57,166 nucleotides of DNA from assembly GCA_002280875.1 (NCBI GenBank), contig NCEV01000004.1, forward strand, positions 1-57,166, in the 5' to 3' direction. Below, in pieces: positions 1-57,166 of this stretch; within the stretch, counting starts at the first letter, position 1; each line of letters starts with the position of its first letter. The notes below the pieces were generated by a model, which was not told the DNA's origin, ran no database searches, and saw only the letters and a program-made list of their open reading frames with translations. The DNA is from Caulobacter sp. 32-67-35. Lineage in GTDB: Bacteria; Pseudomonadota; Alphaproteobacteria; Caulobacterales; Caulobacteraceae. The translations under genes were made by a program, and so were the position numbers.

Positions 1-207
1 CAAGAACAGCTTCTGCGAAGCGGACAGGTCGAGCCGAAACGCAAAACACACATCACGGTCATCCGGGTTCGCCCCGGCCGCTTCGCGCCTCCCCAACCCA
101 CTTGCAGCCGATCTGGCGCGAGGTCGAGAAACCTTGCGCCTCCGCCACAGGCGCGGAAGGGTCAAGGTGTGAGAGACTGGTCCCCAGCCCGATTCTGCGA
201 GCCCGCC
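1..207. other. Window start without a recognisable gene
   Basis: No convincing coding region is visible here. Short open frames exist on the plus strand but match nothing I recognise. The stretch holds the 5' flank of the gene starting at 208, and no clear Shine-Dalgarno sequence stands directly before that ATG. The first bases could be the edge of a gene outside the window. Confidence 0.4.
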
Positions 208-945
208 ATGAAGCCCGTCATCATCTTCCAGCCCGGCATGGCCGGCGATCTGCTCTTCATCCAGAAGATCGTCAAAACCTATGCCGCCGATGGTCGGCGG
301 GTGATCCTGCCAGTCCGCCAGACCCACAAGTGGGTCTATGACGCCCTGGTGATGCCGGCCAATGTCGAGACGCCGATCCTCGAGGAAGACTTCGAGTATC
401 GCGACGAGATCCTGTTCCTGGCCGACAAGATCGCGCTCAGCCCCATCGACGGCAATGCCTACACCTTCCTGTCGCTGTTCTTCTGCTGGCGGTATGCGCC
501 CGAGCAGACCATGGACCTCAAGTACCAGATCGCCGGGGTCGCGATGGACGACTGGGCCGACCATGTGGAACTGAAGCGCGATCTTGCCAGGGAAGAGCGG
601 CTGTTTCGCGAACTGGGCCTGGACGACGGCGTGCCCTACGCCCTGATCAACGAGCATTGCAGCAAGCGGCACGTCCCTTTCCCCAATGCCGCCCCGGAAA
701 AGGAAGTCCGGCTGCGGGTCGTCGAGGGCTACACCCTGATCGACTGGTCGACGGTGATCGAACGGGCCGCGCGGATCGCCTCGGTCGACACCTCGCTGGT
801 GCTGCTGGTCGAGGTGCTGAAGATCACGGGCAAGCCGCTGCACGTGGTGTCGCGCTATGAACCGCCCAGCTTCCGCGAGCTGCAGAACATCCTGAAGCTG
901 GAGTGGCTGTTCTATTTCCGGCCCGAGCACCTGGCCTATAACTAG
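208..945 (+). CDS. Putative glycosyltransferase-like protein (GT9/heptosyltransferase-like fold), 245 aa
   Basis: The protein opens with MKPVIIFQPGMAGDLLF, a beta strand followed by a Gly-rich turn, as in the N-terminal half of GT-B enzymes of the LPS heptosyltransferase type. Near the C-terminus 'ASVDTSLVLLVEVLKITGKP' resembles the nucleotide-sugar side of that fold, where such enzymes read 'D(T/S)..LH.A...G.P'. At 245 residues it is shorter than typical heptosyltransferases (about 330-350), so it may be a divergent or non-catalytic relative. I chose the ATG at 208 because the fold starts there; an upstream in-frame alternative start at 169 adds 13 residues of no clear character. The stop codon lies inside a REP-like palindrome. 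No substrate can be assigned. Confidence 0.6.
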   Translation: MKPVIIFQPGMAGDLLFIQKIVKTYAADGRRVILPVRQTHKWVYDALVMPANVETPILEEDFEYRDEILFLADKIALSPIDGNAYTFLSLFFCWRYAPEQTMDLKYQIAGVAMDDWADHVELKRDLAREERLFRELGLDDGVPYALINEHCSKRHVPFPNAAPEKEVRLRVVEGYTLIDWSTVIERAARIASVDTSLVLLVEVLKITGKPLHVVSRYEPPSFRELQNILKLEWLFYFRPEHLAYN

Positions 946-994
946 AGCCCTTTCCGACCTGATGGCTTCATCAGGGTCGGGCGAAAAGGGCTCT
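944..994. repeat. REP-like palindrome, copy 1
   Basis: An imperfect inverted repeat begins AGAGCCCTTTCCGACCTGAT and ends ATCAGGGTCGGGCGAAAAGGGCTCT, leaving a small TGGCTTC-type loop. It lies between two convergent genes, overlaps the stop codon of the upstream one, and could act as a bidirectional terminator. A second copy lies at 34768-34810 in opposite orientation, matching at 40 of 43 positions (my hand alignment), so this is a dispersed element and not a local hairpin. Confidence 0.75.
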
Positions 995-997
995 AAA

Positions 998-1342
998 TCA
1001 AAAGTTTAGAGCATTTTTCGATCCGATAACCGTTTCACACCAGGCGTCGGCGACGACATCGCCGAACGCGGCGTCACGGCCGACCAGGGCCTGCACCACC
1101 TCGATACCGATGCCAAAGGCCAGCAGGACCGCGCCGATCCGCCAGAAACGGCTGTTTGGCAGGGCCGCGACCGCCAGGGCGGTCAGCACATAGAAGGCGA
1201 TGAAGTGCTTGGCCTTGTCCCAGGGGATGAAACCAACCCCGCCGTCATCCGGCAGCACTGCGCGCCACAGGGTGAACAGCGACGCCGCGACGAAGACGAC
1301 GAAGGCCAGCCGATTGATCTTGCGACTACGGAACAGCTGCAT
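998..1342 (-). CDS. VanZ-like family membrane protein, 114 aa
   Basis: A short integral membrane protein with about four hydrophobic segments. It carries the VanZ-like pattern: 'DKAKHFIAFYVLTALAVAALP' in the second segment, then 'GIGIEVVQ' and 'AFGDVVADA' near the C-terminus, where the family reads 'E..Q...R..s..Dv.an..G'. Length is usual for small proteobacterial VanZ homologues. VanZ is known for teicoplanin resistance in enterococci, but proteobacterial relatives have no established role, so I assign only the family. It is convergent with the gene at 208-945, with the palindrome between them. Confidence 0.75.
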   Translation of the reverse strand: MQLFRSRKINRLAFVVFVAASLFTLWRAVLPDDGGVGFIPWDKAKHFIAFYVLTALAVAALPNSRFWRIGAVLLAFGIGIEVVQALVGRDAAFGDVVADAWCETVIGSKNALNF

Positions 1343-1415
1343 GCCTGACCTTGAACCAACGCGTCACCCCAGGAACAGCGAGTATGCCGCCCCGGGGTGA
1401 CGAAATCGCAAAAGC

Positions 1416-2996
1416 CTAGAACGTCAGCGCGCGGGCTTCCTTGACGTGCGGCAGAGCCTGGATCTTGCCCAGCAGCTCGGGGTTCGGCGCCTGGTCGACG
1501 CCGACCAGGGCGATGGCGTCTTCGTCGGCCGACAGGCGGCCCAGGTTGAAGGTGGCGATATTGACGCCCGCCTCGCCCAGCAGCATGCCCAGGGCGCCGA
1601 TGAAGCCCGGCTTGTCGAGGTTGTTGATATAGAGCATGGCCGGCGAGAAGCCCGCGTCCAGCTCCATGCCCTTGACCTCGACGATGCGCGGCGCGCCGGC
1701 GATCACCGTGCCGGCAAAGGCGCGCTTGCCCTTTTCGGTGGTGATCGTGATGCGCATCAGGCTGTCATAGGTGGGGCTGACCTCCTGGCGGCTTTCGGAG
1801 ACGGTGATGCCGCGCTCCTTGGCCACGGCCGGGGCGGAGACCATGTTGATCTCGGCCAGCATCGGCTTGAGGATTCCGGCCAGGGCCGCCGAGGTCATCG
1901 GCTTGACGTTCAGCTTGGAGACCTCGCCCTCATAGGCGATGTCGATGGCGGCGATGCCGAAGTCGACCATCTGGCCGGCCAGGGCGCCGATCTTCTCGGC
2001 CAGGGCCACGAAGGGCTTCAGCTTGGGGGCCTCTTCAGCGCTGATCGAGGGGCTGTTGAGGGCGTTGGTCACGGCGCCGGTCAGCAGGTAATCGCTCATT
2101 TGCTCGGCGACCTGCAGGGCAACGTTTTCCTGGGCTTCGTTGGTGCTGGCGCCCAGGTGCGGGGTGGCCACGACCTTGTCCGAACCGAACAGCACATTGG
2201 CCTTGGCCGGCTCTTCGGTGAACACGTCAAAGCCCGCGCCGCCGATGTGGCCGCTGTCGAGCAGCGCGCGCAGGGCGTTCTCGTCGACCAGGCCGCCGCG
2301 GGCGCAGTTGACGATCAGCACGCCCTTCTTGGTCTTGGCCAGGGCCTCGGCCGACAGGATGTTGCGGGTCTTGTCGGTCAGGGGCGTATGCAGGGTGATG
2401 ACGTCGGCGCGGGCCAGCAACTCGTCCAGCTCCACCTTCTCGACGCCGATCTCGATGGCGCGTTCGGGGCTGAGGAACGGGTCGAAGGCCACGACCTTCA
2501 TCTTCAGGCCGAGAGCCCGGTCGGCGACGATGGAGCCGATATTGCCGGCCCCGATCAGGCCCAGGGTCTTGGCGTACAGCTCCACGCCCATGAAGCGGTT
2601 CTTCTCCCACTTGCCGGCCTGGGTCGAGACGTCGGCAGCGGGCAGCTGGCGGGCCAGGGCGAACATCATGGCGATGGCGTGCTCGGCCGTGGTGATCGAG
2701 TTGCCGAACGGGGTGTTCATCACGACGATGCCGGCGGCGGTGGCGGCCGGGATGTTGACATTGTCAACGCCGATGCCGGCCCGGCCGATGACCTTCAGCT
2801 TCTTGGCGGCGGCGATGACGTCCGGGTCGGCCTTGGTGGCCGAGCGGACGGCCAGGCCGTCATAGTCGCCGATGATTTCGAGGAGTTCGGCCTTGGTCAG
2901 GCCGGTCTTGACGTCGGCCTGGACGCCGCGGGCCGTGAAGATGGCGACGGCGGCGGGGGACAGGGAGTCTGCGATGAGGACGCGGGGAGCGGTCAT
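1416..2996 (-). CDS. serA: D-3-phosphoglycerate dehydrogenase
   Basis: Catalyses the first step of serine synthesis, oxidising 3-phosphoglycerate to 3-phosphohydroxypyruvate with NAD+ in the cytosol. The 526-aa protein is a full-length long-type PGDH: the substrate domain flanks an NAD domain with GAGNIG at about 149-154, and the catalytic residues are visible as Arg in NCARGG (~233), Glu in FTEEP (~262) and His in TPHLG (~280). An intervening domain and a C-terminal ACT domain (about 452-526, 'LYINNLDKPGFIGALG') follow, the latter the usual serine-feedback module. I use the ATG at 2996; an in-frame TTG at 3008 lacks a ribosome site. It lies downstream of serC on the same strand, 126 bp apart. 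Confidence 0.96.
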   Translation of the reverse strand: MTAPRVLIADSLSPAAVAIFTARGVQADVKTGLTKAELLEIIGDYDGLAVRSATKADPDVIAAAKKLKVIGRAGIGVDNVNIPAATAAGIVVMNTPFGNSITTAEHAIAMMFALARQLPAADVSTQAGKWEKNRFMGVELYAKTLGLIGAGNIGSIVADRALGLKMKVVAFDPFLSPERAIEIGVEKVELDELLARADVITLHTPLTDKTRNILSAEALAKTKKGVLIVNCARGGLVDENALRALLDSGHIGGAGFDVFTEEPAKANVLFGSDKVVATPHLGASTNEAQENVALQVAEQMSDYLLTGAVTNALNSPSISAEEAPKLKPFVALAEKIGALAGQMVDFGIAAIDIAYEGEVSKLNVKPMTSAALAGILKPMLAEINMVSAPAVAKERGITVSESRQEVSPTYDSLMRITITTEKGKRAFAGTVIAGAPRIVEVKGMELDAGFSPAMLYINNLDKPGFIGALGMLLGEAGVNIATFNLGRLSADEDAIALVGVDQAPNPELLGKIQALPHVKEARALTF

Positions 2997-3065
2997 GGGG
3001 ATGTCCAATCTGGGAGAGCCGTCCTGGGTCTTCGACGAACCGAGGATCAGGCTGCTGAGGTGTGG

Positions 3066-3110
3066 GAGCCGGGCCCTCGTCCTGGCGTATCGCGGGACGA
3101 GGGCTCGGTC
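3066..3110. other. Intercistronic hairpin between serC and serA
   Basis: GCCCTCGTCC at 3073-3082 and GGACGAGGGC at 3095-3104 form a perfect 10-bp stem around a 12-nt loop, and outer bases extend the pairing imperfectly. No T-run follows on either strand, so a simple intrinsic terminator is unlikely. In the serC-serA transcript it could limit read-through, alter mRNA stability or set the relative amounts of the two enzymes; this role is inferred. Confidence 0.6.
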
Positions 3111-3122
3111 GCAGGGCGTGGG

Positions 3123-4295
3123 TTAGGCGGCGACCCGTTCGGCGCAGACGGTCTCGAACGCCCAGTCGAGCCAGGGCGTCAGGGCTTCCAGATCCGAAGC
3201 CTCGACCGTGGCGCCGCACCAGATGCGCAGGCCCGCCGGGGCGTCGCGATAGCCGCCGATGTCGAGGGCCGCGCCCTCCTTCTCAAGCAGGCTGGCCAGC
3301 TTCTTGGCGAAGTCGGCCTGGGCGTCGTCGGGCAGGGCGACGATCGCAGGATCGACGACCTTGAGGCACACCGAGGTGTTGGACCGGATGTCCGGCGTGG
3401 CGGCCAGGAAATCGACCCACGGGGTCTTGGCCACCCAGTCGGCGATGACCGCCAGGTTCTGGTCGGCGCGGGCCTGCATGCCTTCCAGACCGCCGATGGA
3501 CGAAGCCCACTTCAGGGCGTCGAGCGCGTCTTCCACGCAGAGCATCGACGGGGTGTTGATCGTGGCGCCCTCGAAGATGTCGAGGGAAACCTTGCCGCCC
3601 TTGGTCATACGGAAGAGCTTGGGCATCGGCCAGGCCGGCGTGTAGCTCTCAAGGCGCGCCACGGCGCGGGGCGACAGGATCAGCACGCCGTGCGCGCCCT
3701 CGCCGCCGAGCGCCTTCTGCCAGGAGAAGGTGACGACATCGAGCTTCGTCCAGTCCAGGTCCTGGGCGAAGGCGGCGCTGGTGGCGTCGCAGATGGTGAT
3801 GCCTTCACGGTCGGCCGAGATGAAGTCGGCGTTCGGGACGCGGACGCCCGAGGTGGTGCCGTTCCAGGTGAAGACCAGGTCCTTGGCCGGATCGACCCTG
3901 GACGTGTCGGGCAGTTGGCCGTATGGCGCGTCGAGCACTTCGACATTGGGCAGCTTCAACTGCTTGGTCACGTCGGTGACCCAGTCCTTGCCGAACGATT
4001 CGAAGGCCATCAGTTGCACGGGCTTGGCGCCCAGCATCGACCACATGGCCATTTCGACGGCGCCGGTGTCGGAGCCGGGAACGATGCCGATCAGGAAGTC
4101 GGCCGGCACTTCCAGCACTTCGCGCGTCTGGTCGATAGCGGCCTTGAGGCGCGCCTTGCCCAGCTTGGAGCGGTGCGAACGACCCAGCACGGCGTTTGTG
4201 AGATTTTCGGGGGTCCAGCCGGGCCTTTTGGCGCACGGGCCGGAAGAGAACTCGGGACGAGCCGGGCGTTGCGCCGGCTTGGCGAGGGTAGTCAT
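3123..4295 (-). CDS. serC: Phosphoserine aminotransferase
   Basis: Converts 3-phosphohydroxypyruvate and glutamate to phosphoserine and 2-oxoglutarate using PLP, the step after SerA; SerC also acts in the pyridoxal phosphate route of many proteobacteria. The 390-aa protein has the alphaproteobacterial SerC start '[18 protein letters not shown]', the PLP lysine in '[11 protein letters not shown]' (~K194) and 'GTTSG' substrate-loop residues (~146-150). The ATG at 4295 is preceded by GGGAG at good spacing; longer in-frame versions have no ribosome site. It heads the serC-serA unit, and its leader carries hairpins that overlap the ribosome site. Confidence 0.95.
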
Positions 4296-4400
4296 AGCGA
4301 TGTCTCCCATCCTTACAGATGGACAGCGCCCCGTTGGGGGGGCGTGGCCCGCCGGCGAGAAACGCCGTTTCAGGCCGAAAGGCAAGGAGAGATTTGTCGC
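4296..4400 (-). ncRNA. Candidate serC leader RNA
   Basis: The roughly 100 nt before serC are rich in hairpins. Directly before the start codon, CCATC and GATGG (plus-strand 4307-4311 and 4318-4322) pair around a 6-nt loop, and the Shine-Dalgarno GGGAG partly falls in that stem. Further upstream a GCCCC...GGGGC hairpin and a GCCGG-type hairpin are visible. A conserved 'serC' RNA motif upstream of serC genes in alphaproteobacteria is established (Rfam family). Assigning this leader to it is inference from position and architecture; I could not run a covariance search. Confidence 0.5.
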
Positions 4401-4430
4401 GGACGCGGGTTTTTAGGACCGCCCCAGCAA

Positions 4431-4856
4431 TTATTTTGCGGCGCGCATGCGCTTGCGCCAGGCCAGCAGGGTTCCGATCAGGATGCAAAGCAACACACCC
4501 AGCGAGTCGAGATTATTGATCATCGCATAGGTGCGATCATGCGGAATCTGGCCCACCAGATAGTAGGCGTGGAGACTGAATTGGATGGCCTGCAGGATCA
4601 TCGCAACACCTAACCAAGGACTGGTGTAGCGCAATGCGAGCAAGAGAAAAACGATTCCTAGAAGACCCTCATCGGCCAAAAGCAGGATCGGACGTACCCC
4701 GGCAGGTGCGAACGCGTTCACAACAAAGGCTGCAACAGCAGCAAGGAACATTGCAAGCGCGCCGAGCCGCTCCGGTGCCCCGCCCTTCGAGAAGGCCAGA
4801 ACAATGATCCCGAGGGTCACCACCCAACCGATCAACGGAACCAAGGAAGAATACAT
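4431..4856 (-). CDS. Small integral membrane protein of unknown function, 141 aa
   Basis: Predicted to have four membrane segments: roughly 6-23, 33-51, 57-76 and 115-133, with a positively charged C-terminus (WRKRMRAAK). I recognise no catalytic motif or named family. The start codon lies only 3 nt from a perfect 12-bp inverted repeat (4860-4889), and the only purine-rich ribosome site, GAGG, sits inside that stem, so translation may be structure-controlled. It lies between serC and a small conserved gene, all on the minus strand. Confidence 0.6.
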   Translation of the reverse strand: MYSSLVPLIGWVVTLGIIVLAFSKGGAPERLGALAMFLAAVAAFVVNAFAPAGVRPILLLADEGLLGIVFLLLALRYTSPWLGVAMILQAIQFSLHAYYLVGQIPHDRTYAMINNLDSLGVLLCILIGTLLAWRKRMRAAK

Positions 4857-4859
4857 GAC

Positions 4860-4889
4860 TAGGGCCTCTAACGCGAATTAGAGGCCCTA
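4860..4889. repeat. Perfect 12-bp inverted repeat abutting a start codon
   Basis: TAGGGCCTCTAA, then a 6-nt loop CGCGAA, then TTAGAGGCCCTA: every base pairs. On the minus strand it follows the stop of the gene at 4913 and ends 3 nt before the ATG at 4856. No T-run follows. The GAGG that would serve as ribosome site for the downstream gene lies within the stem. It could be a terminator, a translation-blocking hairpin or a protein-binding palindrome. Confidence 0.7.
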
Positions 4890-4912
4890 GGTATTAAACT
4901 ATTGCAATGTTC

Positions 4913-5260
4913 TTAGACGGCGTCGCGAAGAGCCTGGACGCCGGCGCGGCCAGCAGTTTCCGGCGGCTTGTCTTCCCAGCCGACCATCTTGGTGCGGACG
5001 CCGATGCGCAGCTTCACGTCGTTCAGTTCGTTGTGCATTTCGACCATGGCGGAGCGGGCTTCGCCCAGAGCAGCCAGGGCTTCGACGAGCTTGGCGCTGG
5101 CGCGGTCGCCGACCACGGCCGACAGGCCGATGTCCTTGCGAGCCTTCAGCATGTCGGCCATCAGCTCGGCCGCTTCGACCATCGCCGCGTCAACGGCGTT
5201 TTCGGTCGCGAACAACTTCGTCGCGATCCGCTGTGCAACAAAAACCTTTTCCACGCCCAT
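4913..5260 (-). CDS. Conserved hypothetical protein, 115 aa
   Basis: A soluble, mostly alpha-helical protein of Ala, Glu, Met and Val-rich amphipathic helices ('AVDAAMVEAAELMADMLKAR', 'EALAALGEARSAMVEMHNEL'), suggesting a helical bundle or coiled coil. No signal peptide, membrane segment or named domain is visible. Start choice is unsure: GGGAG directly touches the ATG at 5260 with no spacer, whereas the in-frame GTG at 5254 (codon 3) is 6 nt from it and would be better spaced. The ribosome site lies in one arm of a 10-bp inverted repeat. Confidence 0.6.
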   Translation of the reverse strand: MGVEKVFVAQRIATKLFATENAVDAAMVEAAELMADMLKARKDIGLSAVVGDRASAKLVEALAALGEARSAMVEMHNELNDVKLRIGVRTKMVGWEDKPPETAGRAGVQALRDAV

Positions 5261-5262
5261 CT

Positions 5263-5306
5263 CCCGTTAAGAACCTGTCAATGAAGGTAAACGAAGTCTT
5301 AACGGG
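5263..5306. promoter_or_regulatory. Inverted repeat upstream of the gene at 4913-5260
   Basis: CCCGTTAAGA (5263-5272) and TCTTAACGGG (5297-5306) form a perfect 10-bp inverted repeat with a 24-nt spacer, directly before the start at 5260. The arm nearest the gene contains its Shine-Dalgarno sequence. It may be an operator or an mRNA hairpin. The TTAA half-sites recall the CtrA motif TTAA-N7-TTAA, but the spacing does not fit, so I do not call a CtrA site. Confidence 0.45.
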
Positions 5307-5420
5307 TGTACAACCAGAAACACCTCTTAGCGTTGATTTGTCGCGTCACCCCCCGGGCATGGAAGCGAAGCGTTAGGGAGATGGCTGCAAAGTGAACTCC
5401 TGATTTCACTTGGACGGCCC

Positions 5421-7304
5421 ATGCCTGACCAGCTCCGCAACGCTGATACGCCAACGCATGCGCCTCTCCAGGCGCGAATTGCGGGTGTTGCGCTGATCAC
5501 GACAGTGGTCGCCCTGGTCGCCGCCTGCGCCTGTTTCATGGTTCAGCAATGGAGCGTTGCCCGGCAGGAATCGCGGGCCAATCACCAGGTGCTGGCCCAG
5601 ATGGTCGCGGCGGGCGCCGCCGCGCCGCTGGCCGCCGGAGACGTGATCGGCGTCCGCAACGCCCTGGAGGCCGTGGCCAAGGCCCCAAACGTGGCGGGCG
5701 TACAGATCTCCGACCTCCGGGGGCGCGTTGTCGCCCAGGTCGGAACCGCCCCACGGTCGGCTGCGGACAAGTCGATCCCGACCCTTGATCGCAAGATCCA
5801 GCTTGAGGGCCGGCAGATCGGAACTCTGGCTCTGGTGGCCCGCGAGCCGCGGCTGGAGCAGATCCTGGCCCGCGACCTGGCCCTGACCGGCACGCTGTTC
5901 TTCGGCTCGGCCGGCCTGGCGATCCTGCTGGCCAACGGCCTGGCGCGCCGCATGACCGAGCCCATGCAGCGCCTGACCGAGGCCATGCAGGCTGTCGCCG
6001 CTGACGGCCGCTTCCGGCCCATCGAGCAGACCAGCAAGGACGACATCTTCCACAGCCTGACCGAAAGCTTCAACCAGTTGGTCGGGCGACTCGAGATCAA
6101 CGATCAGGACCTGCGCGGGGCGATGGCCGAACTGGTCAAGGCCCGTGACGACGCCAACGCCGCCAACGTCCTGAAGTCCCACTTCCTGGCTAATATGAGC
6201 CACGAGATCCGGACACCGCTTAACGGCGTGCTGGCCATGGCCGAAGTCATGGCGATGGATGACCTCAAGCCCGCCCAGCGCGAACGCCTGTCGGTGATCC
6301 GCGACTCGGGCGGTCTGCTGCTGGCCGTGCTGAACGACGTGCTCGACCTGTCCAAGATCGAGGCCGGTCGACTGGATCTCGCTGCCGAGGACTTCGACCT
6401 GGCCACCCTGGCGGTCTCCCTGCGCGACAGCTTCGCCAGCGAAGCGCGCGACAAGGGGCTGGCCTTCGAGGTTGCGGTGGCCGCCGAGGCCCAGGGCGTC
6501 TGGCATGGCGATGTCGATCGCCTGCGCCAGATCCTGGGCAACCTGATCTCCAACGCCCTGAAATTCACCCTGAACGGCGCCGTGGCCGTACGGTTCGCCT
6601 CGGCCGAGGACGGCTCGGGTCTGCGGATCGACGTCGCCGACACGGGCATTGGCATCGCCGCCGAGATGCAGCCGCGCCTGTTCGACAAGTTCGTGCAGGC
6701 CGACAGCTCGACAACCCGGCAGTTTGGCGGATCGGGCCTGGGCCTGGCCATCTGCCGCGAACTGGCCACCCTGATGGGCGGCGGCATCGCGGTACAGAGC
6801 CGCGAAGGCCAAGGCTCGACCTTTACTGTCGTGCTGGCCATACCCCGCGGCGGCGAGATGACCAAGGCCGCCGCCGTCGTCGAGGATGTCCAGCCCAAGG
6901 TCAGCAACCGTCCTCGCGTGCTGGCCGCCGACGACAATCCGACCAATCAGAAGGTCATCGCCGCCGTTCTGGCTCCGCTGGGCGCCGAGGTCGAGCTGGT
7001 CGCAGACGGCGCGGCCTGCGTCGAAGCCTGGAAGCGCGGCAGGCACGACATTATCCTGATGGATATCCACATGCCGGTCATGGACGGTGTCGAGGCCGCC
7101 CAGACCATCCGCGCGCTGGAACGCGCCGAAGGTCGACGCCGCACCCCGATCGTGGCGGTCACGGCCAACGCCCTGGCCCATCAGGTCGAGGGCTACCTCG
7201 CCGCCGGCATGGACGGTCACGTCGCCAAGCCGATCGAGGTCACCAAGCTCTATGCGGCCATCGAGGCCGCCATGACCGCCGCGCGCCTCGCCGACGCGGC
7301 CTGA
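5421..7304 (+). CDS. Hybrid sensor histidine kinase/response regulator, 627 aa
   Basis: A membrane-bound hybrid kinase. An N-terminal membrane segment (about 19-42), a periplasmic sensor region (about 43-150) and a second segment (about 152-172) lead into a HAMP linker. The HisKA helix has phospho-acceptor His ~261 in 'NMSHEIRTPLNG'. The ATPase domain follows, with N box 'NLISNALKFT', G1 'DTGIGI' and G2 'GGSGLGLAI'. The C-terminal receiver domain has acidic pair 'ADDNPTNQ', acceptor Asp ~548 in 'LMDIHMPVMDG' and Lys in 'AKPI'. No phosphotransfer domain or output regulator is adjacent, so a histidine phosphotransferase elsewhere is expected. The signal is unknown. Confidence 0.92.
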   Translation: MPDQLRNADTPTHAPLQARIAGVALITTVVALVAACACFMVQQWSVARQESRANHQVLAQMVAAGAAAPLAAGDVIGVRNALEAVAKAPNVAGVQISDLRGRVVAQVGTAPRSAADKSIPTLDRKIQLEGRQIGTLALVAREPRLEQILARDLALTGTLFFGSAGLAILLANGLARRMTEPMQRLTEAMQAVAADGRFRPIEQTSKDDIFHSLTESFNQLVGRLEINDQDLRGAMAELVKARDDANAANVLKSHFLANMSHEIRTPLNGVLAMAEVMAMDDLKPAQRERLSVIRDSGGLLLAVLNDVLDLSKIEAGRLDLAAEDFDLATLAVSLRDSFASEARDKGLAFEVAVAAEAQGVWHGDVDRLRQILGNLISNALKFTLNGAVAVRFASAEDGSGLRIDVADTGIGIAAEMQPRLFDKFVQADSSTTRQFGGSGLGLAICRELATLMGGGIAVQSREGQGSTFTVVLAIPRGGEMTKAAAVVEDVQPKVSNRPRVLAADDNPTNQKVIAAVLAPLGAEVELVADGAACVEAWKRGRHDIILMDIHMPVMDGVEAAQTIRALERAEGRRRTPIVAVTANALAHQVEGYLAAGMDGHVAKPIEVTKLYAAIEAAMTAARLADAA

Positions 7305-7436
7305 AGCGCCCTCCAGAGTTTTCCAAACCTGAACGCCAGACAACGAGCGGCTCAGAACCGCTTCAGGCGGCGCGTGGTTTCTTGAGGTCAACGTCGTCAC
7401 ACGGGCGACGGAAATATCTTTGAGAGGAACCGACCG

Positions 7437-7784
7437 ATGAACAAGATCCTGCTTTCGCTCACGGCGGTCTCGGCCCTGGCCGCCGCCACCGTTATCCCCG
7501 CAGTTGCGTCCGCCCAGTCCATCAATCAGCGTCAGGCCATGCTGGAGCGCCGGATCGACCAGGGCCTGCGCAATGGCTCGCTGAGCCGCGGCGAAGCCTA
7601 CCGCCTCAACACTCAGCTGCGCGAAACCGCCCGCCTGGAGTCGCGCTATCGTCGCGGCGGCCTGAGCGGCTGGGAACGCGCCGACCTCGACCGTCGCTTC
7701 GACCGCATCAGCGCCCAGATCCGCTATGAGCGCCGCGACCGCGACTATGGCCACGGCTATGGCCACGGTCCCCGCCGCTGGTAG
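7437..7784 (+). CDS. Secreted basic protein of unknown function, 115 aa
   Basis: A clear Sec signal peptide (about 1-26, ending AVASAQS) precedes a mature region of about 90 residues, very rich in Arg ('RQAMLERRIDQGLRNGSLSRGEAYRL', 'RYRRGGLSGWERADLDRRFDRI') and ending in a Gly/His/Tyr tail. The 'G.L...EA..L' and 'ERADLDRR' spacing suggests a helical hairpin. I know similar small secreted proteins in Caulobacterales but no function. GAGAGGA lies 8 nt before the ATG and supports this start. Probably periplasmic. Confidence 0.65.
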   Translation: MNKILLSLTAVSALAAATVIPAVASAQSINQRQAMLERRIDQGLRNGSLSRGEAYRLNTQLRETARLESRYRRGGLSGWERADLDRRFDRISAQIRYERRDRDYGHGYGHGPRRW

Positions 7785-7796
7785 CAGCAATGACGG

Positions 7797-8618
7797 TCAG
7801 ACCGGCTCCAGACGGAGCCGGCTTTCCACCACGGTAAAGCCGCGGCCGCGCAACAGAACGCGCGCGCCGCGGTTTTCGCATTCCAGGTCCCCGCCCCGAC
7901 CGGGATAGGCCTGATGAAAGTTCAGGGCCTCGCGCCCCAGCCTGCCGCCAAACAGCGGCGCCAGGATGCAGTGGGCCGAGCCCGTGGTCGGATCCTCGGC
8001 AATGCCGCAGCCGGGCGCGAAAAAGCGGCTGACCACATCATAGGACCGACCGGGATCGGCCAGGGCCACGGTCACGATCTGGCCAGGACCGCCCGTGGCC
8101 TCCCCGCCGATCAGCTTCACCGCCGCCTGATCGGGCTTCAGCCCGCGCACGGTCGCTTCATCCTTCATCACCGCGATCAGGTACATGCCGGCCCAGACCT
8201 CGACCGCCGCTGCGCCCAGGGCCTGGCTCAGGCCTTCAGGAGCCGAAATCTGGCGCGGCGGATCGGCGGGGAAGTCCATCTCCAGCCGGTCGCCGTCACG
8301 GCGCACGGTCAGCGCGCCCGACCGGGTGTCGAACGTCAGGAGCGGCGCATCGACGCCCAGCTCGAAGAACAGCGCATGGGCCGCAGCCAGGGTGGCGTGG
8401 CCGCAGATCGGGACCTCGACGGCCGGCGTGAACCAGCGCAGGCCAAATCGCGCCGGGTCGGCGGTCTTCAGCAGAAACGCCGTCTCGGCCTGGTTGTTCT
8501 CCGCCGCCAGGGCCTGCATCCAGGCCGCCGACGGCCAGGTGTCGAAAGGCTCGACCACACAGGCGGGGTTGCCCTTGAACGGGGCGGAGGCAAAGGCGTC
8601 GATGGTCCACTGGCGCAT
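7797..8618 (-). CDS. PhzF-family isomerase/epimerase-like protein, 273 aa
   Basis: The protein belongs to the PhzF fold (two similar diaminopimelate-epimerase-like halves). It has the diagnostic start '[16 protein letters not shown]', the catalytic Glu region '[12 protein letters not shown]' (Glu ~45), the '[10 protein letters not shown]' motif (~73-82) and the C-terminal 'EDPTTGSAH' motif (~208-216). PhzF of phenazine synthesis isomerises trans-2,3-dihydro-3-hydroxyanthranilate, but no other phenazine gene is near, and most members have unknown substrates. Two palindromes lie just upstream (8663-8702) and may control it. Confidence 0.88.
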
Positions 8619-8662
8619 AGCGTGGGTCTTTCAAGAAAAAGCGCCGACAGAGCTAATCGCAA

Positions 8663-8702
8663 TTGATCCACAGATCAAAGCTAACATTGTCATTATGACA
8701 AT
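8663..8702. promoter_or_regulatory. Two adjacent operator-like palindromes upstream of the PhzF gene
   Basis: TTGATC-CACA-GATCAA (8663-8678) and ATTGTCA-TTA-TGACAAT (8686-8702) are both perfect inverted repeats, 7 nt apart, in an AT-rich stretch of an otherwise GC-rich region. They lie 45-84 nt before the start of the PhzF gene. The first resembles an FNR box but its spacer is 6 nt between TTGAT and ATCAA, not 4. The binding protein is unknown. Confidence 0.5.
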
Positions 8703-8709
8703 ATGCGCC

Positions 8710-9297
8710 CTACTGCCCCTCCACCGTGATCTCCGGCCAGCGCGCCTGGGCCGAGGCCGTGGTCCGCTCCCAGCCGCCAGCGCCCTTTACCCGCAGGGGA
8801 TTGGGTCGCAGATGCAGGGCGAACAGATCCTCCAGCGCGAACGGCGCGAAGACGCTCAAGCTGTCATCGGCCTCCATCCGCACCCCCACACAAAACGCGG
8901 TCGCCACGAAGCGTTTGAGGGCGGCGGCGCTGTTCTCCAGCGGCGGATAGGGCTCGTCGGCGCCGAACTTCTTCTCGAACCACAGATGCACCCGCGCCTG
9001 GTTGCGCACCTCGACCAGGTCGCGCAGCGGCGGCTCGAAGGCGGCCGCGACCCGCTGGATCACCCCATCTTCGGCCTCGTAGGAGGTGTCGGACGCGTCG
9101 TGATAGGCGACGTCATAGTCCTTGATCCCGTAGTCGGGCGCCCGCCCGGTCAGGTGATTCCAGACCGGCTGATAGATCGCGCCAGAGAAGATCATCGCAT
9201 CCGGCAGCTCCAGGTCGCGGATGACCCGCAGCACCTGCATCGTCGTCGGCACGCCGTGGATGATGTCGATCAGGCGGTCTTCGAGGGACATCGTCAT
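8710..9297 (-). CDS. Nucleotidyltransferase family protein, 195 aa
   Basis: Resembles the bacterial nucleotidyltransferase family formerly called DUF925 (NTP_transf_6). It carries 'SGAIYQPVWNHLTGRAPDYGIKDYDVAY', where the Asp pair in KDYDV fits the metal-binding acidic residues, then 'RVHLWF' and a C-terminal 'FALHLRPNP' motif. No substrate is known for this family. The ATG at 9297 overlaps the thiD stop as ATGA, so translation is coupled to thiD; a longer start at 9312 would overlap thiD more. No role in thiamine synthesis is established. Confidence 0.8.
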   Translation of the reverse strand: MTMSLEDRLIDIIHGVPTTMQVLRVIRDLELPDAMIFSGAIYQPVWNHLTGRAPDYGIKDYDVAYHDASDTSYEAEDGVIQRVAAAFEPPLRDLVEVRNQARVHLWFEKKFGADEPYPPLENSAAALKRFVATAFCVGVRMEADDSLSVFAPFALEDLFALHLRPNPLRVKGAGGWERTTASAQARWPEITVEGQ

Positions 9298-10112
9298 TTT
9301 CGCAGCGTCCATCCGTGATCCAGGGGTCCATGCCCCGCGCCAAAGCCGGGCGCGCGCAGCATGGCCTCGTGCACATAGTTCCAGGCCCGGGCCACGGCCT
9401 GCTCCAGCGGCAGACCCTGGGCCAGGCCGGTCGCGCAGGCGCTGGCCAGGGTGCAGCCCGTGCCGTGGGTGTGGCGGGTATCGATCCGCTCACCCTCGAA
9501 ACTGGTCTCGCCGGCGGCGGTCATCAGAATGTCGACCACGCGCTCCCCGCCCCCCTCGCCCGACAGGATATGGCCGCCCTTCATCAGAACCGCCCGCGCG
9601 CCCATCGCCAGCAGGGCCTCGCCTGCCCGGCGCAGATCATCGGTGGTCTCGACAGTCAGGCCCGTCAGCGCCGCCGCCTCGGGGGCATTGGGGGTCAGCA
9701 GGGCGGCGCGCGGGATCATCAGGCTCTTCACGGCGCCGATGGCGGCGGCCTCCAGCAGGCTGGCCCCGCCCTTGGCGACCATCACCGGATCAACGACGGC
9801 CGGAACGCCTTTCGCATGGTCCAGCGCGGCGGCCACCGTCTCGACCACCGCGACATCGCCCAGCATGCCGGTCTTGAGGGCGTCGGCGCCGATGTCGTCC
9901 AGCACGGCGCGGGCCTGGGCGGCGATGATCTCCAGCGGAATCGGATGCACGCCGGTGACGCCCAGGGTGTTCTGAACGGTGACCGCGGTGATGGCGGTGG
10001 CCGCATAGCCGCCCAGGGCGGTAATGGTCTTGATATCGGCCTGGATCCCCGCGCCGCCGCCGGAGTCCGATCCGGCGATGACAAGAACGCGGCCTTGGTG
10101 AGCTTGGGTCAT
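9294..10112 (-). CDS. thiD: Hydroxymethylpyrimidine/phosphomethylpyrimidine kinase
   Basis: Phosphorylates HMP and then HMP-phosphate to HMP diphosphate for thiamine synthesis, and can salvage pyrimidine. The 272-aa protein has the ribokinase-like fold of ThiD: 'IAGSDSGGGAGIQADIKT' at ~10-27, 'AVTVQN', 'KTGMLGD', 'DPVMVAKGG' and the anion-hole/catalytic 'HGTGCTLASACA' with its catalytic Cys near the C-terminus. The ATG at 10112 has AGGA 9 nt upstream; the longer frame to 10190 runs into a repeat and is unlikely. I see no TPP riboswitch upstream, so it is probably not regulated like the main thi operon. Confidence 0.94.
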   Translation of the reverse strand: MTQAHQGRVLVIAGSDSGGGAGIQADIKTITALGGYAATAITAVTVQNTLGVTGVHPIPLEIIAAQARAVLDDIGADALKTGMLGDVAVVETVAAALDHAKGVPAVVDPVMVAKGGASLLEAAAIGAVKSLMIPRAALLTPNAPEAAALTGLTVETTDDLRRAGEALLAMGARAVLMKGGHILSGEGGGERVVDILMTAAGETSFEGERIDTRHTHGTGCTLASACATGLAQGLPLEQAVARAWNYVHEAMLRAPGFGAGHGPLDHGWTLRK

Positions 10113-10160
10113 GGCGCAAGTCCTAGGGGGGAATCGGGGAGGTGCGAAGGGGGCGGTTTG

Positions 10161-10240
10161 CGGCAACCACAGGGACGCCCCCTCCGTCATGTCGCGTCTC
10201 CGCGCCGCCGTAGTGGATCCCCCCAGGGGGAGTTATATAT
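10161..10240 (+). repeat. Dispersed intergenic repeat, copy A
   Basis: This stretch, with core CCCTCCGTCA.GT.GCGTCTCCGCGCCGCC followed by a GGATCC and a C/G-rich hairpin then an AT-rich end, has a second inverted copy at 10971-11052. Between the copies lie a decayed transposase and an unassigned frame. The repeat sits upstream of thiD. It may be a small mobile or REP-like element, or the ends of a lost composite element. Confidence 0.6.
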
Positions 10241-10295
10241 TTGATGAAGCAGACTTCGGAATCCGTCGTTCGATCAACGAACAAGGCCCGATCCA

Positions 10296-10683
10296 ATGAA
10301 CCTTACCTCCGCAATCTTTCAAGACGCCGATAATGCCAGCGAGCATCTGGAAAATACGCGTTGGCCGCATGATCCGATCTACCCTCACTGCGGCGTTATG
10401 AATCAAGCGACCGAGCTTAACAGCAAGTCCACCCGCGCGGGCCATATCAGTACAGCCCGGGGTGCGAGCAATTCACGGTGACGGTCGGAACGTGTTTGAG
10501 CGCCCCAAGGGGCCGCTCAACAGGTGGCTGCTGGAGACCTTCCCCTTGTCGTCTAGCAAGAAGGGCATTTCGGCTCAGCAGATCGGTCGTAGCCTTGGCG
10601 TGATCTACAAAACGGCTTGGTTAATGTGCTACCGCATCCGCGAGGCGATGAGCCCTTCAGAGCCCGGCCCACTGGGTGGCTAA
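10296..10683 (+). pseudogene. IS1595-family (ISXO2-like) transposase remnant
   Basis: The first frame begins 'MNLTSAIFQDADNASEHLE' and reaches 'RWPHDPIYPHCG', the N-terminal zinc-ribbon start of IS1595-type transposases. It then changes frame, continuing as 'VFERPKGPLNRWLLETF', 'SSKKGISAQQIGRSLGV' and 'YKTAWLMCYRIREAM', and stops. The first zinc-ribbon Cys is replaced by Tyr (IYPHC), at least one frameshift separates the two parts, and the whole DDE catalytic domain is absent. It cannot be active. Terminal inverted repeats of the original element are not recognisable. Confidence 0.8.
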
Positions 10684-10739
10684 GGCAGGGTGATTGAAGC
10701 CACTTCACCAGTTCAACGCCGTCTATGCAATTCTCGTGC

Positions 10740-10973
10740 TTATCCTAACGCAAAGTCGGGCAGAAACACTTGAGCAAGCACTCGTTGAATTAGGAACGGA
10801 TTTGAAACTTCCGCCGCCGCTTCGGGTCCGACCGCAGCGCGGAGCGCGCCCACCAAAGCCGCCAGAATAGCGTCGTCCTCCAGCTTCGCGGCTAGCACGC
10901 GCTGGAAGACGACGTCATCAGAAGCGCGGGCCCGTCGGCTTGGGTCATTAGCCCCATAGGTTTCTTTGTTATG
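10740..10973 (-). other. Unassigned open frame with protein-like composition, possibly a gene remnant
   Basis: In this frame roughly 78 codons run without a stop, reading 'DVHNKETYGANDPSRRARAS', then 'VFQRVLAAKLEDDAILAAL' and 'NPFLIQRVLAQVFLPDFALG'. Third positions are GC-rich and the pattern is amphipathic helix-like. There is no ATG in frame and the 5' end merges into repeat copy B, so it looks like the 3' end of a gene cut by the repeat. I do not recognise the family. A weaker 58-codon frame (10694-10870) lies on the other strand. Confidence 0.3.
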
Positions 10974-11052
10974 TACATCCCCACAGAGGGAGAGGATCCA
11001 ATAAGGCGGCGCGGAGACGCAACGTGACGGAGGGGCGTCTGGCGGTTGCCGG
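10971..11052 (-). repeat. Dispersed intergenic repeat, copy B (inverted)
   Basis: Read on the minus strand, this copy gives CCGGCAACCG, then GACGCCCCTCCGTCACGT, GCGTCTCCGCGCCGCC, GGATCC, a CCTCTCCC...GTGGGG hairpin and an AT-rich end, matching copy A (10161-10240) nearly base for base in its core. It starts right after the COQ9 gene stop. The two copies face each other and enclose the transposase scar. Confidence 0.6.
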
Positions 11053-11721
11053 CTAACCCCGCCCGTACCGCATCTTCGCCAGCGCCGTGACCAGCTCGCT
11101 GGCCAGGTCCATCGGCTTGATCCCGGCCTTCCACTTCTCGAAGGCCATGACGTTGTCGATGCGGGCGTCCAGATGGGCCAGGGCCGAATCCCGGCCCGAG
11201 GCCATGTCGACGGCCAGGGTCGAGACCAGGATGCCGGAGAGAATCGCCCGCTTGGAATAGTGGTTCTCGTCGGTGGCCGTATCGCCCGCCCAGCGCCACA
11301 GGACGTCGCTGCTTTCCCAGGTCAGGCGCAGGGCCAGGGCCAGGTTGGTGGGGAAGGCCAGGAAGGCGGCGAGCGCCCTCATGACCTCGGCGTCGGCGGC
11401 CACGGCGTCCAGCCGGGCCACGACGCCGGCGCGGATCTTGTCGCGGATCTTCATCGCGGCGGGGTCGTGGATCGCCAGCCTGTCCATCGCCGCCGCGTCA
11501 TGGCGTCGCGACAGCAGGGCCGCCAGGTCCCTGGCGCCTTCGGGCAGCAGCAACTGGGTTTCGCCGGGCGACAGGCCAGCGGCCTGGGCGGCGCGCTCGG
11601 TCAGGCGGGCGTTCCAGCCGGCGGCCGGCGCCAGGCGCACGGCCTCGTCCAGCACCCTCTGCTCGGCCGCGTCGGCCCAGCTGCTTGCGGTCTCGTTTGC
11701 GATGTGGGGGCCTTTGCTCAT
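11053..11721 (-). CDS. COQ9 family protein
   Basis: A 222-aa homologue of COQ9, the lipid-binding accessory protein of ubiquinone biosynthesis that works with the COQ7 hydroxylase in mitochondria; the bacterial role is presumed similar but less proven. It has an N-terminal TetR-like helical part ('LDEAVRLAPAAGWNARLTERAA') and the COQ9 region 'ESSDVLWRWAGDTATDENHYSKRAILSGILVSTL', including the W..GD...D.N.Y.KR signature. The ATG at 11721 suits the family length; the longer frame to 11931 would run through the rpsU promoter. It is divergent from rpsU, an arrangement common in alphaproteobacteria. Confidence 0.88.
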   Translation of the reverse strand: MSKGPHIANETASSWADAAEQRVLDEAVRLAPAAGWNARLTERAAQAAGLSPGETQLLLPEGARDLAALLSRRHDAAAMDRLAIHDPAAMKIRDKIRAGVVARLDAVAADAEVMRALAAFLAFPTNLALALRLTWESSDVLWRWAGDTATDENHYSKRAILSGILVSTLAVDMASGRDSALAHLDARIDNVMAFEKWKAGIKPMDLASELVTALAKMRYGRG

Positions 11722-11760
11722 GAATCCGAGTCTACACCGTGGTTTAGGCCGCGTCGCGCA

Positions 11761-11840
11761 TGGACAGGGCCCATTCACTCTGCTATCAGCCGCCCCTCGT
11801 TTCCCGGAAGCCCCCCTTCCGGGTTTATCAGGTTTTGTTC
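11761..11840 (+). promoter_or_regulatory. Putative rpsU promoter and leader hairpin
   Basis: TGGACA (11761-11766), a 17-nt spacer and TATCAG (11784-11789) make a plausible housekeeping promoter towards rpsU. Downstream, CCCGGAAG (11803-11810) and CTTCCGGG (11816-11823) form a perfect 8-bp stem followed by TTTATCAGGTTTT, which resembles an intrinsic terminator inside the rpsU leader. If so, rpsU could be controlled by attenuation. Both assignments are by eye. Confidence 0.4.
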
Positions 11841-11902
11841 GCCCGCCCGGCCCCTGAGAGGGACTCGGGACATTGGTCGGGCCGTCGAATGGAGAGAGAC
11901 CC

Positions 11903-12142
11903 CTGGTCCAGATTTTCGTCCGCGACAACAACGTCGATCAGGCCCTCAAGGCCCTGAAGAAGAAGATGCAACGCGAAGGCTCGTTCCGCGAAATGAAGCG
12001 GCACGTGCACTATGAGAAGCCGTCGGAAAAGCGCGCCCGTCAAAAGGCCGAAGCGGTTCGCCGCGCCCGCAAGCTGGCCCGCAAGCGCGCCCAGCGCGAA
12101 GGCCTGATCCCGATGCCCAAGAAGCCGGTCGGCGCCCGGTAG
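11903..12142 (+). CDS. rpsU: 30S ribosomal protein S21 (CTG start)
   Basis: A small-subunit ribosomal protein that helps mRNA binding in initiation. The 79-aa product reads (M)[19 protein letters not shown] and ends in the Arg/Lys-rich, helical tail typical of alphaproteobacterial S21, including '[11 protein letters not shown]'. The family start aligns with a CTG codon at 11903, preceded by GGAGAGAG at ideal spacing. No ATG, GTG or TTG exists there; the only alternative, TTG at 11873, would add ten non-family residues and lies before the ribosome site. The CTG start is therefore strongly suggested. A perfect terminator follows. Confidence 0.9.
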
Positions 12143-12169
12143 GCCAAAAGCCTCACCGCCGTAGATTTT

Positions 12170-12208
12170 CGAAAGCCGCGCGGCGATCCGCGCGGCTTTC
12201 GTCGTTTT
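12170..12208 (+). terminator. Intrinsic terminator after rpsU
   Basis: CGAAAGCCGCGCGG (12170-12183), loop CGAT, and CCGCGCGGCTTTCG (12188-12201) form a perfect 14-bp GC-rich stem followed by TCGTTTT. It lies 28 nt after the rpsU stop and just before the end of the convergent hydrolase gene, so it may serve both. Confidence 0.9.
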
Positions 12209-12213
12209 GGGCC

Positions 12214-13170
12214 CTACAGGCCTCCGCCTGGATTGGCCACAAAGGCCACGGCCTTGACGATATGGCTCGCGAAGTCACGCCCCAGCAGCCGCGTATGGCT
12301 GGCGGCCTCGACATGGTCGACCATGCCGTACTGCGAGGCCTTCGCCGGCGCAGACTGGATGGCCTTCCACGCCTCGCGGCCCTTCAGCGGCCCGGCGGTG
12401 ACCACGGCGACCGGCCATTTGGGATCATAGGGCGGCTGCAGCGCGGCCTGGTCCGAGGCCTGCGCCCACAGCGCCACCTCGTCGGCCGAGGTGCGGTTGT
12501 GGCGGCCATTGGCGAAGGCCCAGCGCTTCTCTGCCCCCGCCTGCACGGGCAGACCGATCTTGTCGCCCAGCCGGGTATGGGCCAGGGGCTTGTAGAGCCC
12601 GATGGACGCCCCCCGCGCCGCCCAGCGCGAGGCCGATGCGAAGGCCTTGATGAAGCCGCTCATGCGGGGATTCTGGGCCGCCTCGGCTGTGGCGGCGTCC
12701 ACCAGGACAAGGCCCGCGATCTTGTCGGGGTTACGGCCCGCATACAGTCGCAGCCTCAGCCCCGCCATCGAGTGGCCGACCAGAATATAGGGCCCCGGCT
12801 CGCCCGAGGCGGCGGTCAGCTTCTCGAAGTCGGAGACGATGGCAAGGCCGTCACGCGGCGCGGGTCCCGACGGCGAATAGCCCATGCCGGCCCGGTCATA
12901 GGCGCAGGAGCGCCAGCCGGCCGCCGTCAGGGCCTCCTGGGTCGCGCCCCAGTCGGCGGCGAAGCCAAAGGCGCCAGCCTCCAGCCAGACCACCGGGCGA
13001 TCGCTGCTGGGGCCTTCGCAAACCAGACGCAGGCTGCGTCCCGGATCGATCTGGACCATCTCGCCGCTAGGACGAGGCGCGCTGGCGGCGCTCATCACGC
13101 CACCCAGGGCGATATAGGAAACGAGAAAGGCAGCGACACCGGCGAAACCGCGAACAAGGACCTTGAGCAT
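12214..13170 (-). CDS. Alpha/beta hydrolase, membrane-anchored or exported, 318 aa
   Basis: An N-terminal hydrophobic segment (about 8-30) suggests export or membrane anchoring. The alpha/beta hydrolase core shows an oxyanion strand 'VVWLEAGAFGFAADW', the 'DRAGMGYS' turn, the nucleophile elbow GHSMAG (Ser ~133) and a C-terminal His in 'EAASHTRLLGRD' (~292). The position of the acidic residue is less clear. Substrate unknown; lipases, esterases and haloperoxidase-like enzymes share this layout. It faces rpsU across the terminator. Confidence 0.82.
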   Translation of the reverse strand: MLKVLVRGFAGVAAFLVSYIALGGVMSAASAPRPSGEMVQIDPGRSLRLVCEGPSSDRPVVWLEAGAFGFAADWGATQEALTAAGWRSCAYDRAGMGYSPSGPAPRDGLAIVSDFEKLTAASGEPGPYILVGHSMAGLRLRLYAGRNPDKIAGLVLVDAATAEAAQNPRMSGFIKAFASASRWAARGASIGLYKPLAHTRLGDKIGLPVQAGAEKRWAFANGRHNRTSADEVALWAQASDQAALQPPYDPKWPVAVVTAGPLKGREAWKAIQSAPAKASQYGMVDHVEAASHTRLLGRDFASHIVKAVAFVANPGGGL

Positions 13171-13215
13171 GGCCCTACATTACCGGGCGATTGCGACGCG
13201 TCGAGCCGCCTTGTC

Positions 13216-13959
13216 TCAGCTATCGGCGACCGACAGACGAGTCTGGACCCGGCCGCCCTTGGTCTTGGCCGGCTTGACGCCGTCTGGCCAATTGGACACC
13301 TGAGCCATCCGCACCTTGCGCGGCCCGCGGGCTGCGGCGCGCAGCGGCAGATCGTCGGCCTGCGCGAAGGTCTGGCCCAGGAAGAACGCGGGGTTCAGCG
13401 GCTTGCCCTTGCGGCGCAATTCAAAATGCAGGTGCGCGCCGGTCGAGCGGCCACTGCTGCCAACATAGGCGATCGTCTGGCCGCGCTTGGCGTACAGGCC
13501 AGGCTTCACACCCCGCGCCGTGGCGCCCAGATGGGCGTACATCGTACGGAAGCCATCCTTGTGGGCGATCTCCACGAAACGGCCATAGGAGCCGCTGGCG
13601 CCCGTCCGGACGACCACGCCGTCGGTGGCGGCCCTGATCGCCGAACCGGCCGGCGCGGCGATGTCGACGCCCTCATGCAGGCGGCCGTTCTCTTCCCAGG
13701 GCAGTTGGCGCAGACCGAACGGCGAATTGACCACGCGGCCCGGCAATGGGGTGTCGAACACGAAGGCCGGCGGCGGCGGCGGCGGGGCTTCGACCGGCGG
13801 GGCCTCAACGACCGGCGCTGGCGCCGGAGCGGGTTCACCGGCGAAGGCGCGCAGGGCCGAGCCCGCGTTCAGCGCGCCCACCGTGGCGATCACGCCCACC
13901 AGGGCAAGAAAGGCGATACGGGAATAGGGCGGTCGGGCGGCAAGGGTCTGTGACGTCAA
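13216..13959 (-). CDS. M23 family metallopeptidase/LytM-domain protein, 247 aa
   Basis: A periplasmic or inner-membrane peptidoglycan hydrolase, or hydrolase activator. An N-terminal membrane anchor (about 16-40) and a Pro/Ala-rich linker ('PAPAPVVEAPPVEAPPPPPP') precede the LytM domain. Zn ligands are visible in 'HEGVDIAAPAG' (H..D) and 'HLHFELRRKG' (H.H), with the usual 'GSSGRSTGAH' between them. The ligand set looks complete, so it may be active. The start is a TTG at 13959, supported by GAGGA at 8-nt spacing and an in-frame stop just upstream. Confidence 0.9.
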   Translation of the reverse strand: MTSQTLAARPPYSRIAFLALVGVIATVGALNAGSALRAFAGEPAPAPAPVVEAPPVEAPPPPPPAFVFDTPLPGRVVNSPFGLRQLPWEENGRLHEGVDIAAPAGSAIRAATDGVVVRTGASGSYGRFVEIAHKDGFRTMYAHLGATARGVKPGLYAKRGQTIAYVGSSGRSTGAHLHFELRRKGKPLNPAFFLGQTFAQADDLPLRAAARGPRKVRMAQVSNWPDGVKPAKTKGGRVQTRLSVADS

Positions 13960-14609
13960 AAATCCGCTTCCTCAGAGACGAGCAGTCGGGCTGCGGGACC
14001 GTGCGAAGGCGCACTTGGTCCCACATCGACCTTTCGTGATAATGAATCGACGGGCTTGATGACCCCTCTATTGGGCGAAAGCTGGGCGCAGCTTGACAGT
14101 CTGCCGTTTTCCGGGCCCGCTGATCATGTCTATAGGCATCAGGATTTCCAGCACTCGACCCCATGATTTGCGGATGCGAAAATATTCGCTTGCCGCCCTT
14201 CAATAGCTTAGCCGGCACGTATCGGAAATTCGCAACCGGTCTCACCTCTGCACACTTGGCAATGTTTGCGCAGGCTTCGGGCGCGCAAATATCTCGGAGC
14301 CTCAAGGCAGATTAAGCGCGACCTGGACCAGGACAGCAGGCCCTGCGCCGAGCCATCTATCCCCGGCACGCGTGCGACACCCTGTCGCGACAAGCGTGTC
14401 GCCGGACCGCGCGTCAATACCCGCCCCTGCCGCAGGACAATAGACGGCCGGACATTACTGCAATTTTATTCTGTTAAAATCGTGTAATTCTTTAAATTAA
14501 ACGTCATGACCGAGACGTAACGGGACTTTATGGGTGCTCGAAAGTACATCTTTGGACACGGGGCGCAACAAAGCGTCAGACACAAACCAAAGCCGAGGGA
14601 TTACTTCAA
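13960..14609. other. 650-bp intergenic region without a recognised gene
   Basis: Open frames here lack codon bias and homology I recognise. The part nearest the UrcA gene (about 14449-14505) is markedly AT-rich for this genome, with TTAAAATCG, TTTAAATTAA and similar runs, and probably holds the promoter for the gene at 14610. The minus-strand promoter of the M23 gene must also lie in this region. No terminator, tRNA or repeat was recognised. Confidence 0.4.
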
Positions 14610-14957
14610 ATGCGCAAGTTCATCATGAGCCTTACCACTGTCGCCAGCCTGAGCCTGGCCGCCATTCCGGTTCTGGGCCTGGCCCAGGCCGCACAAGCCG
14701 GCGAGCACAAAGCCCGCATCGCGGTCAGCGACCTGAACCTGTCGAACCCGGCCCAGGCCGCCGTGTTCAACGCCCGGGTCGATGACGCCGCCCGGACCCT
14801 ATGCCGCGCCAAGGTTCGCAACAACGACCTGAAAATGTCGCTCAACGACTGCCATATGTCGGTAAAGCGTGAAGCCAGCCGCCAGCTGTCGGCCACGCAG
14901 CGCAAGGCCCTGAAGTTCGCCTCCCGCGCTGCGTCGGTCGAGATGGCCGCCCGGTGA
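14610..14957 (+). CDS. UrcA family protein, 115 aa
   Basis: A small secreted protein. The signal peptide (about 1-31, ending AAQAGE) precedes the UrcA motif 'ARIAVSDLNLSNPAQAAVFNARVDDAARTLC', with a second Cys in 'NDCHMSV' likely forming a disulfide. UrcA proteins are common in Caulobacterales and sphingomonads, but their function is not established. A start at Met6 (14625) is also possible. A bidirectional terminator follows. Confidence 0.82.
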   Translation: MRKFIMSLTTVASLSLAAIPVLGLAQAAQAGEHKARIAVSDLNLSNPAQAAVFNARVDDAARTLCRAKVRNNDLKMSLNDCHMSVKREASRQLSATQRKALKFASRAASVEMAAR

Positions 14958-14985
14958 TCTCAGGCTCGCCGACATCCGAAAACGA

Positions 14986-15021
14986 CAAAGGCCTCAGGAT
15001 CACCTGAGGCCTTTGCTTCAT
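14986..15021. terminator. Bidirectional intrinsic terminator between the urcA-family gene and pntB
   Basis: CAAAGGCCTCAGG (14986-14998), loop ATCA and CCTGAGGCCTTTG (15003-15015) form a perfect 13-bp stem between two convergent genes. On the minus strand it is followed by TCGTTTTCGG, so it fits best as the end of the pnt operon; on the plus strand CTTCATC follows. Confidence 0.85.
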
Positions 15022-15043
15022 CTGGACTGCGGAACGTGGCGGA

Positions 15044-16462
15044 TCAAAGCCCCTTCACGATCCCCTCGACCATCTTCTTGGCGTCGCCAAACAGCATCAT
15101 CGTGTTGTCGCGGAAGAACAGCTCGTTCTCGACGCCGGCATAGCCCGAGGCCATGCCGCGCTTGATGAAGAGCACCGTGCGGGCCTTTTCGACATCAAGG
15201 ATCGGCATGCCGTAAATGGCGCTGGTCGGGTCGGTCTTGGCGGCCGGGTTGGTGACGTCATTGGCGCCGATCACGAAGGCCACGTCGGCCGTCGAGAACT
15301 CGCTGTTGATGTCTTCCAGCTCGAACACCTCGTCATAGGGGACATTGGCTTCGGCCAGCAGCACGTTCATGTGGCCCGGCATCCGGCCAGCGACGGGATG
15401 AATGGCGTATTTCACCTCCACGCCCTCTTCCTTCAGCTTGTCGCCCATCTCGCGAAGGATGTGCTGGGCCTGGGAGACGGCCATGCCATAGCCGGGGACG
15501 ATGATCACCTTGCTGGCGTTCTTCATGATGAAGGCCGCGTCGTCAGCGGACCCCTGCTTGACCGGACGGCTCTCGACCTTGCCGCCCGGGCCAGCCACGG
15601 CGTCGGCGGCGCCGAAGCCGCCGAGGATCACCGAGACGAACGAGCGGTTCATCGCCTTGCACATGATGTAGGAGAGGATCGCGCCGGACGAGCCCACGAG
15701 TGCGCCGGTGATGATCAGGGTGGTGTTTTCCAGCGTGAAGCCCAGGGCCGCCGCCGCCCAGCCGGAATAGCTGTTCAGCATCGACACGACGACGGGCATG
15801 TCGGCGCCGCCGATCGGGATGATCAGGGTGATGCCGATGATCAGGGCCAGGGCGAAGATGCCCCAGAAGGCCCAGATCGCCGAACCGCCGGAAACTACCA
15901 GCACCACGATCAGGGCGACGATGCCCAGGCCCAGGGCGATGTTCAGCAGGTGCCGGGCCGGCAGCATGATCGGCGCGCCGCCCATGTTGCCGTTCAGCTT
16001 GGCGAAGGCGATGACCGAGCCGGTGAAGGTGATGGCGCCGATGGCCAGGCCCAGCGATAGCTCGATCAGGCTGTTGACGTGGATGTGGCCATCCTCGCCG
16101 ACGATGCCATAGGCGGCCGGGGTGTAGATGGCGGCCACGGCCACGAGGCACGCGGCCATGCCGACCAGGCTGTGGAAGGCGGCGACCAGTTGCGGCATCG
16201 AGGTCATCGGCACCTTGCGGGCGATCACCGCGCCCACGCCGCCACCGACGGCGACGCCGCCGAGGATCAGACCCAGGGTTACGATGTCCAGAGCGCCCTG
16301 GCTCCACAGGGTGGCCAGAGTGGTGCCGACGGCAATGGCCATGCCAATCATGCCGTTGCGATTGCCCGCCTGGCTGGTCACCGGGCTGGACAGGCCGCGC
16401 AGGGCCAGGATGAACAGCACCCCCGAGACGATGTAGAGGATGGCGGCGATATTGGCGTTCAT
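15044..16462 (-). CDS. pntB: NAD(P) transhydrogenase subunit beta
   Basis: Membrane and NADP-binding (domain III) part of the proton-translocating transhydrogenase, which uses the proton gradient to make NADPH from NADH. The 472-aa protein has about nine membrane segments in its first 280 residues and then the soluble NADP domain with 'VIIVPGYGMAVSQAQH', 'HPVAGRMPGHMNVLLAEANV', 'GANDVTNPAAKTDP' and 'KRGMASGYAGVEN'. Its ATG at 16462 overlaps the stop of the small upstream gene (ATGA). It is the last gene of the pnt operon and is followed by the terminator. Confidence 0.96.
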   Translation of the reverse strand: MNANIAAILYIVSGVLFILALRGLSSPVTSQAGNRNGMIGMAIAVGTTLATLWSQGALDIVTLGLILGGVAVGGGVGAVIARKVPMTSMPQLVAAFHSLVGMAACLVAVAAIYTPAAYGIVGEDGHIHVNSLIELSLGLAIGAITFTGSVIAFAKLNGNMGGAPIMLPARHLLNIALGLGIVALIVVLVVSGGSAIWAFWGIFALALIIGITLIIPIGGADMPVVVSMLNSYSGWAAAALGFTLENTTLIITGALVGSSGAILSYIMCKAMNRSFVSVILGGFGAADAVAGPGGKVESRPVKQGSADDAAFIMKNASKVIIVPGYGMAVSQAQHILREMGDKLKEEGVEVKYAIHPVAGRMPGHMNVLLAEANVPYDEVFELEDINSEFSTADVAFVIGANDVTNPAAKTDPTSAIYGMPILDVEKARTVLFIKRGMASGYAGVENELFFRDNTMMLFGDAKKMVEGIVKGL

Positions 16463-16755
16463 TCGGAGGTCCCCCCGGACGGCGGCGCCTTGTCGGCGCG
16501 CAGATTAGAGAGCAGCAGCGCCGCGCCCATGCCGACGGCAAAGGGCGAGAGCCAGCGAAGGATGTCGGCCGCGCCGCTGGTTCCGGCCTGCAGGCCGACG
16601 GCGTTGGCGCTGAGGCCGATGGCGATCAGGACGAAGGCGGGCGCAAAGGCGGCGCCATTGCCGGCGGATTTCCGCCGAGGCAGCACCATCGACACGCCGG
16701 CGGCGATGATCAGCACGATCAGGGCCGCCAGGGTCAGGGCGGCGAAGCCGCTCAC
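16459..16755 (-). CDS. Small membrane protein inside the pnt operon, 98 aa
   Basis: Starts at a GTG (16755) overlapping the pntAb stop as GTGA and ends overlapping the pntB start as ATGA, so it is coupled on both sides. It has three hydrophobic stretches (about 4-23, 36-54 and 64-82), a basic 'PRRKSAG' turn and no cysteine. Transhydrogenase is normally complete with pntAa, pntAb and pntB, so this is an extra gene. I recognise no family; it could be an assembly or stability partner of the complex, which is inference from position only. Confidence 0.8.
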
Positions 16756-17078
16756 TTGGCCTTGTCCTTCTTCTTGTACATGGCCAGCATCCGGTTGGTG
16801 ACCAGGAAGCCGCCGAAGATGTTGACCGCCGCGAAGGCTGCGGCCAGGGCCCCGGCCCCCTTGGAGATCCAGACCGAGCTGGTGGTGGCCTCGCCCGCGC
16901 CGCCATGGGCGGCGGCGGCCAGCAGGGCCCCCACGATGATCACGGAGGAAATGGCGTTGGTCACGGCCATCAGCGGCGTGTGCAGGGCGGGCGTCACGCT
17001 CCACACGACGTAATAGCCCACAAAGATGGCGAGCACGAAGATCGCCAGGCGGAACACGGTGGGGTCGACGGCTTCCAT
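16752..17078 (-). CDS. pntAb: NAD(P) transhydrogenase subunit alpha part 2 (membrane)
   Basis: The membrane part of subunit alpha, encoded separately as in many alphaproteobacteria. The 108-aa protein has three to four membrane segments and the family stretch '[32 protein letters not shown]', then '[20 protein letters not shown]'. It lies 23 nt after pntAa and overlaps the next small gene by 4 nt. Confidence 0.95.
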
Positions 17079-17101
17079 GGGAGCCTCCCTTTCGATGCGA
17101 G

Positions 17102-18244
17102 TTAGGCGGTCTTCAGAGACGGGTGGACGATTTCGCCCCCCTGGGTGACCAGGGCGGCCTTCAGGATCTCATCCTCGAAGTCGGGGGCGAAAGCGCCTTC
17201 CTTGTTGAGGAACAGACCCGACAGCGCAAAGAGGTTGCGGGCATAGAGCGCGCTAGCGTCGGTAGCGATGCGGCCCGGCAGGTTGGCCGCGCCCAGGATT
17301 TTGACGCCATTGGCCGTGACCACGGTCTCGTTCAGCTTGGCGCCGACCACATTGCCGCCCTGCTCTATGGCCAGGTCGACCAGGATCGAACCCGGACGCA
17401 TCGAGGCTACCTGCTCGGCGCTGACCAGCTTGGGCGCCGGCCGGCCGGGGATCAGGGCCGTGGTGATGACGATGTCCTGCTTGGCGATGTGCGCGGAGAC
17501 CAGCTCTGCCTGCTTGGCCTTGTATTCCTTCGACATTTCCTTGGCATAGCCGCCGGCCGTCTGGGCGTTCTTGAACTCGTCGTCCTCGACGGCCAGGAAC
17601 TTGGCGCCCAGCGACTCGACCTGTTCCTTCGTGGCCGGCCGCACGTCAGTGGCGGTGACCACCGCGCCCAGGCGGCGGGCCGTGGCGATCGCCTGCAGGC
17701 CGGCGACGCCGACGCCCATGATGAACACCTTGGCTGCGGCGATGGTGCCGGCGGCGGTCATCATCATCGGCAGGGCCTTGCCGTAGGCCTCTGCGCCCTC
17801 GATCACGGCGCGGTAGCCGGCGAGGTTGGCTTGGCTGGACAGCATGTCCATCACCTGGGCCCGCGTGATACGCGGGATGAACTCCATGGCGATAGCGCTG
17901 GCGCCGGCCTTGGCCAGGGCGGTCAGCGTGTCCTTGTCCTGATGCGGATTAAGGGCGGCGGCGACGATGGCGCCGCTCTTGAGGGCGGCGATCTCGGAGG
18001 CTTCCGGGGCGCGCACCTTGAACAGGATATCGGCGCCGGTGATCGCGTCTTTCGCAGTCTTGGCAAGCTTGGCGCCGGCCGCCTCATAGTCGGCGTCGGG
18101 GTAGGAGGCGGCGCTGCCCGCGCCGGCCTCGACCACCACAGAGAAGCCGGCGGCGGTCAGTTTTTTCACCGTTTCCGGCGTGGCGGCGACCCGCGTTTCA
18201 CCCCCGCGGGTTTCTTTCGTCACGGCGACGACGGCCATCGGCAT
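17102..18244 (-). CDS. pntAa: NAD(P) transhydrogenase subunit alpha part 1 (NAD-binding)
   Basis: The soluble NAD(H)-binding domain I. The 380-aa protein shows '[15 protein letters not shown]' at the start, '[30 protein letters not shown]' (nucleotide fold with GVGVAG), the mobile-loop region 'GGYAKEMS' and '[14 protein letters not shown]'. Two ATGs are possible: 18244 and 18238. GGGAGG is 4 nt before the first and about 10 nt before the second, so the start is uncertain by two codons. It is the first gene of the pnt operon. Confidence 0.95.
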
Positions 18245-18362
18245 ACCCCTCCCAGAGCGCTGCTATCCCAGTCAGCTTGCGCTGCTGTTTAGGGGATAGT
18301 CTTGCCTCTTGTCGAGGCGTTACGTGCGCGTCAGGGAGAAATTATGCCGATGTCTACCGGTG

Positions 18363-18593
18363 TCAGTGTCCAGAAGCGGGCTTTTCCCGCAGAAGCACGA
18401 CGCCCAGAACCGCCAGCACGAATCCAGCGATCACTCCGCCAAAGAAGCCAATCGAGGTGCAGAACCACAGGGTGATCATCAGCAGAACCACCGAGATCGC
18501 CAGCGAGCCCCACTTGGTCATCGCGCCGAACGCCGCGTAGGTCGAAGCCTGTTCCTGGATATCCATTTCACCGCGGTGATAGTCGCCGGCCAT
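18363..18593 (-). CDS. aa3-type cytochrome c oxidase subunit IV
   Basis: A 76-aa protein with one soluble N-terminal helix ('MDIQEQASTYAAFGAMTKWG') and two hydrophobic segments. The pattern matches the small bacterial aa3 oxidase subunit IV family (PF07835), a single-helix peripheral subunit in Rhodobacter and Paracoccus. The second hydrophobic segment makes this copy longer than the classical ~50-aa subunit. GAGGATG lies before the ATG. No other oxidase gene is nearby. Confidence 0.75.
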   Translation of the reverse strand: MAGDYHRGEMDIQEQASTYAAFGAMTKWGSLAISVVLLMITLWFCTSIGFFGGVIAGFVLAVLGVVLLREKPASGH

Positions 18594-18646
18594 GTCGTCA
18601 TCCTCGTTGGGAAGAAAAGATCTCTTCGCCGCTTACAACGGCGGGC

Positions 18647-19633
18647 CTAAAGGCTCAAGCGGGCTATGCCCGCAACACGCTCGACCGGTAGGGCGGACAT
18701 GCCGCCCGGCGGCCCGATGATCGGACGCAGAAAGCGCGAATAGTCGAGCGGCGGGCTGTCCCCGAACAGCCCGATCGACGTGACGCCCACCGAGGCGGCG
18801 AGATTGAGAGGCCCCGAATCATTGCCGATGAAAAGGTCGGCGCGCGACAGGAGGGCGGCCCCGGCGTCGAGCTTCAGGTCGCAGACATTGACGTTGATGC
18901 AGCCCCGATCGGCGCGTTTCAGCTCGGTCTCGACGGCGGCGTTGTCGTCCGGCCCGCCCAGCCAGAAGTGGGTTCCGCCGAGATCCGAAAGGGCGGCGCT
19001 CAGGCCGGTGAACCGGTCCAGCGGCCAACAGCGGCGCGGCTCGCTGGCCCCGACACCATAGACGATCCACGGCTTGGGCCGGTCGCCGAAGCAGTGCTCG
19101 ACAACCTCCAGCGCGGCTGGCGCGGGCACGAGCGCCGGCTCGCGGCTGGCCACCTTCAGGCCGTGCGCTTCCTCGAAGGCCGCCAGTTTCTCGATCCGGT
19201 GCGCGGGCCGCATGGCGCGCGGCAGGAAGGGTCCATGGGTCAGCCAGCGCTCCTGACCGTGACCCAGACCAAAGCCCCGCCGCTCGCGCACGCCGGCCAG
19301 GGCCGCGCCGATGGCCGGGCGGTCGATCTTTTCCAGGATCCAGACCGCGCGCGGCCGGCGCCGTCGGCACAGGCGGTAGAAATCAAGGATCTCGACCAGA
19401 TGGCGAAACGCGCCGGAACGGTACTCGAGATAGTCGACGGCCTCGACGCACGGCTCGCCGGCCAGCAGCTCGCGCGCCCGGCTGGACGGGCGGGCGGCGA
19501 GAAGCACCTTTCCTTCCAGCGCTCGCGCGGCGATGGCCCTCAGGGTGGGCAGATGCCACATCAGGTCGCCCACGCCCCGGTCGGGCATGTAGACCATCAC
19601 CATGTTCGAAGACTCGCCCCCCGGCCTGGTCAT
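18647..19633 (-). CDS. Glycosyltransferase family 9 (heptosyltransferase-like), 328 aa
   Basis: A GT-B fold enzyme of the ADP-heptose:LPS heptosyltransferase family. N-terminal 'VYMPDRGVGDLMWHLPTLRAI' gives the G.GD acceptor-side motif. The C-terminal half has 'FIGNDSGPLNLAASVGVTSIGLFGDSPP', the D.G...A...G...LFG signature of donor binding. It likely transfers a sugar to the LPS core or another envelope glycan. The ATG at 19633 overlaps the hydrolase stop (ATGA), making it the third gene of a thioesterase-hydrolase-GT9 operon. Confidence 0.87.
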   Translation of the reverse strand: MTRPGGESSNMVMVYMPDRGVGDLMWHLPTLRAIAARALEGKVLLAARPSSRARELLAGEPCVEAVDYLEYRSGAFRHLVEILDFYRLCRRRRPRAVWILEKIDRPAIGAALAGVRERRGFGLGHGQERWLTHGPFLPRAMRPAHRIEKLAAFEEAHGLKVASREPALVPAPAALEVVEHCFGDRPKPWIVYGVGASEPRRCWPLDRFTGLSAALSDLGGTHFWLGGPDDNAAVETELKRADRGCINVNVCDLKLDAGAALLSRADLFIGNDSGPLNLAASVGVTSIGLFGDSPPLDYSRFLRPIIGPPGGMSALPVERVAGIARLSL

Positions 19634-20571
19634 CGCCAGTTGGCGAGCAGGCCGCGCAGCCCGGCCACAAAGGCCAGGGGCTGGTCGATCATCACATGGT
19701 GGTCGGCGTCGGGGATCGGCACGAGCAGAACGTCCTTGGGCATCTGATCGATCATATAGCCCAGGGTTTCGGCGTGCATAAGGTTCGACCGATCCCCCCA
19801 CATCAGGGCGGCGGGGCAGGCGATACGGGTAAGCAGTTCACCCAAATCCGGCATCGAGAACCTCTGCCAGATGGCCGGATCGAATTTCCAGGTCCAGCCG
19901 CCTTCAACTTCCTTCAGAGAGCGGCGCGCGATGTAGTCGGCGATATAGAGGTTCTCGCAGGTCTGGGGCGGGGCCAGACGGAAGCGGGCCAATGCCTCGA
20001 CGAGCGTCGGATAGACCCTGGAGCCAAACCCCTCGCCACGCGGCGGCCCCTTCCAACGCTTCTCGGGCGGCTGGATGCTGGAATCGACCAGGACGATCCC
20101 GCGGAGACGGTCGGCGTGCTCGACCCCGCAATACAGAGTCGGGAAACCGCCAAACGAATGCCCCACCAGGATCGGCTTGACGCCCCCGGCCTCCAGCTGG
20201 GCCGCATCGACGGCTGCAAAGACCTCGCTGGCGAAGGATTGCGCTGAATAGGCCTCGCGCCAGCCCGAGCCGCCCATGCCGGCCCAGGATATGGCGGCGA
20301 CTCGCCAGTCGCCCCCCAGGGAGGGATCGGCGAAGTAAGGTGCGATGAAGCTCCACCAGTCGGCGTGGGCGCCATTGCCGTGCAGGAACAGCAAGCCCGG
20401 CTTGCCAACCTCGCCCCAGGTCAGAAGCTCGATGTCGACGCCCTCGACCGCGATCGTCGAACGTTCGGGTTCGATGGCCAGCGCCGCCTCGAACCAGGCC
20501 GGAGCCGGCGGAGGCTCGCCCTGAAACGGAACCAGCGGCGCCGGGATGATCGGCTTCTGGTCGTCAGCCAT
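19630..20571 (-). CDS. Alpha/beta hydrolase, 313 aa
   Basis: A cytosolic alpha/beta hydrolase. Visible landmarks are the oxyanion loop 'LLFLHGNGAHADWW', the strand-turn 'AISWAGMGGSG', the nucleophile elbow GHSFGG (Ser ~142), a lid region, an acidic candidate in 'LMWGDRSNLM' and His in 'PDADHHVMID' near the C-terminus. Substrate unknown. It starts directly after the thioesterase stop (2-nt gap) and overlaps the GT9 start, so the three genes are co-translated. Confidence 0.85.
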   Translation of the reverse strand: MADDQKPIIPAPLVPFQGEPPPAPAWFEAALAIEPERSTIAVEGVDIELLTWGEVGKPGLLFLHGNGAHADWWSFIAPYFADPSLGGDWRVAAISWAGMGGSGWREAYSAQSFASEVFAAVDAAQLEAGGVKPILVGHSFGGFPTLYCGVEHADRLRGIVLVDSSIQPPEKRWKGPPRGEGFGSRVYPTLVEALARFRLAPPQTCENLYIADYIARRSLKEVEGGWTWKFDPAIWQRFSMPDLGELLTRIACPAALMWGDRSNLMHAETLGYMIDQMPKDVLLVPIPDADHHVMIDQPLAFVAGLRGLLANWR

Positions 20572-20573
20572 GC

Positions 20574-21065
20574 TCAGCCCCCTTCCTTGAGGGCGAGATC
20601 AGCCTTGAACGCCAGCTCGCCCGGACGCGGCTTGCGGGGACTGAGGCCCTTGAAGACGCCCGTGCCGGTGATCAGGGTGCGATCGCCCGACCAGATGCGG
20701 CCCCGCACGGTGAAGACCATGTCTTCCTCGCCGATCAGCTCGCCCTGCCCCTCCACCCAGTCGCCCAGCTTGGCGCCCGAGAGGAAATCGCACATCAGCC
20801 GGACCGTGACCCAGCTGTAGGACTTCTGCAGCGAAATGATCCGGCCCCAGGCCATGTCGGCGAAGCTCATCAGCATGCCGCCATGGCAGTTGCCCAGGCC
20901 GTTGGTGTGGTGCTCTTCGACCCGGAAGCCCAGACAGGCCTCGCCTGAACCTGAGTTCTGTTCGAACAGAGGTCCGATCTGCCGGCCAAAGCCGCGCGAC
21001 CAGTTGAGTTGGCTGTAGCCGTCTGGGATGGCGGCGGTCTGGGCGTCTGTAAGATCATCGGACAT
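20574..21065 (-). CDS. PaaI-like hotdog-fold thioesterase, 163 aa
   Basis: Has the 4HBT/PaaI signature '[20 protein letters not shown]', with the HGG turn and the Asp of the hotdog active site, and later '[21 protein letters not shown]'. It probably hydrolyses an acyl-CoA. It is the first gene of the operon with the hydrolase and GT9 genes and is divergent from the sigma factor gene at 21185; the promoters of both must lie in the 119-bp gap. Confidence 0.87.
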
Positions 21066-21184
21066 GGGACAAACCTAACGACCGTTTGAACAAAGCGGAA
21101 CCCTTCCCCAACGGCGTGTATGGACGGAGCCTGTAAGGATAGAGGGGCGAGCGGCGTCTAACCTTCTCGAACACGGGGCGGATC

Positions 21185-21700
21185 ATGGGCGCGGAGCGAC
21201 AGACAGACGAGGCGTTCACGGAGTGGCTGGCGCCGCATCTGGCGGCCCTGCGCCGGATCAGCCGCGCCTTCGCCCAGCCTGCCGACCAGCACGACCTGAT
21301 GCAGGAGCTGATGCTGGCGGTCTGGAACGCCCGCTCCCGCTTTCAGGACCGCAGCGCAGCAGCGACCTTCGTCTATCGCGTCGCCCACAACGCCGCCCTC
21401 ACCTGGAAGCGGAGCGAGACCCGCCGCCGCCGGCGAGGCGAAGCGATCGAGGCCGAGATGGCCCTGCGCCTGCAGCAGGATGGCGCCGAGGCCGAGGCCG
21501 GCCTGCTGGAGCGGCTCTATGCGGCGATCCGCACCCTGCCGCCGGTGGAGCGCTCGCTGATCCTGCTGTCGCTGGACGGCGTCGCCTATGCCGAGATCGC
21601 CCGGCTGCACGGGCTTTCGGAAACCAATGTCGGTGCGCGCCTCACCCGGATTCGCGCCCGGCTCTCAACCCTCGTGAAGGATGACGGCGATGGAGTTTGA
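21185..21700 (+). CDS. ECF-type RNA polymerase sigma factor, 171 aa
   Basis: A group 4 sigma factor with region 2 ('PADQHDLMQELMLAVWNARSRFQ', 'FVYRVAHNAALTWKR') and region 4 ('LPPVERSLILLSLDGVAYAEIARLHGLSETNVGARLTRIRARL'). The two-domain layout and length are typical. The next gene overlaps its 3' end and encodes a small membrane protein, a common arrangement for an anti-sigma factor. The regulon is unknown; the divergent thioesterase operon is a candidate target only by position. Confidence 0.9.
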   Translation: MGAERQTDEAFTEWLAPHLAALRRISRAFAQPADQHDLMQELMLAVWNARSRFQDRSAAATFVYRVAHNAALTWKRSETRRRRRGEAIEAEMALRLQQDGAEAEAGLLERLYAAIRTLPPVERSLILLSLDGVAYAEIARLHGLSETNVGARLTRIRARLSTLVKDDGDGV

Positions 21701-22274
21701 CCGTCTCGAACAGGCCTGGCGTTCCGGCGCCAACACCCCGACCGATGAAGTCCAAGCCCGCTTGAAGGAGCAGCTGATGCACACCCTGAAAACCCGTCGC
21801 CGCACGGAACTGCTACTGACCGGCGTCCCGGCCGCGACCCTGACCCTGTTCAGTGTCATCGCCCTGGCCGTCGTCCAGCGAAACGAGGGCGCGGGATGGC
21901 CGGGACTGGCCATGCTGGCCCTCTGCTGGGGGGTGATGGGCGCGGTTCTCTGGAACAGCCTCCGCCACCGGTCCCGCGACACGGGCTCGCCCCTGCGCGA
22001 CACCGTGGCCGGCCTTCTGGCCGCGAACCGCCGGGCGCGGTCCAATTGCCATGTCTTCTGGGCCATGCTGCCAGTGTTCATGGTTCCGCTGTTCCTGGCC
22101 CTCCAGCGGCTCCAGCAGGACGGGCGGATGACGACGGCCGAAGGCTGGCAGGCCCTGGGCGTTTGCGGTGTGGCGCTGGCGGCCAGCGCGGGCTGGAACG
22201 CCCTGCGCTACGTCATGGTCCTCAAGCCCGAGCAGAAGCGACTGGAAGCGCTGCTGGCCGAATACAACGGCTAG
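21690..22274 (+). CDS. Membrane protein downstream of the ECF sigma factor, possible anti-sigma factor, 194 aa
   Basis: A soluble N-terminal region of about 40 residues ('RLEQAWRSGANTPTDEVQARLKEQLMHTLKTRRR') precedes four membrane segments (about 43-64, 70-90, 120-140 and 150-170). Overlap by 11 nt with the sigma gene and a cytosolic helical head followed by membrane helices suit a membrane anti-sigma factor. No zinc HxxxCxxC motif is seen, so it is not a classical ZAS protein. The function is inferred from position; the ATG at 21690 is preferred. Confidence 0.65.
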   Translation: MEFDRLEQAWRSGANTPTDEVQARLKEQLMHTLKTRRRTELLLTGVPAATLTLFSVIALAVVQRNEGAGWPGLAMLALCWGVMGAVLWNSLRHRSRDTGSPLRDTVAGLLAANRRARSNCHVFWAMLPVFMVPLFLALQRLQQDGRMTTAEGWQALGVCGVALAASAGWNALRYVMVLKPEQKRLEALLAEYNG

Positions 22275-22314
22275 AAGGCTCCGCCGGCGCGCAGGTTGAT
22301 CCCGTATTCCAGCG

Positions 22315-23697
22315 TCAGGCGACGCCCGCCGCCGCCAGCACCGCCGCCTGTCGCTGGGCCAGACCCTCTTCGGAAAACCCTTCCAGCGAGGCCTCGAACA
22401 GCGCCTTCCAGTTGTGGCGCGCGCCCAGATGCAGGAAGGCCGCGCCCAGGCCGATGGCGGCGCGGTCCATGAACACAAATTCCCGGGGGATGGTGATCGG
22501 TCCCTTCTCCTTCAGGGCCTGACGCACCTTGAAGGCCTCGCGCCGGCCGTATTCCCCGGGTGGCACATCATCGGCGACCGTCCGGACGCGATCGTCCAGC
22601 AGCGGCCCATAGATGAACCGGGCCCAGACGTTCAGCGTGTCGACCAGATCATCATTGAGATTGGCGAAGCCCCAGCTGCGATAGGCCTCATACTGTTCGG
22701 CGCGGTCGTCATTCGACAGCGCGCGATAGAGCCGCACCACACCGGCCACGAAGCGCGGCGGGAAGATTCGGATACAGCCGAAGTCCAGCAGGTTCAGGTG
22801 CGCGGCCTCTTGCCAGCCATTGGGGCCGCCCTCGGCCCCGCCGAAGGTGTAATTGCCCAGGTGCGGGTCGCCATGGATGATGCCCAGCTTGGTCATCGGG
22901 CTCCACCAGGCTTCGAATAGCAGGGCGGCGATGCGGTCGCGGGTCTCCTGGGGCGCATCCTTGAAGGCCAGCAGGCCCTGGCCATCCATCCAGGTCATGC
23001 TGAGCAGTCGACCCGTCGACAGCGAGGCCAAGGGCTCGGGCACCCGAATTTCCGGGCGGCCGGAGAAGAAGCCACCATACAGCGCCATCAGCTTGGCTTC
23101 GCGGCCGTAATCCAGCTCCTCGCGCAGCCGGTCGCCGATCTCCTCGATCATCTGGGTCGGGTCGATCGAGCCGTCCATGCGCTTGAAGAGGGCGAACAGC
23201 GAGCGCAGCTGGCCAAGGTCGCTTTCGACGGCGCTCTGCATGTCGGGATATTGCAGCTTCACGGCGATCGCCCGGCCATCGGGGGCGACGGCGCGGTGCA
23301 CCTGACCCAGGGAGGCGGCATGGGCGGCCTCGTGCTCGAAACTCTGGAACTTGGATTGCCAGTCGGGCCCCAGCTCGGCAGCCATCCGACGACGGACGAA
23401 GGGCCAACCCATGGCCGGGGCGTTGGTCTGCAGCTCGGCCAGCTCGGCCGCGAATTCCGGCGGCAGCAGGTCCGGCACCGTGGCGAACATCTGGGCCGCC
23501 TTCATCAGCGGCCCTTTCAGTCCGCCCAGCGCTGCGCGCAGGGCCTTGGCGTTGCGGGCGTCGGCGCTGTCGCCGCCAAACAGGCTGTTGGCGCCGTAGC
23601 TGACGGCTGCGCCGGAAAGCCCCGCGCCCACCTTGGCGAAGCGGCTCAGGCGTCCCGAAAAGCGGTCGCGTTCGGGGTCGCGGATATCGTCGGCCAT
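22315..23697 (-). CDS. AarF/ABC1/UbiB family kinase-like protein, 460 aa
   Basis: An atypical protein kinase-like ATPase of the UbiB/ADCK family, associated with ubiquinone biosynthesis. Diagnostic pieces are the KxGQ-type motif 'LKGPLMKAAQMFA' (~60-72), the Ala-rich loop 'AASLGQVHRA', Lys in 'IAVKLQYP', the catalytic stretch 'HGDPHLGNY' and the metal-binding 'LLDFGC'. It lacks the two C-terminal membrane helices of E. coli UbiB and is the soluble ADCK-like type. Its ATG overlaps the oligoendopeptidase stop by one base (TGATG). Confidence 0.88.
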   Translation of the reverse strand: MADDIRDPERDRFSGRLSRFAKVGAGLSGAAVSYGANSLFGGDSADARNAKALRAALGGLKGPLMKAAQMFATVPDLLPPEFAAELAELQTNAPAMGWPFVRRRMAAELGPDWQSKFQSFEHEAAHAASLGQVHRAVAPDGRAIAVKLQYPDMQSAVESDLGQLRSLFALFKRMDGSIDPTQMIEEIGDRLREELDYGREAKLMALYGGFFSGRPEIRVPEPLASLSTGRLLSMTWMDGQGLLAFKDAPQETRDRIAALLFEAWWSPMTKLGIIHGDPHLGNYTFGGAEGGPNGWQEAAHLNLLDFGCIRIFPPRFVAGVVRLYRALSNDDRAEQYEAYRSWGFANLNDDLVDTLNVWARFIYGPLLDDRVRTVADDVPPGEYGRREAFKVRQALKEKGPITIPREFVFMDRAAIGLGAAFLHLGARHNWKALFEASLEGFSEEGLAQRQAAVLAAAGVA

Positions 23698-25490
23698 CAG
23701 GTGATCAAAGCCTCGAATTCATCGACCAGCCGCTCCAGTTGCGCGCAGCCCGCCGCCCAGAAGGCTTTTTCACGCGGGTTGAGGCCAAACGGCTTCAGCG
23801 CCTCGACATAGGTCTTGGTCCCGCCGGCCGCGAGCAGCTCTTCATAGAGCGGCGCAAAGGTCTCGGGATTTTCGCGGCGCTTCTCCATTAGGCCGCGCAC
23901 CAGCAGGTCGCCGAAGGCATAGGCGTAGACATAGAACGGCGCGTGGCAGAAGTGGCTGACATAGGCCCAGTAGTGCTCGTAGCCGGCGTTCAACCGCACG
24001 GCCGGGCCCAGGCTCTCGCCCATCACCTCCAGCCACAGGCCGCCGATCTGCTCGGGCGACAGCTCGCCCTCCTGGCGGGCCTCGTGGAAGCGGCGCTCAA
24101 AGCGGTGGAAGGCGATCTGGCGGACCACGGTGTTGAGGCCGTCCTCGATCTTGCCGGCCAGCAGCTTCTTGCGATCGTCGGGCGTGGCCTCCGCCAGCAG
24201 GCGGTCGAACACCAGCCCCTCGCCGAAGATCGAGGCCGTCTCGGCCAGGGTCAGGGGCGTATCGGCCAGCAGGGTGCCCAGCGGCGCGCACAGGGTCTGG
24301 TGCACGGCGTGGCCCAGCTCGTGGGCCAGGGTCAGGACGTCCCGTCGCTCGCCCATATAGTTCATGAACACATAGGGGTGGCGCTCGGCCGTCACCGGAT
24401 GGGCATAGGCCCCCGACTGCTTGCCGGGGCGGGGACGGGCGTCGATCCAGGGCTGGTTGAAGAAGGTCCGGGCGGAGTCGGCGAACTTCGGAGCCAGGGT
24501 CTGGAAACTGTCCAGCACCACATCCTTGGCTTCGGCCCAGTCATAGGTGCGCGGCGCGGCGGCATCCAGCGGCGCGTTGCGGTCCCAGTAGTCCAGGGCG
24601 TCCACGCCCATGATCTTCGCCTTCAGCGCATAGTAGCGGTGCGAGAGGCGCGGATAGGCCTCGACCACCGCCGCCTCCAGGGCGTTGACGGCGTCGGCGT
24701 CGACCTCGTTGGACAGGTGGCGGGCCTGGGCCGGCTCGGCATAGCGGCGCCAGCGGTCCTCGACCTGCTTTTCGAAGGCCAGCGTGTTGAGCACCAGCGC
24801 CTGGGTCGAGACGCGCGCTTCCAGAGCCGCGGCCAGGCCATCGGCGGCCGCCTTGCGGCGGGCGACGTCGGAGTCGGACAGGCGATTGAGGGTTTCGGGC
24901 AGGGTCAGGCTCTCGTCGCCGACCTTGGCCTGCAGCTTGGCCAGGGTCTCGTCATAGAGACGCACCCAGTTGGCGGCGGCCGGGCTCTTGTCGACAATGA
25001 ACCGCTCCAGATCGGGCGACAGCTCGTGCGGCCGCGACAGGCGCACGCGGCGCAGCCACGGCGTCCAGCGCTGGGCAGCGGGGCGCGCGGCCAGGGCGGC
25101 CTGGATCTCGCTGTCTTCCAGCTTGTTGAGCTCCAGGGTGAAGAACAGGCTTTCGGCGGCGATCCCGGCCGAGCGGGCCCGCAGGTCGGCCTCGAACTTG
25201 GCGCAGGCCGGATCATCATGCGCCACCGAGCCGGCCAGGCTGGCATAGGCGCCGACACTCCACAGGTGGTTGGTGGCTTTCTCGTACAGCCGGATGCCGC
25301 GATCGATCAGCAGGCCCAGCCGCTCGGGCTCGCCGCGCGCCTGCAGAAACAGGCCCTCCAGCGAGGCCAGCTCGTCATTGGCGGCCTTGGCGGCGGCGAG
25401 GTCCACCTCGATGCGGGGGTCGTCGCGATCCGCATAGAGGTCGGTCAGGTTCCACTCGGGAAGGGCGTCGGTCTTGAAGGGGGCGTTCAT
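23697..25490 (-). CDS. pepF: M3 family oligoendopeptidase F
   Basis: A cytosolic zinc oligopeptidase that degrades short peptides. The 597-aa protein carries the PepF start 'PEWNLTDLYADRDDPRI', a long helical region and the zinc motif HELGHAVH (~386-393) with the downstream Glu in 'LAETASIFGEGLV'. The conserved 'YEHYWAYVSHFCHAPFYVYAYAFGDLL' follows. The ATG at 25490 starts the family homology; the longer frame to 25565 has no such similarity. It precedes the AarF-like gene in the same unit. Confidence 0.93.
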   Translation of the reverse strand: MNAPFKTDALPEWNLTDLYADRDDPRIEVDLAAAKAANDELASLEGLFLQARGEPERLGLLIDRGIRLYEKATNHLWSVGAYASLAGSVAHDDPACAKFEADLRARSAGIAAESLFFTLELNKLEDSEIQAALAARPAAQRWTPWLRRVRLSRPHELSPDLERFIVDKSPAAANWVRLYDETLAKLQAKVGDESLTLPETLNRLSDSDVARRKAAADGLAAALEARVSTQALVLNTLAFEKQVEDRWRRYAEPAQARHLSNEVDADAVNALEAAVVEAYPRLSHRYYALKAKIMGVDALDYWDRNAPLDAAAPRTYDWAEAKDVVLDSFQTLAPKFADSARTFFNQPWIDARPRPGKQSGAYAHPVTAERHPYVFMNYMGERRDVLTLAHELGHAVHQTLCAPLGTLLADTPLTLAETASIFGEGLVFDRLLAEATPDDRKKLLAGKIEDGLNTVVRQIAFHRFERRFHEARQEGELSPEQIGGLWLEVMGESLGPAVRLNAGYEHYWAYVSHFCHAPFYVYAYAFGDLLVRGLMEKRRENPETFAPLYEELLAAGGTKTYVEALKPFGLNPREKAFWAAGCAQLERLVDEFEALIT

Positions 25491-26094
25491 GATCACAGGG
25501 ATATGGCCCCTGCGGGGTGGGGCGCAACGGCGCATGGCCGTTGGGGGCGACATTCCAGGGTTCATGGCCTCGCGCTTTTGCTGCGATGGGGATGGGAAGG
25601 GGCGCGGAGCGTCCGGGCCTCGCCCGGATAGGAGTGTTTTTAAGTACCGTTTCGACGAAGACAGACGCCTCGCGTGATCGTTATCCCTCTGGCCGGGGCG
25701 CGCAGGTCTGGTTCAACCTTTTGCCCCACCCGGGCTTGTTCCTCCTCGCGACGGACCCAGCCCCTAAAGCTGCAAGCCACGCCGATTCCGGAGGACCCGG
25801 AGCGAACCTTCGGACGGGCGGAGGCCTTGGCTGGCCCCCGATAGGCGGGTTTACGTCCCCTGTCCTCTCTTTAAGCCGGCCGCCCGGGCCTTGGCCCGAA
25901 CGGTGGCCCCGCTCGATCACCCCTGACAGCCGTCGCTGGTCGCCGGCCGGCCGCCCTTCCCGTGTTGTCAGGTGAGATTGAGTATGCGGGCGGTTTCAGC
26001 GCCGAGGATTGGCGCGATCAAGTTTTTTCAAGCGGTTGATCGGGCTGCGGTTTGTTCTGGAAAAAACGGGGGATTGAGCGCAGCGTATCCTCAT

Positions 26095-26122
26095 AAGTCC
26101 TCCCCCTTCAGGGAGAGGACTT
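26095..26122. repeat. Short palindrome
   Basis: AAGTCCTC (26095-26102) and GAGGACTT (26115-26122) pair perfectly, and inner CCC/GGG bases extend the stem. It lies 40 nt from the large inverted repeat. No T-run follows, so a terminator role is doubtful. Confidence 0.5.
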
Positions 26123-26161
26123 GGTAGCGCGCGCCCCGCCCCTCTTCGCGCCGAAGCGAGC

Positions 26162-26310
26162 CATCCTTAAATCTCACGGCGAGACGATCGCTGGTCTGGA
26201 AAGGTCACTCAAGGACGACGCTCCGCGTCGCCGCGACGCGGCCGCCGGAGGCGGTCCTTGACTGACCTTTCCAGACCAGCACGCTGCAGCCTCCAGGAGA
26301 TTTAAGGATG
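26162..26310. repeat. Large imperfect palindrome (MITE-like), about 149 bp
   Basis: The outer arms CATCCTTAAATCTC (26162-26175) and GAGATTTAAGGATG (26297-26310) are perfect inverted repeats. The inner 27-nt arms at 26190-26216 and 26254-26280 pair at all but one position. The central loop itself folds: CGCGTCG/CGACGCG and CTCCG/CGGAG are complementary. Possible short direct repeats (AGCGAG, AGCGGG) flank the element. Such architecture suits a MITE, a long RNA hairpin or a strong transcription barrier downstream of the kinase gene at 26388. Confidence 0.75.
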
Positions 26311-26387
26311 AGCGGGACGCAAGGCGTCTGCTTGCGGGGCGATAGGCAAATGACTGCTTTCCGCACCGTCGACCGGGTTTGACGCCG

Positions 26388-27893
26388 TCAGGGCGCGGCG
26401 CTGTCGCCCGGCGCCGCGGCCAGGGCGGCGGGCTCGGTCAGCGGCTCGGGAACGCCCGACAGCGTCAGATCGAACACCGAGCCGCCGGGGCCGGTCTCGA
26501 CCAGCACCAGGTCACCGCCGTGGCCCTGGGCCAGTTCGCGGGCGATGGCCAGGCCAAGGCCGGTGCCGCCGCGGCGGACCGAGCCGACAAAAGGCTGGAA
26601 GAGGTTGGCCTGGGCGCGTTGCGGCACGCCGGGGCCGTCATCCGACAGGCGCAGGATGGACAGGCCGTCGCCGCGATGCAGCTCGACAAACACCCGGCCC
26701 TTGCCGCCGCGATCGGGGGCGCCCTCGATGGCCTCGCGGGCGTTGCGCAGCAGGTTGGTGAGGATGCGATGCAACTGGTCGGGATCGGCCAGCACCTGCT
26801 CGCGCGGGTCGATCACGGTCTCCAGGGCGACGCCGCCGGCGGCCACCAGGCCCGAGTCCTCGGCGGCGCTGTCCAGCGCGGCGCGCAGGGGCGTGGGGCG
26901 CACCACCGGGGCCGGCTCCCTGGACTTGCCATAGGTCATGACGTCGGTGGCCAGGGTGATCGCGCGGTCCAGGGCCCGCTCCAGGCGCGGCAGGGCCTGG
27001 GCCACCTTGGGATCGCCCAGGGCGGCCAGCCGGTCCGACGCCATCTGGGCGCTGGTCAGCATGTTGCGCAGGTCGTGATTGATCTTGGCCACCGCTTCGC
27101 CCAGGGCCGCCAGCCGGGCCTTGGAGGCCAGGGCGGTCAGCAGGTCGGTCTGCATGCGGTCCAGTTCCAGCTCGGCGCGGCCGATCTCGTCGCGGCGCTT
27201 GGACACCACGATGCGGGCTTCCGGATCGGCGGGGTCGGCGCGGAACTGTTCCATGGCGCGGGTGATGCGCTGCATGGGGCGCACCAGGAAGATGTTGAGG
27301 AACAGATAGACGAAGAAGCCCGCCAGGCCGGCGACGAACACCGTGATGGCCGCCAGGCGCCAGAAATAGGCGACCAGCTGGGCCTTCAGCGGGGCGTCGG
27401 GGAGGACCACCTCGACAAATTCGGCCTTGCGGAAGCGCGGCTCGGCCATCACCCGCACCATGCTGCCGGGCGGGCTGGTCAGGGTGAAGAACGGCGCGGC
27501 CAGCCATGAGCCGGGGTTCTGGCGGCGCAGATCGACCAGATAGGGCGTCTGCATCGGGACCTTGGGCGGCAAGACGAGGCGCCGGGCGCCGTCGACCTGC
27601 ACCGCGACGGTGACCGCACCGGCCTGGTCGAACAGCTGGCCGGCGACGGAATCGCTGACCCGCAGCTCGGGATCGCTCTCGGCGATGGTCGAGGCCAGCT
27701 CGCCGGCCCGCACGCGGTCCAGCAGCCACTGCTCCTCATAGGCCGCCAGGGTGGGCGGCAGCACCATCAGGCCAGCCAGGGTGACGACGAAGGCGGTGAA
27801 CAGCAGCAGGCGCGCCGACAGGCCGCGCGGCCACGGAAACCGGCGCGCGGCGGGCGGGGTCGGGATATCCGGCGGCGAGACCGTCTCGGTCAT
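26388..27893 (-). CDS. Sensor histidine kinase, 501 aa
   Basis: Two membrane segments (about 27-50 and 183-207) enclose a sensor region of about 130 residues; a HAMP linker follows. The dimerisation helix has 'AVAKINHDLRNMLTSAQ' with the phospho-acceptor His ~273 in an H-D-L-R-N box (HPK4-like), and the ATPase domain has 'NLLRNAREAIE', 'DDGPGVPQ' and 'GGTGLGLAIARELAQGHGG'. No receiver domain and no response regulator gene are adjacent. It is the last gene of the sixA-DUF952-pyrD-TVP38 operon, 9 nt after the TVP38 gene. Confidence 0.92.
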   Translation of the reverse strand: MTETVSPPDIPTPPAARRFPWPRGLSARLLLFTAFVVTLAGLMVLPPTLAAYEEQWLLDRVRAGELASTIAESDPELRVSDSVAGQLFDQAGAVTVAVQVDGARRLVLPPKVPMQTPYLVDLRRQNPGSWLAAPFFTLTSPPGSMVRVMAEPRFRKAEFVEVVLPDAPLKAQLVAYFWRLAAITVFVAGLAGFFVYLFLNIFLVRPMQRITRAMEQFRADPADPEARIVVSKRRDEIGRAELELDRMQTDLLTALASKARLAALGEAVAKINHDLRNMLTSAQMASDRLAALGDPKVAQALPRLERALDRAITLATDVMTYGKSREPAPVVRPTPLRAALDSAAEDSGLVAAGGVALETVIDPREQVLADPDQLHRILTNLLRNAREAIEGAPDRGGKGRVFVELHRGDGLSILRLSDDGPGVPQRAQANLFQPFVGSVRRGGTGLGLAIARELAQGHGGDLVLVETGPGGSVFDLTLSGVPEPLTEPAALAAAPGDSAAP

Positions 27894-27902
27894 GGAACTG
27901 GG

Positions 27903-28640
27903 TTACTTCACGTCGGGCGCTGGAGCAACGCGCCGGTGTCGCCAATGGCGCCACAGCGGCGGCAGAAAGGCCAGCATGCCCATGCCGATGATCGGCAGAT
28001 AGATCCTGGGCGACAGCAGGCTTTCCACCGAGACCGGTCCGCCCCTGGCGAAGACATGCCCCAGGCCGGCGCCGATGCCGGCATAGACGAACGAGCTGGG
28101 AACCATGCCCAGGAACGAGGCCAGGAGGAAGGTGCGCACCGGTATGCCCACCAGACCCGCGCCCACATTGACCAGCAGCAACGGAAAGGCCGGGATCAGC
28201 CGCAGGGTCAGCAGATAGGAGAACGCGTCCTTGCGAAATCCCGCCTCGATCGCCAGCAGCAGCCGGGTGGGCCAGCGACGCAGGAAGTCGCCAAAGGCGG
28301 TGCGGCAGACCAGGAACACCACGGTAGAGCCGCCGGTCGCCCCGGTGACCGCCGCCGCCCCGCCGCCCCAGGGCCCAAACAGGAAGCCGCCAGACAGCGA
28401 CAGGATCAGGGCGCCGGGCAGGGAGATCGAAACCGTGACCACATAGAGGGCGATATAGGTCGCGACGCTGAGCACCGGGTGCTCGCCCGCAAAGGCCTGC
28501 AGGCCCCGGGCCCTGATCCGCAGCTCCTCCAGCGAGATGTGCTCGGCTATCCCGCTGGCCACGGCCCAGACGAACAGGGCGACCAGGGCCGCCACGGGCC
28601 CGAAACGTCGCAGCAGCGTCAGGGCGCGGGTGGTGGTCAT
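27903..28640 (-). CDS. TVP38/TMEM64 family membrane protein, 245 aa
   Basis: A polytopic inner-membrane protein of the VTT/DedA-like superfamily, members of which are linked to lipid scrambling or membrane homeostasis. The family core is 'ALYVVTVSISLPGALILSLSGGFLFGPWGGGAAAVTGATGG' followed by 'LTLRLIPAFPLLLVNVGAGLVGIPVRTFLLASFLGMVPSSFVYAGIG', with the F/L..R..P...NY-like element. The ATG at 28640 overlaps the pyrD stop (ATGA). The exact role here is unknown. Confidence 0.87.
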   Translation of the reverse strand: MTTTRALTLLRRFGPVAALVALFVWAVASGIAEHISLEELRIRARGLQAFAGEHPVLSVATYIALYVVTVSISLPGALILSLSGGFLFGPWGGGAAAVTGATGGSTVVFLVCRTAFGDFLRRWPTRLLLAIEAGFRKDAFSYLLTLRLIPAFPLLLVNVGAGLVGIPVRTFLLASFLGMVPSSFVYAGIGAGLGHVFARGGPVSVESLLSPRIYLPIIGMGMLAFLPPLWRHWRHRRVAPAPDVK

Positions 28641-29695
28641 GCGGTCCCGACCGCGTCCTCGACCGTGGCGAAACCGTCGGCGCGCAAACGTCGGGCCAGA
28701 TCGCGCTTGATGCGCGACACCAGGCCGGGCCCGCCATAAACGAGGGCTGAATAGAGCTGCACGGCCCGGGCGCCGGCCCGGATCTTGGCATAGGCCCCGG
28801 CGCCGTCGGCGACGCCGCCCGCCCCGATCAGGGCGCATCGCCCGGTCGCCGCGATATGGAAGCGCCGCAGCACCGCCGTCGAGGGCTCCAGAAGCGGTGC
28901 GCCGGACAGGCCGCCCGTCTCGCCAGCCTGGGGCGAGCGCAGGCTTTGCGGGCGGGCGATCGTGGTGTTGCTGACGATGATCCCGTCCAGCCCATGGGCG
29001 ACCACGGTCTCGACAATGGCCTCGACCTCACCATCCTCAAGGTCGGGCGCGACCTTCAGGAAGATCGGATAGTCGCTGGTCGAGCCGGCCTTCAGCATCG
29101 CCCGGGTCTCGGCCAGACGGCCCAGCAGTTCCTCCAGCGCCGCCCTGGTCTGCAGGGCGCGCAGGCCCGGCGTGTTGGGCGAGGAGATGTTGGCGGTGAA
29201 ATAGTCCGACAGCCCCCACAGGCGGGTCAGGCCGGTGACATAGTCCTGGATGCGGTCGGTCGCGTCCTTGTTGGCCCCGATATTGGCCCCGACATAGCCA
29301 TGGCGGCCGGCGCGCCGCGACAGGCGTTCGGCGAAGACCTCAAGCCCCTCGTTGTTGAAGCCCATGCGGTTGATCACCGCCTGGTCCTGCGTCAGGCGAA
29401 ACAGGCGCGGGCGCGGATTGCCGTCCTGCGGCAGGGGCGTGACAGTGCCCGCCTCGACAAAGCCGAAGCCGGCGGCCAGCATGGCGTCGGGCACCTCGGC
29501 GTTCTTGTCGAAGCCGGCGGCCAGGCCCACGCAGCTGCCCAGATGCATGCCGGCCAGGGTGATCGACAGCAGCGGATCATCCGGCGCCCCGTCGCGGGGC
29601 CCAAGGCCGGCCTTCAGCGCCTTGATGGCCAGGCCATGGGCGTCTTCCGGATCGAAGGCGTGCAGCGCCCGGGCGGCCAGATCGTGCAGGCTCAT
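28637..29695 (-). CDS. pyrD: Dihydroorotate dehydrogenase (quinone), class 2
   Basis: Membrane-associated FMN enzyme of pyrimidine synthesis that passes electrons to quinone. The 352-aa protein has the class 2 N-terminal helices, 'GLAAGFDKNAEVPDAMLAAGFGFVEAGTVTPLPQ', 'NRMGFNNEG', 'NISSPNTPGLR' (with the class 2 catalytic Ser), 'FLKVAPDL' and 'IGAGGV..GAGAYAKIRAGARAVQLYSALVYGGP'. The ATG at 29695 overlaps the DUF952 stop (ATGA), and its own stop overlaps the TVP38 start. Confidence 0.95.
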   Translation of the reverse strand: MSLHDLAARALHAFDPEDAHGLAIKALKAGLGPRDGAPDDPLLSITLAGMHLGSCVGLAAGFDKNAEVPDAMLAAGFGFVEAGTVTPLPQDGNPRPRLFRLTQDQAVINRMGFNNEGLEVFAERLSRRAGRHGYVGANIGANKDATDRIQDYVTGLTRLWGLSDYFTANISSPNTPGLRALQTRAALEELLGRLAETRAMLKAGSTSDYPIFLKVAPDLEDGEVEAIVETVVAHGLDGIIVSNTTIARPQSLRSPQAGETGGLSGAPLLEPSTAVLRRFHIAATGRCALIGAGGVADGAGAYAKIRAGARAVQLYSALVYGGPGLVSRIKRDLARRLRADGFATVEDAVGTA

Positions 29696-30036
29696 GCCGT
29701 AAGACCGCCCAGTTGCGGCACGCCGTCGGCGTCGAGATCGAGGGATGCCTGGCTGACCACCTCGGCCGGCAGCAGGGGCCGATAGAGATGCGGAAACAGC
29801 GCCCCGCCCCGCGAAGCTTCCCACTTCAGCGCCGGACCCAGGGCCTCGGCCTCGACGCCCAGCAGCACCAGGTCGGCCTGGCCGGCGAACCATTTGGCGG
29901 CGGTCTCCTGGGCCTGGTCGGCGGCCGACAGGTGGATGAAGCCATCGGCCACATCCACGGCCGAGCCGTCAAAACGCCCCGTCGCCTGGGCGGCCTCCCA
30001 CTCGGCGCGGGAAAGGATCTTGTAGATCAGGGTCAT
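29692..30036 (-). CDS. DUF952 family protein, 114 aa
   Basis: Carries the DUF952 signature: '[38 protein letters not shown]', then '[12 protein letters not shown]'. The conserved 'DGFIHLS' and 'PHLYgpl' resemble a small ADP-ribosyltransferase-like fold in the family, but no activity is established. It overlaps the genes on both sides by 4 nt, so it is co-translated with sixA and pyrD. Confidence 0.87.
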
Positions 30037-30545
30037 TCGCCGCCTGTGCCGCCGTTTTCGGACGCGTAGAAGAGATGCTCCAGCACGGGCGGGTCGCCCG
30101 CGCCCAGCGCAAAGACCGCCGTGGTGGCGGTGGGAAAGCGGCTGCGGACCTTATTGAGCGCGACCGGCTCGGCCCCGCCCTGCAGGATCAGCCGCAGGGC
30201 CAGTTCGTGCAGGCCGGGATTGTGGCCGACCACCATCACGACGCTGGCGCTGTCGCCCTCGTCCTCCAGGGCCGTGACCACCTCTTCGGGCTCGGCGTGA
30301 TAGAGGTCGCGGCGGAACTCGACCCGGGCCTTGGGAAAGGCGGCCGAGACGGCGGCGAAGGTCTCGCGGGTGCGGCGGGCGCTGGAGACCAGCACCAGAT
30401 CGGGCGTCGCGCCGCTTTTGGCCAGCAACCGGCCCATCAGAGTCGCGTCCTCGCGCCCTTTCGGGGTCAAGCCACGCTCGAAATCGCCGCCCGTGGCGGC
30501 CTGCCGTTCGGCCTGGCCGTGGCGCATGAGGATCAGACGGTCCAT
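30033..30545 (-). CDS. SixA-like histidine phosphatase, 170 aa
   Basis: A small member of the histidine phosphatase superfamily with the N-terminal 'LMRHGQAE' (phospho-accepting His ~9), Arg in 'SSARRTRET' and the second His in '[13 protein letters not shown]'. The E. coli relative SixA removes phosphate from a histidine of phosphotransfer proteins. That makes linkage with the histidine kinase at the end of the same operon suggestive but unproven. It is the first gene of the coupled operon, divergent from metX with a gap of 78 bp. Confidence 0.88.
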
Positions 30546-30569
30546 GCGCCCTCCATAGCCTCACCCGGG

Positions 30570-30586
30570 GCCCGCCGGAAGCGGGC
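30570..30586. other. Short hairpin between sixA and metX starts
   Basis: GCCCGC, loop CGGAA, GCGGGC form a small perfect stem in the divergent promoter region. TTGACA follows at 30589-30594 and could be a -35 element for metX, but no matching -10 is clear. I see nothing like a SAM-II riboswitch here. Confidence 0.35.
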
Positions 30587-30623
30587 GGTTGACACCTTCT
30601 TCGCCAAGCGGTCCAAGGCGGTC

Positions 30624-31778
30624 ATGGCTGACCTGGATTTGGCCCCGGCCGCGCTGTCCGACGGCGGAACCTGGCGGTTCCCGGCGAGCGAGCCCCTGCG
30701 CCTCGACTCGGGCGGCGTCATCGAGGGGCTCGAGGTCGCCTACCAGACCTATGGCCAGCTGAACGCCGACCGCTCCAACGCCGTGCTGATCTGCCACGCC
30801 CTGACCGGCGACCAGCATGTAGCCTCGCCTCATCCGGTGACCGGCAAGCCCGGCTGGTGGCTGCGGCTGGTGGGACCTGGCAAGCCGCTGGACCCGACGC
30901 GGCATTTCATCATCTGCAGCAATGTGGTCGGCGGCTGCATGGGCTCGACGGGCCCGGCCTCGATCAACCCCGCCACCGGCAAGCCGTGGGCCCTGTCGTT
31001 CCCGGTGATCACCATCGCCGACATGGTCCGCGCCCAGGCGATGCTGGTGAAGGCCCTGGGCGTCGAGACCCTGTTTGCCGTGGTCGGCGGCTCGATGGGC
31101 GGGATGCAGGTGCAGCAATGGGCGGTGGACTATCCCGAGCGGCTGGCCAGCGCGGTGATCATCGCCTCGGCCTCGCGGCACTCGGCCCAGAACATCGCCT
31201 TCCACGAGGTGGGGCGCCAGGCGATCATGGCCGATCCCGACTGGCGCGGCGGCGCCTATGCCGACCTTGGCGCCCGGCCCGAAAAGGGCCTGGCCGTGGC
31301 GCGGATGGCCGCCCACATCACCTATCTGTCGGAACCGGCCCTGCAGCGGAAGTTTGGCCGCGAACTGCAGCGCGACGGCCTGTCCTGGGGCTTTGACGCC
31401 GACTTCCAGGTGGAGAGCTATCTGCGCCACCAGGGGGCCAGTTTCGTCGACCGCTTCGACGCCAACAGCTATCTCTACATCACCCGGGCGATGGACTATT
31501 TCGACATCGCCGCCAGCCATGGCGGGGTGCTGGCCAACGCCTTCACCCGGGCGCGGCACATGCGCTTCTGCGTGCTGAGTTTCACCAGCGACTGGCTGTA
31601 TCCCACCGCCGAGAACCGCCACATCGTGCGGGCCCTCACGGCGGCCGGCTGCCGCGTGGCCTTCGTCGAGATCGAGAGCGACAAGGGCCACGACGCCTTC
31701 CTGCTGGACGAGCCGGTGATGGACGCCGCCCTGACCGGCTTCCTGGGCTCGGTTGAACGCGAACGGGGGCTGGCGTGA
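30624..31778 (+). CDS. metX: Homoserine O-acetyltransferase
   Basis: Acylates homoserine for methionine synthesis. The 384-aa alpha/beta hydrolase-fold protein has '[27 protein letters not shown]', '[12 protein letters not shown]', the nucleophile elbow '[10 protein letters not shown]' (Ser ~155), Asp in 'SFTSDWLYP' and His in '[10 protein letters not shown]' near the C-terminus. MetX of alphaproteobacteria is acetyl- or succinyl-specific; the sequence alone does not decide. The ATG at 30624 fits the family start. metW overlaps its stop (GTGA), the usual metX-metW pair. Confidence 0.94.
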
Positions 31779-32434
31779 GTCTGGTGCGCGAAGACTTCCG
31801 CGAAATCCTGCGCCTGGTGCGCCCCGGCTCTCGCGTGCTGGACGTCGGGTGCGGCGAAGGCGCCCTGCTGGACCTGCTGATCCATGACAAGCAGGTGGAT
31901 GGCCGGGGCCTGGAGATCAGCGCCGGGGGCGTCGCCGCCTGCATGGCGCGCGGCCTGTCGGTGGTGCAGGGCGACGCCGACCAGGATCTGGACCACTTCC
32001 CCGACAAGACCTTCGACTACGCCATCCTGTCCCAGACCCTGCAGGCCACACGCCAGCCGCGCCATGTGCTGGACGAGTTGCTGCGGATCGCCGACCGGGC
32101 CATCGTCTCGTTCCCCAATTTCGGCCACTGGCGGGTGCGCTGGTCGCTGCTGAGCCGGGGCCGGATGCCCGAGACCAAGGCCCTGCCCATGCCCTGGTGG
32201 TCGACGCCCAACATCCACCTGTGCACCCTGGTCGACTTCCTGGCCCTGACCGATGACCTGGACGTGCGCGTCGACGCCTGCGCGGCCTTCGCGGGCGCCG
32301 GGCCGGCCCGACACATCGATCCGGCCAGCCCGATCGAGAACTGGCGGGCCGAGACGTGCCTGTTCATGCTGAGCCGGGGAAGCGCGCCTGCGAGGGAACC
32401 TCCGCGGGTTTCAGGCGATCTCTTCGACGCATGA
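31775..32434 (+). CDS. metW: Methionine biosynthesis protein MetW
   Basis: A SAM-methyltransferase-fold protein paired with MetX in many proteobacteria and required with it for homoserine acylation in some species. The 219-aa product has motif I '[15 protein letters not shown]', '[30 protein letters not shown]', '[14 protein letters not shown]' and '[16 protein letters not shown]' with '[15 protein letters not shown]'. It starts at a GTG overlapping the metX stop and overlaps the next gene by 4 nt. Confidence 0.94.
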
Positions 32435-33228
32435 AGCTTCGCCTGATGACCTATAACGTCCACCGCTGTGTGGGCACGGACCGCAGGCTCGATGTCGAGC
32501 GCGTGGCCGAGGTGATTGCGGCTGAAATGCCGGACGTGGTGGCGCTGCAGGAACTGGATGTCCTGCGTCGGCGCACCAGGACCATCGATCAGGCCCACCG
32601 TCTGGCGGAACTGCTGAAGATGAAGTTCCACTTCCATCCGGCCATGGCTGTGGAAGAAGAGCTGTATGGCGACGCGATCCTCACCGCCCTGCCCGAGCGC
32701 CGGATCAAGGCCGCAGGCCTGCCGCTGTATCGCCGGGTGCCAGGCCTTGAACCGCGCGGCGCCCTGTGGGTCGAGGTCATGGTCGGCGACACGCCGGTCC
32801 AGATCATCAACACCCATCTGGGTCTGGTGCCGCAGGAACAGAAGCGCCAGGCCGCCGCCCTGCTGGGCGAAAAATGGATGGCCTCCGACCAGTGGACCGC
32901 CCCCGGCGTTCTGCTGGGCGACTTCAACGCCTCACCCTATTCGGGCACGTACCGGATGCTGCGCGCCGCCGTGCGCGACGCTCAGACGCCGGGGGCCGGC
33001 TGGGGCCGGGCGCCCACCGCGACCTTTCCGTCCAGCTTTCCGTTCATGCGCATCGACCATGTCTTCCTGACCAAGGGCCTGGAGACCATCGCCGTGCGTT
33101 CGCCCTATGACGCCCGGGCGCGCGTGGCCTCCGACCACCTGCCGCTGGTGGTCGATCTGGAGGTCACGGCTGCAGGTGATGCGGCAGGGCCGGCGGCGGG
33201 GCCGTCAGGCGAACCAGATCCCGCTTGA
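32431..33228 (+). CDS. Endonuclease/exonuclease/phosphatase family protein, 265 aa
   Basis: A DNase I-like fold hydrolase: 'LMTYNVHRCVGTDRR' (Asn for metal/phosphate binding), 'DVVALQELDV' (catalytic Glu), 'INTHLGLVP', 'LLGDFNASPYS' and the C-terminal 'SDHLPLVVDLE' (His). It could act on DNA, RNA or a phospholipid/inositol-type phosphate. Its 3' end overlaps the convergent phospholipase D gene by 65 bp. E. coli has a similar pairing (ybhP with clsB/ybhO), which hints at a membrane lipid role. Coupled to metW by ATGA. Confidence 0.88.
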   Translation: MKLRLMTYNVHRCVGTDRRLDVERVAEVIAAEMPDVVALQELDVLRRRTRTIDQAHRLAELLKMKFHFHPAMAVEEELYGDAILTALPERRIKAAGLPLYRRVPGLEPRGALWVEVMVGDTPVQIINTHLGLVPQEQKRQAAALLGEKWMASDQWTAPGVLLGDFNASPYSGTYRMLRAAVRDAQTPGAGWGRAPTATFPSSFPFMRIDHVFLTKGLETIAVRSPYDARARVASDHLPLVVDLEVTAAGDAAGPAAGPSGEPDPA

Positions 33229-34675
33229 GACGCTCGCGGCGGCCCCAGGGCCGCCAGGCGTCGTCGGGCGAGATGGCGTCGCCCAGGCTCCAGTCGGCGA
33301 TGAACTGTTGAACGCCCGTGAGGTGGCGCACCGGCACCGGTTGCAGCCGGCGCGGCGGGCCGCCCTTGACGTCCAGGGCGTGGATCGCCGCCGCCAGCCC
33401 GCCCTCACGCTGCATGGCCTCGATCACGTCCGCCGGCTCGCGCGCCAGGAAATGCCCGATCAGCCGCGCCAGGAAGGCGGTAATCACCTCGCGTTCCAGC
33501 GGGTCGCGCCCCTCGACGGCCAGGTCGCACTCGGTGTCGAGACCGATGGCGCGGTTATTGAGATTGGCCGAGCCCACCCGCAGCATCCGGTCGTCGATGA
33601 TGGCCACCTTGGAGTGGACGATGATCGGCCCGCCCTTGGGCGTATGGGCGCTAAAGGCCGAAAAGCGATTATAGGCGTCGATCGACCGCAGCCGGTTGAT
33701 GGCCGAGGTGCGCGCGCTGTCCATGGTCAACTGATCGAAATAGCTGGGGCTGCGGGCCGGTCCCACCGTCACCACCTCGGGTCCGTCGGGCTCGGCCAGA
33801 CGCTCGGCCAGGGCCTCGACGATGATCGGCGAGGTCAGATACTGGTTTTCCAGATAGATCAGCCGCTTAGCCGCCCGGATCCCGGCCAGATGCAGCTGCA
33901 GGCTCTCGGCGACCTCGGGGCGGCCCTTCCAGGCCGCTTCGGTCCGGCTGATCGCCACCTGGGCGCGGCGCAGGTCGGGCAAGAGCCCCGGCGGCCAGGG
34001 GATGTCCTCGGGTCGTTCGGGCGGGGCCAGCGCTTCGCCGGTGGCGTTGCGCCAGCGGGCGGCGAACAGTTCGCCCAGAGCCTCGGCCGCCCGGCCGTCA
34101 ACCAGCATCGCCACCTCGTGCCGCGGGGGATAGCGACGTCCCGTCGGCAGGCGGCGGCGGGGATCATTGTCCAGATGCTCGCAGGTATCCCAGCGATCGA
34201 CGCCGATATCGCCGCCGCTCAGCAGGGCCGCGGCGCCGTCGATGACCACCACCTTCTGGTGATGGCAGGCCGAGGCCGGCAGGGTGTTGTCCAGCTGATA
34301 CTTGACCCGCGACCCCGCGAAGAACGCCGCCCCGCGCTGCGGCCCAAACAGCTGGGCGGCGGCGATCGGAAAGGGCATGTCCCAGGTCAGGATCCGCACG
34401 TCCAGAGCCGGATTCAGGGCCGCCTGACGGCGCAGCAGCAGCCCGATGCGGTCGGCGCGCGTCGGGTCGCGGCTGCGCTTGACCCGGTCAGGATCCAGGC
34501 GGGTCAGGGGGTCGAACACCCAGGCCAGGATCCAGATCGAACGCCGGGCCGACAGCAGCAGATGCTTGAGGGCGTCGAAGGCCTCGTCATTGTCGATGAA
34601 CAGGGCCAGCCTGTCGGCCGGCTCGACGCGCCAGCAGTTGTGACCTGGCCAGAAAACAGAAGAACGCTCGCCCAT
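33164..34675 (-). CDS. Phospholipase D/cardiolipin synthase-like protein, 503 aa
   Basis: Has two HKD motifs: 'HHQKVVVIDGAAALLSGGDIG' (about 140-160) and 'HSKVAIIDDRMLRVGSANLNNRAIG' (about 355-380), the active site of PLD superfamily enzymes. The layout resembles cardiolipin synthase B/phospholipase D-like proteins that lack N-terminal membrane helices. Substrate is inferred to be a phospholipid. The ATG at 34675 has GGAG close before it; a TTG at 34735 is possible. The 3' end overlaps the EEP gene by 65 bp on the opposite strand. Confidence 0.9.
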   Translation of the reverse strand: MGERSSVFWPGHNCWRVEPADRLALFIDNDEAFDALKHLLLSARRSIWILAWVFDPLTRLDPDRVKRSRDPTRADRIGLLLRRQAALNPALDVRILTWDMPFPIAAAQLFGPQRGAAFFAGSRVKYQLDNTLPASACHHQKVVVIDGAAALLSGGDIGVDRWDTCEHLDNDPRRRLPTGRRYPPRHEVAMLVDGRAAEALGELFAARWRNATGEALAPPERPEDIPWPPGLLPDLRRAQVAISRTEAAWKGRPEVAESLQLHLAGIRAAKRLIYLENQYLTSPIIVEALAERLAEPDGPEVVTVGPARSPSYFDQLTMDSARTSAINRLRSIDAYNRFSAFSAHTPKGGPIIVHSKVAIIDDRMLRVGSANLNNRAIGLDTECDLAVEGRDPLEREVITAFLARLIGHFLAREPADVIEAMQREGGLAAAIHALDVKGGPPRRLQPVPVRHLTGVQQFIADWSLGDAISPDDAWRPWGRRERLKRDLVRLTAPPPALPHHLQP

Positions 34676-34767
34676 GACGCTCCAATCGCGGTGAATTTCG
34701 ACAACGCGCGGACCCGGATTATGGCTCCGCTTCAAATGCGTTTCGAAGACATCGCCGTCACAGGCGG

Positions 34768-34810
34768 TTTCGCCCGACCCTGATGAAACAATCAGGTCGC
34801 AAAGGGCTCT
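34768..34810 (-). repeat. REP-like palindrome, copy 2
   Basis: Read on the minus strand it gives AGAGCCCTTTGCGACCTGAT, a T/G-rich loop and ATCAGGGTCGGGCGAAA; it differs from copy 1 (944-994) at three positions in 43. It lies between the PLD gene start and the end of the PII gene, in an intergenic gap as expected for REP elements. Confidence 0.75.
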
Positions 34811-34816
34811 GGCAAT

Positions 34817-35161
34817 CTAGCCGGCGATGGCGGCCGCGTCACGTTCGCCGGTGCGGATGCGCAGGGCCTGTTCCAGGTCCATGACGAACACCTTGCCGTC
34901 GCCGATCTTGCCGGTGTTGGCCGTGCGCTGCAGCGCTTCGACCACGGGCTCTACGACATCGGTGGGGACAGCGATCTCGAGCTTGACCTTGGGCAGCAGC
35001 TTCACCTCGTATTCGGCGCCGCGATAGACCTCGGTCTTGCCCTTCTGCCGGCCATAGCCCCGCACCTCGGTCACCGTCAGTCCTGACGCGCCGGCCTCGG
35101 TGACCGCTTCGAGAACGGCGTCAAGGCGGCTCGGCTTGATGATGGCGACGATCATTTTCAT
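34817..35161 (-). CDS. Nitrogen regulatory protein PII
   Basis: A cytosolic trimeric signal protein sensing 2-oxoglutarate and ATP/ADP. The 114-aa protein matches PII: 'KMIVAIIKPSRLDAVLEAV', the T-loop 'GYGRQKGKTEVYRGAEYEVKLLPKVKLE' with Tyr51 as the uridylylation site, and the C-terminal 'GKIGDGKVFV' plus 'RIRTGERD'. Neither glnA nor amtB is adjacent, so it could be GlnB, GlnK or a further paralogue; I therefore give no symbol. GAGCC-type weak ribosome site precedes the ATG. Confidence 0.92.
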   Translation of the reverse strand: MKMIVAIIKPSRLDAVLEAVTEAGASGLTVTEVRGYGRQKGKTEVYRGAEYEVKLLPKVKLEIAVPTDVVEPVVEALQRTANTGKIGDGKVFVMDLEQALRIRTGERDAAAIAG

Positions 35162-35187
35162 GGCGCGGCTCCCGCAGCGAATAGTGA

Positions 35188-36009
35188 TTACGACCCTAAG
35201 CTAGGCTCCGAACGCGGCGCGTCCAAGTGCGATCCGTCCGCAATGCGCGCGGGCGCCTTCTGAACAGGCGCCTTGCGGGCCGGCGCCGCTCCGGCGGGGG
35301 TGGGCGCCAGAACGCCTGGCGCGAAAACGCGGACGCGGGCGCGATGGCCGCGCGGCTTGACGGCAAAGGTCTGCTTGACGGCCTCCATCAGAATCAGGCC
35401 GGCGAAACGCGGCCACAGCCGCGCGCCGACCTGTTCAAATCCCTCGGCCCAGCCGGCGGCCATGGCGATGGGCGGGGCGTAGAGCGCGCGGGTCCAGCCG
35501 GCGGGTTCCAGATCGGCGTCGCGAATCAGCCGCTCCAGCTGGCTGCGGCTGAAGGGCCGGCCATGACCGAAGGGCGTGCTCTCGGCCCCGGCCCAAACGC
35601 CGTCGCGCGAGGCCACCGCCACGATCAGCCGGCCGGTCGGCGCCATCACCCGGCCAATCTCGGCCAGCACGGCGGCGGGATCGTCGGCCTCTTCCAGGGC
35701 ATGGACGGCAAGCACCCGGTCGAACATGGCGTTGGCCAGGGGAAGCGCCGTTTCTTCGACGAGACACGCCTGGTTACGGCCGCCATGCGGCCAGACCTCG
35801 ACGCCCTGCGTGGCCGGCATGGCCGCCACGACGCGGCGGGCGTTCTGCCGGGCGGCGTCAAGAAAGGGTGTGGCGTAGCCAAGACCCAGGACGTCGAGGC
35901 CTCGGGTGTCGCCCCACGCCTCCTCGACCTTGCGCGCCAGCATCAGCCGCGCCGCCCGACCAAGCGGGGTAGCGTAGAAGGCTCTGAGATCGAGCACGTC
36001 GCGACGCAT
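35188..36009 (-). CDS. Class I SAM-dependent methyltransferase-like protein, 273 aa
   Basis: Has a Rossmann-type methyltransferase core: 'GLDVLGLGYATPFLD' replaces the usual motif I Gly-rich loop, 'FDRVLAVHALEEADDPAAVLAEIGRVMAPTGRLIVAV' gives motifs IV-V. The C-terminal 60 residues are Ala/Pro/Arg-rich and probably disordered. Genes of this type beside gloB are frequent in alphaproteobacteria, but the substrate is unknown. Divergent from gloB, with 97 bp between the starts. Confidence 0.82.
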   Translation of the reverse strand: MRRDVLDLRAFYATPLGRAARLMLARKVEEAWGDTRGLDVLGLGYATPFLDAARQNARRVVAAMPATQGVEVWPHGGRNQACLVEETALPLANAMFDRVLAVHALEEADDPAAVLAEIGRVMAPTGRLIVAVASRDGVWAGAESTPFGHGRPFSRSQLERLIRDADLEPAGWTRALYAPPIAMAAGWAEGFEQVGARLWPRFAGLILMEAVKQTFAVKPRGHRARVRVFAPGVLAPTPAGAAPARKAPVQKAPARIADGSHLDAPRSEPSLGS

Positions 36010-36106
36010 TGAGTCTCCGGGGCGGTGAGGTCATCTATGTAGGCGGTGGCGAGGCTCGCGTCACCGCCCAGCCCAGAAACAAGCCAGCACCAGAACAAGG
36101 TTGTCC

Positions 36107-36853
36107 ATGTCGCTGACCGTCCACCAGTTCGCCTGCCTGTCCGACAACTATGGCTTTCTCGTGCGCGATGACGCGACCGGAAAGACGGCGACCATCGATA
36201 CGCCCGACGCCGAGGCGATTCTCGCCGAGCTGGATAAGAAGGGCTGGACTCTGGACCTGATCCTCAACACCCACTGGCACCCCGACCATGCCGGCGGCAA
36301 TGCGGCGATCAAGGCCGCGACCGGCGCGACCATCATCGGCCCGGCGGAAGTCACGCGGATCGCGCCGCTGGACCGCGAGGTCGGCGACGGCGACGTGGTC
36401 GAACTGGGCGAGACCCGCTTCACGGTGATCGACACTGGCGGACATACGCTTGGCCATATCGCCTATCACGACGCCGCGGACGCCATTGCCTTCGTGGGCG
36501 ACACGCTGTTCGCCCTAGGCTGCGGCCGCCTGTTCGAAGGCACGGCCGAGCAGATGTGGGACTCGCTGGCCAGGCTCACCGCCCTGCCCGACACTACCAC
36601 CGTCTATTGCGCTCACGAATATACCGCCTCGAACGCCCGCTTCGCCCTGTCGGTGGATGACGATCCGGCCCTGAAGGCGCGCACGGACCAGATCTTCGCC
36701 GCCCGCGAACGCGGCGAGCCGACCGTGCCGACCTCCATCGGCGTGGAGAAGGCGACCAACCCCTTCCTGCGCGCGCCGCGGCTGCGCCCCAACCTGGAGC
36801 CCGCCATGGCCTTCGCCGAAATTCGCGCCGCCAAGGACGGCTTCAAGGGATGA
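36107..36853 (+). CDS. gloB: Hydroxyacylglutathione hydrolase (glyoxalase II)
   Basis: Hydrolyses S-D-lactoylglutathione in methylglyoxal detoxification. The 248-aa metallo-beta-lactamase-fold protein has the binuclear zinc motif 'THWHPDHAGG' (~57-66), His in 'TGGHTLGHI', Asp in 'AFVGDTLF' and the glutathione-site 'CAHEYTASNARFA' near the C-terminus. The ATG at 36107 is preferred over TTG at 36101. The next gene overlaps the stop by 4 nt. Confidence 0.95.
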   Translation: MSLTVHQFACLSDNYGFLVRDDATGKTATIDTPDAEAILAELDKKGWTLDLILNTHWHPDHAGGNAAIKAATGATIIGPAEVTRIAPLDREVGDGDVVELGETRFTVIDTGGHTLGHIAYHDAADAIAFVGDTLFALGCGRLFEGTAEQMWDSLARLTALPDTTTVYCAHEYTASNARFALSVDDDPALKARTDQIFAARERGEPTVPTSIGVEKATNPFLRAPRLRPNLEPAMAFAEIRAAKDGFKG

Positions 36854-37314
36854 ACCCGTCCTTGGGCATCTCCGGCGATCTGGGCGCCAAGGAAATCATC
36901 CGCCTGCTCGACCTTCAGCCCCATCCCGAAGGCGGCTGGTATCGCCAGACCTTCGAGGATGCGGCGGTCGATGGCGCCCGGCCGGCCTCGACGGCGATCT
37001 ACTACCTGCTGGAGGCCGAGCAGATGTCGGCCTGGCATCGGGTGGATGCTGTGGAAGTCTGGCACTATCACGCCGGTGCCCCGCTCTCTCTGACCCTCTC
37101 GCCGCCCGACGGCGACGGCGCGACGGCGCATGTGCTGGGCCCTGATCTCCGCGCCGGCTGCCGGCCCCAGGTGATCGTCCCCACCCTCTGGTGGCAGACC
37201 GCCGTCAGCCTGGGCGCCTGGACCCTGGTCGGCTGCACGGTGGCCCCCGGCTTCCGGTTCGAGGGCTTCGAAATGGCGGCCCCCGACTGGCGTCCGACCC
37301 TGCGATCCGCCTGA
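36850..37314 (+). CDS. Cupin (DUF985) family protein, 154 aa
   Basis: Matches the cupin_5/DUF985 family: 'LDLQPHPEGGWYRQTFED', 'STAIYYLLEAEQMSAWHRVDAVEVWHYHAGAPL' with cupin metal-site His residues, and 'VPTLWWQTAVSLGAWTLVGCTVAPGF'. Function is not established for the family. ATGA overlap with gloB makes co-translation likely. A GC-rich palindrome follows. Confidence 0.9.
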   Translation: MNPSLGISGDLGAKEIIRLLDLQPHPEGGWYRQTFEDAAVDGARPASTAIYYLLEAEQMSAWHRVDAVEVWHYHAGAPLSLTLSPPDGDGATAHVLGPDLRAGCRPQVIVPTLWWQTAVSLGAWTLVGCTVAPGFRFEGFEMAAPDWRPTLRSA

Positions 37315-37325
37315 TCTTCGGCCGC

Positions 37326-37344
37326 CCTCCCCAATCTGGGGAGG
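37326..37344. terminator. Terminator-like hairpin after the cupin gene
   Basis: CCTCCCCA, loop ATC, TGGGGAGG: a perfect 8-bp stem 11 nt after the stop. A good T-run is missing, so it is a weak intrinsic terminator or an mRNA-stabilising hairpin. Confidence 0.5.
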
Positions 37345-37435
37345 CGAGACGATTTACCACACCCTCATAGCGCAGCTTTTCGCAGCGAGGGGCAGATCTT
37401 CCCTGTTAAAGGTCTGACAAATGGGTGGGGTCAAC

Positions 37436-37876
37436 ATGTCGGACGAGTACCATGACGCGCGCGCCGCGGTGCGCTGCGCCACGGACTATATTTTGCGTTG
37501 GGTCGAGATCGCCAACGAGACCCATGGCGTCGATATCGTCTATTCGCTGGTCTACACGACCCTCTGGGCGGGCAACGTCTCCCACCTGAGGGGGCGCGTC
37601 TATGCCGAGATCGACGACATTCCACCGGATGCGGAGCGCCGGCCGATCACTGTCCGCCAGGTCGCAGACTCGCTGGGCCTGCCCTACGAAACCGTCCGTC
37701 GCCGCGTCGTCGAAATGCTCAAGCGCGGGGTCGCCAAGAAGGTGGGCCGCGAGGGCTTCATCGTGTCCGGCGAGGCCCTGGCCCGGCCCGAAATGGTGGC
37801 CGGACTCAAGCGCTCGCACGCCAGCCTGATGCGGTTCCTGAGGGAACTGAAAGCCCTGGGTATCGAGGCGACCTGA
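37436..37876 (+). CDS. Helix-turn-helix protein of unknown role, 146 aa
   Basis: A small predicted DNA-binding protein. Residues about 67-90, 'PITVRQVADSLGLPYETVRRRVVEMLKRG', form a clear winged helix-turn-helix of the MarR/GntR/IclR kind, with a wing-like 'GVAKKVGREGFIVSG'. The N-terminal half is helical and aromatic-rich and may be the dimer or ligand part. The ATG at 37436 is chosen; 37421 is possible, both near a GGGTGGGG stretch. Target unknown. Confidence 0.72.
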   Translation: MSDEYHDARAAVRCATDYILRWVEIANETHGVDIVYSLVYTTLWAGNVSHLRGRVYAEIDDIPPDAERRPITVRQVADSLGLPYETVRRRVVEMLKRGVAKKVGREGFIVSGEALARPEMVAGLKRSHASLMRFLRELKALGIEAT

Positions 37877-37902
37877 GCCGACTAGGCTGGCGCCCGAATA
37901 GG

Positions 37903-38682
37903 CTAGCGGTTCACGACCTTGACGATCCGCTTGGACGACGGGCGACCCGCCACGCCCTGACCGGGCGCGAAGGTGACGATCAGGGCGCCGTTTCTGAAAA
38001 CAGCCCCCGGCTTGTCGCCTTCGGCCAGTACGACCCGCGTGATCCGGGCCAGCGTCGCCCGGTCGCCATTGCGGGAGATGCGCTCGAAGGCCTCGGCGGT
38101 GACCGTGGCGGCCTCGGCGATCAGCACGGAGGTTTCGGGCCTCGCGTCCTGCGACTCGAACGGCATCTGGCGCTGGGCCGCGCGGCTGGCGCGGACGCTG
38201 GCCTGGCCCATGCGCTGATACAGGGCGATGGGCGACAGCACAGACGGCGGCTGGATCGACGCCGCCTTGCCCACCAGGGCGGCGGCCGCGCCGTTGGGGC
38301 GCTCGTCGGTAAACAGGATCATGCCGCCAAGCTTGGTGGCCCGCAGCATCGCCTCGCCCAGCTCATTGCGATAGATCACGTCGCCGCGCGAGGCGGGCTG
38401 AGGCGAAAGCACCCAGACCTCGGCGCTGTTCTCGAACTTCAGCAGCGGCAGCGGCGAGGCGCGGTCCAGCACAAAGGCGCTGCCGGTCTCGGAAACATAG
38501 CGGGCCACAGGCGGCGGGGGCGGACGACGCGAGGTCGAAAAGCCCCGGTGGCCAAGCAGGGCGTCCCGGAGCGACTGGTTCGTCTGCCGGGCGCCGACCG
38601 GCGAGGCGATGGCGAGCATGGCGACGATCACGAGGACGCATTTCGCCCTCCAGCCGTCCATCTCGACAATCGAACTCTTCAT
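37903..38682 (-). CDS. Secreted or anchored protein (DUF4908-like), 259 aa
   Basis: An N-terminal hydrophobic stretch (about 13-31, ending VGARQ) looks like a signal peptide or anchor. The rest, including 'RYVSETGSAFVLDRASPLPLLKFENSAEVWVLSPQPASRGD', resembles the Caulobacterales DUF4908 family as I remember it, with no known function. The central part reads 'GGMILFTDERPNGAAAALVG'. The ATG at 38682 has AGAGG upstream; the longer frame to 38730 has no such site. Family assignment is tentative. Confidence 0.6.
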   Translation of the reverse strand: MKSSIVEMDGWRAKCVLVIVAMLAIASPVGARQTNQSLRDALLGHRGFSTSRRPPPPPVARYVSETGSAFVLDRASPLPLLKFENSAEVWVLSPQPASRGDVIYRNELGEAMLRATKLGGMILFTDERPNGAAAALVGKAASIQPPSVLSPIALYQRMGQASVRASRAAQRQMPFESQDARPETSVLIAEAATVTAEAFERISRNGDRATLARITRVVLAEGDKPGAVFRNGALIVTFAPGQGVAGRPSSKRIVKVVNR

Positions 38683-38797
38683 GAACCTCTCATGCCCGCC
38701 GACTAGGGCGAATCTTGGACGGGACGCCACGGCGAGACGCCCGCGGCCCGGATCAAAGGTTTCACGACGAAACGCCTCGGGTCGTCAACCGTCGCGA

Positions 38798-38830
38798 CAA
38801 CGGCCCGGTCGCTTGCGCGCCGGGCCGTTG
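38798..38830. terminator. Hairpin downstream of phaB
   Basis: CAACGGCCCGG (38798-38808) and CCGGGCCGTTG (38820-38830) pair perfectly around an 11-nt loop, 23 nt after the phaB stop. There is no T-run on the minus strand, so it may be a weak or Rho-assisted terminator. Confidence 0.55.
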
Positions 38831-38853
38831 CAAACATGCCGACAGCGGACGGC

Positions 38854-39579
38854 TTAAGCCGCCATGTACTGCCCGCCGTTCAGGGTCAGGGTGGCGCCGG
38901 TGACAAAGCCCGCGCGCTCGCCGGCCAGGAACGAGACCATGTCAGCGATCTCTTCGCCCTTGCCCAGGCGGCCCACCGGGATGCCGGCAATGATCTGGGC
39001 CAGGACGTTTTCCGGCACGGCGGCGACCATCTCGGTGTCGATATAGCCGGGGCAGATCACATTGACCGTCACGCCCTTCTTGGCGTTTTCCAGGGCCAGG
39101 GCCTTGGTGAAGCCGATCAGGCCAGCCTTGGCGGCCGAATAGTTGGTCTGGCCCATCTGGCCCTTCTGGCCGTTGATCGAGCTGATATTGATGATCCGGC
39201 CCCAGTTGCGCTCGCGCATGCCCTCGATGACCGGACGGGTCATGTTGAAGGCTGAGTCCATGTTGACCCGGATCACTTCGGACCACTGCTCGTAGGTCAT
39301 CTTGTGCAGCATGCCGTCACGGGTGATGCCGGCGTTGTTGATCAGCACGTCGATCGGACCCAGTTCGGCCTCGACCTTCTTGACGGCGGCCGCGCAGTCT
39401 TCGAACGAGCCGACATTGCCCTTCACGACCATCACGCCCAGATCCTTGGCGCAGGCGGCGGCGGCTTCTTCATTGCCTGAATAGCCAGCCGCGACCTTCA
39501 TGCCGTCGGCCACCAGGCGCTCGCAGATCGCGCGGCCAATGCCCCGGGTGCCGCCGGTCACGAATGCAACTCTCGTCAT
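38854..39579 (-). CDS. phaB: Acetoacetyl-CoA reductase
   Basis: Reduces acetoacetyl-CoA to (R)-3-hydroxybutyryl-CoA with NADPH for polyhydroxybutyrate synthesis. The 241-aa SDR has 'FVTGGTRGIGRAICE', 'INNAGITRDGMLHKMTYEQW', catalytic Ser in 'NISSINGQKGQMGQTNYSAAKAG' with Tyr ~149 and Lys ~153, and the PhaB-type 'VCPGYI' equivalent 'ICPGYIDTEMV'. It follows phaA by 85 nt. No phaC is in this window. Confidence 0.94.
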   Translation of the reverse strand: MTRVAFVTGGTRGIGRAICERLVADGMKVAAGYSGNEEAAAACAKDLGVMVVKGNVGSFEDCAAAVKKVEAELGPIDVLINNAGITRDGMLHKMTYEQWSEVIRVNMDSAFNMTRPVIEGMRERNWGRIINISSINGQKGQMGQTNYSAAKAGLIGFTKALALENAKKGVTVNVICPGYIDTEMVAAVPENVLAQIIAGIPVGRLGKGEEIADMVSFLAGERAGFVTGATLTLNGGQYMAA

Positions 39580-39612
39580 ACTGTCTCTCCCAGTTTCTTT
39601 TTATGGTCCCGG

Positions 39613-39649
39613 TGATCAACGCGCCGGAAAAGGCCCGGCGTGTTGATCA
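39613..39649. other. Intercistronic hairpin between phaA and phaB
   Basis: TGATCAACGCGCCGG (39613-39627) and CCGGCGTGTTGATCA (39635-39649) pair with one mismatch around a 7-nt loop. No T-run follows on the minus strand, which makes full termination unlikely; it may tune the ratio of PhaA to PhaB or protect the mRNA. Confidence 0.6.
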
Positions 39650-39664
39650 GGGGCAATTTTTGGC

Positions 39665-41742
<2,078 letters not shown>

Positions 41743-41802
41743 AGAGCTGGAAACCACGCCGGAACAGCCGTTCTTAACGGTCGGAGCCCTAGGGTCTTCA
41801 CC

Positions 41803-42129
41803 ATGAACGGCCCTATCGATCCCATTCGGCGTTCCAGCCCTTCGCGTCGCGCCCTGACGGTGCGCCAGAACACGGCCGAACACGACGCCCGGGAAACCGA
41901 ACCGGAGGACGTCGTGTTTGTCCGCGAGGAGCAACCGGCCCCGCCGCCCCGCAAGAGCGGCTTTGCGACCTTCGCCGCCCACCTGATGGGCCAGAGCGGC
42001 CAGAAGCGCGGCCTGCGCGGTGGGCAGGAAGTGCTCGACTCGGCGCGATCGACCTATCTCGGGACGGAATATTCCGGCGAGGCTGACCGTCGTCCCAAGG
42101 CGGGGCTGCTTCGAAAGACCGAGATCTAG
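41803..42129 (+). CDS. Hypothetical protein, 108 aa
   Basis: A small, charged, probably disordered protein with many Arg, Glu and Pro residues and no membrane segment. The segment 'GFATFAAHLMGQSGQKRGLRGGQEVLDSARSTYLGTEY' is the most structured-looking part. I recognise no family. Its stop overlaps that of the convergent gene by 3 nt (TAG read on both strands). It follows phaR by 60 nt and might share its transcript. Confidence 0.55.
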   Translation: MNGPIDPIRRSSPSRRALTVRQNTAEHDARETEPEDVVFVREEQPAPPPRKSGFATFAAHLMGQSGQKRGLRGGQEVLDSARSTYLGTEYSGEADRRPKAGLLRKTEI

Positions 42130-42437
42130 GCCTCCAGCCGCGCCAGACGCGCCTCGAGGGCGGCGACCCGAGCCTCCAGCATGGCGATCCGCTTGTCCCG
42201 CGCATCCACCGGATCAGGCGGCGTCCGCACCCCGGCCCGCAAGGCCGCCTCGGCCGGCGTGACGCCTAAAAGCTCAGCAAAAGCGGTCAGTTCGCTCCAG
42301 CTCAGCTCGCGCTGATCCTTGAACGCCAGCTCCAGTGACGCCTCGTCCATGTGAGCCACAGCCGCCAGCACGGCCCGGCTCAGGCCTCGCTCGGCCAGCC
42401 GCGCCTCGTACCAGGCCCGATCAAAGAACAGGGCCAT
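42126..42437 (-). CDS. Small protein with XRE-like helices and coiled-coil tail, 103 aa
   Basis: The first 70 residues read like a compact helical DNA-binding domain ('RAWYEARLAERGLSRAVLAAVAHMDEASLELAFKDQRELSWSELTAFAELLGVTPAEAA', XRE-like). The last 25, 'DKRIAMLEARVAALEARLARLEA', are a textbook heptad coiled coil. It may be a dimeric regulator. Its 3' end overlaps the convergent gene. Confidence 0.65.
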   Translation of the reverse strand: MALFFDRAWYEARLAERGLSRAVLAAVAHMDEASLELAFKDQRELSWSELTAFAELLGVTPAEAALRAGVRTPPDPVDARDKRIAMLEARVAALEARLARLEA

Positions 42438-42516
42438 CAGCGTCCCGCCGCCAGACAGCCGGCTTGGCGCCAGTCTTGCTTAACCGTTGGTGAATCCATC
42501 GCCGACGAGTGCTCCC

Positions 42517-42585
42517 ATGCTGACCAGCGCCATCCGTTTCCTCGACATCGCCGTGGTGACCCTGATCTTCACGGCCCTGACCTAG
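42517..42585 (+). CDS. Possible very small membrane peptide, 22 aa
   Basis: ATG to TAG encodes MLTSAIRFLDIAVVTLIFTALT, a single hydrophobic helix. No clear Shine-Dalgarno precedes it. Such peptides occur in bacteria, but chance alone could produce this one. It lies in the 260-bp gap before the M20 gene. Confidence 0.25.
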   Translation: MLTSAIRFLDIAVVTLIFTALT

Positions 42586-42699
42586 CTCAGGCAAGCCCCG
42601 ACGACGCCGAAGCCGGGTCGCACCTCTCTCAAAACGGAGGATTGGCAAAGCGCCGCGCCCGCCGCACAGTCCCGAACAAATGTTTGGGGGAGACGCGTG

Positions 42700-44175
42700 A
42701 TGGGTTTTGCGGGCAAGGCCGGGCTGACGGCCGTAGGACTGGTGCTGGCCGTCGCCGGCGTGGTGGCGGTGCGAACAGCGACCTTCAAGGCGCCGGCTTC
42801 GGTTGACGTGGCCGCCGCGAACCTGGTCGCCGCCAAGCCGGTCGACACGGCCCGGGCCGCCGCCAACCTGGCCCAGGCGATCCGCTTCCAGACCATCAGC
42901 CACCAGGACCAGGCCGACGACCTGCCGGCAGAATGGGACAGGCTGCACGCCTGGCTGCAGACCACCTATCCCGCCGCCCATGCCGCCATGACCCGCGAGG
43001 TGCTGACCGGCCACACCCTGGTCTATACCTGGGCCGGCTCGAACCCCGCCCTGCCCCCGATCGTGCTGATGGCCCACCAGGACGTCGTGCCGGTGACGCC
43101 CGGCAGCGAGGCCTCCTGGACCCACGCTCCCTTTGCCGGCGTCGTGGCCGATGGCGCGGTGTGGGGTCGCGGCGCGATCGACGACAAGGGCTCGCTGGTC
43201 ACCCTGTTCGAGGCGATCGAGGGTCTGGCGGCGGGCGGCTTCAAGCCCGTTCGTACCGTGATCGTGGTCAGCGGCCATGACGAGGAGGTGCGCGGCGTCG
43301 GGGCTCGGGCTGCGGCGGCCCTGCTGAAATCTCGCGGGATCAAGGCCCAGTTCGTGCTCGACGAAGGCATGGTGATCGTCGCCGACCACCCCGTGACCGG
43401 CAAGCCCGCCGCCATCATCGGCACCGCCGAAAAGGGCTATGCCACGATGAAGATCGTCGCTCCGGCCGTGGGCGGACATTCGTCGGCGCCGCCGGAGGAA
43501 ACAGGTGTCGCGACCCTGTCGCGGGCCGTTCTGGCCATCACGGGCAAGCCCTTCCCGTTGAAGTTCGCCGGCCCCGGCGCAGACATGCTGAAATCGATCG
43601 CACCGCAGGCTGGCCTGCCGGTCAAGGTGCTGGCGGCCAACACCTGGCTGTTCGCGCCACTGCTGGTGAACATCACCGCCAAGACGCCAGCCGGCGCGGC
43701 CATGCTGCACACCACCATCGCCCCGACCATGCTGAAGGGGTCGCCCAAGGAGAACGTCCTGCCCCAGGACGCCACCGCCTGGATCAATTACCGCATCGCG
43801 CCCGGCGACAGTTCGGCCAAGGTGATGGGCGTCGCCAAGGACGCGGTCGGCGACCTGCCGGTGGAACTGTCATGGGTGAAAACGCCCGACGAGCCGTCCA
43901 GGGTGTCCTCGACCAGCTCGGACGCCTGGAAGACCATAGCCGGCCTGGCCGCCGACGAGAGCAAGGCCCCCGTCGTGCCCGGCCTGGTCACCGCCGGCAC
44001 CGACAGCCGCTACCTGGCCCCGGTGGCCGACGACGTCTATCGCTTCCAGCCGCTGGTGCTGTCGATCAACGACACCAAGATGATCCATGGCACCGACGAG
44101 CACATCAGCGTCGCCAATGTGGAGCGTATGGTGCGGTTCTATCAGCGACTGGTCGAGACGGCGGCGGGACGGTAA
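42700..44175 (+). CDS. M20 family carboxypeptidase (exported or membrane-anchored), 491 aa
   Basis: A zinc peptidase of the M20 family close to carboxypeptidase S/PM20D1. An N-terminal hydrophobic segment (about 6-26) anchors or exports it. Metal ligands are seen in 'LMAHQDVVPV' (His, ~123), 'GRGAIDDKGSL' (Asp), 'SGHDEEVRG' (catalytic Glu pair), 'VLDEGMV' (Asp/Glu) and 'MIHGTDEHISV' (C-terminal His). The ATG at 42700, with GGGGGAG ahead, is preferred over GTG at 42697. Confidence 0.9.
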   Translation: MGFAGKAGLTAVGLVLAVAGVVAVRTATFKAPASVDVAAANLVAAKPVDTARAAANLAQAIRFQTISHQDQADDLPAEWDRLHAWLQTTYPAAHAAMTREVLTGHTLVYTWAGSNPALPPIVLMAHQDVVPVTPGSEASWTHAPFAGVVADGAVWGRGAIDDKGSLVTLFEAIEGLAAGGFKPVRTVIVVSGHDEEVRGVGARAAAALLKSRGIKAQFVLDEGMVIVADHPVTGKPAAIIGTAEKGYATMKIVAPAVGGHSSAPPEETGVATLSRAVLAITGKPFPLKFAGPGADMLKSIAPQAGLPVKVLAANTWLFAPLLVNITAKTPAGAAMLHTTIAPTMLKGSPKENVLPQDATAWINYRIAPGDSSAKVMGVAKDAVGDLPVELSWVKTPDEPSRVSSTSSDAWKTIAGLAADESKAPVVPGLVTAGTDSRYLAPVADDVYRFQPLVLSINDTKMIHGTDEHISVANVERMVRFYQRLVETAAGR

Positions 44176-44238
44176 GGCGGCCGGCGACGGGCGCGCAAGG
44201 TGTCGTGAAAAGTCAACGAACTGGGCTATAAGGCCGCC

Positions 44239-45342
44239 ATGCCCGACGACGTCTCGCCCCCCCCCAAGGCTTCTCCCGCCACCAAGTTCGGCGAGGGCTT
44301 CGTCATGGACGCCTGGTACGTCGCGGCCCTGTCGCCGGACCTTGCGCCCGGCAAGATGGAGCACCGCGAGTTCCTGGCCGAACCCGTGCTGCTGGGCCGC
44401 ACGAAAGCCGGCGTCGCCTACGCCATCCGGGACATCTGCCCGCACCGCGCCGCCGCCCTGTCGGCCGGCAAGGTCAGGACCGAGGCCGATGGCGCCGAGA
44501 GCATCGAATGCCCGTATCACGGCTGGCGGTTCGGCACGGATGGCGCCTGCACGGCGATCCCGTCGCTCACCGCCGACAGCGACCTGGACATCTCCAAGGT
44601 GCGGGTGCGCCGCTATCCGATCGTGGAACAGCAGGGTCTGGTCTGGATCTGGATGTCGTCGGACGCCCGCTTCGACGGTGAGCCGCCGGAAGCGCCGCCG
44701 GTCATTCCGGGCGTCGTGGGCGGCAAGCCCAAGCTGGTCGATCACCTGGACTATGACATCCATATCGACCACGCGGTGCTGGGCCTGATTGACCCGGCGC
44801 ACGGCCCGTATGTGCATCAGCAATGGTGGTGGCGCACCACCGCCAGCCAGCACGAAAAGACCAAGCGCTTCGCCCCGTCGGAGGCTGGCTTCACGATGGT
44901 GCGGCACGAGCCGTCGAAGAACTCCAAGGCCTATGCCATCCTGGGCGGCGAGCCCCTGACCGAGATCACCTTCCGCCTGCCCGGCCTGCGCTGGGAGCAT
45001 GTGACGGTGGGCCAGAAGCAGGTGCTGGCCCTGTCGGCCATGACGCCGATCAACGCCAACAAGACCCGCATGAACCAGATCATGTGGTCCGATCACTGGG
45101 CGTTCACGGCCTTCTATCCGATCATCCGGATCGCGGCCCGGGCCTTTCTGCGCCAGGACGGCTTCATCGTCGGCGTCCAGAGCCAGGGCCTGCAGAGCAA
45201 CCCGCCGCTGATGTGGGTGGGCGACGCCGACCAGCAGGCCCGCTGGTACCAGCAGTGCAAGCGCGAATGGCAGGCCAGCCGCGCCGAGGGCCGGGCCTTC
45301 GTCAATCCGGTCAAGGAAACGACGCTGCGCTGGCGGACCTGA
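44239..45342 (+). CDS. Rieske-type ring-hydroxylating oxygenase alpha subunit, 367 aa
   Basis: Has an N-terminal Rieske [2Fe-2S] domain with 'CPHRAAAL' and 'CPYHGWRFG' (about 66-96) and a catalytic domain with the mononuclear iron region 'DYDIHIDHAVLGLIDPAHGPYVHQQ', where the E/D..D..H..H spacing fits 'D...GLIDPAH...VH'. It resembles the PaO/CAO/PTC52-type Rieske oxygenases and also aromatic dioxygenases, so the substrate is open. No reductase or ferredoxin gene is next to it. Confidence 0.87.
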   Translation: MPDDVSPPPKASPATKFGEGFVMDAWYVAALSPDLAPGKMEHREFLAEPVLLGRTKAGVAYAIRDICPHRAAALSAGKVRTEADGAESIECPYHGWRFGTDGACTAIPSLTADSDLDISKVRVRRYPIVEQQGLVWIWMSSDARFDGEPPEAPPVIPGVVGGKPKLVDHLDYDIHIDHAVLGLIDPAHGPYVHQQWWWRTTASQHEKTKRFAPSEAGFTMVRHEPSKNSKAYAILGGEPLTEITFRLPGLRWEHVTVGQKQVLALSAMTPINANKTRMNQIMWSDHWAFTAFYPIIRIAARAFLRQDGFIVGVQSQGLQSNPPLMWVGDADQQARWYQQCKREWQASRAEGRAFVNPVKETTLRWRT

Positions 45343-45437
45343 TCGCCGCCAGGGCCGGCCACCTTACAGAAGCTTCACTGGGCTCTCGCATCCCGCGCCG
45401 ATTATAGAAAATCGAAGCCGAGAGAGAGCCAAAAGCG

Positions 45438-46385
45438 ATGAAGACCCTGAAAATCCGCCTTGTCCTAGCTGGCGTGGCAGCCGTTCTGGCGGTGTCGCCC
45501 GCCCTGGCCGCCCCCAAGGCGCCGGTCGAGATTCGCACCACCTCGCCGCAGGGCAACGTCATGGCCGGCGAGGTGATCCTGCCCGAGGCCGCCGGCCCGC
45601 GCCCCGTGGTGCTGCTGATCAGCGGCACCGGCCGCCAGTCGCGCGATTTCGAGAGCTTCGGCGGCCGCTATCGCCCGCACCGCGATATCGCCGAGGCCCT
45701 GCTGGCCCGCGACATCGGCGTCATCCGCTTCGACGAACGCAACACCGGCGCCTCCACCGGCGACCACAAGACCGCCCGCTCGGCGGACCTGCAGAACGAC
45801 ATCGCCAGCATCCTGGACGCCGCCGCCAAGGTCCCGGGCGTCGATCCAAAGCGCATCTATCTCTTCGGCCACAGCGAAGGGGCGGTGCTGGCCGAGCGGT
45901 TGTCGATCGAGCGCAAGGACATCGCCGGGATCGTGCTGATCGGCGCGCCGGGAAAATCGGGCCGCCTGATGACCCTCGACCAGAACCGCGTCGTCACCCC
46001 GCGTACGCCGGGCATGAGCGATGCCGATTTCGAAAAGGCTGTCGATGCGGCCCAGGCCAAGGAGGTCGAATTCCTCAAGACCCGGCCGTCGCTGAACGAC
46101 CTGCTCGAACTGGACGCCCTGGGCCTGGGCCGTCAGGTCAAGGTTCCGGCGCTGATCCTGGAAGGCGCCGAAGACTGGCAGGTGCAGCCGCCGCAGGGCG
46201 AGAGGCTGGCCAAGGCTATGACGGAGGCGGGCAACAGGGAGGTCACCTACCGCAGGCTGCCGCGCGTCGGCCACCTGATGACCGACAATCCGCCCGGCGT
46301 TACCGACTATGACAAGCTGACGGACTACGCCGTCGCGCCGTCGGTGCTGGAGGCGGTAACAACCTGGGTGTCGGCCCACAACTAG
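45438..46385 (+). CDS. Exported alpha/beta hydrolase, 315 aa
   Basis: A signal peptide (about 1-24, ending ALAAP) leads into a hydrolase of the serine aminopeptidase/Bem46-like type: 'VVLLISGTGRQSRDFESFGGRYRPHRDIAEALLARDIGVIRFDERNTGAST', nucleophile elbow GHSEGA (Ser ~143), acid in 'LEGAEDWQVQP' and His in 'RVGHLMTDNP'. Probably periplasmic esterase or peptidase; substrate unknown. Confidence 0.85.
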   Translation: MKTLKIRLVLAGVAAVLAVSPALAAPKAPVEIRTTSPQGNVMAGEVILPEAAGPRPVVLLISGTGRQSRDFESFGGRYRPHRDIAEALLARDIGVIRFDERNTGASTGDHKTARSADLQNDIASILDAAAKVPGVDPKRIYLFGHSEGAVLAERLSIERKDIAGIVLIGAPGKSGRLMTLDQNRVVTPRTPGMSDADFEKAVDAAQAKEVEFLKTRPSLNDLLELDALGLGRQVKVPALILEGAEDWQVQPPQGERLAKAMTEAGNREVTYRRLPRVGHLMTDNPPGVTDYDKLTDYAVAPSVLEAVTTWVSAHN

Positions 46386-46420
46386 CCCCTCTCCGAGCCC
46401 CCCCCGGACTGAACAAAGTA

Positions 46421-46456
46421 AAGCCCGCCTGGTCGGGGGAACGACCAGACGGGCTC
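46421..46456. terminator. Terminator between convergent genes
   Basis: AAGCCCGCCTGGTCG (46421-46435) and CGACCAGACGGGCTC (46442-46456) pair with few mismatches around GGGGAA. On the minus strand TTTACTTTG follows the stem, so it fits the end of the SH3-protein gene; it also lies 36 nt after the hydrolase stop. Confidence 0.75.
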
Positions 46457-46505
46457 GTGCATGGAACGCGGGGAGGGACGGAACCGCGTTCCAGACCTCT
46501 ATGAC

Positions 46506-47078
46506 TTAGGCGCGGTAGACGTAGGCGCTGGACACGTAGCCGACGCCGACGCCATCCTGGCCCACCAGGATCCACTTGCCGTCGCCGGTGCGGCCCAGAG
46601 CCTGGAAGGTCTGGCCGGCGCCGACGCCGCCCACCTTGGCGCCGCGGGTCGAAGCCGAGGCGCGCAGGTTCAGGTTCGAGCGGGCGACATACTTGCCATT
46701 GATCCTGGTCACGGGCTGGGCCTGAACCGAGTTGGCGAAGCGCACGCCGTCATACTTGTAGGCGCCGCCGACGGCCTGGCGGGCGTCCTTCTTCTGCATC
46801 TTGCAGCCGATGTAGGAGCCGGCGCCGGCGCCGGCGACCGCGCCGATGGCCGTGCCCGCGCCGCGTTCGTTCTTGGCCAGATTGTTACCGGCGACGGCGC
46901 CCAGAAGGCCGCCGATCACGGCGCCGACTTCCTGCTTGGAACCGGCGGCGTTGCAGCCGATGACGCCGCCCATCTTCTGCTCGACGGCGAAGGCGGCCGG
47001 GGCCGAAACCAGGGTCAGGGCGCTGGCGGTCATGGCCAGGCCCAGGGCGAATGTCCGGGTGGTGCTGTTGAGGGTCAT
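46506..47078 (-). CDS. Secreted SH3-domain protein with glycine-zipper segment, 190 aa
   Basis: A signal peptide (about 1-31) is followed by a glycine-zipper stretch 'GGVIGCNAAGS' to 'GAVIGGLLGAVAGNNLAKNERGAGTAIGAVAGAGAGSYIG' and a C-terminal bacterial SH3 domain ('ARSNLNLRASASTRGAKVGGVGAGQTFQALGRTGDGKWILVGQDGVGVGYVSSAYV'). Glycine zippers often associate with membranes and SH3b domains bind the cell wall. Probably an envelope protein. AAGGA precedes the ATG at 47078. Confidence 0.85.
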   Translation of the reverse strand: MTLNSTTRTFALGLAMTASALTLVSAPAAFAVEQKMGGVIGCNAAGSKQEVGAVIGGLLGAVAGNNLAKNERGAGTAIGAVAGAGAGSYIGCKMQKKDARQAVGGAYKYDGVRFANSVQAQPVTRINGKYVARSNLNLRASASTRGAKVGGVGAGQTFQALGRTGDGKWILVGQDGVGVGYVSSAYVYRA

Positions 47079-47231
47079 GGTGAGTATCCTTCGTCCCGTG
47101 AATGCTTCCGGGGTCATCAACCCCGTGAGACAGACAATGACAGGACGAAGCTGAACGGGGTCGCAGACCGCCCGGACAGAAATCGTTCATGTGCAGAAAA
47201 GGTCTGGGCGGGGCGGGCCTCGCCCTTCGGA

Positions 47232-47654
47232 CTAGTTGTCGCCGAAGTCCACGTCGCGGCGCGCGGCGACGATGGTGACGATAAAGCCGGCCAGCACGTC
47301 CAGCAGCACCATCACGGTGATCAGGAAGAAGGTCGAGGTGGCGAAGGCCGGGGCCAGCAGGAACTCGATCAGGCAGATGATGAACAGCACCAGCGACAGC
47401 GAGTGATTGATGATCGCGATCTTGCGGCTGGTGGTGGACTTCAGCAGCTCGACGAACAGCACCACCAGCGACGCGGCCAGCAACAGATCGCCCAGGCTGA
47501 CCGCCCAGTCGACGCGTGAGGTCATGTGGATGGTGAACAGGGTCTCGGTGATGCGCGCGTGCGCCTCGGCCGACTTGAAGGCCCCCGACAGGGTCAGGAC
47601 AATCAGATTGTAGACCAGCACTGGCAGGGCCAGCAGCGGAACCGCGGCGAACAT
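47232..47654 (-). CDS. Four-helix membrane protein, 140 aa
   Basis: Four strongly hydrophobic segments ('FAAVPLLALPVLVYNLIVLTL', a second at 'SLGDLLLAASLVVLFVELL', a third at 'HSLSLVLFIICLIEFLLA' and a fourth at 'FFLITVMVLLDVLAGFIVTIVA') and a short charged end. No family recognised. The ATG at 47654 has GGGGGAGAGG in front at good spacing; a GTG at 47687 also begins the frame. The preceding GT2 gene overlaps its start by 52 nt, which is unusually long. Confidence 0.7.
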   Translation of the reverse strand: MFAAVPLLALPVLVYNLIVLTLSGAFKSAEAHARITETLFTIHMTSRVDWAVSLGDLLLAASLVVLFVELLKSTTSRKIAIINHSLSLVLFIICLIEFLLAPAFATSTFFLITVMVLLDVLAGFIVTIVAARRDVDFGDN

Positions 47655-48376
47655 CGACAGCCTCTCCCCCAAGGAGTCTGCAGCCACATCACGCCCAGAA
47701 GGTCGCTGACCGAGGCCTTGAGCCGGCCGAAATTGGTGTATTTCGACACGCCGGTTTCGCGGTGGCGATGGTTCACCGGCTCGAACGCCACCTCATAGCC
47801 CTCGCGCAGCATCAGGGCCGGGATATAGCGGTGGATGTGGTCGAAATAGGGAAGCCGCAGGAAGGCCTCGCGGCGGAAGGCCTTCAGGCCGCAGCCGGTG
47901 TCGTTGGCCGTGTCCTTGAGCAGCCGCTTGCGCACGCCGTTGCCGAACTTGGAAGCAAAGCGCTTGGCCGAGCTGTCCTGGCGCTTGACCCGTTCGCCGC
48001 CGACCAGGGCCAGGGTCTCGGGGCCGGCCGCCAGGGCGCGGGCCAGGCGCGGGGCGTCGGCCGGGTCGTTCTGGCCGTCGCCGTCCAGGGTGACGATGAT
48101 CGGGCCGCGCGCCGCCAGCACGCCGCTGCGCACGGCGCGGCTCTGGCCGGAATTCTTGCGGTGGCTCAGCACGCGCAGCTGCGGGATCTCGGCCTTCAGG
48201 GCCACCAGCAGGGCGCGGGTGTCGTCGCGGCTGGCGTCGTCGATGAAGAGGATCTCGTGGTTTTCGCCGGCGAAGGCGGCGGCGATCTCGCGCGCCAGGG
48301 CCGGGGCCGCGCCGCCCTCGTCAAAGACGGGAACGACGATCGAATAGTCGGGAACTTTGGCGGCGTCGGCGGTCAT
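47603..48376 (-). CDS. Glycosyltransferase family 2, polyprenyl-phosphate sugar transferase (DPM1/ArnC-like), 257 aa
   Basis: Transfers a sugar from a nucleotide donor to a polyprenyl phosphate carrier, by family. 'YSIVVPVFDEGGAAPALAREI', 'ILFIDDASRDDTRALL', 'VLSHRKNSGQSRAVRSGVLAARGPIIVTLDGDGQNDP' and 'DTGCGLKAFRREAFLRLPYF' match the DPM1 group. The final 17 residues (TPWGRGCRCSPRFRC...) look unlike the family and overlap the next gene in another frame, so the true C-terminus may have been altered by a small deletion. It is divergent from an ArnT-like gene. Confidence 0.87.
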   Translation of the reverse strand: MTADAAKVPDYSIVVPVFDEGGAAPALAREIAAAFAGENHEILFIDDASRDDTRALLVALKAEIPQLRVLSHRKNSGQSRAVRSGVLAARGPIIVTLDGDGQNDPADAPRLARALAAGPETLALVGGERVKRQDSSAKRFASKFGNGVRKRLLKDTANDTGCGLKAFRREAFLRLPYFDHIHRYIPALMLREGYEVAFEPVNHRHRETGVSKYTNFGRLKASVSDLLGVMWLQTPWGRGCRCSPRFRCWPCQCWSTI

Positions 48377-48432
48377 CGCCCTCTAATACCTGAAAACTCC
48401 CCACGCGAAAGGATCGTGCTATTCCATGGCGC

Positions 48433-50136
48433 ATGACGCTTGAATCTCGCCTGGATGCCTGGAGCCGCGGCTGGCGCGGCCCGTTGTTCGCCGCCCTGGT
48501 GGCGTTGCTGGCCGGCCTGCCGGGCCTGATCGCCATGCCGCCGCTGGACCGCGACGAGTCGCGCTTCGCCCAGGCCACCGCCCAGATGCTGGAAACCGAC
48601 GACATGGTCGTCATCAAGTTCCAGGACCAGCCGCGCTTCAAGAAGCCGGTCGGCATCCACTGGCTGCAGGCGGCGACGGTGTCGCTGGTTTCCGCGGCCG
48701 AGGATCGCGGCATCTGGGCCTATCGCATCCCGTCCCTGCTGGGGGCGATGCTGGCGGCGGCGGCCTGCGCCTGGGGGGCGGCGGCGCTGTTTGATCCGCG
48801 CACGGGCCTGCTGGCCGGCGCGATCCTGGGCTCGACCTTCCTGCTGTCCAGCGAGGCCTTCATCGCCAAGACCGACGCGGTCCTGTGCGGAACCACGACT
48901 TTGGCCATGGCCGCCCTGGCGAAGATGTACGCCGACCACCTGGCGGGACGAACGCCCAACCACTGGACCAAGCTCGCCTTCTGGGGCGGACTGGCCGTGG
49001 CGGCCCTGATCAAGGGACCTGTGGGCCTGCTGACGGTGATCTTCGCCGCCGTGGCCCTCTGGGCCTGGGACCGCAAGGCGCCCTGGCTGAAGACACTGGG
49101 CTGGAGCTGGGGGCTGGTGCTGTTCGCCGCCGTGGTCCTGCCCTGGGCGATGATGATCACCGTGGCCACTGACGGCGCCTTCTGGGGCGTGGCCATCGCC
49201 GGCGACCTGGCGCCCAAGATGGTCGGCGGTCAGGAGGGTCATTCGGGGCCGCTGGGCTATCACGCCCTGCTGACCCCGCTGTTGATCTATCCGGCCACCC
49301 TGCTGCTGCCCGCCGCCCTGGTCCTGGCCTGGACCGGCCGCGCCGAGCCCGGCGTGCGCTTCGCCGTCTGTTGGCTGGTTCCGACCTGGCTGATGTTCGA
49401 GATCCTGCCGACGAAACTGGCTCACTACACCCTGCCGGCCCTCGGCGGCATGGCCATGCTGCTGGCCGCCGCCGTGCGGGCGCCGCTGGGCGACCTTGTC
49501 CGCCGGATCGGCGCGGGCTTGACCCTGCTGGTCTCCCTCCTGCTGGCGGCGGTGGCAGTGTATGGCATGAAGGCCTTTGGCCAGGGCGCCGACATCGTCT
49601 GGACCGTGCTGACCGTGCTGCTGCTGCTGGCCGCCGGGGTCGTGGGTTCGATCCTGCTGCTGCGCCGGCAATCGGCCCGCGCGCTGGTGGTCTCGGGCGG
49701 CCTGGGCGTGCTGGCCCATGCCTGCCTGGTGGGCGGGCTGCTGCCGCACCTTGAGCCGCTGTTCCTGTCCAGGGACATCGCCCAGGCTCTGGACCGCGCC
49801 AAGCTGTCGCCCCGTTCAGGCGCGCCGGGTCCCGTGGCCGTGACCGGCTATTCAGAGCCAAGTCTCGTCTTCCTGCTGGGCACCGCCACCGAGCTGACCG
49901 ACGGCGAGAACGCCGCCCGCGCCATCGTCCAGGGCCGCCCCGCCGTGGTCGAGGCCCGCGAGGATGCCGTGTTCCGCGAGGCCCTGGCCCAGGCCGGCCT
50001 GACGCCGCGTCCCGTCGCGGTGATCGAGGGCCAGAACTATTCCGACGGCGACGACGAGCGCCTGACGATCTATCGCGGCGAGCCCCAGACAGAGATCGAA
50101 CCCGACACCCAGCCCCTGATCGAGGATCGCCCGTGA
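48433..50136 (+). CDS. ArnT-like glycosyltransferase family 39 protein, 567 aa
   Basis: A polytopic membrane enzyme that moves a sugar from a polyprenyl phosphate onto lipid A or another envelope acceptor. It has the GT39/GT83 start 'MPPLDRDESRFAQATAQMLETDDMVVIKFQDQPRFKKPVGIHWLQAA', with catalytic Asp/Glu in 'DRDESR' (~39-41), then about 11 membrane helices, 'LPTKLAHYTLPALGG' and a soluble C-terminal domain. With the divergent GT2 it forms a donor/transferase pair. Caulobacter lipid A is known to carry galacturonic acid in place of phosphate, so that role is a reasonable guess. Confidence 0.88.
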   Translation: MTLESRLDAWSRGWRGPLFAALVALLAGLPGLIAMPPLDRDESRFAQATAQMLETDDMVVIKFQDQPRFKKPVGIHWLQAATVSLVSAAEDRGIWAYRIPSLLGAMLAAAACAWGAAALFDPRTGLLAGAILGSTFLLSSEAFIAKTDAVLCGTTTLAMAALAKMYADHLAGRTPNHWTKLAFWGGLAVAALIKGPVGLLTVIFAAVALWAWDRKAPWLKTLGWSWGLVLFAAVVLPWAMMITVATDGAFWGVAIAGDLAPKMVGGQEGHSGPLGYHALLTPLLIYPATLLLPAALVLAWTGRAEPGVRFAVCWLVPTWLMFEILPTKLAHYTLPALGGMAMLLAAAVRAPLGDLVRRIGAGLTLLVSLLLAAVAVYGMKAFGQGADIVWTVLTVLLLLAAGVVGSILLLRRQSARALVVSGGLGVLAHACLVGGLLPHLEPLFLSRDIAQALDRAKLSPRSGAPGPVAVTGYSEPSLVFLLGTATELTDGENAARAIVQGRPAVVEAREDAVFREALAQAGLTPRPVAVIEGQNYSDGDDERLTIYRGEPQTEIEPDTQPLIEDRP

Positions 50137-51032
50137 GCCGCTTCATCGAGATCGTCGAGGTCGGGCCGCGCGACGGTCTTCAGAACGAAAAACTGGCCCT
50201 GTCGGTCGAGGAAAAGCTGGACCTGATCCGCCAGCTTGAGGCCGCCGGCGCCCGCCGCATGGAGGTGGTGTCGTTCGTCAATCCAAACCGTGTGCCCCAG
50301 ATGGCTGGCGCCGAAGAGATCATGGCGGCGCTTGAGCCAGACCTGAAACACTCCCGCATCGGCCTGGTGCTGAACATGCGCGGCTGGGAGCGCTGCGTGG
50401 CGGCACAGTGCGACGAGGCCAATGTCGTGGTCTGCGCCACCGACGGTTTCGGGACCCGCAACCAGGGCTCGACCACCAGCCAGCAGATCGATGCGCTGGC
50501 GGGTATCGTCGAGCGTCAGGCGGTCGAGGGCGGCCCGCCGATCACCGCGACCCTGTCGGTGGCCTTCGGCTGTCCCTTCGATGGCGAGGTTTCCGAAGAC
50601 CAGGTCGTGGCCATCATTCGCGACATCGCCCTCTTGGGGGTTCCCGAGATCGCCATCGCCGACACCATCGGTGTCGCCGATCCCTGGACCGTCCGTAAGC
50701 GGATCGAAGCGGTGCGCGCTGCCGCGCCGGACGCGCGCGTGCGCATGCACTTCCATGACACCCGCAATACGGGCTTGGCCAACGCCTTTGCCAGCGTCGA
50801 GGCCGGGGTCGACGTGCTGGACGCCTCGGTCGGCGGCCTGGGCGGTTGTCCCTTCGCGCCCAACGCCACCGGCAATATCGGCACCGAGGATCTGGTCTAC
50901 ATGCTGGAGCGGGCCGGTTTTGAGACTGGCTATGATCTTGGCGCGTTGATCGAGGTCGGGCGCACGATCAGCGAGCGCCTGGGCAAGGCGCCGGCCTCCT
51001 CACTGGCGCGCGCTGGGGGTTTCCCCGCATGA
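50133..51032 (+). CDS. Hydroxymethylglutaryl-CoA lyase
   Basis: Cleaves HMG-CoA to acetyl-CoA and acetoacetate in leucine breakdown. The 299-aa TIM-barrel protein has 'EVGPRDGLQNEK' (metal/catalytic Arg-Asp), 'VVSFVNPNRVPQMAGAEEI', 'SVAFGCPFDGEV', 'HFHDTRNTGLANAFASVEAGVDVLDASVGGLGGCPFAPNATGNIGTEDLVYML', including the signature Cys in 'GLGGCPFAP'. It starts at GTG overlapping the ArnT-like stop and overlaps the lipoprotein gene by 4 nt. Confidence 0.92.
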   Translation: MSRFIEIVEVGPRDGLQNEKLALSVEEKLDLIRQLEAAGARRMEVVSFVNPNRVPQMAGAEEIMAALEPDLKHSRIGLVLNMRGWERCVAAQCDEANVVVCATDGFGTRNQGSTTSQQIDALAGIVERQAVEGGPPITATLSVAFGCPFDGEVSEDQVVAIIRDIALLGVPEIAIADTIGVADPWTVRKRIEAVRAAAPDARVRMHFHDTRNTGLANAFASVEAGVDVLDASVGGLGGCPFAPNATGNIGTEDLVYMLERAGFETGYDLGALIEVGRTISERLGKAPASSLARAGGFPA

Positions 51033-51412
51033 CCCGCTCCCTCTTTACCCTTGGCCTGATCGCCGGCGCGGCCCTCGCCTTGGTCGCCTGCGCCGCCACC
51101 CCGCCGCCGGTCGATATCGCCGCGCGCTGCGACGTTACCGTCAAGTTCGGCAGCTATGGCATGGGCATCGACCGCCCTCTGGCCGAGCGCGTCGCCATCG
51201 CCGTCAAGGCCGATCGCGACATCGCCCGGGTCGAGCGCAAGCCCTGGGGCCGCGAGGGCGAATATGATCTGTGCCTTGAGGCCCGGACCGGCCGCGACGC
51301 CCGCGCGATCTACGAACGCTATCGCGCCACGCTGCCGGGCCGGGCCTTGCAGGCGCCGACCTCGATCGAGGGTCCGGATGGTTTGAGGTACGAGACGATC
51401 GCGCCGATGTAG
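51029..51412 (+). CDS. Putative lipoprotein, 127 aa
   Basis: The signal peptide ends in a lipobox 'LALVACAA' with lipidation Cys ~21, so it is probably an outer-membrane or periplasmic lipoprotein. The mature domain ('RCDVTVKFGSYGMGIDRPLAERV', then 'EYDLCLEARTGRDARAIYERYRATLPG') has two Cys that could pair. No family recognised. ATGA overlap with the HMG-CoA lyase gene. Confidence 0.7.
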   Translation: MTRSLFTLGLIAGAALALVACAATPPPVDIAARCDVTVKFGSYGMGIDRPLAERVAIAVKADRDIARVERKPWGREGEYDLCLEARTGRDARAIYERYRATLPGRALQAPTSIEGPDGLRYETIAPM

Positions 51413-51457
51413 CGGTGTAGCCACTAGCCCGCCGAAAGCCGGGATCCAGCTGGCAGC

Positions 51458-52384
51458 CTAGATCGGCCGCCCGGTGATCTTCCACAGCAGCGGCCGGCAG
51501 ACCGACATCAGCATGATGGCCGGGGCCAGGAACACGGCCAGGGCGTAGCGCTGCAGGGTGTCGGCGCGCTTGATGAAGTAGCGGGACAGGCCCACGCCCT
51601 TGTGGAACTCGACCTTCACCGGGTGTTCCAGGCTGGTATGTCCCAGATGCACGACCTGGGCCTTGGGCTGGAAGATCACCTGGCCGCCGGCCTGGCGGGC
51701 GCGCCAGCACAGGTCGATGTCCTCGACGTGCAGGAAATAGCCCTCGTCGAAACCGTCCAGCGCCTCGAAATCGGCCCGGCGCAGGGCGAAACAGGCGCCC
51801 GAGATGGTCGGCATGGGAACCGGCGCGCGCGGCAGGGGTTCGGTTTCGCGATGAATCTCATAACCCGCCAGTCCGGCATAGCGACGGGTCAGGTGACCAA
51901 AGCTGAGCAGCGTCGTGATCGGCGTCACCTCGCCGCGACGACCGCCACGCTGCTCGGTGCCGTCGGTGTTCATGACCCGCGCGCCGACCACGGTCGGGGT
52001 CGGCTGGCCGCGGAAGGCCGTGACCAGCGCCGCGATACAGCCAGGCTGCAGGTTGGCGTCGGGATTGATGAAGATGATGTATTGGCCCTTGGCCGTCGTG
52101 GCGCCCAGATTGGCGCCGCGCGCGAAACCGACATTGCCATGGCCCTGCTGGAGCACGACACGCGGCTCGGTCAGGCCCAGGGCCCGCAGCATCTCGGCGT
52201 CGCGCGGGGGCGAGCCATTGTCGACGATGACAAACTCGTCAACCAGGGGCTCGTCCAGCACGTGCCGGATGCTTTCAAGCAGCGCCCCCCCCGTTCGGTA
52301 CACGACCATCACCACCGAAATGTTCGGCCGGGCCGGGCGAGCGCCAGCCGCAAGGGTCGTGAAGGACGGGAGGATGCTGTTCAT
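51458..52384 (-). CDS. Glycosyltransferase family 2 protein, 308 aa
   Basis: Inverting GT-A enzyme of the rhamnosyltransferase/WbbL type: 'NISVVMVVYRTGGALLESI', 'VIVDNGSPPRD', 'GNVGFARGANLGATTAKGQYIIFINPDANLQPG' (DxD-like NPD), 'GACFALRRADFEALDGFDEGYFLHVEDIDLCWRARQAGGQV' with the catalytic ED. It probably acts in surface polysaccharide synthesis. A hydrophobic patch near the C-terminus may attach it to the membrane. Its ATG overlaps the thrS stop by one base (TGATG). Confidence 0.9.
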   Translation of the reverse strand: MNSILPSFTTLAAGARPARPNISVVMVVYRTGGALLESIRHVLDEPLVDEFVIVDNGSPPRDAEMLRALGLTEPRVVLQQGHGNVGFARGANLGATTAKGQYIIFINPDANLQPGCIAALVTAFRGQPTPTVVGARVMNTDGTEQRGGRRGEVTPITTLLSFGHLTRRYAGLAGYEIHRETEPLPRAPVPMPTISGACFALRRADFEALDGFDEGYFLHVEDIDLCWRARQAGGQVIFQPKAQVVHLGHTSLEHPVKVEFHKGVGLSRYFIKRADTLQRYALAVFLAPAIMLMSVCRPLLWKITGRPI

Positions 52385-54274
52385 CAGGCGAGCGCCGCCT
52401 CCTGCACAGGCTTGGCAATACCCCGGGCGCGGGCCAGGTCCGGCGGCGTGGCTTCATTGGTCAGGACGCGCACGGCCTCGTCGAGCGACAGGATGTTCTG
52501 CCCCTCTCCGCCCAAGCGACGCAGGGCCACCTGCCCCGTCTCTGCTTCCTTGCGCCCCACCACCGCGATCACCGGAACCTTTGCGAGACTGTGCTCGCGA
52601 ATCTTGTAGTTGATCTTCTCATTACGCAGATCGACCTCCGCGCGCATCCCCAAAGACGTCAATCTCTCGACGACCTGACGAGCATAATCGTCGGCGTCGG
52701 AGGTGATTGTCGCCACAACAACCTGCGTCGGCGCCAGCCAAAGTGGCAGGTTGCCGGCGAAGTTCTCCAGCAGAATACCAATAAACCGTTCGAACGACCC
52801 CAATATCGCCCTGTGAAGCATCACCGGGCGCTTTTTTGAACCGTCCTCCGAAACGTACTCGGCGTCCAGTCGTTCCGGCAAGACAAAGTCAAGCTGCAGG
52901 GTTCCGCACTGCCAGACGCGGCCGATCGCGTCCTTCAGGGAGAACTCCAGCTTGGGGCCGTAGAAGGCCCCTTCGCCCTCCTGCAGCACCAGCGTCTCGC
53001 CCGCTGCCTCGGCCGCCGCCGACAAGGCCGCTTCCGCCTTGTCCCACACCGCGTCATCACCCGCACGCAACTCGGGACGCGTGGAGAACTTGGTGTCGGC
53101 CAGAGTCATGCCGAGGTCGCTGTAGACGCTGCGCAGGAGCTCGATGAACCGGGCGCTTTCCTCGGTAACCTGCTCTTCGCGGCAGAAGATATGGCCATCG
53201 TCCTGGGTGAAGGCCCGCACCCGCATGATGCCGTGCATGGCGCCCGAGGGCTCATAGCGGTGGCAGGCGCCGAACTCGGCCATGCGCAGCGGCAGTTCGC
53301 GATAGGACCGCTGGCCGACATTGAAGATCTGGATGTGCCCGGGGCAGTTCATCGGCTTGACGGCCAGAACCTCGCCCTCGGCGCTTTCGCACATGAACAT
53401 GGCGTGGCCGAACTTCTCGGCGTGGCCCGACTTTTCCCACAGGCTCTTGTCGAGGATCTGCGGCGTCTTGACCTCAACATAGCCGACGGCGTCCAGGCGA
53501 CGACGCATATAGTCCTCAAGCGCCCGGTACAGCGTCCAGCCCTTGGGGTGCCAGAAGACCATGCCCTTGCCCTCTTCCTGGATGTGGAAGAGGTCCATCG
53601 TGGATCCGCTGCAACTGGGCGTTGTTCTGGTCGCCGCGCCAGTAGGCTCCGGCCAGCTTCGTCAGCTTGAAGGCCTTGCCCACCGCCTTGGTCGAGGGAA
53701 GGTGCGGCCCGCGGCACAGGTCCTTCCACTTTTCGCCCTGGTGATAGACCGTGATGGTGTCGCTGGCCGGCAGATCGCGGATGATCTGGGCCTTGTAGCT
53801 TTCGCCCAGGGCCTCGAAGTCGGCGATGGCGGCGTCGCGGTCGACCTCTTCGCGGCGGATCTTCTCGTCGCGATCGACGATCTGGCGCATGCGCTCTTCG
53901 ATCCTGGGCAGATCGTCCAGGCTGAACGGCTCGTCGCGGGCGAAGTCGTAATAGAAGCCGTCCTCGACATTGGGACCGATGGTCACCTGGGTGCCGGGGA
54001 ACAACTCCTGCACGGCCTCGGCCAGCACGTGGGCGGTATCGTGGCGGATAACCTCCAGGGCGTCGGGCGACTCGCGCGTGATGATCTCGATCCTGCGCTC
54101 GCCGGTCAGCAGGTCGGGCGTCAGCGGGCGATCAAGGTCGAGCAGCACGCCGTCCAGCTTGATCAGCAGCGCCTTCTTTTCCAGCGACTTGGAAATGGCG
54201 GCCGCCACGTCGCGCCCGCTGGAGCCCGCGGGATATTGACGGGACGAACCGTCAGGAAAAACCAGATCGATCAT
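52384..54274 (-). pseudogene. thrS: Threonyl-tRNA synthetase with internal deletion and frameshift
   Basis: The gene reads in two frames. 53516-54274 encodes the TGS domain and editing domain (HDTAH near residue 78 and CRGPH), up to '[16 protein letters not shown]'. 52384-53598, in another frame, begins exactly at 'MDLFHIQEE' and carries the catalytic and anticodon-binding domains with Zn ligands in 'KPMNCPGH', 'TQDDGHIF' and 'VMLHRAIL'. Family sequences have about 32 residues between the two parts (the YGTAW...RDHRK helix); here 4 nt remain, a net loss near 92 nt. The second frame starts with ATG and resembles the active N-terminally truncated E. coli enzyme. yidD overlaps the 5' end (ATGA). 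Confidence 0.9.
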
Positions 54275-54525
54275 TCTTCACATGTCCACTTGCGTGGCTG
54301 GTCGCGCGGCGGAGGCGGGTCGAAGCCCGATCCTCCAAACGGATTGCATCGGCAAATCCGTCGCAAAGCCAGCCAGGACCCCTTGGCGGGTCCGTGATCC
54401 TTGAGCGCCTGAGCCGCATACTCCGAACAACTCGGCATGAAACGGCACTGACGCCCAATGAGGGGCGAGAGCGTCAACTTGTAGACCCGGAGGCCAAGGT
54501 CGACGGTGCGGTCGTAAAAGGTCAT
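54271..54525 (-). CDS. yidD: Membrane protein insertion efficiency factor YidD
   Basis: A small protein that aids YidC-dependent insertion at the inner membrane. The 84-aa product has the amphipathic N-terminal helix '[36 protein letters not shown]' with the Cys pair of the family and '[16 protein letters not shown]'. It usually sits beside rpmH/rnpA; here it lies between an iron-sulfur scaffold gene and thrS, an arrangement common in alphaproteobacteria. The ATG at 54525 is used; a TTG at 54537 is possible. Confidence 0.92.
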
Positions 54526-54577
54526 GCCAGCGCGCAATCGTTTCGAGGGTGGTTATCGCACCCGCGAAAAGCCGCAA

Positions 54578-55039
54578 TCAAGCGGCGCCGGCGCTGCTAG
54601 TTCGCGTTTCCGTCGCGGCTGTGGCCCGAGAGACAGCCTCCACCGCAGCCTCGAACGCCAGAAGCGTCGAGGCGTGACGGGCGGGATAGGCCTTTACAGG
54701 CTCCAGCACGGCAAGCTCCGCAAACCGGCCCGCAGGAGGCAGACCGTTCGTTTTCAGCATAGCGCGTAGGGAATCCCGCGCCAACTCGATCTCGGAAAGA
54801 TCTGCGCCAATGATGTTGGCGCCCAGGATCGCGGCGCTGGCCTGACCCAGGGCGCAGGCCGCGACCTCCTGGGCGAAGTCGCTGACCTTGCCGCCTTCCA
54901 GCGTGACATCCACCGTGATCTTGCTGCCGCACAGCTTGGCGGTCTTCTCCGACGAGGCGTCGGGCGCGGCCAGCCGCCCGGCGCGCGGGATATTGGCGAC
55001 CAGGGTCAGGATCTTGGCGCTGTAGAGCTCGTCGATCAT
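54578..55039 (-). CDS. Iron-sulfur cluster assembly scaffold-like protein (IscU/NifU N-terminal), 153 aa
   Basis: Resembles the NifU N-terminal/IscU scaffold family: 'RLAAPDASSEKTAKLCGSKITVDVTLEGGKVSDFAQEVAACALGQASAAILGANIIG', where Cys37 ('KLCGS') and Cys62 ('AACALG') match two of the three cluster ligands. The third Cys is not evident in the C-terminal part, so it may be a divergent or non-canonical scaffold. It is co-translated with the SRPBCC gene (ATGA). Confidence 0.82.
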   Translation of the reverse strand: MIDELYSAKILTLVANIPRAGRLAAPDASSEKTAKLCGSKITVDVTLEGGKVSDFAQEVAACALGQASAAILGANIIGADLSEIELARDSLRAMLKTNGLPPAGRFAELAVLEPVKAYPARHASTLLAFEAAVEAVSRATAATETRTSSAGAA

Positions 55040-55506
55040 GGCGTTTGGATGGGGTCCTGCTGGCGTTGCGACCAGAGCGTTTCGGCCCGGTCGCGCAGGG
55101 CCTCGCCCATCTGGGCATAGGCCGCGCGCAGCTTGCGGCGCTCTTCCTTGCTGACCCAGCGCACCAGCATGCCCATGAACAGCTCGCCGTTCGAGAACGT
55201 CGAGTTGCTGGGGCCCATGTTCTCGATCTCGATATAGCGGATCGCGGTGACGAAACCGCCCAGCCGGGTCGAGCGCCAGTGAAGTTGCTCATAGGGCACC
55301 CAGTCCTGCACGACCGGCTGGATCACCCGCACCGGTTCGCCAGGCAGGGCCTGATGAACGGTCAGCGCCGTGCCGATCTTCAGCTGCCCCTCGGCCCGGG
55401 GATGGACGGGGTTCCAGTGCTCCCAGGTCGAGAAGTCGGAAACCAGCTCCCAGACCAGTTCGGCGGGCGCCTGGATGCCAATGCGATGTTCGACGGCTCT
55501 TTGCAT
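55036..55506 (-). CDS. SRPBCC (START-like/polyketide cyclase) family protein, 156 aa
   Basis: Pattern of the SRPBCC ligand-binding fold: 'IQAPAELVWELVSDFSTWEHWNPVHPRAEG' at the start and the typical beta-strand run to 'TRLGGFVTAIRYIEIENMG'. Such proteins bind lipids or act in stress tolerance; no substrate is clear. It lies 9 nt after the SDR gene and overlaps the IscU-like gene. Confidence 0.85.
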   Translation of the reverse strand: MQRAVEHRIGIQAPAELVWELVSDFSTWEHWNPVHPRAEGQLKIGTALTVHQALPGEPVRVIQPVVQDWVPYEQLHWRSTRLGGFVTAIRYIEIENMGPSNSTFSNGELFMGMLVRWVSKEERRKLRAAYAQMGEALRDRAETLWSQRQQDPIQTP

Positions 55507-55515
55507 GGCGGGCTT

Positions 55516-56277
55516 TTAGTCCCGCACCAGACCGCCGTCGACCACCAGATTCTGGCCGGTGACGGCGCGACTCCAGGGCGAGGCGAAGAACAGCACCGCG
55601 TCGGCGAACTCGGCCGGGGTCGTCACCCGGCGAAGCGGCGTGCTCTGGGCGATCAGGTCAAAGATCGCTTCGGGGGTGGCCGAGCTGGCGTCGGTGGTGC
55701 GCAGCAGGCCGCCCGACAGCATGTTGACGGTGATCCCGCCGGGACCAAGATCCGCCGCCGCCGTGCGGGTCAGCGACAGCAGCGCGGCCTTGGCGGCGGT
55801 GTAGTCGTGATAGGGCACCACCGGGTTCTGAAACAGGTTGGTGCCGATGTTGATCACCCGGCCAAAGCCGGCGTTTTCCATGGCCGGCGCCGTAGCCTGG
55901 ATGAGGTTCAGCGCGCCGCGGAGCGACACGTCCAGCTGACCCTGGAAATCCTCCCACGGGATCGACTGGATGGTTTCGCGGCCATCGCCGTTGAAGCTGA
56001 AATCGCCGAGCGCGTTGTTGACCACCGTGGTGACGTGGCTGCCGAAATGCTCGGCGGCGGCGTTGACCAGCCGGCGGGTCTCTTCGCGATCGCTGACATC
56101 GGCCTGGATCGCCACGGCGCGGTCGCCCAGCTCGGCCGCCAGGGCGAAGGCCGCGGCCTCGCTGCGGCGATAGTTGATGACCACGCACGCGCCCTGGCTG
56201 GCGAAGGCCCGCGCGATGGCCGCGCCCAGTCCCCGGCCCGCGCCGGAGATCAGAACGATCTGGTCTTCCAGTTTCAA
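55516..56277 (-). CDS. Short-chain dehydrogenase/reductase, 253 aa
   Basis: An SDR of the FabG-like classical type: nucleotide motif 'LISGAGRGLGAAIARAF', 'VVNNALGDF' in place of NNAG, catalytic Ser in 'INIGTNLF' region, Tyr and Lys in 'YHDYTAAKAAL', and 'GGITVNMLSGGLLRTTDASS'. The catalytic Ser position carries Gly-Thr, a small deviation, so activity may use the Thr. Likely NAD(P)H-dependent reductase; substrate unknown. It follows the cysS gene by 4 nt. Confidence 0.85.
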   Translation of the reverse strand: MKLEDQIVLISGAGRGLGAAIARAFASQGACVVINYRRSEAAAFALAAELGDRAVAIQADVSDREETRRLVNAAAEHFGSHVTTVVNNALGDFSFNGDGRETIQSIPWEDFQGQLDVSLRGALNLIQATAPAMENAGFGRVINIGTNLFQNPVVPYHDYTAAKAALLSLTRTAAADLGPGGITVNMLSGGLLRTTDASSATPEAIFDLIAQSTPLRRVTTPAEFADAVLFFASPWSRAVTGQNLVVDGGLVRD

Positions 56278-56281
56278 GCGA

Positions 56282-57166
<885 letters not shown>

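Follow-up and report, generated by a model that had tools for sequence, protein, structure and literature searches.

The two-frame thrS gene of a draft bacterial genome is almost certainly a product of assembly error

The window analyzed in this study (57,166 nt, contig C41) carries the threonyl-tRNA synthetase gene thrS in two overlapping reading frames and, about 3.2 kb away on the same contig, an incomplete cysS (Table 1). From the labels of nearby relatives, we infer that the genome belongs to the genus Caulobacter. The domains of a bacterial full-length ThrRS (thrS, TIGR00418), namely TGS, SAD, class II core, and anticodon-binding, were all found in this order, spread over the two frames; one open frame through the linker is absent from the assembly as written. 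The editing half retains the motifs RHDTAH and CRGPH, and the catalytic half retains NCPGH. In the editing frame, the family sequence ends with AQLQRI, and four bases (CACG, from 53602) lie between its last codon and the ATG of the catalytic frame. The two frames overlap by about 80 nt with an offset of one base. The net loss of 92 nt equals 30.7 codons, and the four bases stand in place of 32 codons in the relatives. The junction is located in the inter-domain linker, which is the one place in thrS where a split would be tolerable. These findings on the minus strand confirmed a preliminary description of the locus, in which thrS lacked about 32 codons and switched frame at the linker between the editing and catalytic domains, with four bases left between the two parts.

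Table 1. Coordinates of the thrS and cysS features and of the contig-end overlap in the window.
Feature	Position	Strand	Remarks
thrS, editing-half frame (TGS and SAD domains)	53516..54274	minus	ATG at 54274, stop ends at 53516, 252 aa; native sequence ends with codon 53605-53603 and is followed by an out-of-frame tail (53602-53516)
thrS, catalytic-half frame (class II core and anticodon-binding domains)	52384..53598	minus	ATG at 53598, stop ends at 52384, 404 aa
thrS junction, 92 nt missing relative to relatives	53602..53603	minus	DNA comparison with relatives
cysS, incomplete at contig end, broken by 160-nt loss	56285..57166	minus	N-terminal part on contig C9
cysS junction, 160 nt missing (HHENE to KMSKS region)	56823..56824	minus	DNA comparison with relatives
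Last 99 nt of contig C41, identical to first 99 nt of contig C9	57068..57166		Contig-end comparison

Alignment to the intact thrS of relatives had been proposed as a check, and it placed the missing 92 nt in the present gene. For sizing the junction, 30 relatives' loci were taken, 20 of which were matched by DNA on both sides; the net loss was 92 nt at 18 of these and 93 nt at the other 2. The same 92-nt difference was obtained when the gene was aligned with the MAG contig L041. Of the relatives found, L041 is the nearest, with a DNA identity to thrS of about 92% and 87% on the two sides of the junction. A full-length thrS in a single frame was present in 58 of the 61 genomes. The exceptions were the present genome, G052, in which thrS is divided between two contig ends, and G025 (89% complete), in which no thrS was found. 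The linker motif RDHR lies in the catalytic frame at 74 of 80 relatives' loci; five of the other six were unmatched by the RDHR motif used, and one begins after the linker. No relative with a shortened thrS linker was found in the 61-genome set or among the 80 loci.

One reading in the preliminary description was a real split synthetase. On this reading, the overlapping frames would yield a free editing protein that cooperates with a catalytic protein lacking the editing function. The position of the break in the linker, the retention of the RHDTAH, CRGPH, and NCPGH motifs, and the match of the halves to separately solved fragments are consistent with this reading. Residues 4-225 of the editing half align with 1tje, a 224-aa ThrRS fragment, and Met1 of the catalytic frame corresponds to residue 10 of 1evk (401-aa truncated E. 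coli ThrRS) and residue 251 of full-length 1qf6. The catalytic frame does have an ATG of its own, as had been noted, and the further proposal that it starts where the truncated E. coli enzyme starts is nearly right, since the start lies nine residues inside the 1evk construct. 1evk and 1tje, which we take to be laboratory constructs from E. coli, cover nearly the same residue ranges as the two ORFs here, but those pieces were expressed from an intact gene.

Naturally separate proteins also exist. Archaeal free-standing ThrRS-ed proteins, and the conserved editing motifs HxxxH and DxCRGPH, are described in the available part of PMC4787780. As a split thrS would, the archaeal system places editing and aminoacylation on separate polypeptides; however, it uses separate genes, whereas here a single loss, in one draft assembly, interrupts one bacterial thrS. 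Yeast mitochondrial ThrRS without an editing domain, as presented in the available part of PMC4267643, indicates that a catalytic ThrRS can exist without that domain, but it has a gene of its own, whereas the catalytic frame here is the part of a bacterial gene that lies downstream of a frame break. A two-frame arrangement common to related genomes, as a split synthetase might show, was not observed: it occurs in none of the other 60 genomes, of which 58 have a full-length gene, one has the gene cut by contig ends, and one gave no match.

The neighboring cysS was then compared with its relatives. Both cysS and thrS are essential genes, and the KMSKS motif is required for catalysis. The reading frame of cysS changes across the junction, and HHENE and KMSKS both lie inside the lost part. 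The figure of 160 nt was the same against G001, G003, and G033, with the G033 value worked out from match coordinates. Three pieces of cysS were matched in the assembly, two of them on C41 and the third at the beginning of C9; beyond these pieces and a weak match of 24.7 bits in a 1032-aa frame on C138, no other cysS was found in the assembly. According to the available part of PMC8762117, archaea and some bacteria can form Cys-tRNA by way of SepRS. One SepRS match was found in the assembly, and its score of 20.9 bits was below the cut-off of 380.65. Because cysS lacks HHENE and KMSKS, no other cysS was found, and no SepRS match was above the cut-off, the genome as printed could not charge tRNA-Cys and would not be viable. 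As would mark an artefact, the loss hits a life-critical gene, cysS, for which no second copy was found in the assembly. The like loss in this adjoining gene also argues against a split synthetase, since cysS would be unworkable as two pieces without KMSKS.

We investigated whether losses of this class occur elsewhere in the assembly. A strict test was used, in which a single reference protein has to match the same strand twice, in different frames and without overlap, with each match reaching at least 70% identity; this test passes over stop codons. In the window, it identified thrS and cysS only, against each of G003 (35 genes), G033 (32 genes), and G001 (16 genes). Dedicated DNA searches covered the part of the window beyond position 11000. 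In the sampled stretches outside the window, three further blunt out-of-frame losses were found on C30: 110 nt at about 7964 (L135 about 7964) in a hydantoinase/oxoprolinase gene, 131 nt at about 124482 (L186 about 4482) in a dicarboxylate symporter gene, and 62 nt at about 146710 (L187 about 6710) in an FtsQ-type gene, the families being those of their G003 references. No loss among the five is divisible by three, which the strict test requires.

The same class of loss was thus present elsewhere in the assembly and absent in relatives, as expected of an artefact: it affected 5 of 108 distinct genes here, compared with 0 of 155 genes in the stretches taken from G001, G005, and G033 (p = 0.011). 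Without thrS, which was chosen because it is broken, the counts were 4/107 and 0/155 (p = 0.027); these p-values are modest. The 108 compared genes are a sample, of which 41 lie in the window, and most sampled stretches matched few or no reference genes and contribute little. Among the seven splits in the distinct-gene listing for this genome, five were counted, an N-run on C45 was kept apart, and a case on C5 is of a different kind. This count supersedes the summed counts, in which a gene could appear twice (5/114 vs 0/156, p = 0.013). A loose test against G003 flagged 11 of 44 rows, and the 9 besides thrS and cysS were judged, partly by comparison with G033 and not row by row, to come from shadow ORFs or from a longer start on the relative's side. 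In-frame stops in stretches of C51 and C86, also loosely flagged, were left out of the lesion count.

Since the same kind of loss is found in other genes, including the essential cysS, the broken thrS frame in the assembly is almost certainly attributable to assembly error. From sequence comparison, we consider with high confidence that thrS would be an ordinary full-length gene in the organism and that the 92-nt loss was made by assembly. Of the three readings offered in the preliminary description, the assembly error was supported by the cysS and C30 losses, and the second-copy lesion and the split synthetase were not. The recurrence of this class of loss in the assembly speaks against a real split synthetase, which leaves unexplained the same-kind losses in cysS and three other sampled genes; two cooperating ThrRS proteins are very improbable. 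If thrS were truly split at the linker, the cysS and other losses would have to be unrelated assembly errors, a combination to which we give hardly any credence.

A natural lesion accompanied by a second thrS copy had also been suggested. The genome search for a second thrS that had been proposed was run over the 163 contigs, and none was found; other matches to the thrS model scored at most 66.5 bits against a cut-off of 383.65. The missing thrS stretch has no good match elsewhere in the assembly: with the L041 linker as the query, only the two thrS halves matched above chance level (best other E = 0.011). The natural lesion with a second copy is not borne out in this assembly. A related possibility is that thrS, and cysS with it, was disrupted in the sequenced cells by a genuine deletion of recent origin, and that intact copies of both lie in the unassembled part of the genome. 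The estimated completeness of the assembly is 96.31%, so something is missing. However, two essential genes would then each need an intact copy that stayed hidden; searches of the assembly found no such copy, and a search for a near plasmid relative gave no near match. Near-identical second copies should probably have caused breaks in the assembly graph at both junctions. The three C30 losses and a mis-sized N-run would also be left unexplained, and we regard the recent deletion as very unlikely.

The selective constraint on the two halves was examined using dN/dS. Against L041, the values were about 0.13 for the editing half and about 0.12 for the catalytic half. Between L041 and L035, they were about 0.12 and 0.07, respectively, and other pairs were higher. 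The low dN/dS of the two halves is as compatible with a very recent event, the recent deletion included, as with an artefact, and does not discriminate between them. Decay of the thrS halves was rejected, as dN/dS is low in both, and an old lesion is disfavored because decay should have left one half freer. No short direct repeats flanking a deletion were seen by eye at the thrS and cysS junctions in L041 and G003. Hairpins in the lost segments had energies near those of shuffled sequences (z -0.75 and -0.55, simple base shuffles).

Programmed frameshifting could in principle join the two frames into a shortened ThrRS without about 31 linker residues. The frames overlap with the offset of one that this would use, and the RNA near the junction contains a stem that is somewhat more stable than expected from shuffled sequences (z -2.37; equally good folding in 4 of 200 shuffles). 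However, this stem is located in conserved coding sequence, which is also present in relatives that show no change of frame, and the shortened linker that frameshifting would produce has no counterpart among the relatives searched. All the objections to the other alternatives apply here too, and frameshifting is extremely improbable.

For the assembly error, a mechanism can be proposed from contig ends and N-runs. The 99-nt identity between the ends of C41 and C9 perhaps reflects a de Bruijn graph built with k = 99, as seen in one contig pair where few pairs were comparable. Another contig end has 79 nt in common with an inner stretch of C86. On C45, an N-run at 3750-3782 (L169:3750-3782) comprises 33 N, whereas the corresponding stretch of the relative is about 139 nt long, so that 106 nt are lacking; this is the one N-run that was sized, and although N in this data set also marks masked stretches, masking would not shorten the gene. 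A 37-N run was observed at L132:15110-15146. The two short N-runs in the sampled stretches look like scaffold gaps. The six deficits (five losses and the N-run) have a mean of 110 nt and a median of 108 nt. A de Bruijn assembly, perhaps with k = 99 and with k presumably playing a part, may have left small gaps within genes. The lengths of these gaps would have been underestimated by about 100 nt, and gaps with an estimate of zero or below would have been closed blunt, without N. The outcome would be clean losses of 60-160 nt irrespective of reading frame. The spread of 62-160 nt does not fit a single constant gap error, which cannot explain all the losses.

According to the available part of PMC11017572, many putative pseudogenes in public genomes stem from assembly error. 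In those cases, as here, conserved genes look broken through assembly, and assembler, platform, and coverage count; however, they involve short indels and internal stops, whereas the losses here are of 62-160 nt, like mis-sized gaps closed blunt. As biology, the thrS case is ordinary, and the gene is most likely normal. This 96%-complete draft seems to hold several silent, N-free losses of 60-160 nt in conserved genes. Such losses mimic split enzymes or pseudogenes, and a quick discriminator is to look for the same lesion in neighboring essential genes.

Other differences from relatives were also observed. The C5 case (L165 about 17940-18322) consists of about 380 extra nt in a conserved gene compared with G003, in the same frame on both sides. 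Within the window, the stretch at about 25589-26310 apparently belongs to a short-repeat family, with numerous relatives of about 70-95% identity scattered through G003 and G033. Window positions 11059-57166 map in four blocks to four separate places in G003, at about 646-661 kb, 398-415 kb, 4.00 Mb, and 563-574 kb; either a chimeric contig or a rearrangement within the lineage may account for this.
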